A DNA stretch of 64,000 nt from Desulfolithobacter dissulfuricans. GTDB lineage: Bacteria > Desulfobacterota > Desulfobulbia > Desulfobulbales > Desulfobulbaceae. The first letter of the stretch is position 1; each line of letters starts with the position of its first letter. The notes below the pieces were generated by a model. It did not search any database, was not told the DNA's origin, and was given only the letters and a program-made list of their open reading frames with translations. Below, in pieces: positions 1 to 64,000 of the stretch. The position numbers and the translations under genes were made by a program. The stretch spans positions 496,001-560,000 of the forward strand of contig NZ_AP024233.1 in assembly GCF_025998535.1 (NCBI RefSeq), in the 5' to 3' direction.

Positions 1-478
1 CAGTTCAACTTATCATTATCTTCTTGTTTGTTTGTTAGGGGAGGGATTGAGCGTATTGTGCAAGAAACATCATAATATTGGCTGGATAGGTGATGCTGTC
101 ATCAGGTGATAGTCTCTTTTTAACGGTCTCCATGCAAGACTGGCTTTTTTTTTGCGATACACCACTTCATATGGCGGGTGAGCCGGCAAACAAGAAAACC
201 TGCCAGGTAGATCCTCAGAACGAGGCCTCTGTCTGATGGTTAACAGGCAAAAAGAGCGTTTAAAAGATCCATTCGTTAAGGGAAATTTCGAGTAGCAGCT
301 TGGCTGTATCACGCGGAAAAGATCAGAAAATCAATAGGATGATATTTAGTCAGGTTGCTCTATGTTCTCGATATAGAGCACCTGCATTGTTCGTGACAGG
401 CTAGGTTGCGTGACTTGGAACGGCTTTTTCTGGATGGGAACTAGAGGCAGATCTAAAAGACAAAACATGGAGGTCAAG
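1..478. other. Leader region without a convincing gene
   Basis: I see no credible coding region here. Short open frames exist on both strands, but they lack a ribosome binding site and any recognisable protein pattern. The stretch is AT-rich and ends in the leader of the YeiH-family gene. It contains one clear hairpin at 351-384, listed separately. The region may hold the promoter of the downstream transporter, but I could not place -35/-10 or -24/-12 elements with confidence. Confidence 0.5.
351..384 (+). promoter_or_regulatory. Hairpin in the yeiH-like leader
   Basis: CAGG plus TGCTCTAT (351-363, with one bulged T) pairs with ATAGAGCA plus CCTG (373-384) across a nine-base loop. The twelve-pair stem lies about 95 bases upstream of the transporter start. 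No T run follows, so it is not a normal terminator. It could be an operator or a leader RNA structure; the function is unknown. Confidence 0.4.
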
Positions 479-1573
479 ATGTCAGAGCAAGCTTTGGTAG
501 AGAAACCACTTGGATCGGGAACTATTGAAGGGAAATCCCTTATTCGGGAAATCGCGGACAGTGCACCGGGCGCGATTTTAGTAATCGGTGTAGCTGTGGC
601 AGCATATTTTACAGCGCCTTTCCTCAGGCAGTACCCACTTTTCAAGACCTATCTTGAATTAAAGGATTTTATCCTGGCTATTCTGTTCGGCATTATGATC
701 AAAAATACCGTGGGAGTGCCGAAAATATTTGAACCTGGCCTGAGGTTTTCCACCATTCTGACCAAGACAGGTATCGTCATCATGGGGGCTAAATACTCCA
801 TGGCAGGATTGGTCAAGGTCGGTGGTCCGGCACTTCTCTATATTGCAATCTTTCTTTTTGGTACGGCAATCATCATGATGCAGATCGGAAAGAGGTTGAA
901 AATGCCGACACCCCTTGCTGCCTGCCTTGCTTCCGGTCTATCCGTCTGCGGTGTTTCAGCTACTATTGCTATTGCGCCTGCGGTAAAGGCCAAGAACCAG
1001 GACATGGCGTATTCCATTGCCGTCGTTCTCATGTTCGGTCTCCTGGCTCTGCTCGTCTTTCCTCCTATCGGCAAGCTGCTGCATCTTACCGATGCCCAGT
1101 ACGGAGCCTTCGCCGGTGTAGGTATCGTCAATTCCGCCCAGGTACTGGCTGCCGGTTTTGGTTACAGTGAAGGGGCTGGTCTTGTTGCGGGTATTTACAA
1201 TATAGGCAGGGTTCTCTTCCTGCCGTTCGTCGTCCTGATGCTCGCCATCATGGCTGCAAGCCGCGAGGCTGCCAGCGGCGGAGATGTTGTAAAAATCAAC
1301 AAGTACAAGCTGATCGTTGACAAGTTCCCCATTTTTGTTCTCGGTTTCCTTTTCATTGTTTGCCTTAATACCATGGGCCTGTTCACCAAGACGGAGATCC
1401 ATCAGGCTAAGGTTTTTATGAACTGGGCATTCCTGCTCGGATTTGCAAGCATCGGGCTGACCACCAGGCTTTCCGACCTGAAAGCTGCCGGATGGTCCGG
1501 TTTCCTCATGGGATTTATTGTCGCATCTGCCAAAGCGGCACTGGCACTGGCTGTGGTTATGATCTTGATGTAA
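479..1573 (+). CDS. YeiH/UPF0324-family putative sulfate exporter
   Basis: This 364-residue protein has about ten hydrophobic segments and matches the YeiH/UPF0324 family (often annotated 'putative sulfate exporter family transporter') in length and in its glycine- and alanine-rich core, including the GLSVCGVSATIAIAPA stretch near residues 145-160. Family members are inner-membrane proteins; substrates are poorly established, and sulfur oxyanions are only suspected. I chose ATG 479 because a GGAGG lies six bases upstream; an in-frame ATG at 410 has no such signal. A 28-residue membrane peptide gene follows 58 bases downstream, and a stress protein and a sensory operon lie beyond. In a sulfur-metabolising organism an exporter of a sulfur oxyanion is plausible, but that is inference. 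Confidence 0.8.
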   Translation: MSEQALVEKPLGSGTIEGKSLIREIADSAPGAILVIGVAVAAYFTAPFLRQYPLFKTYLELKDFILAILFGIMIKNTVGVPKIFEPGLRFSTILTKTGIVIMGAKYSMAGLVKVGGPALLYIAIFLFGTAIIMMQIGKRLKMPTPLAACLASGLSVCGVSATIAIAPAVKAKNQDMAYSIAVVLMFGLLALLVFPPIGKLLHLTDAQYGAFAGVGIVNSAQVLAAGFGYSEGAGLVAGIYNIGRVLFLPFVVLMLAIMAASREAASGGDVVKINKYKLIVDKFPIFVLGFLFIVCLNTMGLFTKTEIHQAKVFMNWAFLLGFASIGLTTRLSDLKAAGWSGFLMGFIVASAKAALALAVVMILM

Positions 1574-1631
1574 TCACAAGCCTTTTTTCATTTACGCATA
1601 TAAAAATCATCGAAACAAGGAGGTAGTACAG

Positions 1632-1718
1632 ATGGCATTGTCAAAATCAAGAAAACAGGATCTTGCTGTATGTGTTTTAGGGCTGGCCATGGTGATTCTC
1701 GCAGCCTTGCTCAAGTAA
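1632..1718 (+). CDS. 28-residue single-span membrane peptide
   Basis: A very short gene begins at ATG 1632 behind a strong AAGGAGG (spacing about 9) and ends with TAA at 1716-1718. The product starts MALSKSRKQD, a basic N-terminus, followed by a hydrophobic segment of about 16 residues and a final lysine. This is the layout of a single transmembrane helix with its N-terminus inside. It sits 58 bases after the YeiH-family gene with no terminator between them, so the two are probably co-transcribed. Small accessory peptides of similar size are known beside some membrane transporters; whether this one partners the exporter is inference. I recognise no named family. Confidence 0.65.
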   Translation: MALSKSRKQDLAVCVLGLAMVILAALLK

Positions 1719-2032
1719 ACCAGAGTTAAGTTGATGTTTCACCCATTTAGAACACTTTCCGGGAACCAGTCCCTGTACTCTTTTTTTCATCTTCTAAATG
1801 GGTGAAACACTCCTGGTTTTCGAATGCATCAAATCCGAAGAGGCACAGCGGCAGCGTACTGTCATCTTGTGGTATTGCAGACCACTCTATCTGGAAAATG
1901 GTGATGTTGTCCCTGGTAGACCGTTGAACCTTGGCAGGTAACGGTGACCAATCTCTAAATTTTTTTCTGGATTCTCTGGCAGGAAATCGATATCCAGTTC
2001 TGACAGAGTGTTGAGGCTAAGGAAGATAGATT
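1719..2032. other. Intergenic region with a long inverted repeat
   Basis: This 314-base gap holds the 18-bp perfect inverted repeat at 1735-1809 (separate entry). The remainder, 1810-2032, shows no gene or clear promoter. A GGAAG about ten bases before 2033 is the ribosome binding site of the universal stress protein. Confidence 0.5.
1735..1809. repeat. Palindromic element, perfect 18-bp arms
   Basis: TGTTTCACCCATTTAGAA (1735-1752) is the exact reverse complement of 1792-1809, with a 39-base spacer containing a run of seven T. Immediately inside the left arm the sequence continues CACTTT. The arm and its inner flank resemble the element at 53846-53924, where GTTTCGCCCATCTGC is also followed by AACACTTT. 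It could stop transcription after the small peptide gene or be a mobile palindromic repeat; the resemblance to the distant copy favours the second. Confidence 0.7.
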
Positions 2033-2485
2033 ATGTTTAAGCACATACTTCTTGCAACGGATGGTTCCGAATCAGTCAGAAAAGCGGAAGATTATGCCCT
2101 GTATTTATCCAGGGCCTGTGGGGCAGATTTAACGGTTTTACACGTTCTTGATGATAGCTTGTGTCATTACGGGCATGTTGACCAACTGGTTCCCAGCGAG
2201 ACCAAGGATGGTTTTGTCTCGTACGTTATCTCGGAACGTGAAGCAGCCGCCCGGGAGGTTATCCGGGAGTTTTCCAGAAAGGCTGCCTCTCAGGATGTAA
2301 AGTATAGCTTTAAGCTCAAGCAAGGGATACCGGCAAAAGAAATTGCGGTAGTGGCTGATAAAGAAAAAGTAGACCTGATTGTCATGGGGGGGCGACATCC
2401 TGCCAGGCGTCCGAGATTCAGAGTGGCAACCACTGCGGATAAAGTGGCCGCCCAAAGTAGGTGCAGCATCATGACTCTGATTTGA
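2033..2485 (+). CDS. Universal stress protein, UspA family
   Basis: The 150-residue product opens with FKHILLATDGSESVRKAEDYAL, the usual first beta strand and helix of UspA-fold proteins, and has the LIVMGGRHP stretch near residues 122-130 where nucleotide-binding family members carry GxxG-type loops. Here the second motif is altered (GGRHPARRPRF), so ATP binding is uncertain. It is a single-domain cytoplasmic protein of ordinary length. It lies between the YeiH-like transporter unit and the binding-protein/kinase operon with gaps of over 230 bases on each side, so it probably has its own promoter. Family members are induced by stress or growth arrest; the specific role here is unknown. Confidence 0.85.
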   Translation: MFKHILLATDGSESVRKAEDYALYLSRACGADLTVLHVLDDSLCHYGHVDQLVPSETKDGFVSYVISEREAAAREVIREFSRKAASQDVKYSFKLKQGIPAKEIAVVADKEKVDLIVMGGRHPARRPRFRVATTADKVAAQSRCSIMTLI

Positions 2486-2728
2486 AACCATATTCCAGAT
2501 TGTTAGTGCTCCTGCCGTGAACTAAAACGCACAGTGCCTCTTCCTGCTTTTCCGGGCCAGCAAATTAACCCTTGCGTCTTTAACAGAACCGCCATTAGTG
2601 TTTAATAAAATGCAGCCTTTTATACCGAGAGCCCCAGCGTAAACTCCCTGCATAGATTTTTTTAACGATGGGGTATCTGATACAGGTGCCGTCCCGCTTC
2701 AACATTTCTCTGAGAGGATATGTACCCC

Positions 2729-3658
2729 ATGCTCCGTCATTGCACCATTATTGTTCTGTTTACCCTTGTAATCCACACTGCCATCTTCTCCGATACTGAG
2801 GCCAGTACCACAGACACGGGACATGCGTTGCAGGTCATTCGCCTCGGAGTTATCACGCTTTATCATCCGCTGGTTATGTACAGGAATTACCAGCCATTTG
2901 TGGATTATCTCAGCAAAACTACTCCCTACAAATTTGAGCTGAAAATCAGCCAGGATTACGTAAGTATCATCAGGTTTCTGTGCGATGGCGTCGTTGATGT
3001 AGCCCTGCTTGGCGGCCAGACATATCTTGAAGCAAGTAAGGCTAACTGTGCCAGGCCTCTCCTGGCTACCCTGAGAGATGATAACGAACCGGTCTGCCAG
3101 GGGATTTTTATTGCCAGAGAGGATAACAATGCCATAAATGAAATCCAGGACATCAAGGGGAAACGTTTCGCTTTTGCGTCTGAACATTCCACTTCCGGAA
3201 ATCTTGCTCCCCTGTATCACCTCTATACCAAGGAAAATATACGCCTCGAAGATTTTTCTGAGTACAAAAACCTCAGGTACCATGACTCGGTGGCCAGGGA
3301 GGTGCTCAGAGGGGATTTTGACGCGGGCGTGGTCCTTGACTCCGTTGCCAGGAAATACCAGGGAATGGGAATAAAATTTATTGGTCAAACCGATCCATTG
3401 CCGGGCTTTCTGCTTGTTGTTCGGCCAGATCTGGATCCCGAGCTGATTCGATCCCTGGAAGATTCGCTTCTTGGTCTTGATTACGATAATCCTGAAGATA
3501 GAGCCATAATGAATCAGTGGGATGTCAATATACGATACGGTTTTTCCAGAGTTACTGATTCTGACTATGATCCGATCAGGAAAATGGTCTCGTATATGTT
3601 AAAAAAAGGAGTACAGCTGGGAGTGAAACATGAGATTTTTCCTGGGCGTTCAAGGTAA
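2729..3658 (+). CDS. PhnD-like periplasmic binding protein
   Basis: The 309-residue product has an N-terminal hydrophobic export signal followed by a PhnD/phosphate-phosphonate type binding fold: LGVITLYHPLVMYRNYQPFVDYL near the mature N-terminus, DVALLGGQTYLEA, and a hinge with the KGKRFAFASEHSTSGNLAP motif where this family binds its ligand with Ser/Thr hydroxyls. ATG 2729 is preferred over ATG 2720 because AGAGGA at 2713-2718 gives ten-base spacing. There is no permease or ATPase beside it. Instead its end overlaps the histidine kinase gene by 29 bases, so it probably acts as an extracytoplasmic ligand receptor for that kinase. The ligand is unknown; phosphonate, phosphite and other oxyanions are possible. 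Confidence 0.8.
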   Translation: MLRHCTIIVLFTLVIHTAIFSDTEASTTDTGHALQVIRLGVITLYHPLVMYRNYQPFVDYLSKTTPYKFELKISQDYVSIIRFLCDGVVDVALLGGQTYLEASKANCARPLLATLRDDNEPVCQGIFIAREDNNAINEIQDIKGKRFAFASEHSTSGNLAPLYHLYTKENIRLEDFSEYKNLRYHDSVAREVLRGDFDAGVVLDSVARKYQGMGIKFIGQTDPLPGFLLVVRPDLDPELIRSLEDSLLGLDYDNPEDRAIMNQWDVNIRYGFSRVTDSDYDPIRKMVSYMLKKGVQLGVKHEIFPGRSR

Positions 3659-5111
3659 GTTTGTTCTCATAGCTTCGCTCTGTATCTTTATCTTCGCAGG
3701 ATTCGGTGGATATCTGATTATTAAGCGGGAGGAGAAGCTCTATACCGAGGACACGATTCACCAGGCCAAGATTATTGCAGAGATTTCAGGAGTAATTTTC
3801 ACCAATGCCCTGGTTTATAAGGAACTGGGCCTTGTGGAAAATGTGGGGCTGACAGATTATCTCGATTATTATGTGTCGGATATGATGCATAAGGACAAAC
3901 GTATAATTTATCTGGTTGTCCTCGACCCCGACGGTAAGGTGCTTTCGCACAGTAATATCAGGGAATATGGGAAAAAATATACCGACCCGGTGACGCAGAA
4001 GGCTCTGCGGGCAGAGAATCTGACAGTTCAGAGGTTAAAGACTGTAGACGGTATCGACATGGTCGATGTTGCGACTCCCTTGAAAATAAGTACCAAGAGT
4101 TGGGGAGTATGCCGGATAGGTTTTTCCCTGGAAGAGGTGAACAAAGGGGTCAACGCTCTGAGAAACGAGATAATTTCCATGGTTTCCCTGATGCTCATCG
4201 GATCACTGGTTGTTATTGGCTTCTCCGGCAAGGCGTTTGCGACACCTCTTGTAAATCTGGCCAAAACCATGGACCGGATCACCGAAAAGGGAAACCTGGA
4301 TATCCAGTATCCCGAACCAAGTCGGCGCTATGACGAAATCGGCAGGCTGCAGGCAAGTTTTTCCTGGATGATCAGCAGGCTGCGTGAGGCAAACCGGGAA
4401 AAGATGAAAACCATGGATCTCATGTGTCAGACAGAAAAAATGGCCACAGTGGGAAATCTGGCCGCAGGGGTTGCCCACGAGATAAATAATCCCCTTGGCG
4501 GGGTGATTCTCTGTTTCAAGAATTTTACAGAAACCGATATGGACGAGAAGTCGAGAAAGATGCACATTGAGGTGATCAACTCAGGACTTCTCAAAATACA
4601 GAATACTGTCCAGGGACTTCTTGATTTTGCCAGAAAGACACCCATTGCCATCGCCCCCTCATCCATCAGTTCGATTCTTGACGAAAGTCTCAGGCTGGTG
4701 GACAGCCTCCTGGCCAAAAAGGGCATCACTGTTGTCAAGGAACTTTGCGCCGACATGCCGTTGGTTCCAGTGGATTCGGATAAGATCGAGCAGGTATTTC
4801 TCAATATCATAATTAACGCGGTCCATGCCATGGGCGAAGAGGGGACTCTTTTTTTTGCCTCGAGAAGAGAAGGTGGCATGTGCCTTGTCTCGATAACCGA
4901 CACAGGGCCCGGGATAGACCCTGAGGTTCTGCCGAGAATCTTTGATCCCTTTTTCACCACAAAGGAACCCGGGAAGGGGACAGGTCTTGGTCTTGCCGTC
5001 TGCAAATCCATTATCGAGCAGCATGGAGGACGTATCGAGGTAGTATCAGAAAAAGGGAATGGAGCGAGATTTATCATTAGCCTTCCCATCAGGGAGACTG
5101 AAAAGACATGA
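3630..5111 (+). CDS. Membrane sensor histidine kinase
   Basis: The 493-residue protein has a first membrane span near residues 8-28, an extracytoplasmic sensor of about 150 residues, a second span near 184-205, a HAMP linker (about 206-260), a HisKA domain with the phospho-acceptor His283 in GVAHEINNPLGG, and an HATPase domain with an N box (NIIINAVHAM), DTGPGID and the F/G2 boxes FDPFFTTKEPGKGTGLGL. It is complete. Its start overlaps the binding-protein gene and its stop overlaps the regulator start as ATGA, so the three proteins are translationally coupled. The probable partner is the NtrC-type regulator that follows. Confidence 0.92.
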   Translation: MRFFLGVQGKFVLIASLCIFIFAGFGGYLIIKREEKLYTEDTIHQAKIIAEISGVIFTNALVYKELGLVENVGLTDYLDYYVSDMMHKDKRIIYLVVLDPDGKVLSHSNIREYGKKYTDPVTQKALRAENLTVQRLKTVDGIDMVDVATPLKISTKSWGVCRIGFSLEEVNKGVNALRNEIISMVSLMLIGSLVVIGFSGKAFATPLVNLAKTMDRITEKGNLDIQYPEPSRRYDEIGRLQASFSWMISRLREANREKMKTMDLMCQTEKMATVGNLAAGVAHEINNPLGGVILCFKNFTETDMDEKSRKMHIEVINSGLLKIQNTVQGLLDFARKTPIAIAPSSISSILDESLRLVDSLLAKKGITVVKELCADMPLVPVDSDKIEQVFLNIIINAVHAMGEEGTLFFASRREGGMCLVSITDTGPGIDPEVLPRIFDPFFTTKEPGKGTGLGLAVCKSIIEQHGGRIEVVSEKGNGARFIISLPIRETEKT

Positions 5112-6466
5112 AACGCAGAGTTCTGCTGATAGAAGATGAACTTTCGATGCGGCTTGGGGTAAGCCACGCTCTTACCGCCGCCGGCTATGAGGTAACTGCA
5201 TGTGAGGACGGCAATGAGGGACTCGAGGCATTAAATGAGCATGGCTATGATCTGATCTTAACAGATCTCAGGCTGCCAGGGCTGAGCGGCATGGAGATCC
5301 TGACCGAAGCCAGGGAAATATGTCCAGAGACAGGCGTTATTATCATTACTGCCTTCCCGGAGATACACACCGCCGTGTCGGCCATAAAGAAAGGCGCTTT
5401 TGACTATCTGAGCAAGCCCTTCACCAATGAGGCCCTGCTCATTGTCATTGAAAGATATTTCAGCTACCGGGAACTCCAGCTCGAAAATGACCGGCTCAAA
5501 GAGACTATCAAGGAAAAGAGTCAGTCCGATCATTTTATTGGTGAGAGCTCGGCAATGAAGGCGGTTTTTGATCGGTTGGCCACCGTCGCCCCAACCGACG
5601 TTCCTGTCCGGATCCAGGGAGAGAGCGGTACCGGTAAGGAACTTGTGGCAAGTGCCCTTCATAACTTGAGCCAGAGAAAGGACAAGCCATACCTGAAGAT
5701 AAACTGTGCCGCCATCCCGGAAGATCTGCTTGAATCAGAGCTGTTTGGCCATGAAAAAGGCGCTTTTACCGGTGCTGTTCAGGAAAAGAAAGGCAAGTTT
5801 GAAGTTGCCGATGGTGGAACTATTTTCTTTGATGAAATAGGTGACATGCCTCTCGGCCTGCAGGCAAAACTTCTCAGGGTGCTTGAGGATCAGGAAATTA
5901 CCAGGCTTGGTAGCCATAAAAGTACCAAGGTGAATGTGCGAACAATTTTTGCCACAGCCAAGGATTTGAAAAAGGCTATCAAGGAACGGACATTCAGGGA
6001 GGATCTGTTTTACAGGATCAATGTCGTTCCCATCCATCTGCCGCCGTTGCGGGAAAGGGGCGAGGATATAACCGCTCTTGCCGAGCATTTCCTCAAGATC
6101 TACTCGGCCAAGTACGGTAAAGAGGGCCTGGATATCTCGCCGGATGCATATAAAAGTCTTCTTGCCTATGATTATCCGGGTAATGTGAGGGAGCTGAAAA
6201 ACGCAATAGAACGTGCTGTTCTTCTCTCTACCGGCAGCCATATCCATGTTACCCACCTGCCCTCGGAATTCAGAAGAATAGCCGAGGATCTTCCCTGTAT
6301 AACAGAAGATATGCCTTTGGATGAAGGTGTCAAATGCTATGAAAGACAGAGGATTCTCAAGGCCCTTGAAGAAACCAAAGGGAAGAAGATTGAAGCTGCA
6401 GCCAAACTTGGTATCAGCAGAAAGGTCCTCTGGAAGAAGCTCAAGGACCTGGACATAGAGTGTTAA
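5108..6466 (+). CDS. Sigma-54-dependent response regulator, NtrC type
   Basis: This 452-residue regulator has a receiver domain (acidic E9/D10, phospho-acceptor Asp53 in LTDLRLPG, Lys103), a sigma-54 AAA+ domain with Walker A GESGTGKE (171-178), the sigma-54 contact loop GAFTGA (218-223) and Walker B IFFDEIGD, and a Fis-type helix-turn-helix at the C-terminus (KKIEAAAKLGISRKVLWKKL). All elements needed to activate RNA polymerase with sigma-54 are present. It overlaps the kinase gene by four bases. Targets should carry GG-N10-GC promoters; I found no convincing one nearby. Confidence 0.95.
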   Translation: MKRRVLLIEDELSMRLGVSHALTAAGYEVTACEDGNEGLEALNEHGYDLILTDLRLPGLSGMEILTEAREICPETGVIIITAFPEIHTAVSAIKKGAFDYLSKPFTNEALLIVIERYFSYRELQLENDRLKETIKEKSQSDHFIGESSAMKAVFDRLATVAPTDVPVRIQGESGTGKELVASALHNLSQRKDKPYLKINCAAIPEDLLESELFGHEKGAFTGAVQEKKGKFEVADGGTIFFDEIGDMPLGLQAKLLRVLEDQEITRLGSHKSTKVNVRTIFATAKDLKKAIKERTFREDLFYRINVVPIHLPPLRERGEDITALAEHFLKIYSAKYGKEGLDISPDAYKSLLAYDYPGNVRELKNAIERAVLLSTGSHIHVTHLPSEFRRIAEDLPCITEDMPLDEGVKCYERQRILKALEETKGKKIEAAAKLGISRKVLWKKLKDLDIEC

Positions 6467-6493
6467 GGGGCTTGATCAGCCCCCTGGCTTTTT
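6467..6493 (+). terminator. Terminator after the NtrC-type regulator
   Basis: GGGGCT (6467-6472) pairs with AGCCCC (6478-6483) over a five-base loop, followed by CTGGC and five T. It begins directly after the stop codon and closes the three-gene sensory operon. Confidence 0.65.
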
Positions 6494-6651
6494 ACAGGAT
6501 GAAAAGGTTATGTTCCGTCATCCCGTCCCGGTTTGGGTTTCGGGCGCAGTCTTGTTAGACAGCTGATCCTGTTTCCGACCGCTCTTTCACCAGATCAGAA
6601 AATCAGACACGATATTGCAAAGAGGAGAACAGTTCTCCCTTGTTTTTTAAA

Positions 6652-6680
6652 ACCGCTGAAGTTTTCTGTGAGTCAGCGGT
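6652..6680 (-). terminator. Possible terminator of the chemoreceptor gene
   Basis: ACCGCTGA (6652-6659) and TCAGCGGT (6673-6680) form a perfect eight-pair stem. On the minus strand it is followed by a short T run (TTTT). It lies 60 bases beyond the chemoreceptor stop codon. Confidence 0.4.
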
Positions 6681-6740
6681 GCTTCTCTACATTTTTTTTC
6701 TTCTCTTTCAGGCTGTTGTACTTCTTGCCGAACAAAAAGC

Positions 6741-8456
6741 TCAAACCTTGAAGCGGGCCATCATTTTCTGTAGCTGCTCGGCCAGGCCGGTAAGCTTGGC
6801 AGCGGACTCCTTCATCCGGGCCGAGCCCTGGGAAGTGGCAACAGATGCCTGGCTCACCTCGTTGATATCCTGGGCCACCTCGTCGGAGACCGCCGAGACC
6901 TGGGCCACGTTTTCCGTGACCTCCTGGATACCTACGGATGCCTGACTGATGTTCTCGGCAATTTCATTGGTGGTCACCGACTGTTCTTCCACGGCGGTGA
7001 CAATGGTGGCTACGATTTCGTCCACTTCGTTGATCACCGAGGTGATCTGCTGAATCTGGCTGACCGTGGCGTCGGTGGAGTTCTGGATGGAATCGATCCG
7101 GTCCTTGATCTCACCGGTGGCCTCGGCGGTCTGTTTGGCCAGTTCCTTGATTTCGTTGGCGACCACGGCAAATCCCTTGCCGGCTTCACCGGCCCGGGCA
7201 GCTTCGATGGTGGCGTTGAGGGCCAGGAGGTTGGTCTGTTCGGAAATCTCGGTGATGGTCTCAGTGACCTTGCCGATTTCCATGGCCGCCCGACCAAGCT
7301 CGTCGACCTTCTCCGAGGCCGAGCCTGCCTCGTCAACGGCACTCTTGGTGATCAGCTTGGCCTTTTCTGTGGAATTGACAATGCCGTTGATGTTCGAGGA
7401 CATCTCGTCGGTGGCGGTGGCGACCAGCGAGATGTTGGTGGAGGCCTCTTCGGTGGCGGCCGCGACGGTGGACATATTGGCGCTCATCTCTTCGGCGGAC
7501 GAGGCCACGGCTCGGGTCTTTTCCGCGGTTTTCTCGGCCCCGGAGACAAATTCGTCCGCCAGGGAACCGAGCTCACTGGAGGAGTCGAGCAGGGTGGCGC
7601 CAGTGCCGGAGATTTCCCGGACCACGGTTCTGAGCTGGAGGACCATTTTGTTGAGGTTCTCGACCATGGAACCGATTTCATCCTTGCTTCTGGCTGATAT
7701 GGTGGCTGTCATGTCTCCGTCGGCAACCTTGCGGACAAAGTCCGTGGCCTCGGAAAGGGGTTTGATGATGGAGGCTTTGAGTACCAGCCAGACGATGATG
7801 GTGATCATTGATAAAATAATGACAGTGCTGATAAAAACCGTCCACTTGGCGCGGGTCACGGCCCTGTTGGCCGCATCCAGGGAACTGATGATCTCAAAGG
7901 CGCCATGGATATCTCCGACCTTCCAACCTTCCTTGGCCATGCCGGTGGCATCCATCTCGCCTTTGGGCTCACCATGACAGTACAGGCATTCCTTAGTGAG
8001 CCGGACCGGCTTGAAATAACGGACCTGGTTGTCCTCGATGATGATTTTCTTTTCCAGGTTATTGCTCTTGATCTCCTGCAGAACCTTGCGCTCAAGATCT
8101 GTGGGACTGTTTGCTGGATTTCTTGGTTCCATGGTCGGGACCCGGAAGGTGTAGCCGGCTTCCTCGGCCTTGTCTCCAGCCACCTGCATGGCGGTGATGA
8201 TCGGCACCGCCTCCACCACCAGCGACGGGTCCAGCTGGTCGAGCGGGGTGATGATCCCGAGCTGCAGCTTGTTGGCCATTCGGTCCCGGGTGGCCTCTGC
8301 CATCAGCACGATGCCGGCACTCTTGGAGATGATGGCCTCGACCGCTCCCTGCCTGATGTCATCGATGCGCTGCCAGGTCAGGACAAGGGAAATGATCAGG
8401 GGGCCGAACAGGGCGATGCCAAGGATTTTCCATTGAATATTCAGGTTGCGAAACAT
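6741..8456 (-). CDS. Methyl-accepting chemotaxis protein with CxxCH sensor domain
   Basis: The 571-residue receptor has an N-terminal membrane span (about residues 10-28), a periplasmic DUF3365/Tll0287-like sensor with a c-type haem motif C157-LY-C160-H161, a second span (about 205-228), a HAMP domain and a long signalling coiled coil whose tip reads [26 protein letters not shown]. Start 8456 is chosen because GGAG lies just upstream on the minus strand; a start 18 codons earlier lacks one. DUF3365 domains with CxxCH are thought to bind haem and sense redox state or gas ligands; that function here is inference. The gene is divergent from the aminotransferase and no other chemotaxis gene is adjacent. 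Confidence 0.92.
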
Positions 8457-8730
8457 TGCGATTTCTCCGTGAATTGTACTGTTGCCTTGTTTTGAGCTGG
8501 CTTGTGCCACCGGTATCGGTTTAACACTAGGTAGAGTTTACCAGTCGGACAGGTAGTTGTACAGGCGGGCAGGGTGAATTTTTTTTTCAGGCCGTGTCCG
8601 GGTGGCATTTTTGTCTTCCCGGCCCTGCCGAATGTGCGTTTTAGGTTGAATAATTGAGCTGAAAGCGCTACAGCATCTGAACTGCGGTTTTGTAATGCAA
8701 TCTCTACATTTAACTGGAAGGAAGAAGATA

Positions 8731-9939
8731 ATGTCACAGGAAGTTATTGCCCTTGCTGATCGTGTTCTGCAGATACCGCCATCGCCCACCCTGGCGGTGA
8801 ATGCCAAGGCCAAGGCCCTGAAGGCGGCCGGGGCCGACATCCTTAATTTCAGTGTGGGAGAGCCTGATTTCGATACTCCGGCCCATGTCTGCGAGGCAGG
8901 GAAAAAAGCCATTGACGAGGGGCATACCCGCTATACCGCCGTTCCCGGTATTCCGGAGCTGCGTGAGGCCATCTGCCACCGGTTCAGGGAAGATCATGGC
9001 TGGGACTACACCATTGACGAGATTCAGGTTTCCTGCGGAGGGAAACATGGCCTGTATAATATCTTTCAGGCCGTGCTCAATCCCGGCGACGAGGTTCTGG
9101 TTCCGGCCCCCTACTGGGTGTCCTATCCACCCATGGTTCAGCTGGCGGGCGGGGTTCCGGTGACCGTGGACCTGGATGAGAAGGCGGATTTCGATCTCAA
9201 TCCCGATGTGGTGGCGGCAAAGGCCACGGACCGGACCAGGGCCATCTTTTTGAACAGCCCTTCCAATCCTACCGGCTCGGTATTTTCCAGGAAGGCCCTG
9301 GAAGCTGTGGGGAAAATGGCCCTGGAACGGGGCTGGCTCATCGTCAGCGATGACATCTATGAGACCATGACCTACATGGATGAGCCGCTGCCCCATATCC
9401 TCGATGTCCTTCCCGAGCTCAAGGAACAGACCATCATCTTGAACGGGGTCTCCAAATCCTTTGCCATGACTGGCTGGCGTATCGGCTATTCGGCCGGCCC
9501 GGCCCATGTGATCAAGGCCATGAACAAGATCCAGAGCCAGTCCACCTCCAATCCGTGCGCACCGGCCCAGTATGCCGCCCTGGCCGCCTTGACCGGTCCG
9601 CAGGATTTTCCCAGGACCATGACCGAGGCCTTTCTGCCCCGGCGCGACTTCTTTGTCAGCGATCTCGAATCGATCCCGGGCGTGAGTTGCGTAAACCCCA
9701 AGGGGGCCTTCTATGTCTTTCCGAATTTTTCAGCCTATTACGGCAAGTCCTTCAAGGGAAAGAAAATAGAGGATTCCGTGGCCATGGCCGATTATTTCCT
9801 CGACGAGGCCCAGGTGGCCTCCGTACCGGGTGCCGCCTTTGGTGCCGATGCCTTTGTCCGTTTTTCCTTTGCCACCTCCATGGAGGTAATCAAGGAAGGA
9901 ATGGAGCGTATAAAGAAGGCTCTGGCCGCGCTTGCCTGA
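8731..9939 (+). CDS. Pyridoxal-phosphate aminotransferase, AspC/AAT-I class
   Basis: This 402-residue class I aminotransferase transfers an amino group between an amino acid (probably aspartate) and a 2-oxo acid in the cytoplasm. It shows SVGEPDFDTP at the N-terminus, the SNPTG motif, and the pyridoxal-phosphate lysine K242 in GVSKSFAMTGWRIGY, with R386-type substrate binding in the FVRFSFA stretch near the C-terminus. ATG 8731 follows GGAAGAAG; twelve upstream codons in the same frame lack a better signal. It is monocistronic: a terminator follows at about 9981-10010. Substrate range (aspartate, prephenate or others) cannot be settled from sequence alone. Confidence 0.9.
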   Translation: MSQEVIALADRVLQIPPSPTLAVNAKAKALKAAGADILNFSVGEPDFDTPAHVCEAGKKAIDEGHTRYTAVPGIPELREAICHRFREDHGWDYTIDEIQVSCGGKHGLYNIFQAVLNPGDEVLVPAPYWVSYPPMVQLAGGVPVTVDLDEKADFDLNPDVVAAKATDRTRAIFLNSPSNPTGSVFSRKALEAVGKMALERGWLIVSDDIYETMTYMDEPLPHILDVLPELKEQTIILNGVSKSFAMTGWRIGYSAGPAHVIKAMNKIQSQSTSNPCAPAQYAALAALTGPQDFPRTMTEAFLPRRDFFVSDLESIPGVSCVNPKGAFYVFPNFSAYYGKSFKGKKIEDSVAMADYFLDEAQVASVPGAAFGADAFVRFSFATSMEVIKEGMERIKKALAALA

Positions 9940-9980
9940 TCTTTCGTGCTGACAGAAACCTTTCCCTTTCCTTTTGAAGA

Positions 9981-10010
9981 GGCGGTATCCGTGCGGGTGC
10001 CGCCTTTTTT
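9981..10010 (+). terminator. Terminator of the aminotransferase gene
   Basis: GGCGG (9981-9985) pairs with CCGCC (10000-10004), with an inner CCG/CGG pairing, followed directly by six T. The group II intron lies just downstream, the placement expected for intron classes that insert after terminators. Confidence 0.8.
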
Positions 10011-10011
10011 A

Positions 10012-10035
10012 GTTTGCCCGGCATGGCGGGCAAAC
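10012..10035. repeat. Hairpin between terminator and intron
   Basis: GTTTGCCCG (10012-10020) and CGGGCAAAC (10027-10035) are perfect inverted arms with a six-base loop. It sits between the aminotransferase terminator and the presumed 5' end of the intron and may be part of the intron's insertion target or a second terminator stem without a T run. Confidence 0.5.
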
Positions 10036-10042
10036 CCAGCCT

Positions 10043-12103
10043 GTGTTAAGCAGGCGTCACCCTGACCAGGGGGAAGACAATCCGAATCGTAAGGGCGTTG
10101 CTGGTAACGGCAGGGTCTGAAGGAAGCGATAGGAAGTGAGCGGCACATAGCGCAAGCGAACCTGATTCGGCGTATCAGGAGGGTAAGCGTCCTAAATAGC
10201 GCGAAGCCCGATACCTGGTCAGTCCTGATACGTGATTGAGGATGTGGTCGCTCACAGGGAGTTCGCCTTAACCGGGGAAGCCTTGCACTGTTTCCGCATT
10301 AAGCGGAAAAAGAGAAGCACAAGGAGAAATCCAAGGCGGATCGAAGCGGTGTGAGGTGGCAGATGATTCCGTAGTAGTGATGAAATTCCGGCCTGTGAAG
10401 CCTGGTAACAGTGTGGAGGATAAAACCGGGATGACCCAACGGCCTGGTTCGTTGGGGGCAGTTATGAGCCAAAAGCCATATCTGTTGCGAAGGGATGAAG
10501 TTTATTTGAAGGTTTTCCGGAATCTATGGACACCTGGCAGACTGAACACAAGCCGTCCGACGGGACGGGGCACGCTATCGGCGGTATGCCGTGACAGGTC
10601 CTCTGCCGATTTTGGCCGTTCATCGGAGTAGATGGGAGTGTTGATCGTATATTGCCCATGAGGATAGAAAGCGGTCGCGCCCATTGAAGAACCGAAGTCT
10701 CCACGTGGAAATAGAGGAAGGGAAACGCAGGACAGGAGCATGGTTGACGTCTGGTACAGCCTATATGATCGAATGCTGAGCCGGGAGAACCTGGTCAAGG
10801 CATTCTACAAGGTGAAATCCTCGAAAGGAGCTGCCGGTATAGACGGCCAGTCCATCGATGATTTTGCCGGATCACTTGCGACCAATATCGATCATCTCCT
10901 GACGGAACTGCAGGACAAGAGCTACCAGCCGCTGGCCGTGCGACGGGTGGAGATCCCGAAGCCGAACGGCGGGAAACGGCTACTCGGCATACCTGCAGTC
11001 CGTGACCGTGTGGTACAGCAGGCCCTGCTGGATATACTTCAACCAATATTTGACCGCGATTTCCATCCGTCGAGCTACGGCTACCGTCCTGGTCGGAGTT
11101 GTCACCAGGCAATCAGCAAAGCCACGATGTTCATCCGGACGTACGAGCGGAAATGGGTAGTGGACATGGATCTGTCGAAATGCTTCGACACGTTGAACCA
11201 TGACCTGATCCTTGCCTCGTTCCGTCGCCGGGTCAGCGATGGAAGTATTCTTGGTCTGCTGGAGAAGTTTTTGAAAAGCGGTGTTCTGACAGGAGATGGT
11301 TGGCAGGCCAGCGAGGTCGGCAGTCCGCAGGGCGGAGTTATCAGCCCGTTGATTGCCAACGTATACCTTGATTCCTTCGATCAGTTTATGAAGAATCGTG
11401 GCCACCGCATCGTCCGCTATGCGGACGACATCCTGATCCTGTGCCAGTCAAAGAGCGCAGCCGAAAATGCACTGAACCAGGCCAGTCGTTATCTTGAAGA
11501 AGAACTGCTGTTGACCGTCAACCAGGAAAAGACCCATATAAGCCACAGCCTCAAAGGGATTAAATTTCTTGGAGTTTGTATCCACTCCGTGATGACCCGA
11601 ATACAGCGAGGCAAGGTGAGGGCCTTCAAGGCAAAGGTCAAGGCGATGACCCGGCGTAACTCCCCGGTGAACCTTGAGAAGGTGATAGCCGACCTCAACC
11701 GGTTGCTGAGGGGTTTTGCCAACTACTTTCGGATAGCGAACTGCAAGGGTGAGTTTTCTCGGCTGATGAGGTGGATCAGAAGACGGCTGCGTGCTGTTCA
11801 GTTGAAGCTGTGGAAAAAGCCGTGCAGGCTACACCGCAGACTGAGACAGCTGGGCTATAGAGGAGAGTTCAAAAGTATCAAGATGAACTCCTGGGCCAAT
11901 GCAGCAAGTCCACTGAGCCATTATGCCCTTCCCAACAGCTGCCTGCATGGGGAAATGGGGCTCTTTGACCTCGCATCTGTACAGGCCGGAATTTCTGTTT
12001 CAGTATGAAGGAAAAATAAACAGGAGCCGTATACGAGGCCCGTACGTACGGTTCTGTGAGAGGGATGAGGCAAGCTTAATTACCTTGCCTCACCCTACTC
12101 GAT
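10043..12103 (+). mobile_element. Group II intron (boundaries approximate)
   Basis: The element has about 700 bases of structured RNA, a maturase gene (10740-12008), and recognisable 3' domains. Domain V begins at GAGCCGTA (12024) and closes with TACGGTTCT (to about 12054). Domain VI is a stem GAGGCAAG (12067-12074) with CTTGCCTC (12084-12091), followed by A12092, a good candidate for the branch-point adenosine. The intron 3' end is then near 12098-12103. The 5' end is less certain; a GTGTT at 10043 is a weak match to the usual GTGYG start. Its position after a terminator resembles class C introns, but I have not folded the RNA. Confidence 0.75.
10740..12008 (+). CDS. Group II intron reverse transcriptase/maturase
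   Basis: The 422-residue protein carries the ordered reverse transcriptase blocks: IPKPNGGKRLLGIPAVRDRVVQQAL, the SYGYRPGRSCHQA block, VDMDLSKCFDTLNHD, GSPQGGVISPLIANVYLD and the catalytic YADD (in RYADDILIL), then a maturase/thumb region with LLRGFANYFRIANCKGEFSRL. There is no C-terminal HNH endonuclease domain, so it is an endonuclease-lacking type. It should splice its own intron and support retrohoming. The ATG follows a GGAG at suitable spacing inside intron domain IV. The frame is intact, so the intron could still be active. Confidence 0.93.
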   Translation: MVDVWYSLYDRMLSRENLVKAFYKVKSSKGAAGIDGQSIDDFAGSLATNIDHLLTELQDKSYQPLAVRRVEIPKPNGGKRLLGIPAVRDRVVQQALLDILQPIFDRDFHPSSYGYRPGRSCHQAISKATMFIRTYERKWVVDMDLSKCFDTLNHDLILASFRRRVSDGSILGLLEKFLKSGVLTGDGWQASEVGSPQGGVISPLIANVYLDSFDQFMKNRGHRIVRYADDILILCQSKSAAENALNQASRYLEEELLLTVNQEKTHISHSLKGIKFLGVCIHSVMTRIQRGKVRAFKAKVKAMTRRNSPVNLEKVIADLNRLLRGFANYFRIANCKGEFSRLMRWIRRRLRAVQLKLWKKPCRLHRRLRQLGYRGEFKSIKMNSWANAASPLSHYALPNSCLHGEMGLFDLASVQAGISVSV

Positions 12104-12168
12104 TTTGTTCCGATACGTCTCTTTTACTCTTCAGTTTGTGATTACCATCAATCTTCAGCATTGAAACC

Positions 12169-12274
12169 GGTGCCGGGCCTCGCTTGTTTCACGGGACGCC
12201 ATAAACCCGTCCCTGGGGGCTTGACTGTGGCCATCCAGGCCACAGACACCCGTGCAACAAGCAAGCCCCGACAC
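12169..12274. repeat. Compound palindromic intergenic element
   Basis: Imperfect outer arms (about 12170-12193 and 12252-12274, sharing GCTTGTT and its complement) enclose two hairpins: GGGACG/CGTCCC near 12193-12213, and CTGTGGCC (12225-12232) with GGCCACAG (12238-12245). It lies between the intron and the end of the LysR gene. It may end transcription from the LysR gene or be a dispersed structured repeat; no long T run supports a plain terminator. Confidence 0.55.
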
Positions 12275-12307
12275 CTTCATTCATCGGTGGCTGAATTTCA
12301 GTGGTAA

Positions 12308-13297
12308 TCAGACTTCAGTTTTATTCTGTTCCTTTTCCATGGAGTACTCGGTGAGCAGGGCCTGAAGTTTCCATGGAGAAGACAGGCAGGCCCGGCCGAG
12401 ACCGCACTCGCTCATCACTTCGCAGAAGCTGAGGAATTCATCCATCAGCCGGGTTGTGATTTTCTCCCGGTGGTGGATGATCAGCAGCTGACGCTGCATG
12501 TCGATTCCCTCCACCGGTAAACTTTTGAGCCAGCCATGCTCAATTTCACGACATACGGTCAGCGAAGACAGGCAACCGGCGCCGGCGCCGGATTCCACCG
12601 CCTTCTTGATGGCCTCGGTATGACCCAGCTTGGTTTTGATTTTGAGATGTGAGGCGTAGCGGCCAAGCTTTTTCTTGAATATCGCGGCGGTACCGGAGCC
12701 CTCTTCCCGGATGACCCAGGTCGTCCGTTCCAGGTCGTCTGGAACCTTGAAGGCCTTCTCGTTGGCCAGGGGATGGGTGGGGCTGACGATGACCACCAGC
12801 TCATCCTCGAACCAGGGAACGGCCCGGACCATTTCGTCGCTGACTTGTCCTTCCACAAATCCCAGATCCATCTCGCCGCTGGCGATCCGTTTCTCCGCAT
12901 ACCGGGTGTTGAGTACCAGCATGTTGATGTGGACCGCCGGGTGCATGCGCATGAACGTGCCGATCAGGTAGGGCAGCACATAGTTGCCGATGGTCGAACT
13001 GGCGACAATTTCCAGGGAGCCGGCCACGGTGTCCCTTTTTTCGGTGAGCATGGCCTCGATGTTGCCCACCTGGTAGAGAATCTCCTTGGAGAGTGGAAGC
13101 AGGTAACGACCACGGTCGTTGAGCAGCAGGCTACGGCCGTGACGGTCAAACAGTGGTCCTCCCAGATTGTTTTCCAGTTCCCCCAGGGCCATGCTGACCG
13201 CCGACTGGGTAAGGTATAACTTTTTTGCAGCTTTGGTTACCTGCTGCGTATCCGCAACGGCAATGAAGATTTCAAGTTGGCGCAGTGTGATAGGCAT
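12308..13297 (-). CDS. LysR-family transcriptional regulator
   Basis: The 329-residue protein has an N-terminal winged helix-turn-helix (LRQLEIFIAVADTQQVTKAAKKLYLTQSAVSMALGELE begins near residue 5; recognition helix in LTQSAVSMAL) and a periplasmic-binding-type effector domain beginning near residue 90. ATG 13297 with GGGAGAG upstream is preferred over a TTG six codons earlier. The C-terminal 25 residues are rich in Glu, Gln and Lys. The gene is divergent from the complex I operon and shares a 255-base intergenic region with it, so control of nuo transcription is possible but unproven. The effector is unknown. Confidence 0.9.
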   Translation of the reverse strand: MPITLRQLEIFIAVADTQQVTKAAKKLYLTQSAVSMALGELENNLGGPLFDRHGRSLLLNDRGRYLLPLSKEILYQVGNIEAMLTEKRDTVAGSLEIVASSTIGNYVLPYLIGTFMRMHPAVHINMLVLNTRYAEKRIASGEMDLGFVEGQVSDEMVRAVPWFEDELVVIVSPTHPLANEKAFKVPDDLERTTWVIREEGSGTAAIFKKKLGRYASHLKIKTKLGHTEAIKKAVESGAGAGCLSSLTVCREIEHGWLKSLPVEGIDMQRQLLIIHHREKITTRLMDEFLSFCEVMSECGLGRACLSSPWKLQALLTEYSMEKEQNKTEV

Positions 13298-13456
13298 AAC
13301 TCTCCCGCTTATCAATTTAATTGAACAAGAAGTTGTTGAATCCCAAATTTTCTTTTACGAACATAGCAGGTAATACACCTGAGTCAAGCTGGAATCCTCA
13401 TCTGGCCGAAGTTTAAGGCAGTTAAAGCAACAATGAATGAAGGTTCATTTTTTTGC

Positions 13457-13485
13457 TTGACAGGCAGGTTCAGCCTTACTTATAT
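13457..13485 (+). promoter_or_regulatory. Candidate sigma-70 promoter of the nuo operon
   Basis: TTGACA at 13457-13462 is a perfect -35 box. Seventeen bases later TTATAT (13480-13485) is an acceptable -10 box. It lies 68 bases before the nuoA start and is preceded by a T-rich tract. Confidence 0.55.
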
Positions 13486-13552
13486 GTGCCATATCGAGTT
13501 TGATGCCCGGTGTCGGGCAGCATTGTAATTCACAACTTCTCAGAGGGGCAAC

Positions 13553-13960
13553 ATGGATCAACATACCCTGACCAATATCATCTACGTTGCAATCTTCTTC
13601 CTCGGGGCGCTGGCTTTCGGCGTCGGTCCCATCATCATTGTCAAGCTCCTCAGTCCGTCTTCCGCTACCCGCAACGTAACCAACAGGACCGGCCAGCTCA
13701 TCGAGTGCGGTATGGTGCCCATCGGAACCGCCTGGATCCGTTTTGGTATCATCTACTATCTGTATGCACTCATTTTTCTGGCCTTTGATGTTGATGTCCT
13801 GTTTCTTTTTCCGGTGGCTGTGGCCTATAACAGCCCCCAGTTCGTCATCCGTGATTTTGTCGAGGTGCTGATCTTTGTCGGCATCCTCTCGCTTGCTGTG
13901 GTTTATGCCTGGGTGAAAGGAGTGTTTACGTGGGAACAGAGAAAATACCGTCATCAGTAG
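13553..13960 (+). CDS. nuoA: Complex I subunit A (NuoA)
   Basis: This 135-residue membrane subunit has three hydrophobic segments and the family motifs YECG-like [39 protein letters not shown], where the acidic FDVD is conserved. It anchors the junction between the peripheral and membrane arms, near the quinone site. A ribosome binding site (AGAGGGG) precedes ATG 13553. It is the first gene of the operon and overlaps nuoB by 31 bases. Confidence 0.95.
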
Positions 13961-14439
13961 TTCAGTTTGCGGCTCTGGACAAGCTGCTGGCCCTGGGGCG
14001 GGCCAATTCGCTCTGGCCGATGACCTTCGGCCTGGCCTGCTGTGCCATCGAAATGATGTGTACCGGTGGCTCGCGGTTCGACATCTCGCGCTTCGGCGCT
14101 GAGGTCTTCCGGCCGTCACCCCGGCAGTCCGATGTCATGATCGTGGCCGGCACCATCACCAAAAAGATGCTTCCCGGCGTTCTTACCCTGTACGATCAGA
14201 TGCCTGAACCCAAGTGGGTCATCGCCATGGGAAACTGTGCCATTTCCGGCGGTCCGTTCAAGTTCAAGGGAAATTATAACGTGGTTGAAGGGGCGGACAC
14301 CTTTTTGCCGGTAGATGTCTACATCCCCGGCTGCCCGCCCAGGCCCGAGGCCCTTCTCGAGGGTATCATGACCCTGGAAGAGAAGATAACCGGCAAGCGC
14401 CGCTGGCCGCGCATCCCGCCCGATGGGGTAATGTCATGA
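13930..14439 (+). CDS. nuoB: Complex I subunit B (NuoB)
   Basis: The 169-residue protein carries the ligands of iron-sulfur cluster N2: the adjacent cysteines in [10 protein letters not shown], one in GNCAISGG and one in [15 protein letters not shown]2 hands electrons to quinone. GTG 13930 is preceded by AAAGGAG inside the end of nuoA, which supports this start. The stop overlaps the nuoC start by four bases. All four cysteines are present, so the subunit should be functional. Confidence 0.96.
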
Positions 14440-15119
14440 GTATAGTACAAGAGACACGCACCGCTCTGCTGGAACTGTTTCCGGAGCTGGCTGCGGCAGA
14501 GGCCGAAGCCCGGGCCGCCGCAGAAGCTGCCGCCCTGGCAGAGGAAGCAGTGGAGGCTGATACCGAAACGGAAGCCGTGGAACAGGTCGCTTCTCCGGAT
14601 GGATCCGGGGAAGGTGAGGCCTCCGCGGAAGAGACCTCGTCTGCAGAGGCTGAGTCAAAGGAAAAGGCCGAGGTAAAAAAGGCTGGTAAGCAAGAGAAAG
14701 AGGAGGAGGGTCCGCGCCAGAGTGGCATCCTGGATCTGGAGCACAGCGATCGGGGAGTGCATCTCGATGTACTCCTCGATCCGGACCTGGTGGTCAGGGC
14801 AGCCGAAATCCTCGATGGTCTCGGCTTTTCCCTTGAGGCTGTCACCGGCGTAGACTGGATAAAGGACAACCGGATGGAGGTCATTTACGACTACAATCAC
14901 ACCGGCGGTGAACTGTGCCGGGTGGTGGTCCGGACCTTTATATCCCGGGAGAACCCGGAGATCGCCACGATCTCGGAAGTCTTTCCAGGGGCCAACTGGC
15001 ATGAGCGCGAGACCCACGACTTCTTCGGGATAGTCTTTACCGGTCATCCCTGTCTCGAGCCGCTTCTGTTGCCTGAAGATGCTGATTTTCATCCACTCTT
15101 AAAGGACTTCAAGCCATGA
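14436..15119 (+). CDS. nuoC: Complex I subunit C (NuoC) with acidic N-terminal extension
   Basis: The C-terminal part (about residues 98-227) is a normal NuoC/30-kDa subunit, with [15 protein letters not shown], the TGVDW motif and [26 protein letters not shown]. The first 95 residues are unusual: a low-complexity stretch dominated by Ala, Glu and Ser with a Lys-rich end, with no recognisable domain. In typical NuoC the globular domain starts near the N-terminus. The extension is in frame with a good start overlapping nuoB, so it is probably translated as a disordered tail. The subunit helps join the quinone module to the rest of the peripheral arm. Confidence 0.93.
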
Positions 15120-16234
15120 CTGTCCCGATTCAGATCGCACCTGACGAGGTCTTTGTCCTCAATCTCGGGCCCCAGCATCCGGCCACCCACGGCGTTCTGC
15201 GGGTCAAGCTGACCATGGATGGTGAGTATATCGTCAAGGCCGAACCGGTGCTTGGCTATATCCACCGCATGCACGAGAAAATGGCCGAAGCTGGCAGTTT
15301 TGCCCAGTTCATGCCCAATACCGCCCGGATGGATTACCTGCACGCCCTGGCCTACAACCATGGCTATGTCCTGGCGGTGGAACGGGCCGCCGGCATCGAG
15401 GTGCCGGAACGGGCCGAGTACATCCGGGTCATCACCGTGGAGCTCAACCGCATATCGAGCCATCTGCTCTGGTGGGCCGCCTTTATTCTCGACCTCGGCG
15501 GTTTTACACCGCTGCTCTATGCCTTCGATGATCGTGAAAAGATCCTTGACCTGCTCGAACGGATCACCGGCTCGCGCCTGACCTACTGCTACTTCCGGTT
15601 CGGCGGCGTATATAACGACATCGACGAGCAGTTCATCGAGGGTACCTACGAGTTCATCAAGCGGCTGCGTTCGCGGATGCAGCGCATGTACCATGACCTG
15701 GTCACCGGTAACATCATTTTCCGTAAACGTCTTGAGGGTATCGGTATCATCTCCCCTGAACAGTGCCGCAAATACGGGGCCACCGGCCCGGTCCTGCGCG
15801 GTTCCGGGATCAAGTACGATGTGCGTAAAAACGAGCCCTACTCAGTGTATCCGGAATTTGATTTCGATATCCCCGTCTACCATGAGTGCGACTCCATGGC
15901 CCGCTACATGGTCCGCATGGACGAGATCGAGCAGTCCATGCGCATCATCGAGCAGGCCCTGGACAAGCTTCCGGACGGGCCGGTGAAGGCCAAGGTGCCC
16001 AAGATTCTCAAGCCACCGGCGGGTGATTACTATGCCTGCGTGGAGGCTGCCCGGGGCAGCTTCGGCTGCCGTCTGGTCTGTGACGGAGGCAAGTCGGCCT
16101 ATCGCCTCAAGCTGCGTTCGCCGACGTTTTCCAATCTGAGCCTGTTCGGTGAAGTCGCCGAAGGCATGCTGCTGGCTGATGCCCTGGCATTCATGGGCAG
16201 CCTGGACCTGGTCATTCCCGAGATCGACCGTTAA
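15116..16234 (+). CDS. nuoD: Complex I subunit D (NuoD)
   Basis: The 372-residue product is the 49-kDa type subunit that lines the quinone chamber with NuoB. Diagnostic segments are LNLGPQHPATHGVLRVKLTMDGE, GYIHRMHEKMAE, the RAEYIRVITVELNRISSHLLW stretch and the ending SLDLVIPEIDR. Residues expected for quinone contact (HPATHG histidine) are present. It is a separate gene, not fused to nuoC, and overlaps nuoC by four bases. The length is slightly short of the roughly 390-410 of many homologues, but both ends are intact. Confidence 0.96.
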   Translation: MTVPIQIAPDEVFVLNLGPQHPATHGVLRVKLTMDGEYIVKAEPVLGYIHRMHEKMAEAGSFAQFMPNTARMDYLHALAYNHGYVLAVERAAGIEVPERAEYIRVITVELNRISSHLLWWAAFILDLGGFTPLLYAFDDREKILDLLERITGSRLTYCYFRFGGVYNDIDEQFIEGTYEFIKRLRSRMQRMYHDLVTGNIIFRKRLEGIGIISPEQCRKYGATGPVLRGSGIKYDVRKNEPYSVYPEFDFDIPVYHECDSMARYMVRMDEIEQSMRIIEQALDKLPDGPVKAKVPKILKPPAGDYYACVEAARGSFGCRLVCDGGKSAYRLKLRSPTFSNLSLFGEVAEGMLLADALAFMGSLDLVIPEIDR

Positions 16235-16254
16235 GGGGAAGAGGTAAGAATAAC

Positions 16255-17240
16255 ATGGAAACAAGCATCTGGCGCCCGATTCTCTATCTCATAGGATTCA
16301 TGGCCTTTGCCGGTCTCAACGCGGCCTACCTGGGCTGGTGCGAGCGGAAGGGCGCGGCCCATATCCAGCGTCGTATCGGTCCCAAGGAAGTTGGTCCCTT
16401 CGGCCTCCTGCAGCCACTGGCCGATGGTATAAAGCTGATGAGCAAACAGCTGCTGGTGCCCCAGGGCGTGGACGGCATCCTCTTCAGGGTGGCGCCGGTC
16501 CTGGCCATGATCCCGGCCATCACCTCCATGGTGACCATTCCCTTTTCCGACAACATCCAGGCCCGGGCCATCGACTTGTCGGTGCTGCTGATTTTTGCCC
16601 TGGCCTCCATCGGCATGTTCGCCATCCTGCTCGGTGGCTGGGCCTCGGCCAACAAGTACGCGGTCATCTCCGCCGCCCGGGCCGTGTCACAGAATGTGGC
16701 CTACGAGATTCCCATGCTGGTGACCGTGATCACCATCGTCATGATCACCGGTTCCATGAGCCTGCATGAGATCGCCATGGACCAGCAGGGGGATTCTGGC
16801 ACTGGAACGTGTTCCGGTTCGACAAGTCGATCCTCATGCCGGTATCCTTCATCCTCTTCTTCATCTGCTCCATTGCCGAGACCAACCGGGCCCCGTTCGA
16901 CATGGGTGAAGCCGAGTCCGAGTTGATCGCCGGCTTTATGACCGAGTACGGCTCCATGGGATTTGGCCTCTTCATGATGGGGGAGTATCTCAACATCGTT
17001 GTCGGCGCCTGCCTGACCACGATCCTCTTCCTCGGCGGCTGGGACTGTCCCTTTGGCCTGTTTCCCGGCGTGTGGTGGTTTCTGATCAAGATCTACGTCC
17101 TGATTTTTTCCTTCATCTGGATCCGCTGGACCTATCCCCGGACCCAGATTTACAAGCTGCTTAATCTGTCGTGGAAGATACTGATTCCGTTCTCTCTCGT
17201 TAACCTGCTCGTAGCTGCAGCATTTATCAAGGTGTTCTAA
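16255..17240 (+). CDS. nuoH: Complex I subunit H (NuoH), interrupted by a one-base frameshift
   Basis: NuoH is the membrane subunit that forms part of the quinone tunnel. The first part (from ATG 16255) has [24 protein letters not shown] and several membrane spans; the frame breaks near 16788-16792, and the rest continues in the next frame with [33 protein letters not shown] to 17240. Reading six G instead of five at 16788-16792 gives one 328-residue protein of normal length with QQGGFWHWN at the joint. Nothing else is decayed. The missing base is probably a sequencing error, but a real mutation or a -1 programmed shift cannot be excluded from one sequence. Confidence 0.92.
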
Positions 17241-17242
17241 CC

Positions 17243-17680
17243 ATGAGCGCATACTGGAATGATGTCTTTGGCGGAGCCAAGAGTCTGGTAGTTGGCCTCT
17301 CCATCACGGCCCGGGAGTTTTTCAAGCCGGTGGTCACCGAGCAGTATCCGTGGGAGGTGCCGGTCATGACCGAGCGGTTCCGCGGTCATATCGAGCTGGT
17401 GGCAAATGAGGACGGTAAACCCAATTGCATTGTCTGCGGCATGTGCATGCGCGCCTGTCCGTCCGGATGCATTACCGTGGCCGGCAAGAAGGAGGAGGGG
17501 GCCAAGAAGAAGTCTCTCACCAAGTATGAGCTGGACTTCACCAAGTGCAGCCTCTGCGGTTCCTGTATCGAGAGCTGCAACTTCAACGCCATCCGCTTTT
17601 CCAAGGATTACAACCTGGCAGGAACCAGGAAGGAAGATTATGTATTCGATCTCCTTAAACGACTGGAGGAAAAGAGCTGA
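17243..17680 (+). CDS. nuoI: Complex I subunit I (NuoI), 2x[4Fe-4S] ferredoxin type
   Basis: The 145-residue protein has two complete cluster motifs, CIVCGMCMRACP (near residues 55-66) and CSLCGSCIESC (near 98-108), that bind clusters N6a and N6b. It carries electrons toward NuoB. Because this operon encodes no NuoEFG, NuoI may be the point of electron entry, perhaps from ferredoxin; that is inference from gene content. It starts two bases after nuoH and its stop shares one base with the nuoJ start. Confidence 0.94.
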   Translation: MSAYWNDVFGGAKSLVVGLSITAREFFKPVVTEQYPWEVPVMTERFRGHIELVANEDGKPNCIVCGMCMRACPSGCITVAGKKEEGAKKKSLTKYELDFTKCSLCGSCIESCNFNAIRFSKDYNLAGTRKEDYVFDLLKRLEEKS

Positions 17681-18231
17681 TGCAACCTGTTATCTGTCAG
17701 CCGGCTGCTAACCCGTCGCTTTTCACCGCGGAAGGGATGGTCGGCCTGATTTTCCTGTTCTTGATTGCCACGGTTATCACCGGAGCGCTCATCGCCACCA
17801 TGGCCAGGCGGCTCATCCGCGCGGTGGCCGGCCTGGCGGTCTGCTTCACCGGGGTGGCGGGCATCTACTACTTTCTGCTCAGCCCGTTTGTGGCCATGAT
17901 GCAGATGCTCATTTACGTGGGGGCGGTCTCTATTCTCATCGCCTTTGCCATCATGCTGGCCGAGCCGGAGTACAAGGATCCCATCGGCCGCAAGAACCCG
18001 CCCCTGGCCGGACCGCTTGGCTTCTCGGTCGGGGCGCTTTTTTTTGCCGCCTTCACCCTGCTCGGGCTCAACACCGACTGGCAGGTCTTCCCCCGGGAAG
18101 GAACCGGTGACATGCACCACATGGGCATCACGCTGCTGACCACCCATTCCATGGTCTTTGAACTGATCTCCATTGTACTTCTCATTGCCATAATCGGCGC
18201 CCTGGTCGTGGCGCGCAGAGGAAGGGACTGA
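17680..18231 (+). CDS. nuoJ: Complex I subunit J (NuoJ)
   Basis: The 183-residue membrane subunit has about five spans and the family segment FVAMMQMLIYVGAVSILIAFAIMLAEPE, which includes the flexible third helix important for coupling. It lies between nuoI and nuoK with one-base and two-base spacing, as in standard nuo operons. There is nothing unusual in its length. Confidence 0.94.
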   Translation: MQPVICQPAANPSLFTAEGMVGLIFLFLIATVITGALIATMARRLIRAVAGLAVCFTGVAGIYYFLLSPFVAMMQMLIYVGAVSILIAFAIMLAEPEYKDPIGRKNPPLAGPLGFSVGALFFAAFTLLGLNTDWQVFPREGTGDMHHMGITLLTTHSMVFELISIVLLIAIIGALVVARRGRD

Positions 18232-18233
18232 TC

Positions 18234-18554
18234 ATGCTGAATCTGTATAACTGTCTCAACACCTATCTGGTCATTGGCGCCATGCTGTTCGGCTTCGGGA
18301 TCTACGGTTTTGTCGCCCGGCGGACCATCATCGGCATGCTGATCTCCTCGGAGATGATACTGGCCGCCGCCTCCATGAACTTCATGGCCTTCAACCGGTT
18401 CCTGGCCCCGAATCCGTCCATCGGAAAGATATTCACGCTGTTCATCATGGCCATTGCCGCCGCCGAGGCCGCCATCGCCATCGCCATCGTGATTGCCGTG
18501 TACCGGAACTACAAGAGCATCGATACTGAAGATCTGGTCGATCTCCACGGGTAA
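18234..18554 (+). CDS. nuoK: Complex I subunit K (NuoK)
   Basis: The 106-residue three-span subunit belongs to the MrpC/NuoK family. It shows the conserved glutamates in LISSEMILAAASMNF and in AAAEAAIAIAIVIAVYRNYKSI that take part in the proton path through the membrane arm. It follows nuoJ by two bases and precedes the first antiporter-like gene by 21 bases. Confidence 0.95.
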   Translation: MLNLYNCLNTYLVIGAMLFGFGIYGFVARRTIIGMLISSEMILAAASMNFMAFNRFLAPNPSIGKIFTLFIMAIAAAEAAIAIAIVIAVYRNYKSIDTEDLVDLHG

Positions 18555-18575
18555 GCCTAAGAGGAATAGATCGTT

Positions 18576-20072
18576 ATGGACGCTGTCTCCACAACCGCAA
18601 ACATTGTCGTAAACTCCAACCTGCTGCTGGCGGTGATGATCCCGCTGTTCGGCAGCCTGGTTGTGATGATGCTCAGGAATCATCCCAATCTCCGGGAGTT
18701 CACCTCGTTCTGTTCGGCCGTACTGCTGTTTATCATCGTACTGTCGTTCATTCCGTCGATCAGGGCGGGCAAGACTCTGGTCTACCCGATCTTCCACCTG
18801 CTGCCCGGATTGTCGATCACCCTCAGGGCCGATGCCTTTTCGATGATTTTCGCTCTGGTGGCCTCGTCGCTGTGGATCATTGCCGTGTTCTATTCCATGG
18901 GCTACATGCGCGGACTCAAGGAACACGCCCAGACCCGGTTCAATGCCTGCTTCGCCCTGGCCATCTTCGGCGCCATCGGTGTGGCCCTGTCTGACAACCT
19001 GTTCACCCTTTATCTCTTCTACGAGATCGTTTCGGTCTGCACCTATCCGCTGGTCGCCCATCACCAGGATGAGGAAGGCTATGCCGGAGCGCGGAAATAC
19101 ATTGTCTACCTGACCACCACGGCCAAGCTCTTCCTGTTGCCGGCCATGATCCTGATCTATGTGCTGACCGGGACCCTGGACTTCCCGCATAATATTTTTA
19201 CCGGTATCATTCCGGTGGATACCAAGGGCTGGGTCGTGGTCATGCTCTACATCTTCTGCCTGCTCGGATTTGCCAAGAACGGTATCATGCCGCTGCACCA
19301 CTGGCTGCCCGGCGCCATGGTCGCCCCGACCCCGGTCTCGGCCCTGCTCCATGCGGTGGCCGTGGTCAAGGTCGGCGTGTTCTGCACCACCCGGACCATG
19401 CTCTACATCTTCGGTGTCGACACCATGAGCGCGTTGAACCTGGGCATTCCCACGGCCTATTTTGTCGGCTTCACCATCATCATGGCCTCGGTGATCGCCC
19501 TGACCAAGGATAATCTGAAGTCGCGGCTGGCCTATTCCACGGTCAGCCAGCTCTCCTACATCATCCTCGGCGTGGCCATGCTCACCCCGCACGCGGTGAG
19601 CGGTGGGCTTATCCACATCGTCAACCACGCCTTTTCCAAGATCACCCTCTTCTTTGTTGCCGGTGCCATCTATGTGGTCACCCACAAGAAGAACATCTCC
19701 GAGATGAGCGGCCTGGGACGGAGCATGCCCTTTACCTTCGGCGCCTTTGCCGTGGCCTCGCTGTCCATGATCGGGGCCCCGCCGGTGGCCGGGTTCGTGA
19801 CCAAGTGGTACCTGCTGGTAGGTTCCATGGAGGCCCATCAGATCGGTATCCTCCTGATCCTGATCGCCTCCACGGTGCTCAACGTCGGCTATTTCGCGCC
19901 GGTGACCTACAAGGCCTTTTTCGGTAAGCGGCCCGTAGGTGAGGAGTCGGTGGGTATCAGGGAGGCTCCGCTCTCCATGCTGATACCAATCCTGATCGCG
20001 GCTACCGTGTCTGTGATCATCGGAATCTATCCCAACTTCATGATGCAATTTGTCAAGGCGGTGACAGGATGA
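18576..20072 (+). CDS. Extra antiporter-like subunit, MrpD type
   Basis: The 498-residue protein has about fourteen membrane spans and the proton-conducting antiporter core: LYLFYEIVSVCTYPLVAHH with the key glutamate, and MPLHHWLPGAMVAPTPVSALLHAVAVVKVGVF with the key lysine. This motif set is closer to MrpD/MnhD cation-proton antiporter subunits than to classical NuoL. It lacks the long C-terminal amphipathic helix. It stands where nuoL is normally found, but three more antiporter-like genes follow, so it is an additional pump module. Its stop overlaps a small membrane-protein gene by four bases. Whether it moves protons or sodium is not visible from sequence. Confidence 0.88.
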   Translation: MDAVSTTANIVVNSNLLLAVMIPLFGSLVVMMLRNHPNLREFTSFCSAVLLFIIVLSFIPSIRAGKTLVYPIFHLLPGLSITLRADAFSMIFALVASSLWIIAVFYSMGYMRGLKEHAQTRFNACFALAIFGAIGVALSDNLFTLYLFYEIVSVCTYPLVAHHQDEEGYAGARKYIVYLTTTAKLFLLPAMILIYVLTGTLDFPHNIFTGIIPVDTKGWVVVMLYIFCLLGFAKNGIMPLHHWLPGAMVAPTPVSALLHAVAVVKVGVFCTTRTMLYIFGVDTMSALNLGIPTAYFVGFTIIMASVIALTKDNLKSRLAYSTVSQLSYIILGVAMLTPHAVSGGLIHIVNHAFSKITLFFVAGAIYVVTHKKNISEMSGLGRSMPFTFGAFAVASLSMIGAPPVAGFVTKWYLLVGSMEAHQIGILLILIASTVLNVGYFAPVTYKAFFGKRPVGEESVGIREAPLSMLIPILIAATVSVIIGIYPNFMMQFVKAVTG

Positions 20073-20326
20073 TTAGGCTGATAGACTATCTGCGGGCCCG
20101 GCCCCAGGCCCTGAAACTGGGCTGCTATATCGTGCTGGGGCTGGTTCTTTGTTACTCCCTCTACGTGGACAAAAGCCATGCACACACCTGGGCGGAAAAG
20201 CATGTGCCCTTTTTCTGGTCCTTGTTCGGCTTCTGCGCCGCCGGGGCAATCATCGGCATCGCGCACTGGTACGGCCGTTCCGGGATCATGACCAGGACAG
20301 ACTATTACGACACCAGTGACGACTAG
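20069..20326 (+). CDS. Small two-span membrane protein of the complex I operon
   Basis: This 85-residue protein has two hydrophobic segments (about residues 15-31 and 48-66) joined by a polar loop with several His and Lys, and an acidic C-terminus (YYDTSDD). I do not recognise the family. Its start overlaps the upstream antiporter-like gene by four bases (ATGA), which indicates translational coupling, and it lies directly before the nuoL-like gene. It may be an accessory subunit that seats the extra antiporter module. That role is inference from position only. Confidence 0.75.
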   Translation: MIRLIDYLRARPQALKLGCYIVLGLVLCYSLYVDKSHAHTWAEKHVPFFWSLFGFCAAGAIIGIAHWYGRSGIMTRTDYYDTSDD

Positions 20327-20466
20327 AGTCTCCGGCGCGGAGCACGGCCCGGCGGATGTTCCCCGCCGACCGTGAAAAAACGGATCCTGACCTTGAAAGT
20401 TTCCTGCGCCACCCCCGGGTGGACCGGACTTTTACAACACCAAGAATCTGCGAGGATTAACCGACA

Positions 20467-22251
20467 ATGAGTTTTACCCATCCCGCATTCATCCTGATCA
20501 TCGGCGCGCTTATCCTGCCCCTTGTCCGCGGGCCGTTGCGCAAGCCGTATCTGGTGCTGATCCCGCTGCTCAGTTTCAGTGCCGTGGTCTCCAACTCGGC
20601 CCTCTCCGGGCAGTTCATGACCTTCCAGTTCATGGACTGGCAGCTGGTGTTTGGCCGGGTGGACAAATTGTCCACGGTCTTTGCCTACATCATGGCGCTC
20701 ATGTGCATCATCGGCACCCTGTACGGGCTGCACGTGGAAAAGGCCGAGGAACACATGGCGGCCTGGTTCTATGTGGCCGGCTCGCTGGGGACGATCTACT
20801 GCGGTGATTATCTGACCCTGTTCTTCTTCTGGGAAATGATGGCCTTTGCCTCGGTCTTCCTGGTATGGTTCCGGCGCGGGCCCAATTCCCTGCGTACCGG
20901 CTACCGCTACCTGCTCATCCACACCATCGGCGGGGTGATTCTGCTGTTCGGTATCATGTTGCGCTACCAGGCCACCGGCGACCTGGCTTTCACCCTGATG
21001 GATGTGAAGCATCCTGAGCTCTATACCTGGCTGATCATGATCGGCCTGGGACTGAACGCCGCCATCGTTCCGCTGCACTCCTGGCTGCCCGACGCCTACT
21101 CCGAGGCATCGTTCAACGGTGCGGTTTTCATGTGCGCCTTCACCACCAAGACCGCTGTCTACACCCTGGCCCGGGCCTGTGCCGGCATGGATGTCCTGGT
21201 TCTGCTCGGCGTGGTCATGGCCCTCTACGGTGTGATCTACGCGGTGATGGAGAATGACATCCGCAAGCTGCTCGCCTGGTCCATCGTCTCCCAGGTGGGC
21301 TACATGGTTGCCGCGGTCGGTATCGGTACCGAGATGGCCATCAACGGCGCTTCGGCCCATGCCGTGGCCCACATCCTCTACAAGGGGCTGCTCTTCATGG
21401 GCACCGGGTCGGTCCTCTACATGACCGGCAAGACCAAGTTCACCGAGCTGGGCGGTCTCTATCGCAAGATGCCGGCCACCATGATCTTCACCGTCATCGG
21501 CTGCCTGTCCATTTCCGCAGCACCCTTTTTTGCCGCCTATGCCTCCAAGGGCATGATTGTGGGCGCGGCCTTTGAGGAACACCTGAACTGGGTCGGCTGG
21601 CTTCTCATGTTCGGCGCCACCGGCACCTTCATGTACAACGGCCTCAAGCTGCCTTATTTCCTCTTCTTCGGCAAAGAAAACGGCAGCCCGGAAACCTACG
21701 AAAAGGCAGCGGATCCGCCATGGAACATGCAGATGGCCATGACGTTTGGCGCCTTCTTCTGCATCCTGGTCGGCTCCTTTCCCGGCATCCTTTACAGCCT
21801 GCTGCCCTATCCGGTGGAATACACGCCGTTTACCGCATACCACTTTGCCGAGACCGTACAGCTGCTCGGCTTTGCCACCCTGGCATTCTATGCTCTCAGG
21901 AAATACCTGGTGCCCGAAGACAAGCTCTGCCTGGACATGGACTGGTTCTATCGCAAGGGCGGCGGACTCTTCCTCTGGGTTGCCAAAAATCCGATCCAGT
22001 GGTTTGACACCGCCTGGGGGGAGGCCTACCGCGCTGTCGGTCTGGTCAGTCTCATGACCACAGCCCGTTTCTGGAGCTGGTTCGACTGGCACGCCATCGA
22101 CGGGGTGGTGGATGGCATTGCCCGCTGCGTGCGCGGTATCGGCGGACGGGTGCGGGTGCTCCAGTCCGGACAGATTCAGTACACGATCTTCTATGCTGCG
22201 ACCTTTGCCGCGATCGTGCTGATTACGTACACACTTTTTCAACTCTACTAA
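20467..22251 (+). CDS. nuoL: Antiporter-like subunit in the NuoL position
   Basis: The 594-residue protein has the antiporter core (FFFWEMMAFASVFLVW; VPLHSWLPDAYSEASFNGAVFM...TTKTAVY) in an MrpD-like version. Its C-terminal 90 residues contain IDGVVDGIARCVRGIGGRVRVLQSGQIQYT, which closely resembles the end of NuoL, where a long lateral helix leads to a final membrane anchor. I therefore assign it the distal NuoL role despite the MrpD-like core. It begins 140 bases after the small membrane protein, the longest gap in the first part of the operon, with a GAGG before ATG 20467. Confidence 0.85.
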   Translation: MSFTHPAFILIIGALILPLVRGPLRKPYLVLIPLLSFSAVVSNSALSGQFMTFQFMDWQLVFGRVDKLSTVFAYIMALMCIIGTLYGLHVEKAEEHMAAWFYVAGSLGTIYCGDYLTLFFFWEMMAFASVFLVWFRRGPNSLRTGYRYLLIHTIGGVILLFGIMLRYQATGDLAFTLMDVKHPELYTWLIMIGLGLNAAIVPLHSWLPDAYSEASFNGAVFMCAFTTKTAVYTLARACAGMDVLVLLGVVMALYGVIYAVMENDIRKLLAWSIVSQVGYMVAAVGIGTEMAINGASAHAVAHILYKGLLFMGTGSVLYMTGKTKFTELGGLYRKMPATMIFTVIGCLSISAAPFFAAYASKGMIVGAAFEEHLNWVGWLLMFGATGTFMYNGLKLPYFLFFGKENGSPETYEKAADPPWNMQMAMTFGAFFCILVGSFPGILYSLLPYPVEYTPFTAYHFAETVQLLGFATLAFYALRKYLVPEDKLCLDMDWFYRKGGGLFLWVAKNPIQWFDTAWGEAYRAVGLVSLMTTARFWSWFDWHAIDGVVDGIARCVRGIGGRVRVLQSGQIQYTIFYAATFAAIVLITYTLFQLY

Positions 22252-22266
22252 ATAGGACGTAAGGGA

Positions 22267-23784
22267 ATGGACGTACTGATCATAAAAGAGGGGTTTCCCC
22301 TGCTCAGTTTCCTGATTTTCTTCCCGCTCGCCGGAGCTGTGGTGATGCTGTTTTTTTCCGGTGAGTCCTTTGCCCGGTTCTGGACCCTGGCCATTACCTC
22401 GCTGACCGCCATCTTCTCCATTCCGCTGGTCACCGGGTTTGACACCACCACGGCCAAATACCAGTTTGCCGAGGCCCATGCCTGGATCCCGCAGCTGGGT
22501 ATCAATTACATCCTCGGGGTCGACGGCATCTCCATCCTGCTCGTCATGCTGACCACCATCATCATGCCCTTTTGCGTGCTGGCCTCGTGGAAGTACATCA
22601 AGACCCGGGTGACCCCGTTCATGATCTGCCTGCTGATCATGGAGACCTCCATGCTCGGCGTGTTCATGGCGCTTGATTTCGTACTCTTCTACATCCTGTG
22701 GGAGTTCATGCTCATCCCCATGTACCTGCTGATCGCCATCTGGGGTGGGCCGCGCAAGGTCTATGCCTCCATCAAGTTTTTTCTCTACACCCTGGCCGGC
22801 TCCATCCTGATGCTGGTGGCCATCATCGCCCTGTACCAGAAGAACGGCAGTTTCTTCATCCCGGACATGATGTGGCAGAACTACTCCATGAACTTCCAGA
22901 TCCTGGTGTTCCTGGCCTTTTTTCTCGCCTTTGCCATCAAGGTGCCCATGTTCCCGTTCCACACCTGGCTACCGGCCGCCCATGTGGAGGCGCCCACCGC
23001 CGGTTCGGTCATCCTGGCCTCGGTGCTCCTGAAAATGGGAACCTATGGTTTTCTCCGCTTCTGTCTGCCCATGACCCCGGATGCCACCTTCCTGCTGGCG
23101 CCCTATATCCTCTACCTCTCCATCGCCGGTATCATCTACGGCGGATTCACGGCCCTGGCTCAGCATGACATGAAGAAGCTGATCGCCTATTCGTCGGTCG
23201 GCCACATGGGTTTTGTCACCCTTGGTATCTTTGTCCTCAACACCAAGGGGCTTGAAGGTGCCATCCTGCAGATGATCAATCACGGTATCACCACCGGTGC
23301 CCTGTTCCTCTGCGTGGGCATGATCTACGAGCGCACCCATAGCCGCGAGCTGCGGCTGGCCACCGGGGTGGGCAAGTACATGCCCTGGTTCGTGACCTTC
23401 CTGGCCTTCTTTTCCCTGTCCTCTTTCGGCTTCCCGGGCACCAACTCCTTTATCGGCGAGTTCCTGGTCCTGGCCGGAGCCTTTGAGTTCAACAAGGGGC
23501 TGGCCCTGGCAGCCATTCCCGGCGCTGTGCTGGCCGCTGCCTACATGCTGCGCATGCTGCAGAAGATCATATGGGGCGGCACCGACAATCCGGACCAGTC
23601 CTACCTCAAGGACCTGGGCTTCCGGGAGATTATCACCCTGACTCCGTTCCTGATCTTTGTGTTCTGGATCGGTCTTGGGCCGCAGCCCTTTATAGATATG
23701 ATGCACACATCGGTGGTCAACCTCCTCGATGGACTGCACAACTGGCAGCAGGCCCAGTCGGTGGCTGATATTATCTTGCGGTAG
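22267..23784 (+). CDS. nuoM: Complex I subunit M (NuoM)
   Basis: The 505-residue protein is a standard NuoM: FYILWEFMLIPMYLLIAIWGG with the key glutamate, FPFHTWLPAAHVEAPTAGSVILASVLLKMGTYG with the key lysine region, and AYSSVGHMGFVTLGIF. It is one of the proton-pumping antiporter-like subunits of the membrane arm. It follows the NuoL-like gene by 15 bases with GGACGTAAGG upstream and is intact. Confidence 0.95.
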   Translation: MDVLIIKEGFPLLSFLIFFPLAGAVVMLFFSGESFARFWTLAITSLTAIFSIPLVTGFDTTTAKYQFAEAHAWIPQLGINYILGVDGISILLVMLTTIIMPFCVLASWKYIKTRVTPFMICLLIMETSMLGVFMALDFVLFYILWEFMLIPMYLLIAIWGGPRKVYASIKFFLYTLAGSILMLVAIIALYQKNGSFFIPDMMWQNYSMNFQILVFLAFFLAFAIKVPMFPFHTWLPAAHVEAPTAGSVILASVLLKMGTYGFLRFCLPMTPDATFLLAPYILYLSIAGIIYGGFTALAQHDMKKLIAYSSVGHMGFVTLGIFVLNTKGLEGAILQMINHGITTGALFLCVGMIYERTHSRELRLATGVGKYMPWFVTFLAFFSLSSFGFPGTNSFIGEFLVLAGAFEFNKGLALAAIPGAVLAAAYMLRMLQKIIWGGTDNPDQSYLKDLGFREIITLTPFLIFVFWIGLGPQPFIDMMHTSVVNLLDGLHNWQQAQSVADIILR

Positions 23785-23858
23785 ATCGTAGTAAATTTTT
23801 ACCTAAGTGCAGGTAACAAAAACAAACCTGCACGGATGTTAACCGAGGACATACCCAA

Positions 23859-25274
23859 ATGGCAATCCTACCAGAACTTACGCTCCTTGCGGCAGCACTG
23901 GCCTTCTTTGCGCTCAGTCTGACGAAGCAGCTCAACGCTGGTCAGATCAAGAACACCGCCGTGTTCTTTGGATTTCTCACCTTTCTGGCCTCCATAGTCT
24001 GTTTCGGAACCAGGGCATCGCTCTTTTATGATTCCTACCAGGTTGACCAGTTCTCGCAGCTTTTCAAGCTGGTCATGGGATTCGCGCTGCTGGTGGTGAC
24101 CGTGTTCAGCCAGACCGACAAGGACATCAACATCGAGGTGCGGCCGGAATACTACATGTTCCTGTTCCTCTCGGTACTGGGGCTGATGGCCCTGGTCAGC
24201 TCGGTGGAGATGATCTCCATCTTCGTCTCCCTGGAGCTTTCCTCCTTTGCCCTCTACCTGCTCGTGCCCATGCGTGATGACCAGAAAGGGCTCCGGATCC
24301 AGATGGAGGCCGGCATCAAGTATATCCTCTTCGGGGTCATGGCCACCGGCTTCATGCTCTATGGCATGAGCTATCTCTTCGGGCTCACCGGCTCCACCTA
24401 CCTGGCCGAGATCATTCCCGGCCTGCAGAAGGTTGCCTCCCAGCCGGCGGCGCTCTTTGCAGTGCTCATGGTGCTGGGCGGATTCTTCTACAAGCTGGCC
24501 GTGTTCCCCATGCATTTCTGGGTTCCGGACATCTACCAGGGGGCCTCCAACGAGACCACCGGATTCATCGCCACCATCCCCAAGCTGGGTGCGGTGGCCA
24601 TGCTGATCCGCTTTGTCACCATGGCCCAGGGCAACGTGCAGATCATCATCTATCTGCTCATGACCCTGGCGCTGTGCTCCATGTTCTACGGTAACCTTTC
24701 CGCCCTGGTCCAGACCGATGTCAAGCGGATGCTCGGCTTTTCCGGCATCTCTCATGCCGGATTTGTCCTCCTCGGTATCCTGACCATGCAGGTGAGCGGC
24801 TACGCCACTTCCATCTACTACATCATCGGCTATGTTCTGATGAACCTGGCCTGCTTTCTGGTACTGGCCAATGTATCGAGTAAGGGTGAGAACCTTGCCA
24901 TCGAGGATCTCAACGGTCTGCACAAGCGCGAACCGGTCCTGGCCTTCATACTGGCCGTTGGCCTCTTTGCCCTGGCCGGGATCCCGCCCTTTATCGGCTT
25001 CATGGGCAAGTTCATGCTTCTGACCGGGGCCTTCAAGCAGGGCTATCTCTGGCTGGTCATCCTGGCGGCCATCAATACGGCCATTGCCATCTACTACTAC
25101 CTGTCGGTGGTCAAGGCCGCCTATACCGCAGATCCCGAAGAGCGTCCCGATGTCACCGTGGACTGCTTCACCAAGACCATCGGCGTGGTCCTGGTCCTGC
25201 TGATTATCATCATGGGTGTTTTCCCGGCCAAGATAGTTTCCTTTGCCGGCACCGTGGTGCAGTCCATCATGTAG
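23859..25274 (+). CDS. nuoN: Complex I subunit N (NuoN)
   Basis: The 471-residue NuoN has SVEMISIFVSLELSSFALYLL, the FPMHFWVPDIYQGASNETTGFIATIPKLGA segment typical for N, and a GFSGISHAGFVLLGIL stretch. It is the antiporter-like subunit closest to the J/K/A interface. A 74-base gap separates it from nuoM, and the operon terminator follows 33 bases after its stop. It is the last gene of the operon. Confidence 0.95.
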   Translation: MAILPELTLLAAALAFFALSLTKQLNAGQIKNTAVFFGFLTFLASIVCFGTRASLFYDSYQVDQFSQLFKLVMGFALLVVTVFSQTDKDINIEVRPEYYMFLFLSVLGLMALVSSVEMISIFVSLELSSFALYLLVPMRDDQKGLRIQMEAGIKYILFGVMATGFMLYGMSYLFGLTGSTYLAEIIPGLQKVASQPAALFAVLMVLGGFFYKLAVFPMHFWVPDIYQGASNETTGFIATIPKLGAVAMLIRFVTMAQGNVQIIIYLLMTLALCSMFYGNLSALVQTDVKRMLGFSGISHAGFVLLGILTMQVSGYATSIYYIIGYVLMNLACFLVLANVSSKGENLAIEDLNGLHKREPVLAFILAVGLFALAGIPPFIGFMGKFMLLTGAFKQGYLWLVILAAINTAIAIYYYLSVVKAAYTADPEERPDVTVDCFTKTIGVVLVLLIIIMGVFPAKIVSFAGTVVQSIM

Positions 25275-25307
25275 CTGTTTTTTCCTCTCTTGCAGTACAC
25301 ACAACAG

Positions 25308-25346
25308 GCCCGGCCGGAGAATTTTTTCCGGCCGGGCTTTTTTTTG
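25308..25346 (+). terminator. Strong terminator of the nuo operon
   Basis: GCCCGGCCGGA (25308-25318) pairs with TCCGGCCGGGC (25327-25337) and is followed by a run of T to 25345. It is a textbook intrinsic terminator on the plus strand. Confidence 0.93.
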
Positions 25347-25495
25347 TCTGTTTATCAGGCGGGAAAGCCGGGCTTTTCTTTACCATACGCAGGGTTGTGG
25401 TATACTGGAGTTACCCTTTGGTCTGTCTTTTGCGACGTTTTCAACGTCCCGGAAGACACCGACCGCTGACCACATTACCCCGGCAGGCAGTTGCA

Positions 25496-26707
25496 ATGGA
25501 TGTGTATATCGCCCGACAGCCAATTTTCAATGTCCACCTGAAGACCTACGGTTACGAGCTGCTCTTTCGGGAATCCATGGGCGATACCCTGGACAAGGTC
25601 ACCGGCAGCCGGGCCACCTGCAGCGTTTTGACCAGTACCTTCCTGACCGAGGGCATCGAGGAGATCACCGGCAACAAGCTCTCGTTTATCAACTTCACCG
25701 AGGAGCTTCTGGAGAAGAACATCGCCCCCTTTTTTCCCAAGAACAAGATCGTGGTGGAGATCCTCGAGGATGTGCCTCCTTCGCCCAGGATCCTGACCAT
25801 GTGCAGAAATCTGGTTAAGCTCGGCTACACCCTGGCCCTGGACGACTTTGTCTTTGACAAGCGGTTGATCCCCCTGGTCGAACTGGCCAGCATCATCAAG
25901 ATCGATTTCCGTCAACTCTCCATGGATGAGATCGAGCGGACCCTGTACCGGCTGTCGAGGTTCAATGTCAAGCTGCTGGCCGAGAAGATCGAAACCCACG
26001 AGGAGTTTGAGAAGGCGGTCAAACTCGGATTCAGCTATTTCCAGGGCTATTTTTTCAGCAAGCCTGAGCGGCTGCGGATAAAAGAGGTGGCCTCGACCAA
26101 GATAAGCCTGCTGCAGCTGTTGGTGGAGATCAACAGACCGTCGACCACGGTGGACCGGCTGGAGGAGATCATCAGCTCGGATGTGGCCCTTACCTACAAG
26201 CTGCTGCGCTATATAAACTCGGCCTATTATTACATGCTCAAAGAGGTGGAGTCCATCCGCCACGCCCTGGTCTACCTGGGCGAGAAAGGGGTGCGCAGTT
26301 TCGTCTGTCTGGCCATCGTTTCGGAAATGGCCTTGGACAAACCGGTGGAGCTGGTGCGACTGGCCCTGATCCGGGCCCGGTTCTGCGAACAGCTGGCCAC
26401 CAGAAGCAGCCGCCACCGGGTGGCCTCCAGCCAGCTCTTCCTCCTGGGGCTCTTCTCCCTGATTGACGCCATCCTCGACACACCGATGAAGAATATCGTC
26501 CGCAGGGTACCCCTGGGAGAGGATCTTGTCCTGGCCCTGACGGAGAGAAAAGGTCCCTGTGCCCCTTTTCTCGAGGTTGTTACCAGTTATGAAAAAAAAG
26601 ATGCCAAAAAATGTCTGGCTGCCCTGAAGAGTATCGGCGTCGACCCGCGGCATGTAGCCCCCATGTATGTCAACGCCGTGAAATTTGTGGCCCAGGCCCT
26701 GTCCTGA
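25496..26707 (+). CDS. EAL-HDOD domain protein (YuxH-like)
   Basis: The 403-residue protein begins with an EAL-like domain (VYIARQPIFNVHLKTYGYELLFRE; the EAL signature is changed to ELL) and continues with an HDOD domain (from about residue 200: RPSTTVDRLEEIISSDVALTYKLLRYINSAYY, HALVYLGEKGVRSFVCLAI). This is the domain order of YuxH/CdgJ-type signalling proteins, in which the EAL domain is usually not an active phosphodiesterase. ATG 25496 matches the family N-terminus; the 33 upstream in-frame codons do not. It stands alone after the nuo terminator and converges on the next gene. Confidence 0.9.
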   Translation: MDVYIARQPIFNVHLKTYGYELLFRESMGDTLDKVTGSRATCSVLTSTFLTEGIEEITGNKLSFINFTEELLEKNIAPFFPKNKIVVEILEDVPPSPRILTMCRNLVKLGYTLALDDFVFDKRLIPLVELASIIKIDFRQLSMDEIERTLYRLSRFNVKLLAEKIETHEEFEKAVKLGFSYFQGYFFSKPERLRIKEVASTKISLLQLLVEINRPSTTVDRLEEIISSDVALTYKLLRYINSAYYYMLKEVESIRHALVYLGEKGVRSFVCLAIVSEMALDKPVELVRLALIRARFCEQLATRSSRHRVASSQLFLLGLFSLIDAILDTPMKNIVRRVPLGEDLVLALTERKGPCAPFLEVVTSYEKKDAKKCLAALKSIGVDPRHVAPMYVNAVKFVAQALS

Positions 26708-27377
26708 CGATTTTCGCCTTCCAGACCAGCTCCAGGTTTCCTTCGTGATACCAGCCAACCTCACCCTGCATCGGGATACGTATGCCATTAACCATCTGGT
26801 AGTTAGAAAAATGCCCTTCCCACGGTACCTGGATGTACCTGTTCCCGAACCGGCCGTATCGTCCCGGACTGTAGATGCCCGTCACCTCACCATTCCTGTT
26901 GAATCGGAACTCCAGGGAAACGGTCAGGTCATGTTCCGTCAGGGTGGCCCGGGCGGCTTCTTTGCTGATTTCGTGCCAGCGGACCTTGGCCCGGGGAAGG
27001 AGAGCCGTGGGATACCAGACTGCTTCGGCCAGGTATCTGTGCAGGGCGCCGGAGTTTAATTCCGGTACATCGGTGGCGGATGCAAGGGGCAGGAGGGACA
27101 AAAGCTGGACCCTGCCCGAGCCAACGCCACCACCGTAACTGTCGACAACACGTAGATGAATGCCACGGACCAGGCGAATTCGGCCATCCCAGAGGAATCT
27201 GGTTTCCAGCGGCCAGATCTGGTGCCTGGCGGTAAAGGACATCCACTTGGCGGAGGTCGGACTCGGGCGCTGTTTCCCGCTTTGGCTCAGGGATACCTTT
27301 GCGATCTCCGTACGGTTCCCGGACAGGACATGGTGAAAATACTGTGCCACCACAGGTGGCAGATCCTTCTCTATCAT
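26670..27377 (-). CDS. DUF6544-family protein
   Basis: The 235-residue protein matches the layout of DUF6544 (formerly DUF6920) proteins: LPPVVAQYFHHVL at the start, an alternating W/F region, VRGIHLRVVDSYGGGVGSGRVQLLSLLPLA, the GALHRYLAEAVWYPTALLP motif, and a W-rich beta C-terminus. No signal peptide or membrane span is seen. Function is not established for the family. GGAG lies upstream of ATG 27377 on the minus strand. Its 3' end overlaps that of the EAL-HDOD gene by 38 bases tail to tail. Confidence 0.75.
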   Translation of the reverse strand: MIEKDLPPVVAQYFHHVLSGNRTEIAKVSLSQSGKQRPSPTSAKWMSFTARHQIWPLETRFLWDGRIRLVRGIHLRVVDSYGGGVGSGRVQLLSLLPLASATDVPELNSGALHRYLAEAVWYPTALLPRAKVRWHEISKEAARATLTEHDLTVSLEFRFNRNGEVTGIYSPGRYGRFGNRYIQVPWEGHFSNYQMVNGIRIPMQGEVGWYHEGNLELVWKAKIVRTGPGPQISRR

Positions 27378-27910
27378 CGCTGCTCCGTTTAAGGGTCAGA
27401 GCATCCAGTCTGTTTAGACCTCTGGAAGAGGATAGCCCTGTTTCTTGCTTGGTCCCGATGAACTCCACACAGGTGCCTCAACGGTCCAGAGGAGGTTTGA
27501 CGCTCTCATGGTCATTTCTGTCAACCATTCTGTCTGACAACGATTTTGTGGTAAAACGAGGTCCGCATAATCCATCTTTTTTTCAGCCTGTCTCGACAGA
27601 TATTCGAGGTGCCACGCTGCAGGATCGATGTATTTACGCGGAATTGCCGTAAATAGCTTTTCGTTCAAGCAGTTACGTGCCTGGAGAAGCTGGGAAAAGG
27701 GAGGTTCTTTCCTCTTTTTTTGTTTTGACTTCAAACATTGTCTTTAATAAACTTAAGTAGATACAAGGAAAAAATAAATGGGATCATTTCTCGGAAAGTG
27801 ATTTCGAGACCTGTTTTAGCCAAATCCGAAAACCGTGGATAACTCCCGGACTCGTCTTGTCCGTTACAACGGAACATTCTTTTCAACCAGCTGGTGCAAA
27901 CATTTTCATC
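27378..27910. other. Intergenic region, no clear gene
   Basis: About 530 bases of lower GC content lie between two divergent genes. Open frames up to about 106 codons exist on both strands, but they lack ribosome binding sites and look unlike proteins. A weak hairpin (AGG/CCT with flanking bases) followed by seven T occurs near 27695-27722. Promoters for the flanking genes should lie here, but none is clear. It could include the remnant of a decayed gene. Confidence 0.45.
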
Positions 27911-28339
27911 ATGATCACCGTCGTCCTTGCAACCATGGGTCTGCTGCTGGCCTGGGTAAACCCGGCTTTCGCGGTCCAGGCCCATGGTGACCCTGAGGGG
28001 ATTTTTTCGCACCAGCTTGGCCACCTGCTTTTTGCCATCGGCATGGTCTACATGCTCTTCCGTGTCCATCGTTCCACCCTCCAGACCCCCGGCTGGCGAG
28101 AGTTCCGCATTTTTCTCTGGCTGATCATCCTCTGGAATGTGCAGACCTTTATCGGCCACTGGTTACTTAAGTATGTAACCCCGGACCATTTTGTCCTGAC
28201 CAACGGCCACATTGTCGCCTTTAGGGCCGACAATCCGCTGGACTGGTACCTGTATTTCTGTCGTTTTGATCACCTGCTGCTGGTCCCGGCCTTTTTCTTT
28301 CTATTCAGAGCCCTGAACAGATGGAGAGCCCAGGCATGA
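27911..28339 (+). CDS. Membrane protein coupled to a hybrid histidine kinase
   Basis: This 142-residue protein has a hydrophobic N-terminus ending in NPAFAVQAHG, which may be cleaved after AFA, a histidine-rich section (SHQLGHLLF) and two to three more membrane spans (about residues 33-50, 66-85 and 116-132). I do not recognise the family. The start is uncertain: ATG 27911 suits a signal sequence, while a TTG at 27857 would add 18 residues; neither has a strong ribosome binding site. Its stop overlaps the kinase start as ATGA, so it is probably a sensory or accessory partner of that kinase. Confidence 0.65.
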   Translation: MITVVLATMGLLLAWVNPAFAVQAHGDPEGIFSHQLGHLLFAIGMVYMLFRVHRSTLQTPGWREFRIFLWLIILWNVQTFIGHWLLKYVTPDHFVLTNGHIVAFRADNPLDWYLYFCRFDHLLLVPAFFFLFRALNRWRAQA

Positions 28340-30684
28340 TACTTTCCTGGTGGCCGGTTGTTATCTGCGATATTGCCGGGGCGGTGGTAACGCTCGGCCT
28401 GGCGTTTGCCAGCCTCAGGGCCGCCCGGCAATGGATGAGCCGGCGGCCCGATGATGTGTTTCGGCAGTATATCTATCTGCTGACCATCGCCATTGTCTTT
28501 TTCGCTGTTTCCCGCTCCTTTGGTCACCTGGTCAAACAACTTCTGCTGCTGGGCAACATGCCCGGCATCTGGCGGGCCGTCGCCCCGGTGAGCGGTTCGG
28601 TCAACAGCGCTGTCTTCGTGGTGATCTTTGCCTTTGGCATCTATTTCCACCGGTTCCGAACGGTGCACGAGGAACTGGAACAGCACAAGCATCAGCTGGA
28701 ACAGCTGGTGGAGGAGCGCACGCTGGAACTGGAGCAGACAAACTTCAAGCTGGAAGAAGAGATTGCCGAGCGGCGCCACATTGAAAAACAGCTGCTTGAA
28801 TCGAGGGCCACCCTGGAAAACATCTTCAACAGCTCGGTGCCCACCTGCATCACCCATCTTGATTTCACCCTCATGCATGCCAACCAGGCGTACCGGGAGA
28901 TATGGCCTTTCAGGGATGAACAAAGCGGTGTCAAGTGTTACGAAAACCGGCCCGGTCCCAACTGCCAAACCGAAAAATGTACCTTGCGCCGGGTGGTGCA
29001 CGGGCAGCAGGAGATTGTGACCTATGAGATGGCCAAGGAACTGCCCGGGAAGGGATTACGTCATTATCTCGTTACCGCCAGCCCGTTCCGTGATGCCCAG
29101 GGAAAACTCGTCGGCATTATCCAGAACTTCCAGGATATCACCCCCCGCAAGATGGCGGAGCGTGCCCTGGCCGCGGAACGGGAACGCCTCGCCATCACCC
29201 TCAATAGCATCGGCGACGGGGTTATCTGCACCGGCACCGACGGGCGGGTGACCCTCTTTAACTCCATGGCCGAAAAACTCACCGGCTGGAGCAGCGTCGA
29301 GGCGATCGGCCGTCCCCTGGAAAAGATCTTTCGGCTGGTCAACGCCCGCACCGGCGTGCCCTGCGAGAACCCGGTGGACAAGGTGCTGACCACCGGAAAT
29401 ATCGTCGGATTGGCCAACCACAGTCTCCTGGTTGGTCGCGATGGAAAGAAACGCCATATCGCCGACAGCGGTGCGCCGATCCGGGACCATGACGGGGCGA
29501 TCATCGGGGTAGTGCTGGTCTTTCGGGATGTCACCAGGCAACTGCAGATGGAAAAAGAACTGCAAAAGATCCAGAAACTGGAATCCATTGGGGTGCTTGC
29601 CGGTGGTATCGCCCATGATTTCAATAACCTGCTTGTGGCCATTATCGGCAATCTCAGTCTGACCGAACGGCTGGTCGATGCGGACAGCAAGGCCCGGGAG
29701 CTGGTCCATAACGCCAAGGCCGCATCTCTGCGGGCCAAGGAGCTTACCTGTCAGCTGCTCACCTTTGCCAAGGGTGGTGCCCCGGTGAAGAAGACCTCGT
29801 CCCTGGCCGATGTCATCCGGGAGTCGGTGGGGTTTGTGCTCCATGGTGAGAAGGTGAACTGTACCTTCCAGATTCCCGATGATCTCTGGCTTGTGGACAT
29901 TGATCAGGGACAGATCAGCCAGGTCATGCAGAACATGGTCATCAATGCTCGGGATGCCATGCCCGACGGCGGGACCGTCACCATAAGCTGCGTTAACCTG
30001 GAGGATATCACCGGCGAGAACATACCCGGTGTCGACGATGGCCCCTTTGTCCGGATCACGGTCAGTGATACCGGCTGCGGCATCGACCCGGCACTGATGG
30101 AGCGGATTTTCGAGCCCTACTTCACCACCAAGGAGGCGGGGAACGGGCTGGGACTGGCCATCTGCCACTCCATCATCAGCCAGCACGGCGGTCATATCAC
30201 CGTGGAGTCCCGCCGGGGTGCCGGGAGCTCGTTTAAGATCTATCTGCCCGCAGCTCCAGTCGCCCGGGAGACCGCGCCGGTGGCAAGCGACCAGGTCCGT
30301 ACCGGACGTGGTGGAGGGCACGTCCTGGTCATGGACGATGAAGAACTGGTGCGCGAAGTGACCCGCTCCATGCTGGAAGACCTGGGCTATACTGCAGTGA
30401 CCGTGACCGAGGGCCGGGAGGCTGTCCAGGTTTTCCGCCAGCATCAGGAGGCCGGCACCCCCTTTGACATCGTGATCATGGATCTCACCGTTCCTGGCGG
30501 TATGGGAGGCCGGGAAGCCGCGGTGGAAATTCTGGCCCTGGATCCACAGGCCAGGCTCGTTGTCTCCAGTGGCTATTCCAACGATCCTGTGATGGCCGAT
30601 TGCCGCAAATATGGCTTTGCCGCCGCCCTGGTCAAGCCCTTCACGGTCCACGAGCTCGAAATCATCCTCGCCGAGCTTGCGTGA
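28336..30684 (+). CDS. Hybrid histidine kinase with PAS domains and receiver
   Basis: The 782-residue protein has two to three N-terminal membrane spans, a coiled coil (about 110-150), two PAS domains (the first with a PNCQTEKC cysteine pair), a HisKA domain with His427 in GGIAHDFNNLL, an HATPase domain (QVMQNMVINARDAMPDGG; DTGCGID; GNGLGLAICHSI), and a C-terminal receiver with Asp716 in IVIMDLTVPGG. ATG 28336 has GGAG nine bases upstream and overlaps the previous stop as ATGA; an ATG at 28321 is less likely. There is no separate output regulator nearby. The ABC importer genes begin about 200 bases later. Confidence 0.92.
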   Translation: MILSWWPVVICDIAGAVVTLGLAFASLRAARQWMSRRPDDVFRQYIYLLTIAIVFFAVSRSFGHLVKQLLLLGNMPGIWRAVAPVSGSVNSAVFVVIFAFGIYFHRFRTVHEELEQHKHQLEQLVEERTLELEQTNFKLEEEIAERRHIEKQLLESRATLENIFNSSVPTCITHLDFTLMHANQAYREIWPFRDEQSGVKCYENRPGPNCQTEKCTLRRVVHGQQEIVTYEMAKELPGKGLRHYLVTASPFRDAQGKLVGIIQNFQDITPRKMAERALAAERERLAITLNSIGDGVICTGTDGRVTLFNSMAEKLTGWSSVEAIGRPLEKIFRLVNARTGVPCENPVDKVLTTGNIVGLANHSLLVGRDGKKRHIADSGAPIRDHDGAIIGVVLVFRDVTRQLQMEKELQKIQKLESIGVLAGGIAHDFNNLLVAIIGNLSLTERLVDADSKARELVHNAKAASLRAKELTCQLLTFAKGGAPVKKTSSLADVIRESVGFVLHGEKVNCTFQIPDDLWLVDIDQGQISQVMQNMVINARDAMPDGGTVTISCVNLEDITGENIPGVDDGPFVRITVSDTGCGIDPALMERIFEPYFTTKEAGNGLGLAICHSIISQHGGHITVESRRGAGSSFKIYLPAAPVARETAPVASDQVRTGRGGGHVLVMDDEELVREVTRSMLEDLGYTAVTVTEGREAVQVFRQHQEAGTPFDIVIMDLTVPGGMGGREAAVEILALDPQARLVVSSGYSNDPVMADCRKYGFAAALVKPFTVHELEIILAELA

Positions 30685-30886
30685 GGGAGTTTCCCGGGCC
30701 AGGCCCACTGCAATACCTTTCAGCTGTCGTCTGGCCGGCCTGTCAGCCGGGATCTCTCAGTTTCTTGTCTTTTCATGGGTTCCTGTTCCTGCAGTTGACG
30801 ATTGTCATTGCCTTCGGGGTGTGGTAGCTGTAGATCCTGAAACCATGCCCGTTTGTCTGTCCGGTATCTTTACAGAGGAGTGAACG

Positions 30887-31846
30887 ATGAAAAGGCTGTT
30901 GTTGTGTGTCGCACTGAGTTTTTTCGCCCTGGTTCAGGGTGTCCAGGCAGGGGAATATCGGATCTCGGTGAATCAGTTTGTCGAGCATCCGGCGCTGGAT
31001 TCCGTGCTCAGGGGCATGCAGGATTATTTCAGTGAACATGGTGTGGAGGTGCAGTGGAAGGTGCATAACGCCCAGGCCAACATGGGCACTGCCACCCAGA
31101 TTGCCCAGCAGATGATAGGGGAAAAGGCCGATCTCCTGGTGGCCATTGCCACCCCTTCGGCCCAGGCCTGCGCCCAGGCCTTGAACAAGGCCCCGGCCAG
31201 CATGAAAAGGCCCCTGCTCTTTACTGCGGTGACCGATCCGGTGGCTGCCGGGCTGGTGCGGGATCTGCAGCATCCCGGCGGCTACATCACCGGGGTGTCG
31301 GACCTCCTGCCGGTGGAAAAACACGTGGAGATGATCAGGGAGTTCCTGCCCGGCCTAAAACGGCTCGGAGTGCTCTACAACGCAGGTGAGGCCAATTCCA
31401 AATCCATCATTGCCAGCCTGAAAAAACTCTGCTCCGACCAGGGCATCACCGTGGTCGAGGCCACGGCTTCCAAGACCGCCGATGTGTACCAGGCCGCCAA
31501 GAGCCTGGTGGGCCAGGTGGATGCGGTGTTTATCCCCACGGACAACACCATTGTCTCGGCCCTGGAGTCGGTCATCAAGGTCGGCACCCAGAACCGGCTG
31601 CCGATTTTCGCCGCTGATGTGGATTCGGTGGCCCGGGGTGCGGTGGCAGCCATGGGCTTTGATTATTACCGCCATGGGCTCCAGACCGGTGCCATGGCTC
31701 ACCGGATTCTCGAAGGAGCCGATCCCGGCGGTATCCCGGTGGAGTTCCAGAAGGACCTGGAACTGCACATCAACAGGAAATACGCCACCCTCATGGGGGT
31801 CGTTCCCCCAAGAGACCTACTGACCAGGGCGGCCAGGATCTACTGA
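30887..31846 (+). CDS. ABC transporter substrate-binding protein, TrpX/PF04392 type
   Basis: The 319-residue protein has a signal peptide (basic start MKRLLL, cleavage probably after VQAG) and the two-lobed fold of the ABC_sub_bind family: YRISVNQFVEHPALD, DLLVAIATPSAQACAQALN, PLLFTAVTDPVAAGLV, and IFAADVDSVARGAVAAMGFDYYRHG. Family members bind aromatic amino acids or remain unassigned; the ligand here cannot be named. A GAGGAG precedes ATG 30887. It is the first gene of a three-gene importer with the following permease and ATPase. Confidence 0.88.
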   Translation: MKRLLLCVALSFFALVQGVQAGEYRISVNQFVEHPALDSVLRGMQDYFSEHGVEVQWKVHNAQANMGTATQIAQQMIGEKADLLVAIATPSAQACAQALNKAPASMKRPLLFTAVTDPVAAGLVRDLQHPGGYITGVSDLLPVEKHVEMIREFLPGLKRLGVLYNAGEANSKSIIASLKKLCSDQGITVVEATASKTADVYQAAKSLVGQVDAVFIPTDNTIVSALESVIKVGTQNRLPIFAADVDSVARGAVAAMGFDYYRHGLQTGAMAHRILEGADPGGIPVEFQKDLELHINRKYATLMGVVPPRDLLTRAARIY

Positions 31847-31898
31847 TCCGGCCGACCGTTCAGCCGACAGGTACCACAACTTTCCAGGGGAGCGGCTC

Positions 31899-32786
31899 AT
31901 GACCTTGTACGCGGCCACCGGGGCCATAGAGCAGGGGTTTGTCTATGGCATCATGGTGATCGGGGTCTATCTGACCTTCCGTATTCTTGATTTCCCGGAC
32001 CTGACCGTGGACGGCAGCCTGCCCCTGGGAGCCGCCATCTCAGCGGTGGCCATCACCAGCGGCGTCAATCCCTATCTTTCGCTGGTCTACGCCATGGGCG
32101 GCGGCTTCCTGGCCGGGATGGTGACCGCGGTGCTCAACACCAGGTTCAAGATCCTCCATCTCCTGGCCTCCATCCTCACCATGATCGCCCTCTATTCCAT
32201 CAATATCCGCATCATGTCCGGCCCCAACGTGGCCCTGCTAGGAGTGAACACGGTCTTTGACCCGGTTATCGGCCTCGGCGTGCCGCCCCATTACGCGGGT
32301 CTGGTGGTCTTTGCCGCCTTTGCCATCCTGGTGGTTAGCGCGATTATCTGGTTTCTCGGCACCGAGCTTGGCCAGGCCATGCTGGCCACCGGCGACAACC
32401 CGCAGATGATCCGCAGCCTTGGGGTCAACACCCATACCATCATTATCCTTGGGGTGGGGCTGTCCAACGGTCTGGTGGCTTTCAGCGGGGCCCTGGTGGC
32501 ACAGAATCAGGGTGCAGCCGATGTGGGCATGGGGATCGGCACCATTGTCGCCGGCCTGGCCTCGGTGATCATCGGCGAGACCATCTTCGGCACCAGGAGC
32601 ACGGCCAGGGCCTTTATCGCCGCCCTGCTGGGCTCCATTGTCTACCGGATGGCCATTGCCCTGGCCCTGGGGCTCAATATCGGTGGTTTTTCCTTCAATC
32701 CCAGTGACCTGAACCTGATCACGGCCATCCTCGTAGTCGGGGCCCTGATCGCTCCGCAGCTCAAAGACAGGTTCCTGAACAAATGA
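31899..32786 (+). CDS. ABC transporter permease, TrpY type
   Basis: The 295-residue protein has eight to nine membrane spans and matches the branched-chain amino acid/TrpY type permeases: FRILDFPDLTVDGSLPLGAAISAVAI near the N-terminus, LGVNTHTIIILGVGLSNGLVAFSGALVAQNQG as the coupling region, and a hydrophobic C-terminus. It follows the binding-protein gene by 52 bases with GGGGAG before ATG 31899. It should act as a homodimer with the next ATPase. Confidence 0.9.
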   Translation: MTLYAATGAIEQGFVYGIMVIGVYLTFRILDFPDLTVDGSLPLGAAISAVAITSGVNPYLSLVYAMGGGFLAGMVTAVLNTRFKILHLLASILTMIALYSINIRIMSGPNVALLGVNTVFDPVIGLGVPPHYAGLVVFAAFAILVVSAIIWFLGTELGQAMLATGDNPQMIRSLGVNTHTIIILGVGLSNGLVAFSGALVAQNQGAADVGMGIGTIVAGLASVIIGETIFGTRSTARAFIAALLGSIVYRMAIALALGLNIGGFSFNPSDLNLITAILVVGALIAPQLKDRFLNK

Positions 32787-32826
32787 AGCCAGAGTTTCGT
32801 CACAGTGGCAGGGAGCGGATACAGCG

Positions 32827-33621
32827 GTGATTACCCTTACAGACTGCAGCAAGTACTTCCACAGGGGAAGCGTGAACGAGGTTTTTGCCCTGAACCGCAT
32901 CAACCTGCAAATCGAGGAGGGCGATTTCGTCACTGTCATCGGCTCCAACGGGGCCGGGAAATCCACCCTGCTCAACTGTATTGCTGGCTGCTTCTTTCCC
33001 GATAGCGGACGGATCCTGATCAACAATCACGATGTGACCCGGTGGCCGGAGTACAGGCGGGCCCGGTTCATCTCCCGGGTCTTCCAGGATCCCCTGCTGG
33101 GGACCTGCCCTTCGGCCACCATTGAACAGAACCTTGCCCTGGCGCTTCTGCGGGGCAAGCGCCGTGGTCTACGCCGCGGCGTCAAGGCCAGGGACCGGCA
33201 ACTGTTCCGTGACCGGCTGGCGCAGCTGGGCCTGGGCCTGGAAGAGAGGCTGCTCGACCGGGTGGGTCTGCTCTCCGGCGGCCAGCGTCAGGCCCTGACC
33301 ATGCTCATGGCCACCATGGTCCGGCCCGAAGTCCTGCTCCTCGACGAGCACATCGCCGCCCTGGACCCCAAGACCGCCAACCAGATTCTCACCCTGACCA
33401 GGGATATCGTCGCCGAGCAGGGCCTCACCACCATGATGATCACCCACAACATGCACCACGCCATCAACTTCGGCAACCGCCTCATCATGCTCCACCAGGG
33501 CAGGATAATCCTGGACGTCCGTGGAAAAAAGAAAAGCGGCCTCACCGTCGAAGACCTGGTCCGTCAGTTCTACGAAGCCCAGGGCGAAGACCTGGCCCTG
33601 GATTCTATGCTGCTTGCCTGA
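32827..33621 (+). CDS. ABC transporter ATP-binding protein, TrpZ type
   Basis: The 264-residue ATPase has Walker A GSNGAGKST (about residues 39-47), the signature LSGGQRQAL, Walker B VLLLDEHIAALDPK, and the switch histidine in MITHNMHHA. GTG 32827 follows GGGAGCGG; it begins 40 bases after the permease stop. It powers the importer formed with the two upstream genes. It is the last gene of the unit; no clear terminator follows before the AT-rich ATPase gene at 33760. Confidence 0.92.
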   Translation: MITLTDCSKYFHRGSVNEVFALNRINLQIEEGDFVTVIGSNGAGKSTLLNCIAGCFFPDSGRILINNHDVTRWPEYRRARFISRVFQDPLLGTCPSATIEQNLALALLRGKRRGLRRGVKARDRQLFRDRLAQLGLGLEERLLDRVGLLSGGQRQALTMLMATMVRPEVLLLDEHIAALDPKTANQILTLTRDIVAEQGLTTMMITHNMHHAINFGNRLIMLHQGRIILDVRGKKKSGLTVEDLVRQFYEAQGEDLALDSMLLA

Positions 33622-33756
33622 GACGAGTTACATTTTTTCCCTTGAAATATCGGCCTGGTGCGTACCCTGTGATCAGGTACCTTGCTCACTTCCCCCTCCC
33701 ATGTTGCCTATTGCTGTACTATGTTGATCCAGGCGAAAAAATAATATAATATATAA

Positions 33757-36527
<2,771 letters not shown>

Positions 36528-36536
36528 GTGAACGGA
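36528..36536. repeat. Target-site duplication, right copy
   Basis: GTGAACGGA, identical to 34664-34672. It ends exactly where the 3' part of the interrupted ATPase gene resumes. Confidence 0.9.
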
Positions 36537-36775
36537 TGAAATCTCTTTCCCACATGGGTCTTGATGCAGAAAGATACTTCTGGAGGACAACCCAGCAGCA
36601 GGAAATAGACTATATTGAAGAAACAGCGCAGTCTCTGACCGCCTGGGAATTCAAATGGAACCCAGAGGCAAAGGCGAGAATCCCCAAGACCTTTACCCGT
36701 GCCTATCCGGAAGCTCGGTGTGCCGTAGTGACGCCAGAAAATTTCACTGAATTTTTAACCACCGAGACAGATTGA
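36537..36775 (+). pseudogene. AAA ATPase with DUF4143, 3' part
   Basis: The 79-codon fragment continues the DUF4143 domain: DAERYFWRTTQQQEIDYIEE, then AWEFKWNPEAKARIPKTFTRAYPEA and a short tail, which is the usual nuclease-like end of DUF4143 proteins. Without the insertion it follows directly after codon 304 of the 5' part. It has no start signal of its own and is presumably not expressed. Confidence 0.88.
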
Positions 36776-36874
36776 AAAAATGTCAAACGCACGAGTAATT
36801 CGTCACTGGCGCCCCATCTTCGAAGTATCCACTTATCTGCACGATCGCGGCTTCCGCCGATGGGGAGTGGGGGA

Positions 36875-39800
36875 TTACTCCGGCAAACCGTAGCCGCCGC
36901 CGCCCGGGGTTTCGATGCGGATGCGATCGCCGGGGGCGGCCTGGATTTCGTTTTTACCGCCCAGGTTGATGGTGGTCCCGTCGGCGTGGATGAAGAGGTT
37001 GCGGCCGCGTTTTCCCGGTTTGCCGCCGGCAAGGCCGTAGGGGGCAAAGACGCGCCGTTCAGAGAGGATACTGACCTGCAGCGGGGCCAGGAACTCGATT
37101 TCCCGCACCAGGCCGTCGCCGCCGTGGAATCTGCCTTCACCGCCCGAGCCGTGGCGGATACTGAACTCGCGCAGCAGAACCGGGAAGCGGCGTTCGAGGA
37201 TTTCCGGGTCCGTGATCCGGGTGTTGGTCATATGGGTGTGGACCCCGGACTGGCCATGCCAATCAGGTCCGGCCCCGGCCCCGCCGCCGATGGTTTCGTA
37301 GTAGCCGAACTCGGAGTTGCCGAATGTGAGGTTATTCATACAGCCCTGGGACGCGGCCGCCATCTCAAAGGCCCTGAGAATCACATCCACCACCCGCTGG
37401 GAAGTCTGGACGTTGCCGCCCACCACCGCGGCGTCCGGCGAGGGATCGAGCAGACAGCCTTTGGGGATGCGGATATCCACCGGTGCCAGGCAGCCGTCGT
37501 TCAGGGGCAGGTCTTTTTTTATCAGGCAGCGCAGGCTGTAGAGGATGGCCGACTTGGTCACCGCCCGGGGTGCATTGCAGTTGCCCCAGATCTGCGGATC
37601 CGTGCCGCCAAAATCAAGCACCGCACTCCCGGTGTCCCGGTCGATGGTGAGCCTGAGGGCAATCCTTGAGCCATCGTCGAGAAAATCCTCTGCCTCCACG
37701 CTCTCCTGCCGCGCCAGGCCGTGGTTCCCGGCAAATTCCCGCAGACTCTCCCGTACCGCCTCTTCGGCGGCCTCCTGCACATGTCCCATGTAGGCCTGGA
37801 CCACGTCCAGGCCAAAATGATCCACCATCTCGAGGATCAGGTCAATGCCCTTCTGGTTGGCGGCGACCTGGGCCTTGAGGTCCGAGAGGTTGTCGGACAG
37901 CCGCCGGGAGGGATGGGGTCCAGCCAGCAGCAACCTCCTGATGCCCTCTTCCTGGAAGACGCCGTCCCGGACCAGCTTGAAGGAGAGGATGGCGGCTCCT
38001 TCCTCGCTGAGCTGGCGGGAACTGGGGGGCATGGAGCCGGGCGAGATACCGCCGATGTCGGCATGATGGCCCCGGCTGGCCACCCAGAAGATTATTTCCG
38101 GGTGACTGGTGCCTTCCCGGTGGTGAAAGACCGGGGTCATGACCGTGATGTCGGGCAGGTGGCTGCCGCCGGCGGCCGGGTGGTTGGAGACCAGCACGTC
38201 ACCGGGAAAGATGTCGCCCTGCCGGCGGCGGATCTGTTCCCTGACCGCCTCGCTCATGGCGCCGAGGTGCACGGGCACGTGCGGCGCATTGGCCACCAGC
38301 TCGCCCCGGGCATTAAACAGGGCGCAGGAAAAATCCAGCCGTTCCTTGATGTTGGTGGAGATGGCCGTTTTCTGCAGCATGCGGCCCATCTGCTCGGCAA
38401 TGGACATGAACAGGTTGCTGAAGATGGCCAGGTTGACCGGGTCGATGCGGGTATCCACCCGCCGGCTGTCCACTGTCTCTCCCACCTCGATCTCTACGTC
38501 CCCGTAGGTTGTGATCCGTGCCTGGCAGCCCGGTTCCACCAGGATGGTGGTGGTGTCGTGGATCAGGATGGCCGGGCCCTTGATTGTTGTTCCCGGCGCC
38601 AGGGATTCCAGGGCAAAGATGTCGGTATCGTGCCAGGAACCGTCAAAATAGCACGGGTGGGTGCCCAGCCGGGTAACGGAGCAAGGTGTTTTTGCAAGCT
38701 CCCTGCGGTGCAGCCTTTCCGCCTTGCCCAGGGCCCGGACCCGCAGGTCATCGACCAGGATTTCCCGGTCGCCAAGCGTGAAACCGAATTCGCGCTGGTA
38801 TTCCCTGGCAAAGGCGGCCCCGAAATCACCGTCTTCGGGCTCCTGGATCATCAGCGGGGTGTCCGTGCCCTGGTAGCGCAGGTGCAGGTAGCGCTGTACC
38901 TGGATGGTGTCCCGGGTGAAGCCCTGGCCAAGCAGCTCCTCCATGGCCTGGTCGCTCAGTTCGTCGAGTTCCTGCTTAAGCACCGGCTGGTTTGCCCGGT
39001 TCCAGGTCAGGGCCGAGGGGCGCTGCCGCTGGCTGACCACGTCGGCCATGCCGATGCCAAAGGCGGACAGGATGCCGGAAAACCGGTGGATGAAGATTTT
39101 TTTTATGCCCAGCTTGCGGGCAATGGCGCAGCCGTGCTGGGGTCCGGCCCCGCCAAAGGTGGCCAGGACATGTTCCTTGATGTCAAAGCCGCGCAAGACG
39201 GAGATCTCCCGGATCGGCCGGACCATGACCTCGTTGGCCACGTCGAGAAAACCCAGCGCTACCTCTTCCACGCTGAGCGGCTCCAGCCCTTTTTCCCGGT
39301 AGCTGCGGTTGATCTCTTCGGTCAGCTCGGCCATGGCCTGGTAGGCGCCGTCCCGGTCCAGGGGCTGGTTCTCGTCCGGCCCGAAGATGTGGGGGAAGTA
39401 CTGCGGCTGGATCCTCCCCAGAACCAGGTTGGCATCGGTGATGGAGAGGTAGCCGTTTTTCCGGTAGCAGACCGGGCCGGGATGGGCGCCCGAGGATTCC
39501 GGGCCCACCTTGAACATGTTGTTTTCAAAAAAGAGCCGGCTGCCGCCCCCGGCGGCCACGGTCTTGATGTGCAGCTGCGGGGCCTGGATGCGGACCCCGG
39601 CGGTCCGGGTTTCAAAGGTCAGCTCGTACTCGCCGCCGTAGCGGGAGACATCGGTGGAGGTGCCGCCCATGTCAAAGCCGATCACCGGCTGGCCGGTTTC
39701 GCGGTGAAAGGTCGTCATGGCATAGCCCACCACGCCTCCGGCCGGGCCGGAGAGGATGGCCCGCGAGCCGCTGAACTTTTCCGCGTCTACCAGACCGCCG

Positions 39801-40648
39801 TCCGACTGCATGAACAGTACCCGGGTGTCCTGGAGATGGTTGTCAAAGCCGCGGCGGAAACTGGTCAGGTAGCTGCGGATGTGCGGATTGAGGTAGGCAT
39901 CCACCATGGTGGTGTCGCCCCGGGCCACCAGTTTGACCATGGGCATGACCTCGCTCGAGAGCGAGACCTGGGTGAAGCCAAGCTCCCTGGCTAGCCGGGC
40001 CGCGGCCTGCTCGTGTCCGGCCCAGGCATAGCCGTGCATGAAGACAATGGCCACCGAGGTGATGCCGCGGGCCCGGATCTGCGCCAGTTCCTTTTTAAGG
40101 GGTTCCAGCAAAATGGGCTGGAGGATGACGAACCGCTCCCCGGTCACCCCCTCCACCACCTCGTGTTCGCCGGGATCGGTGTCCGGCCGCAGGACCTGCA
40201 GCCGTTCATCCACCTCCACCACCTCTTCGTAGAGCAGCTCGGGTTTGCGGATTTCCAGGTCAAAGAGATCGGGCCGGTCCTGGTAGCCGATCTGGAGGAT
40301 GTCGCGAAAGCCCCTGGTCACCAGCAGGGCGCAGCGGGCTCCTTTGCGCTCCAGCAGGGCATTGGTGGCCACCGTGGTGCCCATTCGGATCCAGTCGATC
40401 TGTTCGGTGGGGACACTGTCCGGATCGATGGGGCACCCCAGCACCTCCTGCAGGATGCGGCGGATCCCCTCGCGCGGGGCATCATCGTAGTTGGCCGGGT
40501 CCTCGGAAAGCAACTTGACCACCCTGTAGCCCGGAACGCCCGGCACCTCGGCATAAACATCGGTGAAGGTGCCGCCACGGTCGATGGAGAAACGAAAAGT
40601 TTTTCCTTTTTCTTTTGCTTTCAGCATGGTGTTGTTAGGTGTTTTCAT
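36875..40648 (-). CDS. 5-oxoprolinase/N-methylhydantoinase, HyuA-HyuB fusion
   Basis: The 1257-residue protein joins both parts of the ATP-dependent hydantoinase/oxoprolinase family. The first ~690 residues are HyuA-like ([45 protein letters not shown]), and the rest is HyuB-like ([50 protein letters not shown]; a glycine-rich GGGGYG end). The enzymes open cyclic amides such as 5-oxoproline or N-methylhydantoin with ATP in the cytoplasm. The fused length is that of OplaH-type 5-oxoprolinase. It is the last gene of a GntR-TRAP-creatininase operon, so the true substrate may be another lactam or hydantoin imported by that transporter. Confidence 0.9.
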
Positions 40649-40714
40649 GGGCTTTTCAGGCCGGGTTGCCGGCCCGCGGTTTTGTTGCTCAAAAGGGCTG
40701 GGGGACCGGGAGTA

Positions 40715-41488
40715 TCAGGAATTTCCGAGGTGTTGCAGCAGCTCAAGAAGTCTTGAGACCAGGTGTTGGTGATAGATCCGTCCTTTTTCAGGGGTGGCCC
40801 TGGTCGGCGAGCCGGTGATGGTGTCACCGGTCCGTTCCCTTAGTTTTTCCATATCGTTGATTGTTGCCGGCACATAGCAGAGCGAATCACGGGAGCTGCC
40901 CGGATCGAGATGATACAGGGTCCGTTCCGGATGGGGCGCGTCGTGGAATCTGTCCGGGCGCAACAGTTCGGGGGAGCAGTGCATCATGTGGGAGATTTCC
41001 TGCTCGTCCCCATGACCGATGGAACCCATCTGCTCCCGGGCGATGACTTCTTTTGCCATGTGGGCCAGGTCAAAGAGGTACACCCGCACGCCGAGTTCTT
41101 CCTGGATCCGCTGAGCGCTGATCTGCAGCCAGGGAATGTTGACCAGACGGTGGCCGTTGATGACCACGAAAAGTCTGAAGCCGTGCCGAGCCAGGGAGCT
41201 GACAAGGTCGAAAAACAGCTCGATGAGGATTTCCGCCCGGATGCTTACCGTTCCCGGGACCACCAGGTGGTGTGGGCTCCAGCCGTACCAGAGCGGCGGG
41301 GCCATGAGGACGCCGCTTCTTTCCGCCCCTTCCTCGGCCACGGCCAGGGCCACATGGGTGTCGGTGCCCAGGGGGGCGAAGGTGCCGTGCTGTTCGGTGG
41401 AACCGACAGGGATGATGATCCGGTTGTCGTCTTCCAGGTAGGCGGCCACGTCCTGCCAGCTGTTTTCTTCCAGGCGAAAGGAGATCAT
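40715..41488 (-). CDS. Creatininase-family amidohydrolase
   Basis: The 257-residue protein belongs to the creatininase (creatinine amidohydrolase) family: IIPVGSTEQHGTFAPLGTDTHVALAVAE with metal ligands E and H, APPLWYGWSPHHLVVPGTVSI, FVVINGHRLVN in place of the usual NGHGGN, and SIGHGDEQEISHMMHCSPELL with the GHA-like ligand region. Family enzymes hydrolyse cyclic or linear amides with two metal ions. The NGHGGN to NGHRLVN change may alter metal or substrate contacts. ATG 41488 lies two bases before the DctM stop region. The setting suggests action on the substrate brought in by the TRAP transporter. Confidence 0.85.
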   Translation of the reverse strand: MISFRLEENSWQDVAAYLEDDNRIIIPVGSTEQHGTFAPLGTDTHVALAVAEEGAERSGVLMAPPLWYGWSPHHLVVPGTVSIRAEILIELFFDLVSSLARHGFRLFVVINGHRLVNIPWLQISAQRIQEELGVRVYLFDLAHMAKEVIAREQMGSIGHGDEQEISHMMHCSPELLRPDRFHDAPHPERTLYHLDPGSSRDSLCYVPATINDMEKLRERTGDTITGSPTRATPEKGRIYHQHLVSRLLELLQHLGNS

Positions 41489-41490
41489 GG

Positions 41491-42801
41491 TTACTTGCTG
41501 ATCATCAGGTTGGGCAGATACAGGGCGATCTGCGGAAAGAGTGTGATGATGGCCGTGGTGATGACCATGAGAATGAAAAAGGGAAAGGCGTGCCGGGCGA
41601 CCCTGGTGATGGGTTCCCTGGTCAATCCCTGGATGACAAAGAGGTTGAATCCCACCGGCGGGGTTATCTGGCTCAGTTCCACCATCAGGATCAGATAGAT
41701 GCCGAACCAGATCGGGTCGAATCCTGCCGCCGTGACCATGGGCAGGGCGATGGGCAGGGTCATGACCACGATGGAAAAACCGTCCAGCAGGCAGCCGAGC
41801 ACGATGTAGACACAGCCCAGCAGAACCATCAGGGTGTAGGGCGAGAGGTGGAGGTCCAGGATGGCCTGGGTGATGGCCGCCGGGATGCCGAGAAAGCCCA
41901 TGGAGCGGGAGAGAAACCCGGCCCCCATGACAATGAGCATGATCATGGCATTGGTCTTGACCGCGCCCATCAGGCATTCCATGAGAATCTTCGCGTTCAT
42001 GCGGCGGTTCACGAAGGCAAACACCGTAGCCCCGAACACGCCGATGGCCGCCGCCTCGGTGGGGGTGGCCACTCCGGCGTAGATGGAGCCGAGCACAAGG
42101 ACGATCAGGATCAGGGTCGGGGCCAGGTCCTTGAGTCCGGCCAGTCGGTCACCCCAGGTGTAGACGGCGTCACCCTGGGGTGCGATCTCGGGATGGCGCA
42201 ACCCCTGGAAGATGATATAGGCGGCATAGATGGACGAGAGCAGGAGCCCCGGCAGGATACCGGCCATGAACATCTTGCCCACCGACACTTCGGCCAGGAT
42301 GGCGTAGACGATCATGATCAGCGACGGCGGAATCAGAAAGCCAAGGGTTCCGGCCCCGGCCAGCGAGCCCATGGCGATGCGCCGGTCGTAGCCGAGCTTG
42401 TCCAGCTCGGCCAGGGTGATCCGGCCCACCGTGGCCGTGGTGGCGGCGCTGGAGCCGGACACCGCGGCAAAGAGGGTGCAGGAGATGATGTTCATCAGGA
42501 GCAGTCCGCCGGGCAACCGGTACAGCCACGGTACCAGGGCCCGGAACAGTTTTTCCGAGATGCCGGAGCGGTACAGGATCTCACCCATGAGGATGAACAT
42601 GGGCAGGGCCACGTATTCCCACTTCTCCACCGTGGCCCAGACCGACGAGGCCATGTTGTACCCGGCGGGCAGGGAACTGAAGAAAAAGAGCCCCAGACCG
42701 CCGACGATGAACAGGCTCATGCCGATCCAGATGCCGATGCCAAGGGTCAGAAAGAGGATCCCGAACACCACCAGGCTCATCAGGCCGATACCAGCGTCCA
42801 T
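41491..42801 (-). CDS. TRAP transporter large permease (DctM)
   Basis: The 436-residue protein has about twelve membrane spans and family motifs of DctM: MSLFIVGGLGLFFF, MFILMGEILYRSGISEKLFRAL, SGSSAATTATVGRITLAELDKLGYDRRIAMGSLAGAGTLGFLIPPSLIMIVYAILAE and GFNLFVIQG. It conducts the substrate with Na+ or H+ after delivery by DctP. It starts one base into the DctQ stop and ends two bases before the creatininase start, so the genes are coupled. Confidence 0.93.
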   Translation of the reverse strand: MDAGIGLMSLVVFGILFLTLGIGIWIGMSLFIVGGLGLFFFSSLPAGYNMASSVWATVEKWEYVALPMFILMGEILYRSGISEKLFRALVPWLYRLPGGLLLMNIISCTLFAAVSGSSAATTATVGRITLAELDKLGYDRRIAMGSLAGAGTLGFLIPPSLIMIVYAILAEVSVGKMFMAGILPGLLLSSIYAAYIIFQGLRHPEIAPQGDAVYTWGDRLAGLKDLAPTLILIVLVLGSIYAGVATPTEAAAIGVFGATVFAFVNRRMNAKILMECLMGAVKTNAMIMLIVMGAGFLSRSMGFLGIPAAITQAILDLHLSPYTLMVLLGCVYIVLGCLLDGFSIVVMTLPIALPMVTAAGFDPIWFGIYLILMVELSQITPPVGFNLFVIQGLTREPITRVARHAFPFFILMVITTAIITLFPQIALYLPNLMISK

Positions 42802-43307
42802 CAGAGCACCTCCTCACCGGTGGTGATGGCCTGCATGGTTTTAAGCGACATACCGATGAACTGGAGCAGGAAACAGGTGGCCCCGGCCAGCATCAGGGCC
42901 TGGGGAATCCAGAGCGGGGTACTGGTCAGCGTACCCGAGGTGGAGCCGTACCGGTACGAGGAGGCGACCATTTTGTAAAGGTACCACCAGAGATAGCCCA
43001 TGAAACCGGTGGAGATTACCGTGGCCACAAAGGTCACCACCCGGGCCAGGGTGGCGGGCAGCAAGCCAAGTACCAGGGTGAGCCGGATATGGCCTCTTTC
43101 TTTGAGGCAGTAGCCGGCGCCCAGAAAGGTGATGGCCGCCAGGCCGTAGGCGCTGTACTCGTCGGCGATCAGTGTGGTCTTTTCCAGGACGTTCCAGAGC
43201 AGGATCTCCAGCAGGATGAGCATCGTCATCAGGGCCAGGATGATGGCCGAGACCCCGGCTGCCAGGTCGCTGACGATTTCAGTGAAGCGGATGATTCGGG
43301 ATATCAT
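42801..43307 (-). CDS. TRAP transporter small permease (DctQ)
   Basis: The 168-residue protein has four membrane spans typical of DctQ, with the motif LLEILLWNVLEKTTLIADEYSAYGLAAITFLGAGYCLKERGHIRL (WARNRY-like region plus the G..Y.L+.. H segment). It partners DctM. It lies 205 bases downstream of the DctP gene; a strong hairpin (43340-43380) is found in that gap. Its end overlaps the DctM start by one base. Confidence 0.9.
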   Translation of the reverse strand: MISRIIRFTEIVSDLAAGVSAIILALMTMLILLEILLWNVLEKTTLIADEYSAYGLAAITFLGAGYCLKERGHIRLTLVLGLLPATLARVVTFVATVISTGFMGYLWWYLYKMVASSYRYGSTSGTLTSTPLWIPQALMLAGATCFLLQFIGMSLKTMQAITTGEEVL

Positions 43308-43339
43308 GGGATGAAATCAGGGTACCGGTTGACAGCAGT

Positions 43340-43380
43340 GGCGCGCAACGTGAGCGCCGGGGCGGCTCACGTTGCGCGCC
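43340..43380 (-). promoter_or_regulatory. Hairpin between dctP and dctQ genes
   Basis: GGCGCGCAACGTGAGC (43340-43355) and its exact reverse complement (43365-43380) form a 16-pair stem with a nine-base loop. On the minus strand, in the direction of transcription, no T run follows, so it is more likely a messenger-stabilising or attenuating stem that keeps the binding protein in excess over the permeases. It could partly terminate transcription. Confidence 0.6.
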
Positions 43381-43512
43381 CCGTTTTGGTCCGCAGGGCT
43401 CGAAACAGGGCAACCTGCCTGTTGCGGGAGGAGGAACTCAGCGCAACAGACAGGAAAACAAGCCATTTTTCATGTCTCGTTATGAGAGGTCGGGCTGGTC
43501 CAGCCGTGCTGG

Positions 43513-44505
43513 TTAGTTATGCCCGGTGCGTTTGTAATATTCGTCCAGGATGGCCTGGGCCTCGGGACCGGCCTTCCTGGCCCACTGGGCCCGCAGCCTG
43601 GTGCCGATCTGGTTGAGTTCGCGGCGGAACTGGTCGCTGACCGGGGTGATGATCATGCCGTTTTCCTGGAGGGTCTTGCGGCTTTTGGCATCCATGTCCG
43701 CGGCCAGGTTCCACATCTCCTGCTCCATCTCCGCGGCAACCTGCTGCACCTTGTCCTGGATGTCCTTGGGCAGCCTGTTCCAGGCCGCCTTGTTGACGTT
43801 GACCATGTTGACCGGGCCGACAATGTTGATCGGGGTGAAGTACTTCAGCACTTCCCAGGCCTTGGCATCGACACCGGATACCGACGAGGTGTACATGGAA
43901 TCGAGCAGACCGGATTTCATGGCCGGGTAGACCTCGGAGAAGGGCATCTTGCGGGCCGCGATACCGGTGGCCTTGCCGAACGCCAGGCCGGTGCCGTCGT
44001 AGACCCGCATCTTGAGACCCTTGAGGTCGGCCACAGATTTGATTTCGCGCTGGGTGTAGATGCCGGAAAAGGGCCAGACCGAGGTGTAGAGGGTGAACTG
44101 GTTGAACCGGTCCAGGGTTCTGGCGTAGGCCGGTTTGGCCAGTTCGTAGAGCAGCCGCTGTTCCTCGGCATTGGTGGCGATAAACGGCTGGGCGGTCAGA
44201 GCCAGCAGCGGGGCGTCGCCCTCCACCATGCCGGTGGGAATCTCGGCAATGGTCAGCTGGCCTTCGGCCACGGCCCGGAGCAGTTCCGGTCCCTTGAAAC
44301 CGAGAGAAGCCCCCGGATGGAGCACGATTTCAAGTTCGCCGTTTGTCACCTCCTTCACACGGTCGGCAAAGCGCTGGGCGCCCTGGGAGTGGAAGTTGCC
44401 GGCCGGATAGTTGAGATGCATGTCCCATCTGGTCTTTGCCACAGCACCGGTGGCAAGCAGGGCGGTGAACATGAGCCCGAGAAGAAGTGCGAGTCCTTTT
44501 TTCAT
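43513..44505 (-). CDS. TRAP transporter substrate-binding protein (DctP)
   Basis: The 330-residue protein has a signal peptide (KKGLALLLGLMFTALLATGAVA, cleavage after AVA) and the DctP fold with the conserved arginine in SVADLKGLKMRVYDGTG (about residue 150-160) that usually pairs with a carboxylate of the ligand, followed by FSEVYPAMKSGLLDSMYTS. Start 44505 has a GGAGG eight bases upstream. The ligand is probably an organic acid or a cyclic amide with a carboxylate, judging from the enzymes in the operon; that is inference. Confidence 0.93.
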   Translation of the reverse strand: MKKGLALLLGLMFTALLATGAVAKTRWDMHLNYPAGNFHSQGAQRFADRVKEVTNGELEIVLHPGASLGFKGPELLRAVAEGQLTIAEIPTGMVEGDAPLLALTAQPFIATNAEEQRLLYELAKPAYARTLDRFNQFTLYTSVWPFSGIYTQREIKSVADLKGLKMRVYDGTGLAFGKATGIAARKMPFSEVYPAMKSGLLDSMYTSSVSGVDAKAWEVLKYFTPINIVGPVNMVNVNKAAWNRLPKDIQDKVQQVAAEMEQEMWNLAADMDAKSRKTLQENGMIITPVSDQFRRELNQIGTRLRAQWARKAGPEAQAILDEYYKRTGHN

Positions 44506-44611
44506 GGGTATCCTCCTGTGTGTTGGTTGCACCTGTCCGGGAACAAACCTTCTGTCCGCACGCGGACAAGGTTTTTGTCCTGATCCAGGCACGGGATTGG
44601 CTATATGTTTT

Positions 44612-45274
44612 TCAGCCTGTCAGGTAGCTGATGATCCTGTTTTTGAATATCGCACAGTGATCCCTGAGTACCTGCTGCAGTTGCGGGAGGTCTCGGGTCG
44701 TAATGGCGTTGATTATCTCTTCGTGCTGATGGACCACCGAATCATAATGGTGCTGCAGGGCCTGGCGGGGTTCTATTTCCGTTGAATAGGAGAGGTAGGC
44801 CAGCCGGTTGGTTTCGCAGCGGACCTTCTGCAGGGCTTCGGTGAGATAGAGGTTGCGGGAACAGGTGGCGAAATCCAGGTGAAAGGAGTGGTTCAACTCC
44901 ACCATGGAGAGAATATTCATCTCCCGAACAGCCTCTTTCATGGCCTCGTTGGCCCGGCGCATGGCCAGGAGACATTTGTCGTTCTGGCCCCGGATAACCA
45001 GGGGGGCAATGCCCTGTTCCATGACTTCCAGGGCGTCAAAGGCGGCTTTCGTGTTTTGCAGGGTGATGGGTCGGACCACAAACCCTTTTCCTGGCTGGGA
45101 CTCCACGAGCAGGTCGCCGCACAGGGTCATCAGCGCTTCCCGTATCGGTGTCCGGCCGATATCAAGCTCTCTGACCAGTCGACTTTCCTCGAGATGTTCC
45201 CCCGGCTCGTACTCCAGGGTGATGATCTTCCGGTAAATTTTCTGGTAGGCGACCGAGCCGAGCGATTGTTTCAT
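44612..45274 (-). CDS. GntR-family regulator, FCD type
   Basis: The 220-residue protein has an N-terminal winged helix (YQKIYRKIITLEYEPGEHLEESRLVRELDIGRTPIREALMTL) and a helical FCD effector domain with the metal-binding histidines expected in NHSFHLDFATCS and HYDSVVHQHEEIINAI. It is upstream of and co-directional with the TRAP/amidase genes, so it most likely controls them in response to the substrate. ATG 45274 was chosen by family length; a start 20 codons earlier would lie within the promoter. Confidence 0.9.
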   Translation of the reverse strand: MKQSLGSVAYQKIYRKIITLEYEPGEHLEESRLVRELDIGRTPIREALMTLCGDLLVESQPGKGFVVRPITLQNTKAAFDALEVMEQGIAPLVIRGQNDKCLLAMRRANEAMKEAVREMNILSMVELNHSFHLDFATCSRNLYLTEALQKVRCETNRLAYLSYSTEIEPRQALQHHYDSVVHQHEEIINAITTRDLPQLQQVLRDHCAIFKNRIISYLTG

Positions 45275-45316
45275 GCCGGTTTCAGGGTTGAGGTTGCTTG
45301 TGACGATTAAGAATAT

Positions 45317-45345
45317 TCCTAATGTATATTTCAAATATATGTCAA
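45317..45345 (-). promoter_or_regulatory. Candidate promoter and GntR operator
   Basis: On the minus strand TTGACA (45345-45340) is a perfect -35 box. The spacer contains the perfect palindrome TATATTTGAAATATA (45339-45325), a plausible GntR operator. The -10 box (TTAGGA or TAGGAA near 45322-45316) is weak. The arrangement suggests self-repression of the GntR gene and operon. Confidence 0.45.
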
Positions 45346-45430
45346 GCTATTTATACACAGGGGCGCAGGGTTACCGGGCCGATGGCCGGCGGAGGCAGGA
45401 ATTCAGGGGCAAAAAATCGGAGTACAGTGG

Positions 45431-45475
45431 ACCTGCGCAGGCCGGGGATGATGGGCAACGCCGGCCGGCGCAGGT
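45431..45475 (-). terminator. Possible terminator after the YhbY gene
   Basis: ACCTGCGCAGGCCGG (45431-45445) and CCGGCCGGCGCAGGT (45461-45475) are inverted arms with one mismatch and a 15-base loop. On the minus strand a run of six T appears about 14 bases after the stem, so termination efficiency is uncertain. Confidence 0.45.
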
Positions 45476-45507
45476 CAGGGTCCTGTTCCTGGTGCAGCAG
45501 GGACAGG

Positions 45508-45849
45508 TCAGCGGGGGAGGGTGATGCGCTGCTTTTCCGGCAGGTCGTCGTTTGGCTGGTAGAGGAGGATGGTCTTGCCGATGAGCTGTACCAGGACCGC
45601 ACCGGTGCGGACGGCGACCTCGGTGGCCGCTTCCTTTTTGCCCACCGGGCAGTTCTGTCCCAGCTTGACCTTGAGCAGTTCGCGGGTCTTCAGGGCGTCG
45701 CGTACCGACTGGATGACGCTTTCACTGATGCCTTCCCGGCCGACCAGGACCACCGGGTCCAGGTGGTGGCCAAGGCTGCGCAGGTGACGGATCTGTCTGG
45801 AGTTGAGAGTCGGTGTGCTTTTTGCCTTTTTTTTCTTCTTGTCAGCCAT
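45508..45849 (-). CDS. yhbY: YhbY-family RNA-binding protein
   Basis: The 113-residue protein has the CRM/YhbY fold: LNSRQIRHLRSLGHHLDPVVLVGREGISESVIQSVRDALKTRELLKVKL, with the GxxG-type loop (GREG) used for RNA contact, and the GAVLVQLIGKTILLYQ ending. The first 13 residues are Lys-rich. Family members associate with pre-50S ribosomal particles. It is monocistronic, between the GntR gene and a palindromic repeat. Confidence 0.93.
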   Translation of the reverse strand: MADKKKKKAKSTPTLNSRQIRHLRSLGHHLDPVVLVGREGISESVIQSVRDALKTRELLKVKLGQNCPVGKKEAATEVAVRTGAVLVQLIGKTILLYQPNDDLPEKQRITLPR

Positions 45850-45876
45850 GGTTGAGTTGCTATCAGGGTTTATGGT

Positions 45877-46065
45877 TTAACAGGCCATTGAAAAACTACT
45901 GCGCCAGGTGATACTGCGTCAAAATTCGGCTCAGGTAAGCGAGCTCGAAGTCTGCGCTTATCTGCGAGACTCCGAAACGCTCATGTACTCTATGTACACT
46001 GCGCTTTTTCGCCTCATTTTTCCTTGTCTCCTCTTCGCTCGCTACGTTTTTCAACGGCCTGTTAA
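45877..46065. repeat. 189-bp MITE-like element with 20-bp terminal repeats
   Basis: TTAACAGGCCATTGAAAAAC (45877-45896) and GTTTTTCAACGGCCTGTTAA (46046-46065) are inverted repeats with one mismatch. The interior contains AGTCTGCGCTTATCTG, close to AGTCTGCGCTTACCTG in the element near 53.7 kb. There is no coding capacity. It lies between the yhbY start and the 3' end of the TraB-family gene. Confidence 0.8.
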
Positions 46066-46126
46066 GCGCTGTGGTGAAGTATCGTGTCTACGGCCGGGAT
46101 GCCGCGCTGATGTCGATAGTTCGGGT

Positions 46127-47350
46127 TCAGGTGAACAGGTTGGTGAAGATCCGGTAGCCCCCCACCCAGGTGCCGATGGAGGAGCCGAATCCGGTCATGA
46201 AAAAGACCAGGAAGACCCGCAGCAGCTTGTTGCGCCACCAGCCCCTGACCGAGCCGATATCCTGGCCCACGGCCTCGAACTCCCGTACCACCGGCGGATT
46301 GGTCATCACCTGGACAAAGGCGCATACGTAGCCGGCGCCGATGACCGGGGTGAGGCTGGTGATGGGGGCGGCTGCAAAGGCGGAGAAAATGGTGGCCGGA
46401 TGGGCCCAGGCGATCATGGCGCCGATGGCCGAGGGGATGCCGTTGGCCAGGACCCAGTACAGGGCATTGGCCCCGGCCTCGCTCACGCCCTGGCGCAGGC
46501 CGATGACGCCGATGGAGAGGATGATGGCCACCGGGATGGACCAGCCCAGGATCTTCCAGATTTTCGAGACCGGCGGGATGGTATCGATCTCGGCCATCCG
46601 GTGGCTGTTATCCTCGTGGATGGCCCGCTCGATGCCGGCCATGTGCCCGGCCCCGACCACGGCGACGATCCGTTTGCCCGGGGCATTCTTGATTTTTTCC
46701 GCCATGTAGATGTCCCGTTCGTCGATGAGCGCCTCCTTGGCCTGGGGCATGACCTCGCCGATTTCCTTCATCAGCTCGGAGAGCACGTCCTTCTGGCGCA
46801 GTTCGGCCAGCTTCTCTTCGTCCAGTTCGGTCTTGTCAAAGAGCGAGCCGATGAGAGTGGCCAACAGGTAGCCCTTTCTGAGAAAGGGGGTGGCCTTCCA
46901 GGCCCGGCGCAGAGTCACCCGCACGTCCCGGTCGCAGAGCTCCACCGGGATGCCCAGCTCGGTGGCCACGTTGGCGGCCGTGAGCAGCTCGGTGCCCGGC
47001 ATGATGCCCAGCTGGCCACCCAGTTTTTTCTGGTACGAGGCCAGGATCAGGTTGACCATCAGGGTGGCCAGCTGCTTGTTGCGGATCACCTGTTTCAGGT
47101 CCAGGTTTTCCCACCGTTCCCGCCTGGACAGGGCCTGGAACCGTTTCTCGTCCAGTTCGATGCACACCGTGTCGGGGTGCTCCTCCTTGATGATCTGTTC
47201 GACGATCTCGGCTGAATGCCTGGAAATATGGGCCGTGCCCACCAGGAGGATGGTTTTGTCGCCAGTCCTGATGACCGTGGCGTCCTGCGGATATTCCCGT
47301 GACGGGAAGGGCGTGTCAGAGGGTGTTTTGTCTGTCGGTTGGTCAGTCAT
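46127..47350 (-). CDS. TraB-family membrane protein
   Basis: The 407-residue protein has an N-terminal TraB/PrgY-like domain (ILLVGTAHISRHSAEIVEQII; VCIELDEKRFQAL; IVAVVGAGHMAGIERAI) with conserved histidines and glutamates, and a C-terminal membrane region of about three to four spans (from residue ~285). Related proteins include PrgY and TraB of Enterococcus, which block peptide pheromones, and many uncharacterised bacterial copies. Function is unknown here. Its start overlaps the RND pump gene by eight bases, so it belongs to the same operon. Confidence 0.85.
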   Translation of the reverse strand: MTDQPTDKTPSDTPFPSREYPQDATVIRTGDKTILLVGTAHISRHSAEIVEQIIKEEHPDTVCIELDEKRFQALSRRERWENLDLKQVIRNKQLATLMVNLILASYQKKLGGQLGIMPGTELLTAANVATELGIPVELCDRDVRVTLRRAWKATPFLRKGYLLATLIGSLFDKTELDEEKLAELRQKDVLSELMKEIGEVMPQAKEALIDERDIYMAEKIKNAPGKRIVAVVGAGHMAGIERAIHEDNSHRMAEIDTIPPVSKIWKILGWSIPVAIILSIGVIGLRQGVSEAGANALYWVLANGIPSAIGAMIAWAHPATIFSAFAAAPITSLTPVIGAGYVCAFVQVMTNPPVVREFEAVGQDIGSVRGWWRNKLLRVFLVFFMTGFGSSIGTWVGGYRIFTNLFT

Positions 47351-50300
47351 GTATCTGCTCTATATGTATTCGCGTCCGGCCCGGGCCGGAAATTTTTTTA
47401 TTTTTGGTACCTGTACGGCGCTCGGCCGCTGCCATGAGCATATCCCATTCCACCGGGACGATGATGATGGTCAGGAAGGTGGCGGTGCACAGGCCGGTGA
47501 CAAAGGTCATGGCCATGGTGCCCCAGACCAGAGAGTATTCCGGTATGCCAAGCGCCATGGGCAGAAGCCCGAGTGTCGTGGTCAGGGTGGTCAGGATGAT
47601 CGGCCGCAACCGGATGTTGGTGCCGGCAACAATGGCCTGGTGCCTGGTCAACCCCTTTTGGTAGGCCTTGTTGATGAAATCGACCAGGACCAGGGAATCG
47701 TTGACCACCACCCCTGTCACTCCGACAATAGCGATGAATGAGTTAATAGTAAAGAGGGAACGGGAAAGAAAGGTGCCGTAGATCACTCCGATCAGGGCGA
47801 AGATCACCGCCGAAATGATGATCAGCGGCTGGGTATAGGAGCCGAACTGGGCCGCCAGGATGAGGTAGATCAGCGTCAGGGCTATGAAAAAGGCATAGGT
47901 CAGCGAGGTATACGAGCGGTGGGTAGACTCGTATTCCCCGGCAAAGTTGAGGCTGACGCCGGGGTACTGGTCCTGGACCGATTTGAACCAGGCCCTGACC
48001 TCCTTGATCACGGACTGGGAGGAAACCGGGCTTTCCGGGCGCAGGTCCGCGGTCAGGGTCACGGCGGACAACCCCTGGAACCGGTTGAGGAACCCGGGCT
48101 CGACGGAAAATTTCGGCTCGACCAGGTCGCCCAGGAGTACCGGCCCGTCCGGATGGTCGATGGCCACGGCCGCAAGGGCCTCTTTCAGACCATGTTCGGG
48201 ACTGGTGGCCAGCTTGAGCTTGAGGTCGATCTCCTCGTCCTCGAGCCGGTATTTGCCCACGACCCGGCCATTGAGAAGCGAGGCGGCCAGCAGGGCTACC
48301 TGGTCCGGGGTGAGATTGTATTCCATGATCCGCTCTGGCCGGATTGCAAACCGCAGGACCCGGCCCGGCTGGCCCTGGTCGTCCTGGAGATCGATGAGCC
48401 AGGGGGCGATATCGGGATCATGGCGTAGAAAATCCATGGCCCGGGCTGCCGCCTCCTGGACCCGGTCCCGTTGCCGGCCCAGGATACGGATATTGATATC
48501 CTTGCCCGCCGGCGGCCCGTCCTTTTCCGGCCGGATATGGAGCCTGAAACCGGTCTCCCGGCTGAAATGGGCCAGCTTGCGGCGCATGGAGTCGAGGTGG
48601 AGGAGGATATCGCTGGAATCGTCCTCGAACTGCCGCTCGCGGATGGCAGGCAGGGTGACCACCACGTGCCCCACCTGGCTGCCCCAGACCGGGTAGTAGT
48701 CCTCGTTGAGGTAGAACCCGGCAATACCGGCCGCGGAGGTCGCCATGCCCGGGCCGTCGGCCATGACCTCGGCGGCGATTTTCTTTACCAGTTCATGGGT
48801 GGTGTTGATGGAGGTCCCGGCCGGACCGGTGACTTCCACATAGAAGATGGAGTAGTCGTCCGGGAAGAACGAGACCCGGATCAGGTTCATCCGCCCGGTG
48901 AGCGAGACCAGGGCGATGAACAGGGCCGAGGAAAAGAGGAGAAACAGGAGCAGCAGCGACCACTTGCGATAGATCAGCACCCGCTCGAGCAGGTAGTTGA
49001 ACAGGGCCCGGTTGAACGCCATGAACCGGGTATCCTCGATTTCCAGGCTGTGGCCGTCGCCGCTGATGCGAAAGCGGCGCCCCCGGGTCTTTGCCTGGGT
49101 CTCCCGCTGGCCGAAGTCCAGGTAATGGACCGGGAGAATGAAAAGACATTCCAGCAGTGAGGCGATGAGGGCGTAGGTGACCGCCTTGGGGATGACGGCA
49201 AAGAATTCACCGGTGGAACCGGTCATGATCAGCATGGGCAGAAAGGCGGCGACCGTGGTCAGGGTGGCCGAGACCACCGGCAAAAAGACCTCGGCCGTGC
49301 CGTCCTTCACCGCGTCGTGCAGTTTCTTGCCCTGCTGGACATGGCGGTAGATATTCTCCACCACCACGATGGCGTCATCGACAATGATCCCCGAGACCAG
49401 GACAAAGGCGAACAGGGAGATCTCGTTGATAGAGTTGCCGGTCAGGTACATGATGGCCATGGTGACCATGAAGGAAAACGGAATACCCACCGTGGTCAGG
49501 GCCGCGTTGCGCAGTCCCATCACCGACCAGATGAGGATGCAGACCAGGATGATGCCGAGCAGCAGGTTGGTGCCCAGTACCCGCATGGAATCCTTGATCT
49601 TGACCGTGGAATCCTGGGTGACGACCAGCTCGATCCCCTCTTCCCGGTACCGGTCGCGGTTTTCCTCCACCACTTTCCTGGTCTCGGCGGCGATCTGGAT
49701 GGCATTACCCTGGCGGGTCTTGATGAGCTGGAGCGAGACGCAGTCCTGGCCGTTGATCGAGGACATGACAAAGGGCTGGCGATAGGAGAGGGTCTCGGGC
49801 AGAGGGGCGTCGGGGTGGGCGACGATGTCGCGGATGCGGATAAATGAACCGTCCCCGTCCCGCCGGATAATGGTATCCATGACCTGGGTCCGGCTACGGA
49901 ACCGTTCGTCCACGCGGAGCATGAATTCCCCGCCCGGGGTGTCGTATGCGCCGGCCGGGACAGTGATGTTGGCCCGGGAGAGGGCCCGGGCCGCCTGGTC
50001 AAAGGTGACACCCAGGCTCCGCATGCGCCTCTGGTCGAGCAGGACATGGAACTCCCGGACGAATTCGCCCACCAGCTTGACTTCCTTCAGGTCCGGGACC
50101 CGGGCCAGGAGCCTGGTCTTCAGGTCTTCGGCCATGAGGATCAGGGCCCGGTTGGAGCGTTCGCCGACGATGTTGACCGAAATGGCGGGAAACCAGTCGT
50201 TGACATCGAGCTCGTTGAACCGGGGCGGGTCCACAGTGTCCGGCAGGTCGGAAAGAATGGTCTGGACCCGGAACCGGACCTCGTCATAGCCGCGCTGGTA

Positions 50301-50603
50301 GTCGGTGTCATCGATGAACTTGATCAGGATGGACGAGCGCTCCCGGTAGGAGTGGGAGAGGATATACTCCACGTTATTCATGTTCTCCAGCGCGTCCTCG
50401 ATCACCCGGGTGACCAGGGCCTCCACGTCGCCGGGAGAGGCGCCGGGGAAATAGGTGTCGATCATCACCTTGCCGAAATGGATATTTGGATAGCGCTCAA
50501 CAGACGAGCGCAGCATGGCATAGGCCCCGATCACCATCAGGAGCACGAAGAAGAGGTTGCAGAAGACTTTCTGCTTGAGGGTGAAACGAACAAGTCCGGT
50601 CAT
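47343..50603 (-). CDS. RND-family efflux transporter permease
   Basis: The 1086-residue inner-membrane pump has the AcrB-type architecture: first span near residues 11-30, a periplasmic pore domain, spans 2-7 with the proton-relay aspartates in FVLVSGIIVDDAIVVVENIYRHV, a second pore domain and the final spans with IVGVTGVVVNDSLVLVDFINKA. The cytoplasmic loop around residue 525 is short and basic. The set is complete. It uses the proton gradient to extrude substrates with the adaptor upstream. No outer-membrane channel gene is in the operon, so a TolC-like channel must be elsewhere. Confidence 0.92.
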   Translation of the reverse strand: MTGLVRFTLKQKVFCNLFFVLLMVIGAYAMLRSSVERYPNIHFGKVMIDTYFPGASPGDVEALVTRVIEDALENMNNVEYILSHSYRERSSILIKFIDDTDYQRGYDEVRFRVQTILSDLPDTVDPPRFNELDVNDWFPAISVNIVGERSNRALILMAEDLKTRLLARVPDLKEVKLVGEFVREFHVLLDQRRMRSLGVTFDQAARALSRANITVPAGAYDTPGGEFMLRVDERFRSRTQVMDTIIRRDGDGSFIRIRDIVAHPDAPLPETLSYRQPFVMSSINGQDCVSLQLIKTRQGNAIQIAAETRKVVEENRDRYREEGIELVVTQDSTVKIKDSMRVLGTNLLLGIILVCILIWSVMGLRNAALTTVGIPFSFMVTMAIMYLTGNSINEISLFAFVLVSGIIVDDAIVVVENIYRHVQQGKKLHDAVKDGTAEVFLPVVSATLTTVAAFLPMLIMTGSTGEFFAVIPKAVTYALIASLLECLFILPVHYLDFGQRETQAKTRGRRFRISGDGHSLEIEDTRFMAFNRALFNYLLERVLIYRKWSLLLLFLLFSSALFIALVSLTGRMNLIRVSFFPDDYSIFYVEVTGPAGTSINTTHELVKKIAAEVMADGPGMATSAAGIAGFYLNEDYYPVWGSQVGHVVVTLPAIRERQFEDDSSDILLHLDSMRRKLAHFSRETGFRLHIRPEKDGPPAGKDINIRILGRQRDRVQEAAARAMDFLRHDPDIAPWLIDLQDDQGQPGRVLRFAIRPERIMEYNLTPDQVALLAASLLNGRVVGKYRLEDEEIDLKLKLATSPEHGLKEALAAVAIDHPDGPVLLGDLVEPKFSVEPGFLNRFQGLSAVTLTADLRPESPVSSQSVIKEVRAWFKSVQDQYPGVSLNFAGEYESTHRSYTSLTYAFFIALTLIYLILAAQFGSYTQPLIIISAVIFALIGVIYGTFLSRSLFTINSFIAIVGVTGVVVNDSLVLVDFINKAYQKGLTRHQAIVAGTNIRLRPIILTTLTTTLGLLPMALGIPEYSLVWGTMAMTFVTGLCTATFLTIIIVPVEWDMLMAAAERRTGTKNKKISGPGRTRIHIEQIHD

Positions 50604-50702
50604 GAAAAATCTGTCAGTTGGTCCGCTGCATCTCCCGGGACAACAAAATCCCGGGGAACAGGCTGGAGCCCGACTTTTCGCGCTTCAGGCAGAGCTTGCG
50701 AG

Positions 50703-51740
50703 TTACCGGTCACGGGACGTCTTTTCCGCAGGTTCGGGGCAGATAACCTGGTCACCGGCGTGGAGTCCGGGCGAGGAGACCCGCAGCATGGGCGTACCGC
50801 TGTGGTCGTCCGGGGCCGGGCCGAGGACGATGACCCGGATCCTGGTATGATCGGCCCGGGTGAGCCAGTGTTCCTTGTACCGTTCTTCCACGGCCGGGGC
50901 CGGAACCAGGAGACCGCCCAGGGGATCGGGGAGGCGCAGTGTGAGTTCCACCCGCAGGCCCCCGCGCCGCACCGGCAGTCGGGCCATGGTCTCCAGGTCC
51001 AGGGCCAGCTGGATCTTAGTCTTGCGGGAGAGCGGATCAAAACCAGGAGAGATCCGATACAGGGAGGCGGTCCCCCGGAGGTTCAGCTCCGGCAGAGAGA
51101 CCGGGATCTTTTCCATCTGCTCCAGGGCCTGGAACTCGGTATAGGTCACTGCCAGGGGAACAGTCAGTGTGCGGAAATCTCCGGCCCGGGCCAGGGGCTG
51201 GCCGGTGGTGACCCACTGGCCGGGTTCCACGTGCCGGGCCATGACCAGGTAGCCGGGCGGACCGAGGACCCGGTGCCGGGCAAGCAGTTCTTCCAGCCGC
51301 TGTTTCTCGGTTTCCAGGCCTTCCAGGGTGAGCCGGACCTGGTCGCGCCGCAACACGGCTGCGTCCAGCAGGGCACGAGCCGAGGCCTGGCTGGCCACCA
51401 GGGAGGTGTAGCGGTCCACTTCCTGCTGCTCGTAGCGCAGCTGGCGTCGGTTCTGCTGTATCTTGTTGAGGATGGTGCTGAGTTCCAGCCGGGTGAACAG
51501 GGAGTCGATGGTGGCAAAGAGGCCATCCCCGGGCAGGGGCTGACCGATATCCGCCTCCACGCTCAGGCAGCGGCCGGACACTTCGCTGATGATATCGAGT
51601 TCCGCCCGGGGGCGGGTGAAACCGCTGAAGCGGGTTTCCACGAAGGAGGGCCGGACAGCGCAGGTGGTGGTCCCGGCATGCAGGGAGGCCGGAAAGATCC
51701 ATCCGGACATCAGGAGAAAAAAGAGGATTCGTGACAGCAT
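50703..51740 (-). CDS. RND periplasmic adaptor (membrane fusion protein)
   Basis: The 345-residue protein has a signal peptide (MLSRILFFLLMSGWIFPASLHA), a lipoyl-like half (SGFTRPRAELDIISEVSGRCLSVEADIGQPL), a helical hairpin (about residues 75-150) with QQEVDRYTSLVASQASARALLDAA, and beta-barrel regions ending in GLHAGDQVICPEPAEK. This is the membrane-fusion-protein pattern. It lies between the transglycosylase and the pump genes in the same direction, 99 bases before the pump start. Substrate unknown. Confidence 0.88.
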   Translation of the reverse strand: MLSRILFFLLMSGWIFPASLHAGTTTCAVRPSFVETRFSGFTRPRAELDIISEVSGRCLSVEADIGQPLPGDGLFATIDSLFTRLELSTILNKIQQNRRQLRYEQQEVDRYTSLVASQASARALLDAAVLRRDQVRLTLEGLETEKQRLEELLARHRVLGPPGYLVMARHVEPGQWVTTGQPLARAGDFRTLTVPLAVTYTEFQALEQMEKIPVSLPELNLRGTASLYRISPGFDPLSRKTKIQLALDLETMARLPVRRGGLRVELTLRLPDPLGGLLVPAPAVEERYKEHWLTRADHTRIRVIVLGPAPDDHSGTPMLRVSSPGLHAGDQVICPEPAEKTSRDR

Positions 51741-51766
51741 GGGTGGGCAGCGGGTCGGGCTGCGGT

Positions 51767-53454
51767 TTACCCCTTCTTGATGACGAGCCGTTTGCCCGGG
51801 TGGATCATGCTTGTGCGCAGGTTATTCCAGCGTTTGATATCCTTGGCCGATACCCGGAACCGGCGGGCGATGGTCCATAGCGAGTCACCGCTGCGCACCC
51901 GGTAGTAGGTGACGACTGCTTCGTCCCGGGCAAGGGTGGCCGGTTTCCGTTTTTTGGTCTCAGCAAGCACCGGATAGTCTCTGGCCGGGGACCTGGTGGT
52001 TCCGGTTGCCGCCGTAACCGCGGCCTCGTAGCTGACCCCCGGTCCAGGTAGAGGGCCAGGTGGTCTCCGGCCCGGATCTTGCGCACGTCGGTGATGTCGT
52101 TCCACTGTATGATAATGTTCACCGGCACGTTATAGAGACGGGAAATCTTGCCCAGGGTATCGCCACGGCGGATCTTGTGGAGGACCAGTTCGCCATCTCG
52201 GCCGGCGGCGGCAAAGCGGCTTTCCGGGGTTTCGCCTTCCTTAAGCAGCACGTACTTGGTAGTCCGGTAGGGGATCCGCAGCCGCTGTCCGGGTCGCAGG
52301 GTGGCGCTGTGCAGGTTGTTGGCCTTGAGGAGCGTGGTCTTGTTGAGCCCGTATTTGCGGCAGATCCGGGTCAGGGTGTCGCCCTTGCGTACCTTGTGGG
52401 TCTTGAAGCTGGTGGTGATCACCGGGTGGAGGCGTTTGAGGTTGGCGGCCACCACCTCGCCACGGCCCTCGGGAATCCGCAGGGTATAGGAGGAAAGCCC
52501 CGGAGGAGTCTGGTTACGCAGGAGTTCGGTGTTGAGGTTCTTCAGAGTCTTGACGCTGGTGTTGCCGGCCGTGGCCACCGCGGCCAGGTCGGTGCGCGGC
52601 GGGACCTTGACCAGGTCGTAGCGTTCCGGCTCTTCGTACTTGATATCGGTGAAGCCGTATTTTTTCGGCTCGCGGGCAATGAGGATGGCGGCGATCAGTT
52701 TGGGTACATACCGTTTAGTTTCCAGCCGCAGGTAGCGATACCTGGCCAGCTGCCAGAAATCGCGGGTCTTGTAGCGGCGGATGGCCCGGCCGATCTTGCC
52801 TTCCCCGGCATTGTACGCCGCCACGGCCAGGTACCAGTCGCCAAATTCATTGTACAGGGTGGAGAGATAGGCAATCGCCGCTCTGGTGGCCTTTTCCGGG
52901 TTGCGTCGTTCATCCACCCAGCGGTCGATACGCAGGCCATAGTTCCTTCCGGTACTGCGGATGAACTGCCACAGCCCCGAGGCATGGGCCCGGGAGTAGG
53001 CCCGGGGGTTGAAGCCTGACTCGATCATGGCCAGGTAGGCAAGATCTCGGGGTAGGCCCGCTTTTTTCAGCTCTTCCTGGATTGCGGGCAGGTACCTGGT
53101 GGAGCGGGCCAGCCACCGCTTGAAGTAGCGGCGCTGCCGGTTCTGGAACAGGTCGAGATAGAACTCCACCTGCTTGTTGATGGTGATGGGGAAGTCAAAG
53201 GTGACCTTTGCTTCTTCGGGCGGGATTTCCTTGCCCGGCTCTTCCCAGGAGCCAAGCTGGTTGAGGGCGGAAAGTTCTTCTTCAAGCAGTTGCTGTGGTT
53301 CGGCCACCTCATACTGGGCCGCAGTGTCCGGAGGGGTGTCGATGGTGTCGGGCCCTGCCTGGCTGTCGGCCAGGTGTGTTATGGGGGTACAGGCTGAAAT
53401 TGCTGCCAGGACAGCAAGGAGCAGGCAGCAGGGAAAAAATGAGTATGTCTTCAT
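51767..53454 (-). CDS. MltD-like lytic transglycosylase with LysM repeats, one-base frameshift
   Basis: The lipoprotein signal ends at Cys22 (LAAISAC). A transglycosylase (SLT) domain follows, with catalytic Glu145 in AMIESGFNPRAYSRAHASGLWQF and AVAAYNAGEGKIGRAIRRY. Two LysM repeats are then seen (HKVRKGDTLTRICRKYGL; HKIRRGDTLGKISRLYNV). The frame breaks at the C run 52036-52040 (five G on the coding strand); adding one G joins it to a third LysM repeat (YRVRSGDSLWTIARRFRV) and a stop at 51767, giving 562 residues. The single break in an otherwise perfect gene suggests a sequencing error. It cleaves peptidoglycan strands in the periplasm. Confidence 0.9.
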
Positions 53455-54074
53455 GCACCACTTCCAGAGGGTGGACCGGAATAAGATCCTGAAATCATAT
53501 CGTGAGAGCGGGATCTTTTTTCGATCGGATGATTGTTATCACGGTTTTTTACCATTATAATCGTGTGGTTTTCAATAAAAAAACACGGTCCCGGGCAATT
53601 GAGGGCCTTGAGCACGAGATAATTGACAGCCGCGAGATGCTGGAATATGAAACCTAAATTGAGCGATTTTCATTTCGCCGTTTCACTGCTGCCCCAAGAT
53701 GCGAGTCTTGTGGTGTTTCATCGGAGTCTGCGCTTACCTGTAGTTCAGCCTACATGGAACACTGCAAGGCGAAGCAGGTAAGCGGAGCAAAGCGTAGACT
53801 CCGGTTTGGGGCAGCAGTGAAACGGCGAAATGGAAATCCCGGAGGGTTTCGCCCATCTGCAACACTTTAAGAAGAAAACTAGTTGTAATCATTTATCTTT
53901 TTACCAATTGCAGATGGGTAAAACGCTCAATTTAGGTGAAAAAAAGTTTTGTAAATGACCTCGATGATGAATAGTGTGGTGAGCACGGTCGGGGCCGTCT
54001 TGCCGGACGGTCACGCAACTTTCGTGCAATTTTCAAGCTGTCCGCTCCCCGGACAAGAAAAAATCTAAGCCAAC
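53455..54074. other. Intergenic region with a large nested palindrome
   Basis: This 620-base gap between two divergent envelope genes contains the 286-bp palindromic element at 53652-53937. The flanks 53455-53651 and 53938-54074 are AT-rich and should hold the promoters of both genes, but I see no clear -35/-10 pair and no gene. Confidence 0.5.
53652..53937. repeat. 286-bp nested palindromic element
   Basis: Outer arms ACCTAAATTGAGCG (53652-53665) and CGCTCAATTTAGGT (53924-53937) are perfect. Inside, a perfect 27-bp inverted repeat pairs 53671-53697 (beginning CATTTCGCCG) with 53806-53832, and a smaller one pairs GTTTCGCCCATCTGCAA (53846-53862) with 53908-53924 (two mismatches). The core also holds CGGAGTCTGCGCTTACCTG with a partner about 70 bases on. 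There is no coding capacity. The pieces recur at 1.7, 45.9 and 57.6 kb. Confidence 0.82.
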
Positions 54075-57000
54075 GTGATACGACGTTTTTTCAAATATCT
54101 CTTTGTTACACTGATGGTGCTGGGGCTGCTGGCCATGGCCGCTGCCGGCGGTGGACTCTATTATCTCATCGTTATCAATCCCGGGCCCAAGATCGAACAG
54201 TCCTATATCCAGTCGGTCCTGGGGCGGGAAAGCCCGGTCTACTACCGGGACGGTGAGGAAAAGATCGGTGTCCTCTTCCAGGGGACCCATCGGCAGTATC
54301 TCAGCTACGAGCAGATCCCGAAAGATTTTATCAACGCCCTGGTGGCGGCTGAGGATGACCAGTTTTTCCACCACTTCGGTGTGGATATTCCCGGCATTAT
54401 CCGGGCCATGATCGTCAACATCAAGGCCGGCCGGGTGGTGCAGGGGGGTAGTACGCTCACCCAGCAGACAGCCAAGAACCTGTTCAAGCGCGAATCTCGC
54501 TCCTTCAAGGCCAAGCTGCGCGAACTCCTCTACGCCTTTCGCCTGGAATACCATTACCCCAAGGAAAAGATCCTCGAGTTCTATATCAATCAGTTCTTTG
54601 TCTCGGGTAACGGCCACGGGCTGGGGGTGGCGGCCAGGTATTATTTCGACAAGGAACCCGATGAACTCACCCTGCTGGAGTGCGCCTTCATCGCCGGCAG
54701 TGTCAAGCGTCCCAACTATTACAATCCCTTCACCAAGAAGACCGAGGCTGCGGCGGAGCGGGCAAGGAAACGTGCCGAGGCCCGGGCCGCCTACGTGCTC
54801 GGCAAGATGCGCAAGCTGGGTATGATCTCCGAGCTCCAGTACGGCCAGGCCATGGCCGCGGATATCGTCTTCAAGCGGGGCAAGATGTCCTACGCCCTCA
54901 ACACGGTGATGGACCTGGTCAAGGACGGGCTCGCCGACCCGGCCATCACTGCGGCCCTGGAGCAAAACGGCATCTCCAATGTCTCCACCTCCGGTATCCG
55001 CATCATCACCACCGTGGATCAGGACCTGCAGGAAAAGACACTCTACGCTCTCCGGCGCCATCTCTCGGTGCTGGATGTGCAGTTGCGTGGCTACGAGCGG
55101 GAACAGGTACAGAAAGAGTATACCCGGATCGATTTTGCCGGGGAACTGGAGCCCCGGGCCGGCTCCTTCCTCTTTGGCACCATTGTCTCGGTGCAAGCCA
55201 GTGACGGGGAGGGGGTGCTCATCCAGGTGGATCTCGGGCCCAAGAAGCCCCGCGGGGTTATTGACCGCAGGGGCCTTGCCCGGGTGCTGACCGCCTTTGT
55301 CCGCTACAACGGCCAGCGCTGGTCCGAGGTCCAGGATGGTGATCTGGCCCTGCTCCTTGACCAGCTCAAGGAAGGAGACCGGGTGTTTGTTTCGGTCAGG
55401 AGGGTCGACGAGGGCGAGGGAACACTGGCCCTGGAGCTGGAAAAATATCCCAAGCTGCAGGGGGCCGCGCTGGTCCTCCAGGACGGGGCCATCCGCGCCA
55501 TGGCCGGGGGCATGGAAAACCGCTACTTTAACCGGGCGGTCAAGGCCCGGCGGCTCATGGGCTCGACCTTCAAACCGTTTCTTTTCTCGGCTGCCCTGCA
55601 ACTGGGCTGGAATGCCACCGATCTGCTGGATAACCGGCGAAACGTCTTTGTCTTCATGGACCGGCCCTACTTCCCCCGTCCGGACCACCACAGTCCCTAC
55701 GACTTTGTTTCCATGAGCTGGGCCGGGGTGAATTCCGAGAACGTGGCTGCGGTCTGGCTCCTGTATCATCTGCTGGATCACCTTACCGAGCCGCAGATAC
55801 GGGAAGTGGCGGCTAAACTGGATATGGCCCCCGGACCGGCAACAGTGGCCAGGAGAGTTACAACAGGTTCAAGCAGCGCATCCGGGACCGGTTCGGAATC
55901 CGGATCGACCGCGATGTCCTGGCCCAGGCGGCCTACGAACTCACTGTCCGGTCGCTGGAGGCGGATTTTCTCTTTGAGAACCGGGAAGCGGAGTACCGGC
56001 AGCTGCTGGATCTTCCCTATGGCCTGCACTATGACCGGTATAGCGAAAAGATAGAGCAGCAGCTCGAGGATCCCGAGCTCAAGAACCGGGAACGGGCCGA
56101 GCTGGAACTGCGGCGGAAAATTCTGGCCCATAGCTTTGTCTCCCTCAGGCCGGTGCTGCCGGCCCTTGACCGCTATCAAAACTATATCAGCGAGCAGCTG
56201 CAGGGGGAGAACGACTTTGACCTGTTCTCCATCTTCAGCAGGCCCGAGCCGCTGACCCCGCCCGAAGGCCGGATATACAGTGATGGGCAGGGCCGGTTCA
56301 TTTTCAGCCTTACCGACGAGCCCGAATCCCACTGGCAACCCGTGGAGCCCCGGGAGTTGGTACAGCGGCTGGGAAGCATGGATGCGGACCAGCGGACCCG
56401 GTTCTGGGAAGAAGTTCAGCTTGATGGCCGGGTAACGGCCCGGGCCCTGCGCCAGGTTGCCTCCCAGGCGGAAAGGGAACTGGCCTTTCTGGTCACCCGC
56501 AAGCCCTATTCCATGGAGGTCCTGGCCAAGATTCGTGACTACCGGGTCATGCTCGGGCTCCAGTACCTGCGCAGCCTTGGCCGAGCCGCCGGCCTGACCT
56601 CCAGGCTGGAGCCGGTGCTCTCCTTTCCCTTGGGTTCCAACGTGGTCACCCTGCTGGAAGCGGTGCGGATGTACGAGACCATGGTCCGCGGCAACCTGCT
56701 GGAGCCGGTACGGCCTGTGGTGGAAGAACCTGAAGAGGATGCCGATGAAATTTCCTCCGAGGGGCTGGCTATCATCGAGCGGATCGAAACCTCGGACGGC
56801 AAGGTGATATACCGCCAGGATATGACCCCGGACCGGGTCTATGACGACCGGGTCAGCGCGGCGGTGGACCACATCATGCAGAATACCGTAACCTATGGTA
56901 CCGGCCGCCAGGCATGGAACACGGTGCGGCTGCACAGCCGGGATCCGCAACAGGAAGAGGAACTCAAGGCTCTGGACATGCCGGTGCCCATGCTCGGCAA

Positions 57001-57484
57001 GACCGGAACCGCCAACCAGTTCCGCAACGCCGCCTTTCTCGGCTATGTGCCTGTGCTGGCCGGGGACGGTCAGTCGGTGATGCAACTCGATGGCGGCTAT
57101 ACCGTTGGTGTATATGTGGGCTATGATGAAAACTTGCCCATGGTCCGCGGCACGACCCATGTCACCGGATCGTTCGGGGCCCTGCCTATCTGGAGCCGGA
57201 TGGCCTCGTCCATCCTGGATCATGAGCAGGTCGGAGACCGGATCGATCCGGTGGATCTCACCTTCAACGGCCTGGGGCTCCGCTATCCGGCGACGGGGCA
57301 GCTGTTTGTCCCGGTGGATCCCGATCAGGGCGGGACGGTGATCCCCGGACGCGGCGCCCGGGACGGGCAGGTGCCGCCGCCGGCCCCGGTCATCCTGACC
57401 TATGGCCGGGTCATGGACCGCGGTCATTTCGAGCCGGATCGGTTTTTCAGACCGTTCTGGAAAAACGGAGTCCGGAACCGGTAG
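54075..57484 (+). CDS. Class A penicillin-binding protein, one-base frameshift
   Basis: This large bifunctional enzyme has an N-terminal membrane anchor (about residues 8-30), a GT51 glycosyltransferase domain with catalytic Glu93 in AAEDDQFFHHFG and the GGSTLTQQTAKNLF motif, and a transpeptidase domain with Ser497 in GSTFK, an SEN motif and KTG at about 976. The frame breaks at the C run 55828-55832; one extra C joins it to the second half, for 1136 residues in all. About 300 residues separate the SxN and KTG motifs, far more than usual, so it carries an insertion. GTG 54075 has a weak ribosome binding site. It builds and crosslinks peptidoglycan in the periplasm. Confidence 0.88.
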
Positions 57485-57583
57485 TTCAACTGAAACCCGG
57501 GAATATTTCAGTTCCCGTAGAAACCGATTGTCCGGGGCCGTGTTTTCTGCTATTTATTTTTCTGTTCCCTGAACTCGAGTGTT

Positions 57584-57645
57584 CCATCCATTTGTAACAC
57601 TTTAGAAATACATAAATTGTACTTATCTATCTTGTTGCAGGGATA
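57584..57645. repeat. Degenerate copy of the 53.85-kb repeat segment
   Basis: The order of GTGTTCCATCCATTTGTAACACTTTAGAA-like blocks, an AAATTGTA block, an ATCTATCTT block and GTTGCAG follows 53846-53914 closely, but the palindromic pairing has been lost. Aligned blocks include AACACTTTA, TTGTA and TTGCAG. Confidence 0.55.
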
Positions 57646-57647
57646 AC

Positions 57648-57923
57648 GGTTACAGCACCAGGTCCAGGGAATGAAGTGTGCCGAGACTGTCCGAGCAGTT
57701 TTGCTGTACGTCGCCGCAGACACCCCATCTTTTCACGGTCGATCCCGTCCGCATAGAGGGGCTATCGGAGTCTCCCTTCGGTCGCTTACCTGCAGCCGGT
57801 CGCGCCTGCATAAATCCGGGGTGCCTGTGACCAGATACGTTTTGCTTCGGATCCCAGGGGAACGGAACAGTCTCCGTCTCCACCTCCGGTCGGAGGATCT
57901 CCGGCGGGAAAACAGCTGTAACC
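57648..57923. repeat. 276-bp palindromic element before the lipoprotein gene
   Basis: GGTTACAGC (57648-57656) and GCTGTAACC (57915-57923) are perfect outer arms. Inner arms GAGACTGTCCG (near 57683-57693) and CGGAACAGTCTC (near 57863-57874) pair with one bulge. The core has CGGAGTCT followed by GCTTACCTG, shared with the 53.7-kb element. The right end is only 12 bases from the lipoprotein start codon. Confidence 0.6.
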
Positions 57924-57935
57924 TGGAAAAAAAAT

Positions 57936-59762
57936 ATGGTGAAATCGTGTGTCCCCCATCGACCTCTGGGCAGGCTGCTCTGGTGCCTGATTCCCGCGGT
58001 GCTGCTTGGCGGCTGTGTGGCCGGCCAGCAGGTTATCGATCCCTACCAGGCCCGGAGTGAACGGGAAGCGGCCATGCAGGCGGCTCGGCAGCAGGAAGTG
58101 CGGGAGCCCTCGCCCCTGTCACCATCCACTACCACCCGGTCCCCTTCATCACTCCAGGCCGATACCACTACCCCGACGACCGGGGATGATCTCCTTATGC
58201 CCGTGCTGGCCCTTATCAACGACCGTATCTATGCCTATGAACAGAAACTGGAGGCATGGAAGGAGTTCAGTGCCCGGGCCGAGGAACTCGGTCTTGATCC
58301 CGAGCAGCAGGAGAAAATCACCTCCTGTCAGGAGCAGCTGCAAAATCTCTATGTGGGCTATAACGGCCTCCATGAAGTCCTGCTCCAGGAAGACAGGGTC
58401 GATGCGGCCCGGCTGCTGGCGGCCAGGTCCCTGCTGGAGCTGGAAAAAAAGGATATTGAGTTCCTTGAAGGGGATTGTTCCGGGCTGATCAGCGGTTCCG
58501 GCGGCACCACCCTGATCGCCACCACCCGCTCCCGCACCCTGCAGGAGGTACGCGAGGCCATTGACCAGGCCATGGTCGAGCGAAAGTATGACGAGGTGAT
58601 CAGGCTCTACCGGGAGTTCACCGCAGATCCTGAACAGCAGCCGCCCTATGACATGACCTACCAGTATGGCACGGCCCTGCTGAAGTCGCGGGAAGATGAA
58701 GCGGCCAGGGATGTCTTTCTGGGGCTGCTTGAAGAGCTTAAGCGTCAGGATGCGGTCCGCAAGCAGTTTGAGCTTATGCAGCTTGTCGGCGACCTGCAGT
58801 TCGGGATGGAAGAGTACGAGCCGGCGAAAAAACAGTATAACGATATTGTTGATACCTACTCAAGGCTTGCGGATAAGAACGAGTGGGCCCTCCAGCAGCT
58901 GGCCTCCCTGGATGTGGGCGACCAGCAGGCCGACGAGGTTCGGGCCTATGCTGATCTGCTGCGGGCCTACCTGGAATATACCCCGGATCGGGATGGGTAC
59001 CTGGTGGTGGAAAAGGCCCGTTCCTTCATCGATACCTACCCCTATTCACCGGTGGCCTCGGCGGTGGATCGTCTGCTTAAGACGGTGAAGGACCAGGCGG
59101 ACACCTGGTTCAATACCAGTATCATGGCCAGGATCGATTCCCTGGCCGGGGAAAAGAAATACCAGGAAGCGCTGGAGCTGCTCCAGGACGTGGATCGCGG
59201 GATTCTGCCGCCGGAAAAACAGCAGCTGCTCAAGGAAAAGACCGAGGAACTGACCACCCTGCAGGCCATCGAGGCGGAAACCCGGCGGCTGCAGCGGGAG
59301 CAGGAGCTCCAGGAACAGTGGAACAGGGCCATGGCGCATCTCGAGGCCAAAGAGTATGATCAGGCCATTGAGATCTTTTCCAGCTTTCTGGATAATCCAT
59401 CCTATGCCGGCAAGGCCCGGCAGCGGATCGATGAAGCGGCCCGTCTTGCCGCCCAGGAAGACAGACGCCGGGCCGCTGAACTTTTTGTGCGTGCCAACCG
59501 GACCCATGATCTGGAGAGTCGCAAGAAACTGCTGTTTGCTTCCCGGCGCCTGCTGCAGGATATTCTGGTGAAATATCCGCAGACAGACCTGACCGACAAG
59601 GTGAAGCGGAACCTGCAGCGGATCGAGGAAGAGATCGCGGCCATTGACCCGGCTCTGCTCGACAATCCGACCACGGTGGATGGCACACCGGTGGAACCGG
59701 AGATCCAACCTTCCATCACCGTACCTATTCCTGGAGATAAGGCAACAGGACAAGAGCAATAA
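57936..59762 (+). CDS. Lipoprotein with helical-repeat region
   Basis: The 608-residue protein has a lipoprotein signal with Cys27 in VLLGGC, a Ser/Thr/Pro linker (about 55-85), and a long helix-rich body with spaced segments such as AIDQAMVERKYDEVIRLYREF, LEELKRQDAVRKQFELMQLVGDL and AHLEAKEYDQAIEIFSSFLDN, which look like TPR-type hairpins. A coiled-coil section lies near residues 440-470. I do not recognise a named family. Neighbouring genes (penicillin-binding protein, coiled-coil protein) suggest an envelope scaffolding role. The start has little ribosome binding signal. Confidence 0.8.
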   Translation: MVKSCVPHRPLGRLLWCLIPAVLLGGCVAGQQVIDPYQARSEREAAMQAARQQEVREPSPLSPSTTTRSPSSLQADTTTPTTGDDLLMPVLALINDRIYAYEQKLEAWKEFSARAEELGLDPEQQEKITSCQEQLQNLYVGYNGLHEVLLQEDRVDAARLLAARSLLELEKKDIEFLEGDCSGLISGSGGTTLIATTRSRTLQEVREAIDQAMVERKYDEVIRLYREFTADPEQQPPYDMTYQYGTALLKSREDEAARDVFLGLLEELKRQDAVRKQFELMQLVGDLQFGMEEYEPAKKQYNDIVDTYSRLADKNEWALQQLASLDVGDQQADEVRAYADLLRAYLEYTPDRDGYLVVEKARSFIDTYPYSPVASAVDRLLKTVKDQADTWFNTSIMARIDSLAGEKKYQEALELLQDVDRGILPPEKQQLLKEKTEELTTLQAIEAETRRLQREQELQEQWNRAMAHLEAKEYDQAIEIFSSFLDNPSYAGKARQRIDEAARLAAQEDRRRAAELFVRANRTHDLESRKKLLFASRRLLQDILVKYPQTDLTDKVKRNLQRIEEEIAAIDPALLDNPTTVDGTPVEPEIQPSITVPIPGDKATGQEQ

Positions 59763-59787
59763 AATCTGACTGAAGGAGTACGTGGCG

Positions 59788-60747
59788 ATGAACAGAAACC
59801 TGATCATAGGTGCATTGGCTGCCCTGCTGGTCCTTGGCTCGATCTGGGGGCAGATCAACAACAAGAGCAGGATCTACCTGAAAGAGGAGCTGAAAAAGGT
59901 CGAGGCCCAGCTTGAGGAAGAGCGGAATCGGAGCTCCGAGGAGCAGAGCCAGGTCCTGAGCAAGACCGCCGAGTTGCAGAAAGAGGTCCAGGAACTCCAG
60001 GCCCAGCTGAGCCGGGCCCGGGAGGAACTGGTCGCTCTGCGTAAGGCCAACAAGGGTCTTGAAGCCCAGCTCTCCGAACGGGATGCGGTCAACCAGAAGC
60101 TTGCCCGGGAGAAGAATGACCTGGCGGCTCGCCTGGCCTCTCTTCAGGAGGCGGTTGCGGCCCAGGAGACGACCAACAGACAGCTCCAGGCCCTGCAGCA
60201 GCAGGTGGCCGACTGCAACGGTGCCCTGCAGCAGGCCCGGGAGCAGGTGGCCTCGCTCCAGAAAGAGCTGGAAACCAAAGACGCGTCCCTCAAGGATCTG
60301 CAGCAGCAGCTGGCCCAGGTGAGTTCGAAGGAGCAGGTTACCGAGCAGGCCAGGGAAGAGGTGACCGAGGTTACCCAGAATCTGCAGCAGCAGCTTCAGG
60401 AGGCTCGGCAGACCATCGAGGAGCTGCGGGACCAGCTGGTTGCCGCCGAGCATGACAACAAGGTGGCCATGGCCAGGCTGGAGCGGGAGCTGGAAGCGGC
60501 CCGGGCCCAGATCCTGGGTATGGAGAAGATCATCGACGAGAAGAATGCGGCCCTGGAAGAGACCAACCAGGAGCTCGATCGGTTGAAGATCAACATGGAT
60601 GTTCTCCTGGCCAAGGTTGCTGAGCAGCGTGATGCCCTGCAGGAACTGCAGCAGGAGAATCAGGATCTGGCCAAGGAGCTGGCAATCAAAGATGAAGAGA
60701 TCACCAGCCTGCGCGACAAGCTCATGCAGAGCCCGGTGCAGGAATAG
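59788..60747 (+). CDS. Membrane-anchored coiled-coil protein
   Basis: The 319-residue protein begins with a short hydrophobic segment (NRNLIIGALAALLVLGSIWG) and is then almost entirely heptad-rich coiled coil with abundant Glu, Gln, Leu and Lys (about residues 28-315). ATG 59788 is chosen over GTG 59782 because GGAG lies nine bases upstream. No catalytic motif is visible. It follows the lipoprotein gene by 25 bases and is probably co-transcribed; the pair may form an envelope-associated structural unit. Function unknown. Confidence 0.82.
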   Translation: MNRNLIIGALAALLVLGSIWGQINNKSRIYLKEELKKVEAQLEEERNRSSEEQSQVLSKTAELQKEVQELQAQLSRAREELVALRKANKGLEAQLSERDAVNQKLAREKNDLAARLASLQEAVAAQETTNRQLQALQQQVADCNGALQQAREQVASLQKELETKDASLKDLQQQLAQVSSKEQVTEQAREEVTEVTQNLQQQLQEARQTIEELRDQLVAAEHDNKVAMARLERELEAARAQILGMEKIIDEKNAALEETNQELDRLKINMDVLLAKVAEQRDALQELQQENQDLAKELAIKDEEITSLRDKLMQSPVQE

Positions 60748-60785
60748 CCGTTTTTTCTGCCCTGCATGGTATCGGTGCTGAGGCC

Positions 60786-61817
60786 ATGAAGGCGCAGATC
60801 CTTGAAAAAACGGTTGCAGACATCCGGAAATCTCCGGAACCCCTCGTGCTTGTCCAGCGGGAGGTTCCGGATCCGCAACCGGGACAGATCCTGATCCGGG
60901 TTGCAGCCTGTGGTGTCTGTCACACCGAGCTTGACGAGATCGAATGCCGTACGCCGCCCCCGCACCTGCCCGTTGTTCCCGGCCACCAGGTGGTGGGCAC
61001 CGTGGCGGCACTGGGTGAGGGTGCCCGCCGGTTCTCGGTCGGTGACCGGGTCGGGGTTGCCTGGATCTATTCGGCCTGCGGCCGTTGCGAATACTGCCTG
61101 GCCGGGCTGGAAAACCTCTGCCCGGAGTTCCGGGCCACCGGCCGGGACGCTGACGGGGGGTATGCCGAGTTCATGGTTGTGGGCGAGGATTTCGCCACCC
61201 CTATCCCTGATTCCCTGTCCGATATCCAGGCCGCGCCGTTGCTCTGCGCCGGGGCCATAGGATATCGTTCCCTCAAGCTGACCGGCCTGGAAAACGGCCA
61301 GCGTCTCGGCCTCACCGGCTTTGGCGGTTCGGGGCACCTGGTTCTCAAAATGGTGCGGTTTCTCTATCCCGAGACCGAAGTGTATGTCTTTGCCCGTAAT
61401 CCGGTGGAGCGGGAATTCGGTCTGGAGCTTGGCGCTGTCTGGGCCGGGGATACCGGCGACACTCCGCCGGCACCGCTGCACGCCATTATCGACACCACCC
61501 CGGTCTGGACGCCAGTGGTGGCCGCCCTGGCCCACCTGGCCCCGGCCGGCCGACTGGTGATCAATGCCATCCGCAAGGAAGACTGGGACCGGGACGTCCT
61601 GCAGATCCTGGACTACCCGCGCCACCTGTGGCTGGAAAAGGAGATCAAGAGTGTGGCCAATGTCTGCCGCAGTGATGTCTCGGGATTCCTGGACCTGGCC
61701 GACCGGCTGGCCATTGTTCCGCAGGTTCAGACCTATCCCCTGGAAGAGGCCAACCGCGCCCTTTATGAACTGAAGACTGGCGCTGTTCGTGGTGCCAAGG
61801 TACTGAGCATTGCCTGA
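60786..61817 (+). CDS. Zinc-dependent alcohol dehydrogenase
   Basis: The 343-residue protein is a medium-chain dehydrogenase: catalytic zinc ligands C45/H46 in CGVCHTELDE and H67 in PGHQVVG (the usual GHE is GHQ), a further cysteine in LLCAGAIGYRSL, structural zinc cysteines C98, C101, C104 and C112 in CGRCEYCLAGLENLC, and a nucleotide-binding GFGGSGHLVLK motif. It oxidises alcohols or reduces aldehydes with NAD(P). The closest architecture is the AdhP/zinc-binding alcohol dehydrogenase family. It follows the coiled-coil gene by 38 bases; its stop overlaps the DUF456 start. Confidence 0.9.
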   Translation: MKAQILEKTVADIRKSPEPLVLVQREVPDPQPGQILIRVAACGVCHTELDEIECRTPPPHLPVVPGHQVVGTVAALGEGARRFSVGDRVGVAWIYSACGRCEYCLAGLENLCPEFRATGRDADGGYAEFMVVGEDFATPIPDSLSDIQAAPLLCAGAIGYRSLKLTGLENGQRLGLTGFGGSGHLVLKMVRFLYPETEVYVFARNPVEREFGLELGAVWAGDTGDTPPAPLHAIIDTTPVWTPVVAALAHLAPAGRLVINAIRKEDWDRDVLQILDYPRHLWLEKEIKSVANVCRSDVSGFLDLADRLAIVPQVQTYPLEEANRALYELKTGAVRGAKVLSIA

Positions 61818-62331
61818 CTCCATTCTTGCCTTTTTTCATTCCACCCTGGGCAACTCCCATCTCTGGGGCTTTCTTGCCGCCATCCCCTTTATCGTTGCCG
61901 GATTTGTCGGGGTGCTGCTGCCGGTCCTGCCCGGCACGGTGATGATCTTCTGCGGTTTTCTCCTCTACGGGTTCATCACCGGTTTTGATGGGCTGCAGCT
62001 GAGCTTTTTTGTCGGCCAGCTGGCCCTGGTGGGGCTTTCCTACCTGGTCGACTTCCTGGCCACCGCCCTGGGGGTACGGATGTACGGGGGCTCGAAGGCC
62101 GCGGCCTGGGGCGCGGTTCTTGGCTCGCTCCTGGTCTTTGTCATCGGTCCGCTCGGTATCCTGGTTGGTCCTCTGGTGGGCGCCATTGGTGGTGAACTGC
62201 TCATGGGGGAGGAGATCCGCCAGGCCCTGCACGCCGGGCTGGGCTCCTTTCTCGGTTTTGTCGGTGGCACGCTGGCCAAGCTGGTGATCTGCGCCATCAT
62301 GGTGGCCTGGTTTGTGGTTAGTATCACCTGA
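61810..62331 (+). CDS. DUF456-family membrane protein
   Basis: The 173-residue protein has four to five hydrophobic segments with glycine-rich repeats (GFVGVLLPVLPGTVMIFCGFLLYGF; LGSLLVFVIGPLGILVGPLVGAIGGELL), the typical DUF456 pattern. Function of the family is unknown. The only start that fits family length is TTG 61810, which overlaps the dehydrogenase gene by eight bases and has AAGG upstream. Confidence 0.85.
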   Translation: MPDSILAFFHSTLGNSHLWGFLAAIPFIVAGFVGVLLPVLPGTVMIFCGFLLYGFITGFDGLQLSFFVGQLALVGLSYLVDFLATALGVRMYGGSKAAAWGAVLGSLLVFVIGPLGILVGPLVGAIGGELLMGEEIRQALHAGLGSFLGFVGGTLAKLVICAIMVAWFVVSIT

Positions 62332-62552
62332 GGCTCGTGCTGAAAAACCAGTGTCCCCTGCCGCCGGCGTCTGCTCTGTGCTGCCTGCGAAAAATTCCCT
62401 CTCCATCCACCACGGGTTCGTCACCCTGTAGAGCCCCGGGCCGGTGGGGTCGTATTGCTAATGGCAGTTGACAAAGGGGTGTATCTCGCTTACTTCTTGT
62501 TGCCATCATCTGTCTGCAACAACAGAATAACACCATAGTACTTTTTGGAAAA

Positions 62553-63146
62553 ATGACTGATATTACAACGAAAGAGATGACTGTTTCCGGGTGTGAGCTC
62601 CATGCTCTCGAAGCTGGCAGCGGCCATGATGTCCTGCTCCTGCACGGGATGAAGTTTCAGGCCGCCACCTGGAAAGAACTGGGAACCCTGGAAAAACTGG
62701 CCAAAATCGGATACCACGCCGTGGCTCTTGATATGCCGGGTTTCGGCGGTTCTCCGGCCTGCGATCAGGATCAGGATACGGTCCTGGCCGATTTTGTCAG
62801 GGATGTCGGTCTGAACAGGCCGGTCCTGGTGGGGCCCTCCATGGGGGGACGGATCGCTCTGGAGTTTGCCATCAACCATCCGGACATGGTGAGCCGCCTG
62901 GTACTGGTTGGCCCGGTGGGGGTCGAGGAGAACCAGGAGCACCTCGCCCGGATCAGGGTTCCGACCCTGGTTATCCGCGGCTCCGAGGACCAGATTTCGC
63001 CGGCCTCCAGTGCACAGATGCTGGTTTCGTCTGTTCCTGACTGTCAGCTGGTGGTTTTTGAGGGCGCACCGCATCCCTGCTACCTGGACCAGCCCGAATT
63101 GTGGCACTCCACCCTGCTTGATTTCCTCGGCAATCCGGCTGCCTAA
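62553..63146 (+). CDS. Alpha/beta hydrolase
   Basis: The 197-residue protein is a compact alpha/beta hydrolase: oxyanion motif LLLHGMKFQAATW, nucleophile serine in VLVGPSMGGRIAL (near residue 95), acid in VIRGSEDQISP and histidine in GAPHPCYLDQPELWH. The length and motif set resemble the CIB/ABHD14-type small hydrolases. The catalytic triad appears complete. Substrate unknown. It stands alone before topB. Confidence 0.85.
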   Translation: MTDITTKEMTVSGCELHALEAGSGHDVLLLHGMKFQAATWKELGTLEKLAKIGYHAVALDMPGFGGSPACDQDQDTVLADFVRDVGLNRPVLVGPSMGGRIALEFAINHPDMVSRLVLVGPVGVEENQEHLARIRVPTLVIRGSEDQISPASSAQMLVSSVPDCQLVVFEGAPHPCYLDQPELWHSTLLDFLGNPAA

Positions 63147-63167
63147 TCCTGACCTCCACGCAAATTC

Positions 63168-64000
63168 ATGGGAAAAACACTTATAATTGCCGAGAAACCA
63201 AGCGTTGCCGGCGATATTGTCAAGGCGCTGCCCGGCCGGTTCAAGAAAACCAAGACCCACTGGGAAAGTGAAAACTATATTGTCTCCTATGCCATTGGCC
63301 ACCTGGTATCCATAGCCTATCCCGAAGAGGTTGATCCCAAGTACCAGAAATGGAGTCTGGAGAACCTGCCCATCCTTCCGGAGGAGTTCCCCTCACCGTG
63401 TTGCCTGGTACCAAGTCCCAGTACAACGCCCTGGCCAAGCTGATCCGGCGCCGGGATGTGGAGGTGATCGTCAATGGCTGTGATGCCGGGCGCGAGGGTG
63501 AGCTGATCTTCAAGTACATCATGAAGAAGGCGGCCACCAAATCCACGGCCGGTAAAAAGATCCGCCGGCTCTGGCTCCAGTCCATGACGCAAAGCGCCAT
63601 CCGCGAGGGACTGGCCCGCCTTCGGGACAACGAGGAGATGCTGCCGCTGGAGGATACGGCCCTGTGCCGCTCCGAGGCCGACTGGCTGATCGGTATTAAT
63701 GCCACCCGGGCGCTCACCTGTTACAATTCCCGCCATGGCGGCTTTCGTAAGACCCCCTGCGGTCGGGTGCAGACGCCGACCCTGTCCATGCTGGTCAAGC
63801 GCGAGGCTGAGCGGCGCAGTTTCAGGCCCACCCCCTATTGGGAGCTGCACGGCTGTTTTGCCGCCGATACGGTAACATATAACGGGGTGTGGATCGATCC
63901 GGAATTCCGTAAGGATCCGGGCAATCCCCACGCCAGGCAGAACCGGATCTGGGACCGGGAAAAGGCCGCGGCCATCCGGGAAAAATGTGAAGGCAAAGAG
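63168..64000 (+). CDS. topB: DNA topoisomerase III (5' part), one-base frameshift
   Basis: The start MGKTLIIAEKPSVAGDIVKAL is the Toprim opening of type IA topoisomerases. The frame breaks at the C run 63389-63392; adding one C continues with LTVLPGTKSQYNALAKLI, the Toprim acidic motif NGCDAGREGELIF, and FRKTPCGRVQTPTLSML, a topoisomerase signature. The gene runs off the window at 64000 before its catalytic tyrosine domain is complete. The enzyme relaxes or decatenates DNA. The break is probably a missing base in the sequence. Confidence 0.9.

Follow-up and report, generated by a model that had tools for sequence, protein, structure and literature searches.

Background

How many protons each antiporter-like subunit of complex I moves, and what role the TM7 lysine plays, are open questions, and an operon of Desulfolithobacter dissulfuricans brings the two together. 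This operon, located in a window of 64,000 nucleotides (the whole stretch of DNA analysed here), encodes a complex with one extra antiporter-like subunit, and the question is whether such an arm would move one proton more per two electrons. Replacement of NuoL by two MrpD-like subunits is already published, as is a NuoEFG-less, perhaps ferredoxin-fed complex. The former is the green complex I of rhizobia (PMC9040806, PMC7415380, PMC5419562), and precedent in other lineages had been pointed out in an initial annotation of this DNA.

Gene content of the operon

The operon comprises 13 genes (Table 1). NuoA, B, C, D, H, I, J and K are all present as initially annotated, with nuoH split between frames, and coordinates and family models agree on the four antiporter-like reading frames (starting at 18576, 20467, 22267 and 23859), here called D1, L', NuoM and NuoN. 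The models matched by D1 and L' (NF006236 and NF009310) are titled (putative) cation/H+ antiporter subunit D, and no other NuoL, MrpA or MrpD model exceeds its cut-off for either protein among the 25 matches listed for each. NuoC has an Ala/Glu-rich N-terminal extension of ~100 residues. The thirteenth gene, S (20069-20326), had been overlooked.

Table 1. Features of the complex I operon, in window positions
Feature	Positions	Strand	Description and model matches
Whole operon	13553-25274	+	NuoA-D, H-K, four antiporter-like proteins and small S; 13 genes
nuoA	13553-13960	+	Matches PRK07756.1 and further NuoA models, none reaching the curated cut-off
nuoB	13930-14439	+	TIGR01957, 228 bits, above cut-off
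nuoC	14436-15119	+	TIGR01961, 88.5 bits, residues 117-226, below cut-off
nuoD	15116-16234	+	NF004739, 446 bits, above cut-off
nuoH	16255-17240	+	Two frames, 16255-16926 and 16809-17240; PF00146 positions 4-168 and 172-297
nuoI	17243-17680	+	Two 4Fe-4S motifs; PF12838 and PF00037 above cut-off
nuoJ	17680-18231	+	PRK06638 models, below cut-off
nuoK	18234-18554	+	106 aa; PF00420 and PRK05715.1-2 above cut-off
D1	18576-20072	+	MrpD-like antiporter subunit, 498 aa; NF006236, 822 bits (cut-off 663)
S	20069-20326	+	Membrane protein, 85 aa, between D1 and L'
L'	20467-22251	+	Antiporter-like with lateral helix, 594 aa; NF009310, 733.5 bits (cut-off 564)
nuoM	22267-23784	+	505 aa; TIGR01972, 608 bits; TM12 site is Glu, like E. 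coli NuoM
nuoN	23859-25274	+	471 aa; TIGR01770, 351 bits

The split in nuoH stems from a one-base frameshift inside a short G run, probably a sequencing error. Were the shift real, this copy of the operon would be dead and another nuo cluster of the same genome would serve instead. Two candidates exist: L015, another cassette of this type, and L014, a cluster of the standard kind that has NuoL, M and N and yielded no E, F or G. The two frames of nuoH and the presence of these two further clusters fit such a loss, but we consider it quite improbable, as a shift in a short G run is typical of sequencing or assembly error, the remaining genes of the operon are open, and nuoH is intact in both relatives with which it was compared (L050 and L052).

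Conservation of the cassette and the nature of D1

At least 582 relatives of D1 were confirmed in genome_contigs, and the related set consists of the best 80 loci there, chosen for D1 and thus biased toward close relatives. NuoK stands directly before D1 in 72 of the 77 best relatives with room upstream, upholding the annotated adjacency; the five loci of the 80 where it does not are L061, L070, L088, L091 and L102, with an M-like gene preceding D1 in L088 and L091. Downstream, L' follows D1 in all 73 best loci with room, and the D1/L' pair is widespread.

D1 has the residues of an antiporter-like pump subunit, namely the TM5 glutamate and the lysines of TM7, TM8 and TM12. All four sites are kept in 78 of 78 D1 proteins (the four-site census covered 78 D1 and 69 L' out of 80 loci), and those of TM5, TM7 and TM12 in 82 of 82 open reading frames of 430-760 aa. 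At the NuoL/MrpA positions H254, T257, M258 and V259 (residue list from PMC4938563), D1 has H, A, V and V, and L' has M, F, T and T, neither of them the canonical set. In a tree from a quick search, with SH-aLRT as its only support measure, D1 lies outside the NuoM clade and its sister rows come from two Mrp operons; L' has a stem of 2.04, and its position beside NuoL/MrpA (support 89) is unsure. D1 as a second NuoM, the 2M type, was ruled out, as the cassette has one NuoM gene and D1 is outside the M clade. The Nitrospira 2M complex I (Chadwick et al. 2018, via PMC9040806) likewise has four antiporter-like subunits, but its extra subunit is that second NuoM.

The initial annotation would have been given up if D1 both grouped with Mrp antiporters and was not retained in related operons; the first half holds, given the sister rows from Mrp operons, and the second does not. 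Because D1 is retained, the idea that it (with S) is an unrelated antiporter gene inserted in an ordinary nuo operon fails, and we regard it as extremely unlikely. The titles of the NCBI models, cation/H+ antiporter subunit D, speak for it, whereas J-K are followed by D1-S-L'-M-N, with few exceptions, in records titled as Desulfobacterota groups, Verrucomicrobia and Telmatospirillum and in rhizobial plasmids, and canonical NuoL was found in none of the 80 best loci.

Comparison with known complexes

The operon has the other core subunits but a pair of MrpD-like proteins where a single NuoL would be expected. In gene content it corresponds to green complex I and departs from the ordinary 14-subunit complex I, as NuoL of the canonical clade, NuoE and NuoF are missing. 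Rhizobial green complex I shares the D1/L' pair (tblastn identity 49.5-54.6% and query coverage 93-98% among the matches listed), an 84-aa S and the placement of D1-S-L' between K and M, and the rhizobial and window proteins form one clade each for D1 and L'; the laboratory organism Sinorhizobium meliloti carries the cassette on pSymA. In the rhizobial operon, J-K-D1-S-L'-M-N-A-B-C-D-E-F-G is followed by CBS, I and H in the opposite orientation; it includes NuoEFG, whereas the window operon runs A-B-C-D-H-I-J-K-D1-S-L'-M-N without them. Manganitrophaceae Complex_I_3 also has two green-type MrpD-like subunits for NuoL, but with five antiporter-like subunits in all, a further NuoM and a 26-residue lateral-helix insertion (PMC9040806). 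The available parts of a survey of prokaryote complex I (PMC12361115) give a fused-BCD variant, not the green type, for four other classes of the phylum.

NADH module and electron donor

The NADH module is missing, as had been claimed from the window: neither NuoF (PF01512) nor NuoE (PF01257) nor PF10589 has a match in the whole genome (one contig, 3,596,428 bases, 97.85% complete), and as a control the same profiles match in 9, 7 and 7 of 14 genomes, respectively. The proviso that nuoEFG might be linked elsewhere thus comes out two ways, with no NuoE or NuoF in this genome, but with E/F/G-like genes nearby in 5 of the 80 best related loci and in the rhizobial operons. A tie between L' and missing NuoF-type genes across the phylum was also tried and rejected; L' occurs in 7 of 14 genomes without PF01512 and 61 of 134 with it, which is no association (two surveys were taken as the same 148 genomes, and L' here includes its Mrp-operon form).

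Instead of NADH, another carrier of low potential, with reduced ferredoxin the likeliest, would supply electrons that enter at NuoI/NuoB and reduce quinone, which would drive the membrane arm. Ferredoxin is a reasonable candidate donor. Clusters without an NADH module are likewise described for Desulfobulbus (PMC3608642) and Desulfurivibrio (PMC12142623), where the suggested donor is ferredoxin or an unknown oxidoreductase, and the Desulfobulbus complex is perhaps ferredoxin-fed (PMC3608642); the available parts of both descriptions make no mention of NuoL replacement, S or a lost lysine.

Small protein S and the D1-S-L' trio

The start of S overlaps the stop of D1 by 4 bases. S was found by blastp in 74 of the 80 best loci and, with an HMM built from 72 of these same 80, right after D1 in 77 of the 78 with room. 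Searched against NCBIfam up to E 1 it gave no match, and in Pfam nothing passed the cut-off, the two weak matches being at E 0.036 and 0.17. S would take a place in the assembled complex either alongside D1 and L' or between the two.

The trio also occurs outside complex I. A search for long MrpA (TIGR00940) at E 1e-200 gave none in 59 genomes of the phylum, and therefore Mrp references were chosen through MrpE (PF01899), which is present in 39 of 99 genomes of the phylum; eight such loci were examined, and in four of them D1-S-L' follows mrpD. These operons share the trio with the window but differ in the C-terminus of L' and in containing MrpE along with further Mrp partners, whereas the window operon has a Q-module. 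The trio could in principle bring Na+ coupling, so that the complex could move Na+, in line with its place after mrpD in four of the eight MrpE-bearing loci examined and with the D1 sister rows from two of those operons. Na+ transport nonetheless appears improbable, given that MrpE, the mark of an Mrp antiporter used here, has no match in this genome and that ion specificity is not readable from these residues.

L' and the TM7 lysine

In L', Asn197 replaces the TM7 lysine. Across 73 L' proteins the site is Asn in 72 and Ser in one, compared with Lys in D1 (82/82), M (65/65), N (62/62) and NuoL (5/5), all from open reading frames of 430-760 aa, and also in E. coli L, M and N. Asn is likewise found in S. 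meliloti L' and in the four Mrp-operon L' examined; in a separate pattern count of 30 loci including our own, 15 fitted the pattern, all with Asn, and the other 15 gave no fit. Exceptions in the census were one M row without the TM5 Glu, one N row with Glu at TM12, one L' row with a gap at TM12 and 1 of 12 Mrp-locus proteins with Glu at the TM7 place. L' keeps TM5 Glu123, TM8 Lys228, TM11 His302/Lys306 and TM12 Lys361, and so has one half of the TM7 Lys/TM5 Glu pair of a pump subunit. We did not meet the lysine loss or S in a limited search of the literature, which does not establish their absence from print.

Published work weighs in on both sides of what this substitution would do. The TM7 lysine is described as absolutely conserved and essential (PMC7419157), and mutating it in N, M and L abolishes function (PMC3046159); NuoL K229A complemented a Bacillus subtilis mrpA deletion like unmutated NuoL (PMC4938563), and the Lys/Glu pair has been proposed to regulate proton paths, not form them (PMC7419157). 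With most of its other key residues kept, L' may conduct protons by another route.

Lateral helix of L'

Only the 20467 protein has the lateral-helix end, as annotated, with a predicted C-terminal helix at 492-565. The predicted structure of L' (mean pLDDT 87.5) has TM7 interrupted after residue 197, and in a structure-library comparison, run for L' only, its best matches are NuoL/ND5 and MrpD chains.

Estimates of the length of this helix differ. Motif matching (DWFY in L', DWLY in E. coli NuoL) gives 29 extra residues (75 vs 46), the same span being 55-56 in the NuoL of this genome and in those of five relatives; this measurement covered 45 of the 80 L' rows. MAFFT pairs the motifs differently and makes the L' linker 11-14 longer (75 vs 61-64; L' median 75, range 59-80, n=73 rows), and a manual count makes the helix 15-16 linker ~17 longer than in E. 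coli. When the L' model is superposed on NuoL of E. coli (7z84_L; 485 aligned, 2.7 Å), residue 514 pairs with NuoL 561. From there L' has 56 residues up to helix 16, which starts at 570 in the model, ~27 more than the 29 of NuoL, where helix 16 is predicted at Y590 (PMC3274701); block pLDDT in the model is only 64-65 where the lateral helix starts and 51-64 where it ends. Given this spread, D1 may lie either within the span of the helix, between L' and M, or at the distal tip.

Proton yield

Arms that have gained a subunit are reported to carry a 26-residue lateral-helix insertion (PMC9040806), close to the ~27 extra residues from superposition. All four antiporter-like subunits might pump, for ~5 H+ per two electrons with a donor of lower potential than NADH, which would match what extra subunits could enable (PMC9040806) and agrees with the retention of most other key residues in L'. 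We hold this to be somewhat unlikely, as L' lacks the TM7 lysine, the sequence alignment and the manual count give the smaller linker differences, and the ends of the lateral helix are poorly modelled.

On balance, we read the operon as a green-type complex I with a Q-module (B, C, D and I), H, A, J, K, M and N, D1-S-L' in place of NuoL and no NADH module, in which L' would not be an ordinary fourth pump and the H+ yield would be near that of ordinary complex I. What speaks for it from sequence is the gene set and its conservation, the lack of NuoE and NuoF, the intact residues of D1, the Asn of L', S, and the trio in some Mrp-type operons. D1, M and N would act as complete antiporter-like channels, and L', because the TM7 Lys/TM5 Glu pair is missing, would not be an ordinary fourth pump but would hold the arm together by its lateral helix. 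With three complete channels, the H+ yield per two electrons would therefore probably be near that of ordinary complex I, and not one higher. The initial annotation had expected a changed ion-per-electron ratio, which this runs against: only D1, M and N keep the full canonical residue set, and an additional proton therefore does not necessarily follow from having four antiporter-like subunits.

More tentatively, D1-S-L' may be a portable membrane module that docks on both complex I and Mrp antiporters in the NuoL/MrpA slot, with D1 transporting, L' a non-pumping transmission subunit without the coupling lysine and S bridging them. If so, it would be a natural experiment in which an antiporter-like subunit sits in the arm without pumping.

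Conclusions

These L' proteins constitute a natural family of lateral-helix subunits without the TM7 lysine, in a complex with one extra antiporter-like subunit. Counting subunits, as in the initial annotation and PMC9040806, predicts more H+ per electron; a count of complete residue sets gives no such increase. These differing predictions could be told apart by measurement, for example in Sinorhizobium meliloti.

The complex I operon and related clusters of the genome

The genome carrying the window is a single contig of 3,596,428 bases in which PF00361 matched 13 places, among them the window cassette, L015, L014, and L016 (Table). The second cassette, L015, shares 52% identity with the window in D1 and 47% in L', and about 37–55% across the antiporter subunits overall. 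Genes resembling those of a molybdopterin oxidoreductase and a 4Fe-4S protein lie ahead of the standard cluster, L014, and are a candidate electron input for it. Within the window operon, a one-base shift at a short run of G divides nuoH between two frames; since nuoH was intact in both relatives compared, this is probably a sequencing or assembly error. The operon could be under the control of the putative LysR-type regulator encoded ahead of nuoA. Among the matches listed, the closest named relatives of D1 were from a Desulfobulbaceae MAG (90%), Desulfogranum marinum (86%), and Desulfobulbus elongatus (84%), which makes Desulfobulbaceae the probable family of the host.

Table. Features of the window, of its genome, and of one compared locus
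Feature	Position	Strand	Description
Complex I operon	13553-25274	+	A-B-C-D-H-I-J-K-D1-S-L'-M-N
NuoC N-terminal extension	14436-14780		Long, acidic, Ala/Glu-rich; conserved NuoC domain from about residue 117
nuoH	16255-17240		Two frames
D1	18576-20072		MrpD-like antiporter subunit
S	20069-20326		Membrane protein
L'	20467-22251		Antiporter-like subunit with lateral helix
Upstream ORF	10740-12008		422 aa; reverse transcriptase/maturase-like, group II intron protein look (by eye)
Upstream gene	12308-13315	opposite to operon	LysR-type regulator (by eye)
L015	C1:3454000-3473000	-	Second cassette of same kind, A-B-C-D-H-I-J-K-D1-S-L'-M-N
L014			Standard nuo cluster, A-B-C-D-H-I-J-K-L-M-N
Genes ahead of L014 cluster	L014 1533-4203		Molybdopterin oxidoreductase and 4Fe-4S protein look (by eye)
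L016			Hydrogenase-4-like look (by eye)
Antiporter-like gene in MrpE locus	L155 3159-4649		Glu at TM7 lysine position

Conservation of the cassette and the small protein S

At least 582 relatives of D1 were confirmed in genome_contigs, and the best 80, whose titles name Desulfobacterota groups, Verrucomicrobia, and Telmatospirillum, were kept for locus counts. Among these, wherever there was room, D1 was followed by L' (73/73 loci) and mostly directly preceded by K (72/77). Across 148 genomes of the phylum, L' was found in 68 at E 1e-100, a count that takes in its Mrp-operon form. The gene for S, whose first four bases are the last four of D1, was detected by blastp in 74 of the 80 loci; a profile made from these same loci placed it immediately downstream of D1 in 77 of the 78 having room. 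Its 85-aa product is predicted to form two long helices (residues 12–30 and 49–73; mean pLDDT 86.3, pTM 0.54), and an alignment of 37 relatives shows almost no variation in the motifs F-W..F-G and, close to the end, E-D-x-Y. S had no match in NCBIfam and none over the cut-off in Pfam, and its rhizobial copies are annotated "hypothetical protein". The constant place of S suggests that it is a subunit of a D1-S-L' module.

A module shared with Mrp operons

In a 69-row tree, a single branch separated each of D1, L', M, N, and NuoL from the rest (SH-aLRT 95 to 100), and the sister rows of D1 were two proteins from MrpE-bearing operons (SH-aLRT 100). Eight MrpE-bearing loci were examined, part of 39 genomes with PF01899; four carried mrpD followed by D1-like, S-like, and L'-like genes, and the other four were without the trio. 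As the same trio stands in complex I and Mrp operons, the module appears exchangeable between the two, taking the position of NuoL or MrpA. For a Nitrospira group 3 Mrp operon, PMC7784846 reports two extra NuoM/NuoL-like genes after mrpD, which may be the D1/L' pair.

The TM7 lysine of L'

In an alignment that included NuoL, M, and N of E. coli, all 78 D1 rows carry Glu at TM5 and Lys at TM7, TM8, and TM12; at the TM7 site, 68 of 69 L' rows carry Asn and the remaining one Ser. The wider census gave Asn in 72 and Ser in one of 73 L' proteins, compared with Lys in every D1 (82/82), M (65/65), N (62/62), and NuoL (5/5), as well as in E. coli L, M, and N. The motif after the site, P-L-H-x-W-L-P-D-A in most cases, leaves the alignment there plain. 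All four L' of the Mrp-operon trios likewise have Asn, and in the predicted model of L', TM7 is broken after residue 197. PMC7419157 terms this lysine absolutely conserved and essential, and PMC3046159 reports loss of function for its mutants in N, M, and L. Counting against such weight, a complementation test in B. subtilis showed no difference between NuoL K229A and unmutated NuoL (PMC4938563), and PMC7419157 also proposes for the Lys/Glu pair a role in regulating proton paths, not in forming them.

Absence of the NADH module

The initial annotation of a four-antiporter complex I without NuoEFG was borne out. PF01512 (NuoF), PF01257 (NuoE), and PF10589 had zero matches in the entire genome; in 14 control genomes they were found in 9, 7, and 7, respectively. 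PF01512 occurred in 9 of 27 relatives (this genome included) and in 134 of 148 genomes drawn evenly from the phylum, this genome being among the 14 without. The family also takes in NuoF-like subunits of other enzymes, so its presence elsewhere need not imply complex I. E/F/G-like genes were present in 5 of the 80 related loci (L104, L111, L115, L120, and L129). Of the 50 loci with a complete set of A, B, D, H to K, D1, L', M, and N, 2 had such genes. These counts are limited by contig ends: 39 of the 50 are flanked on each side by over 1.5 kb. In L104, L111, L115, and L129, NuoF/G-like genes adjoin the same cassette, and the electron-input module may thus be exchanged. PMC3608642 and PMC12142623 describe, respectively, a Desulfobulbus Nuo without NuoEFG, perhaps ferredoxin-fed, and a Desulfurivibrio cluster without NuoEFG.

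Proposed working and kinship with green complex I

Gene content, gene order, key residues, and the lack of NuoE and NuoF are read from the sequence. In the working proposed from them, electrons would enter below the potential of NADH, most likely from ferredoxin at NuoI/NuoB; D1, M, and N would provide three complete channels pumping together with the E-channel, and L' would keep the arm together. A higher yield of protons per electron from the extra subunit finds no support in the residues, L' being without the TM7 lysine, though it may still hold. The lateral helix gives mixed evidence, being 11 to 29 residues longer in L' than in NuoL according to the method used, so D1 may lie either between L' and M or at the distal tip.

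Plasmid proteins of Sinorhizobium, Rhizobium, Ensifer, and others matched L' (117 records) and D1 (120 records), with identities, among the matches listed, of 49.5–50.2% and 52.2–54.6%. The order in S. meliloti and Phyllobacterium is J-K-D1-(84-aa hypothetical)-L'-M-N-A-B-C-D-E-F-G, followed by CBS, I, and H on the opposite strand. These matches and this order fit the "green complex I" that PMC9040806 describes from certain rhizobia, in which NuoL is replaced by two MrpD-like subunits. The window operon is alike in placing D1-S-L' between K and M, whereas the rhizobial operon includes E-F-G and that of the window lacks the NADH module. The window operon thus belongs to a described kind of complex I, here lacking the NADH module; unexpected are the missing TM7 lysine of L', the gene for S, and a D1-S-L' module common to complex I and Mrp operons.
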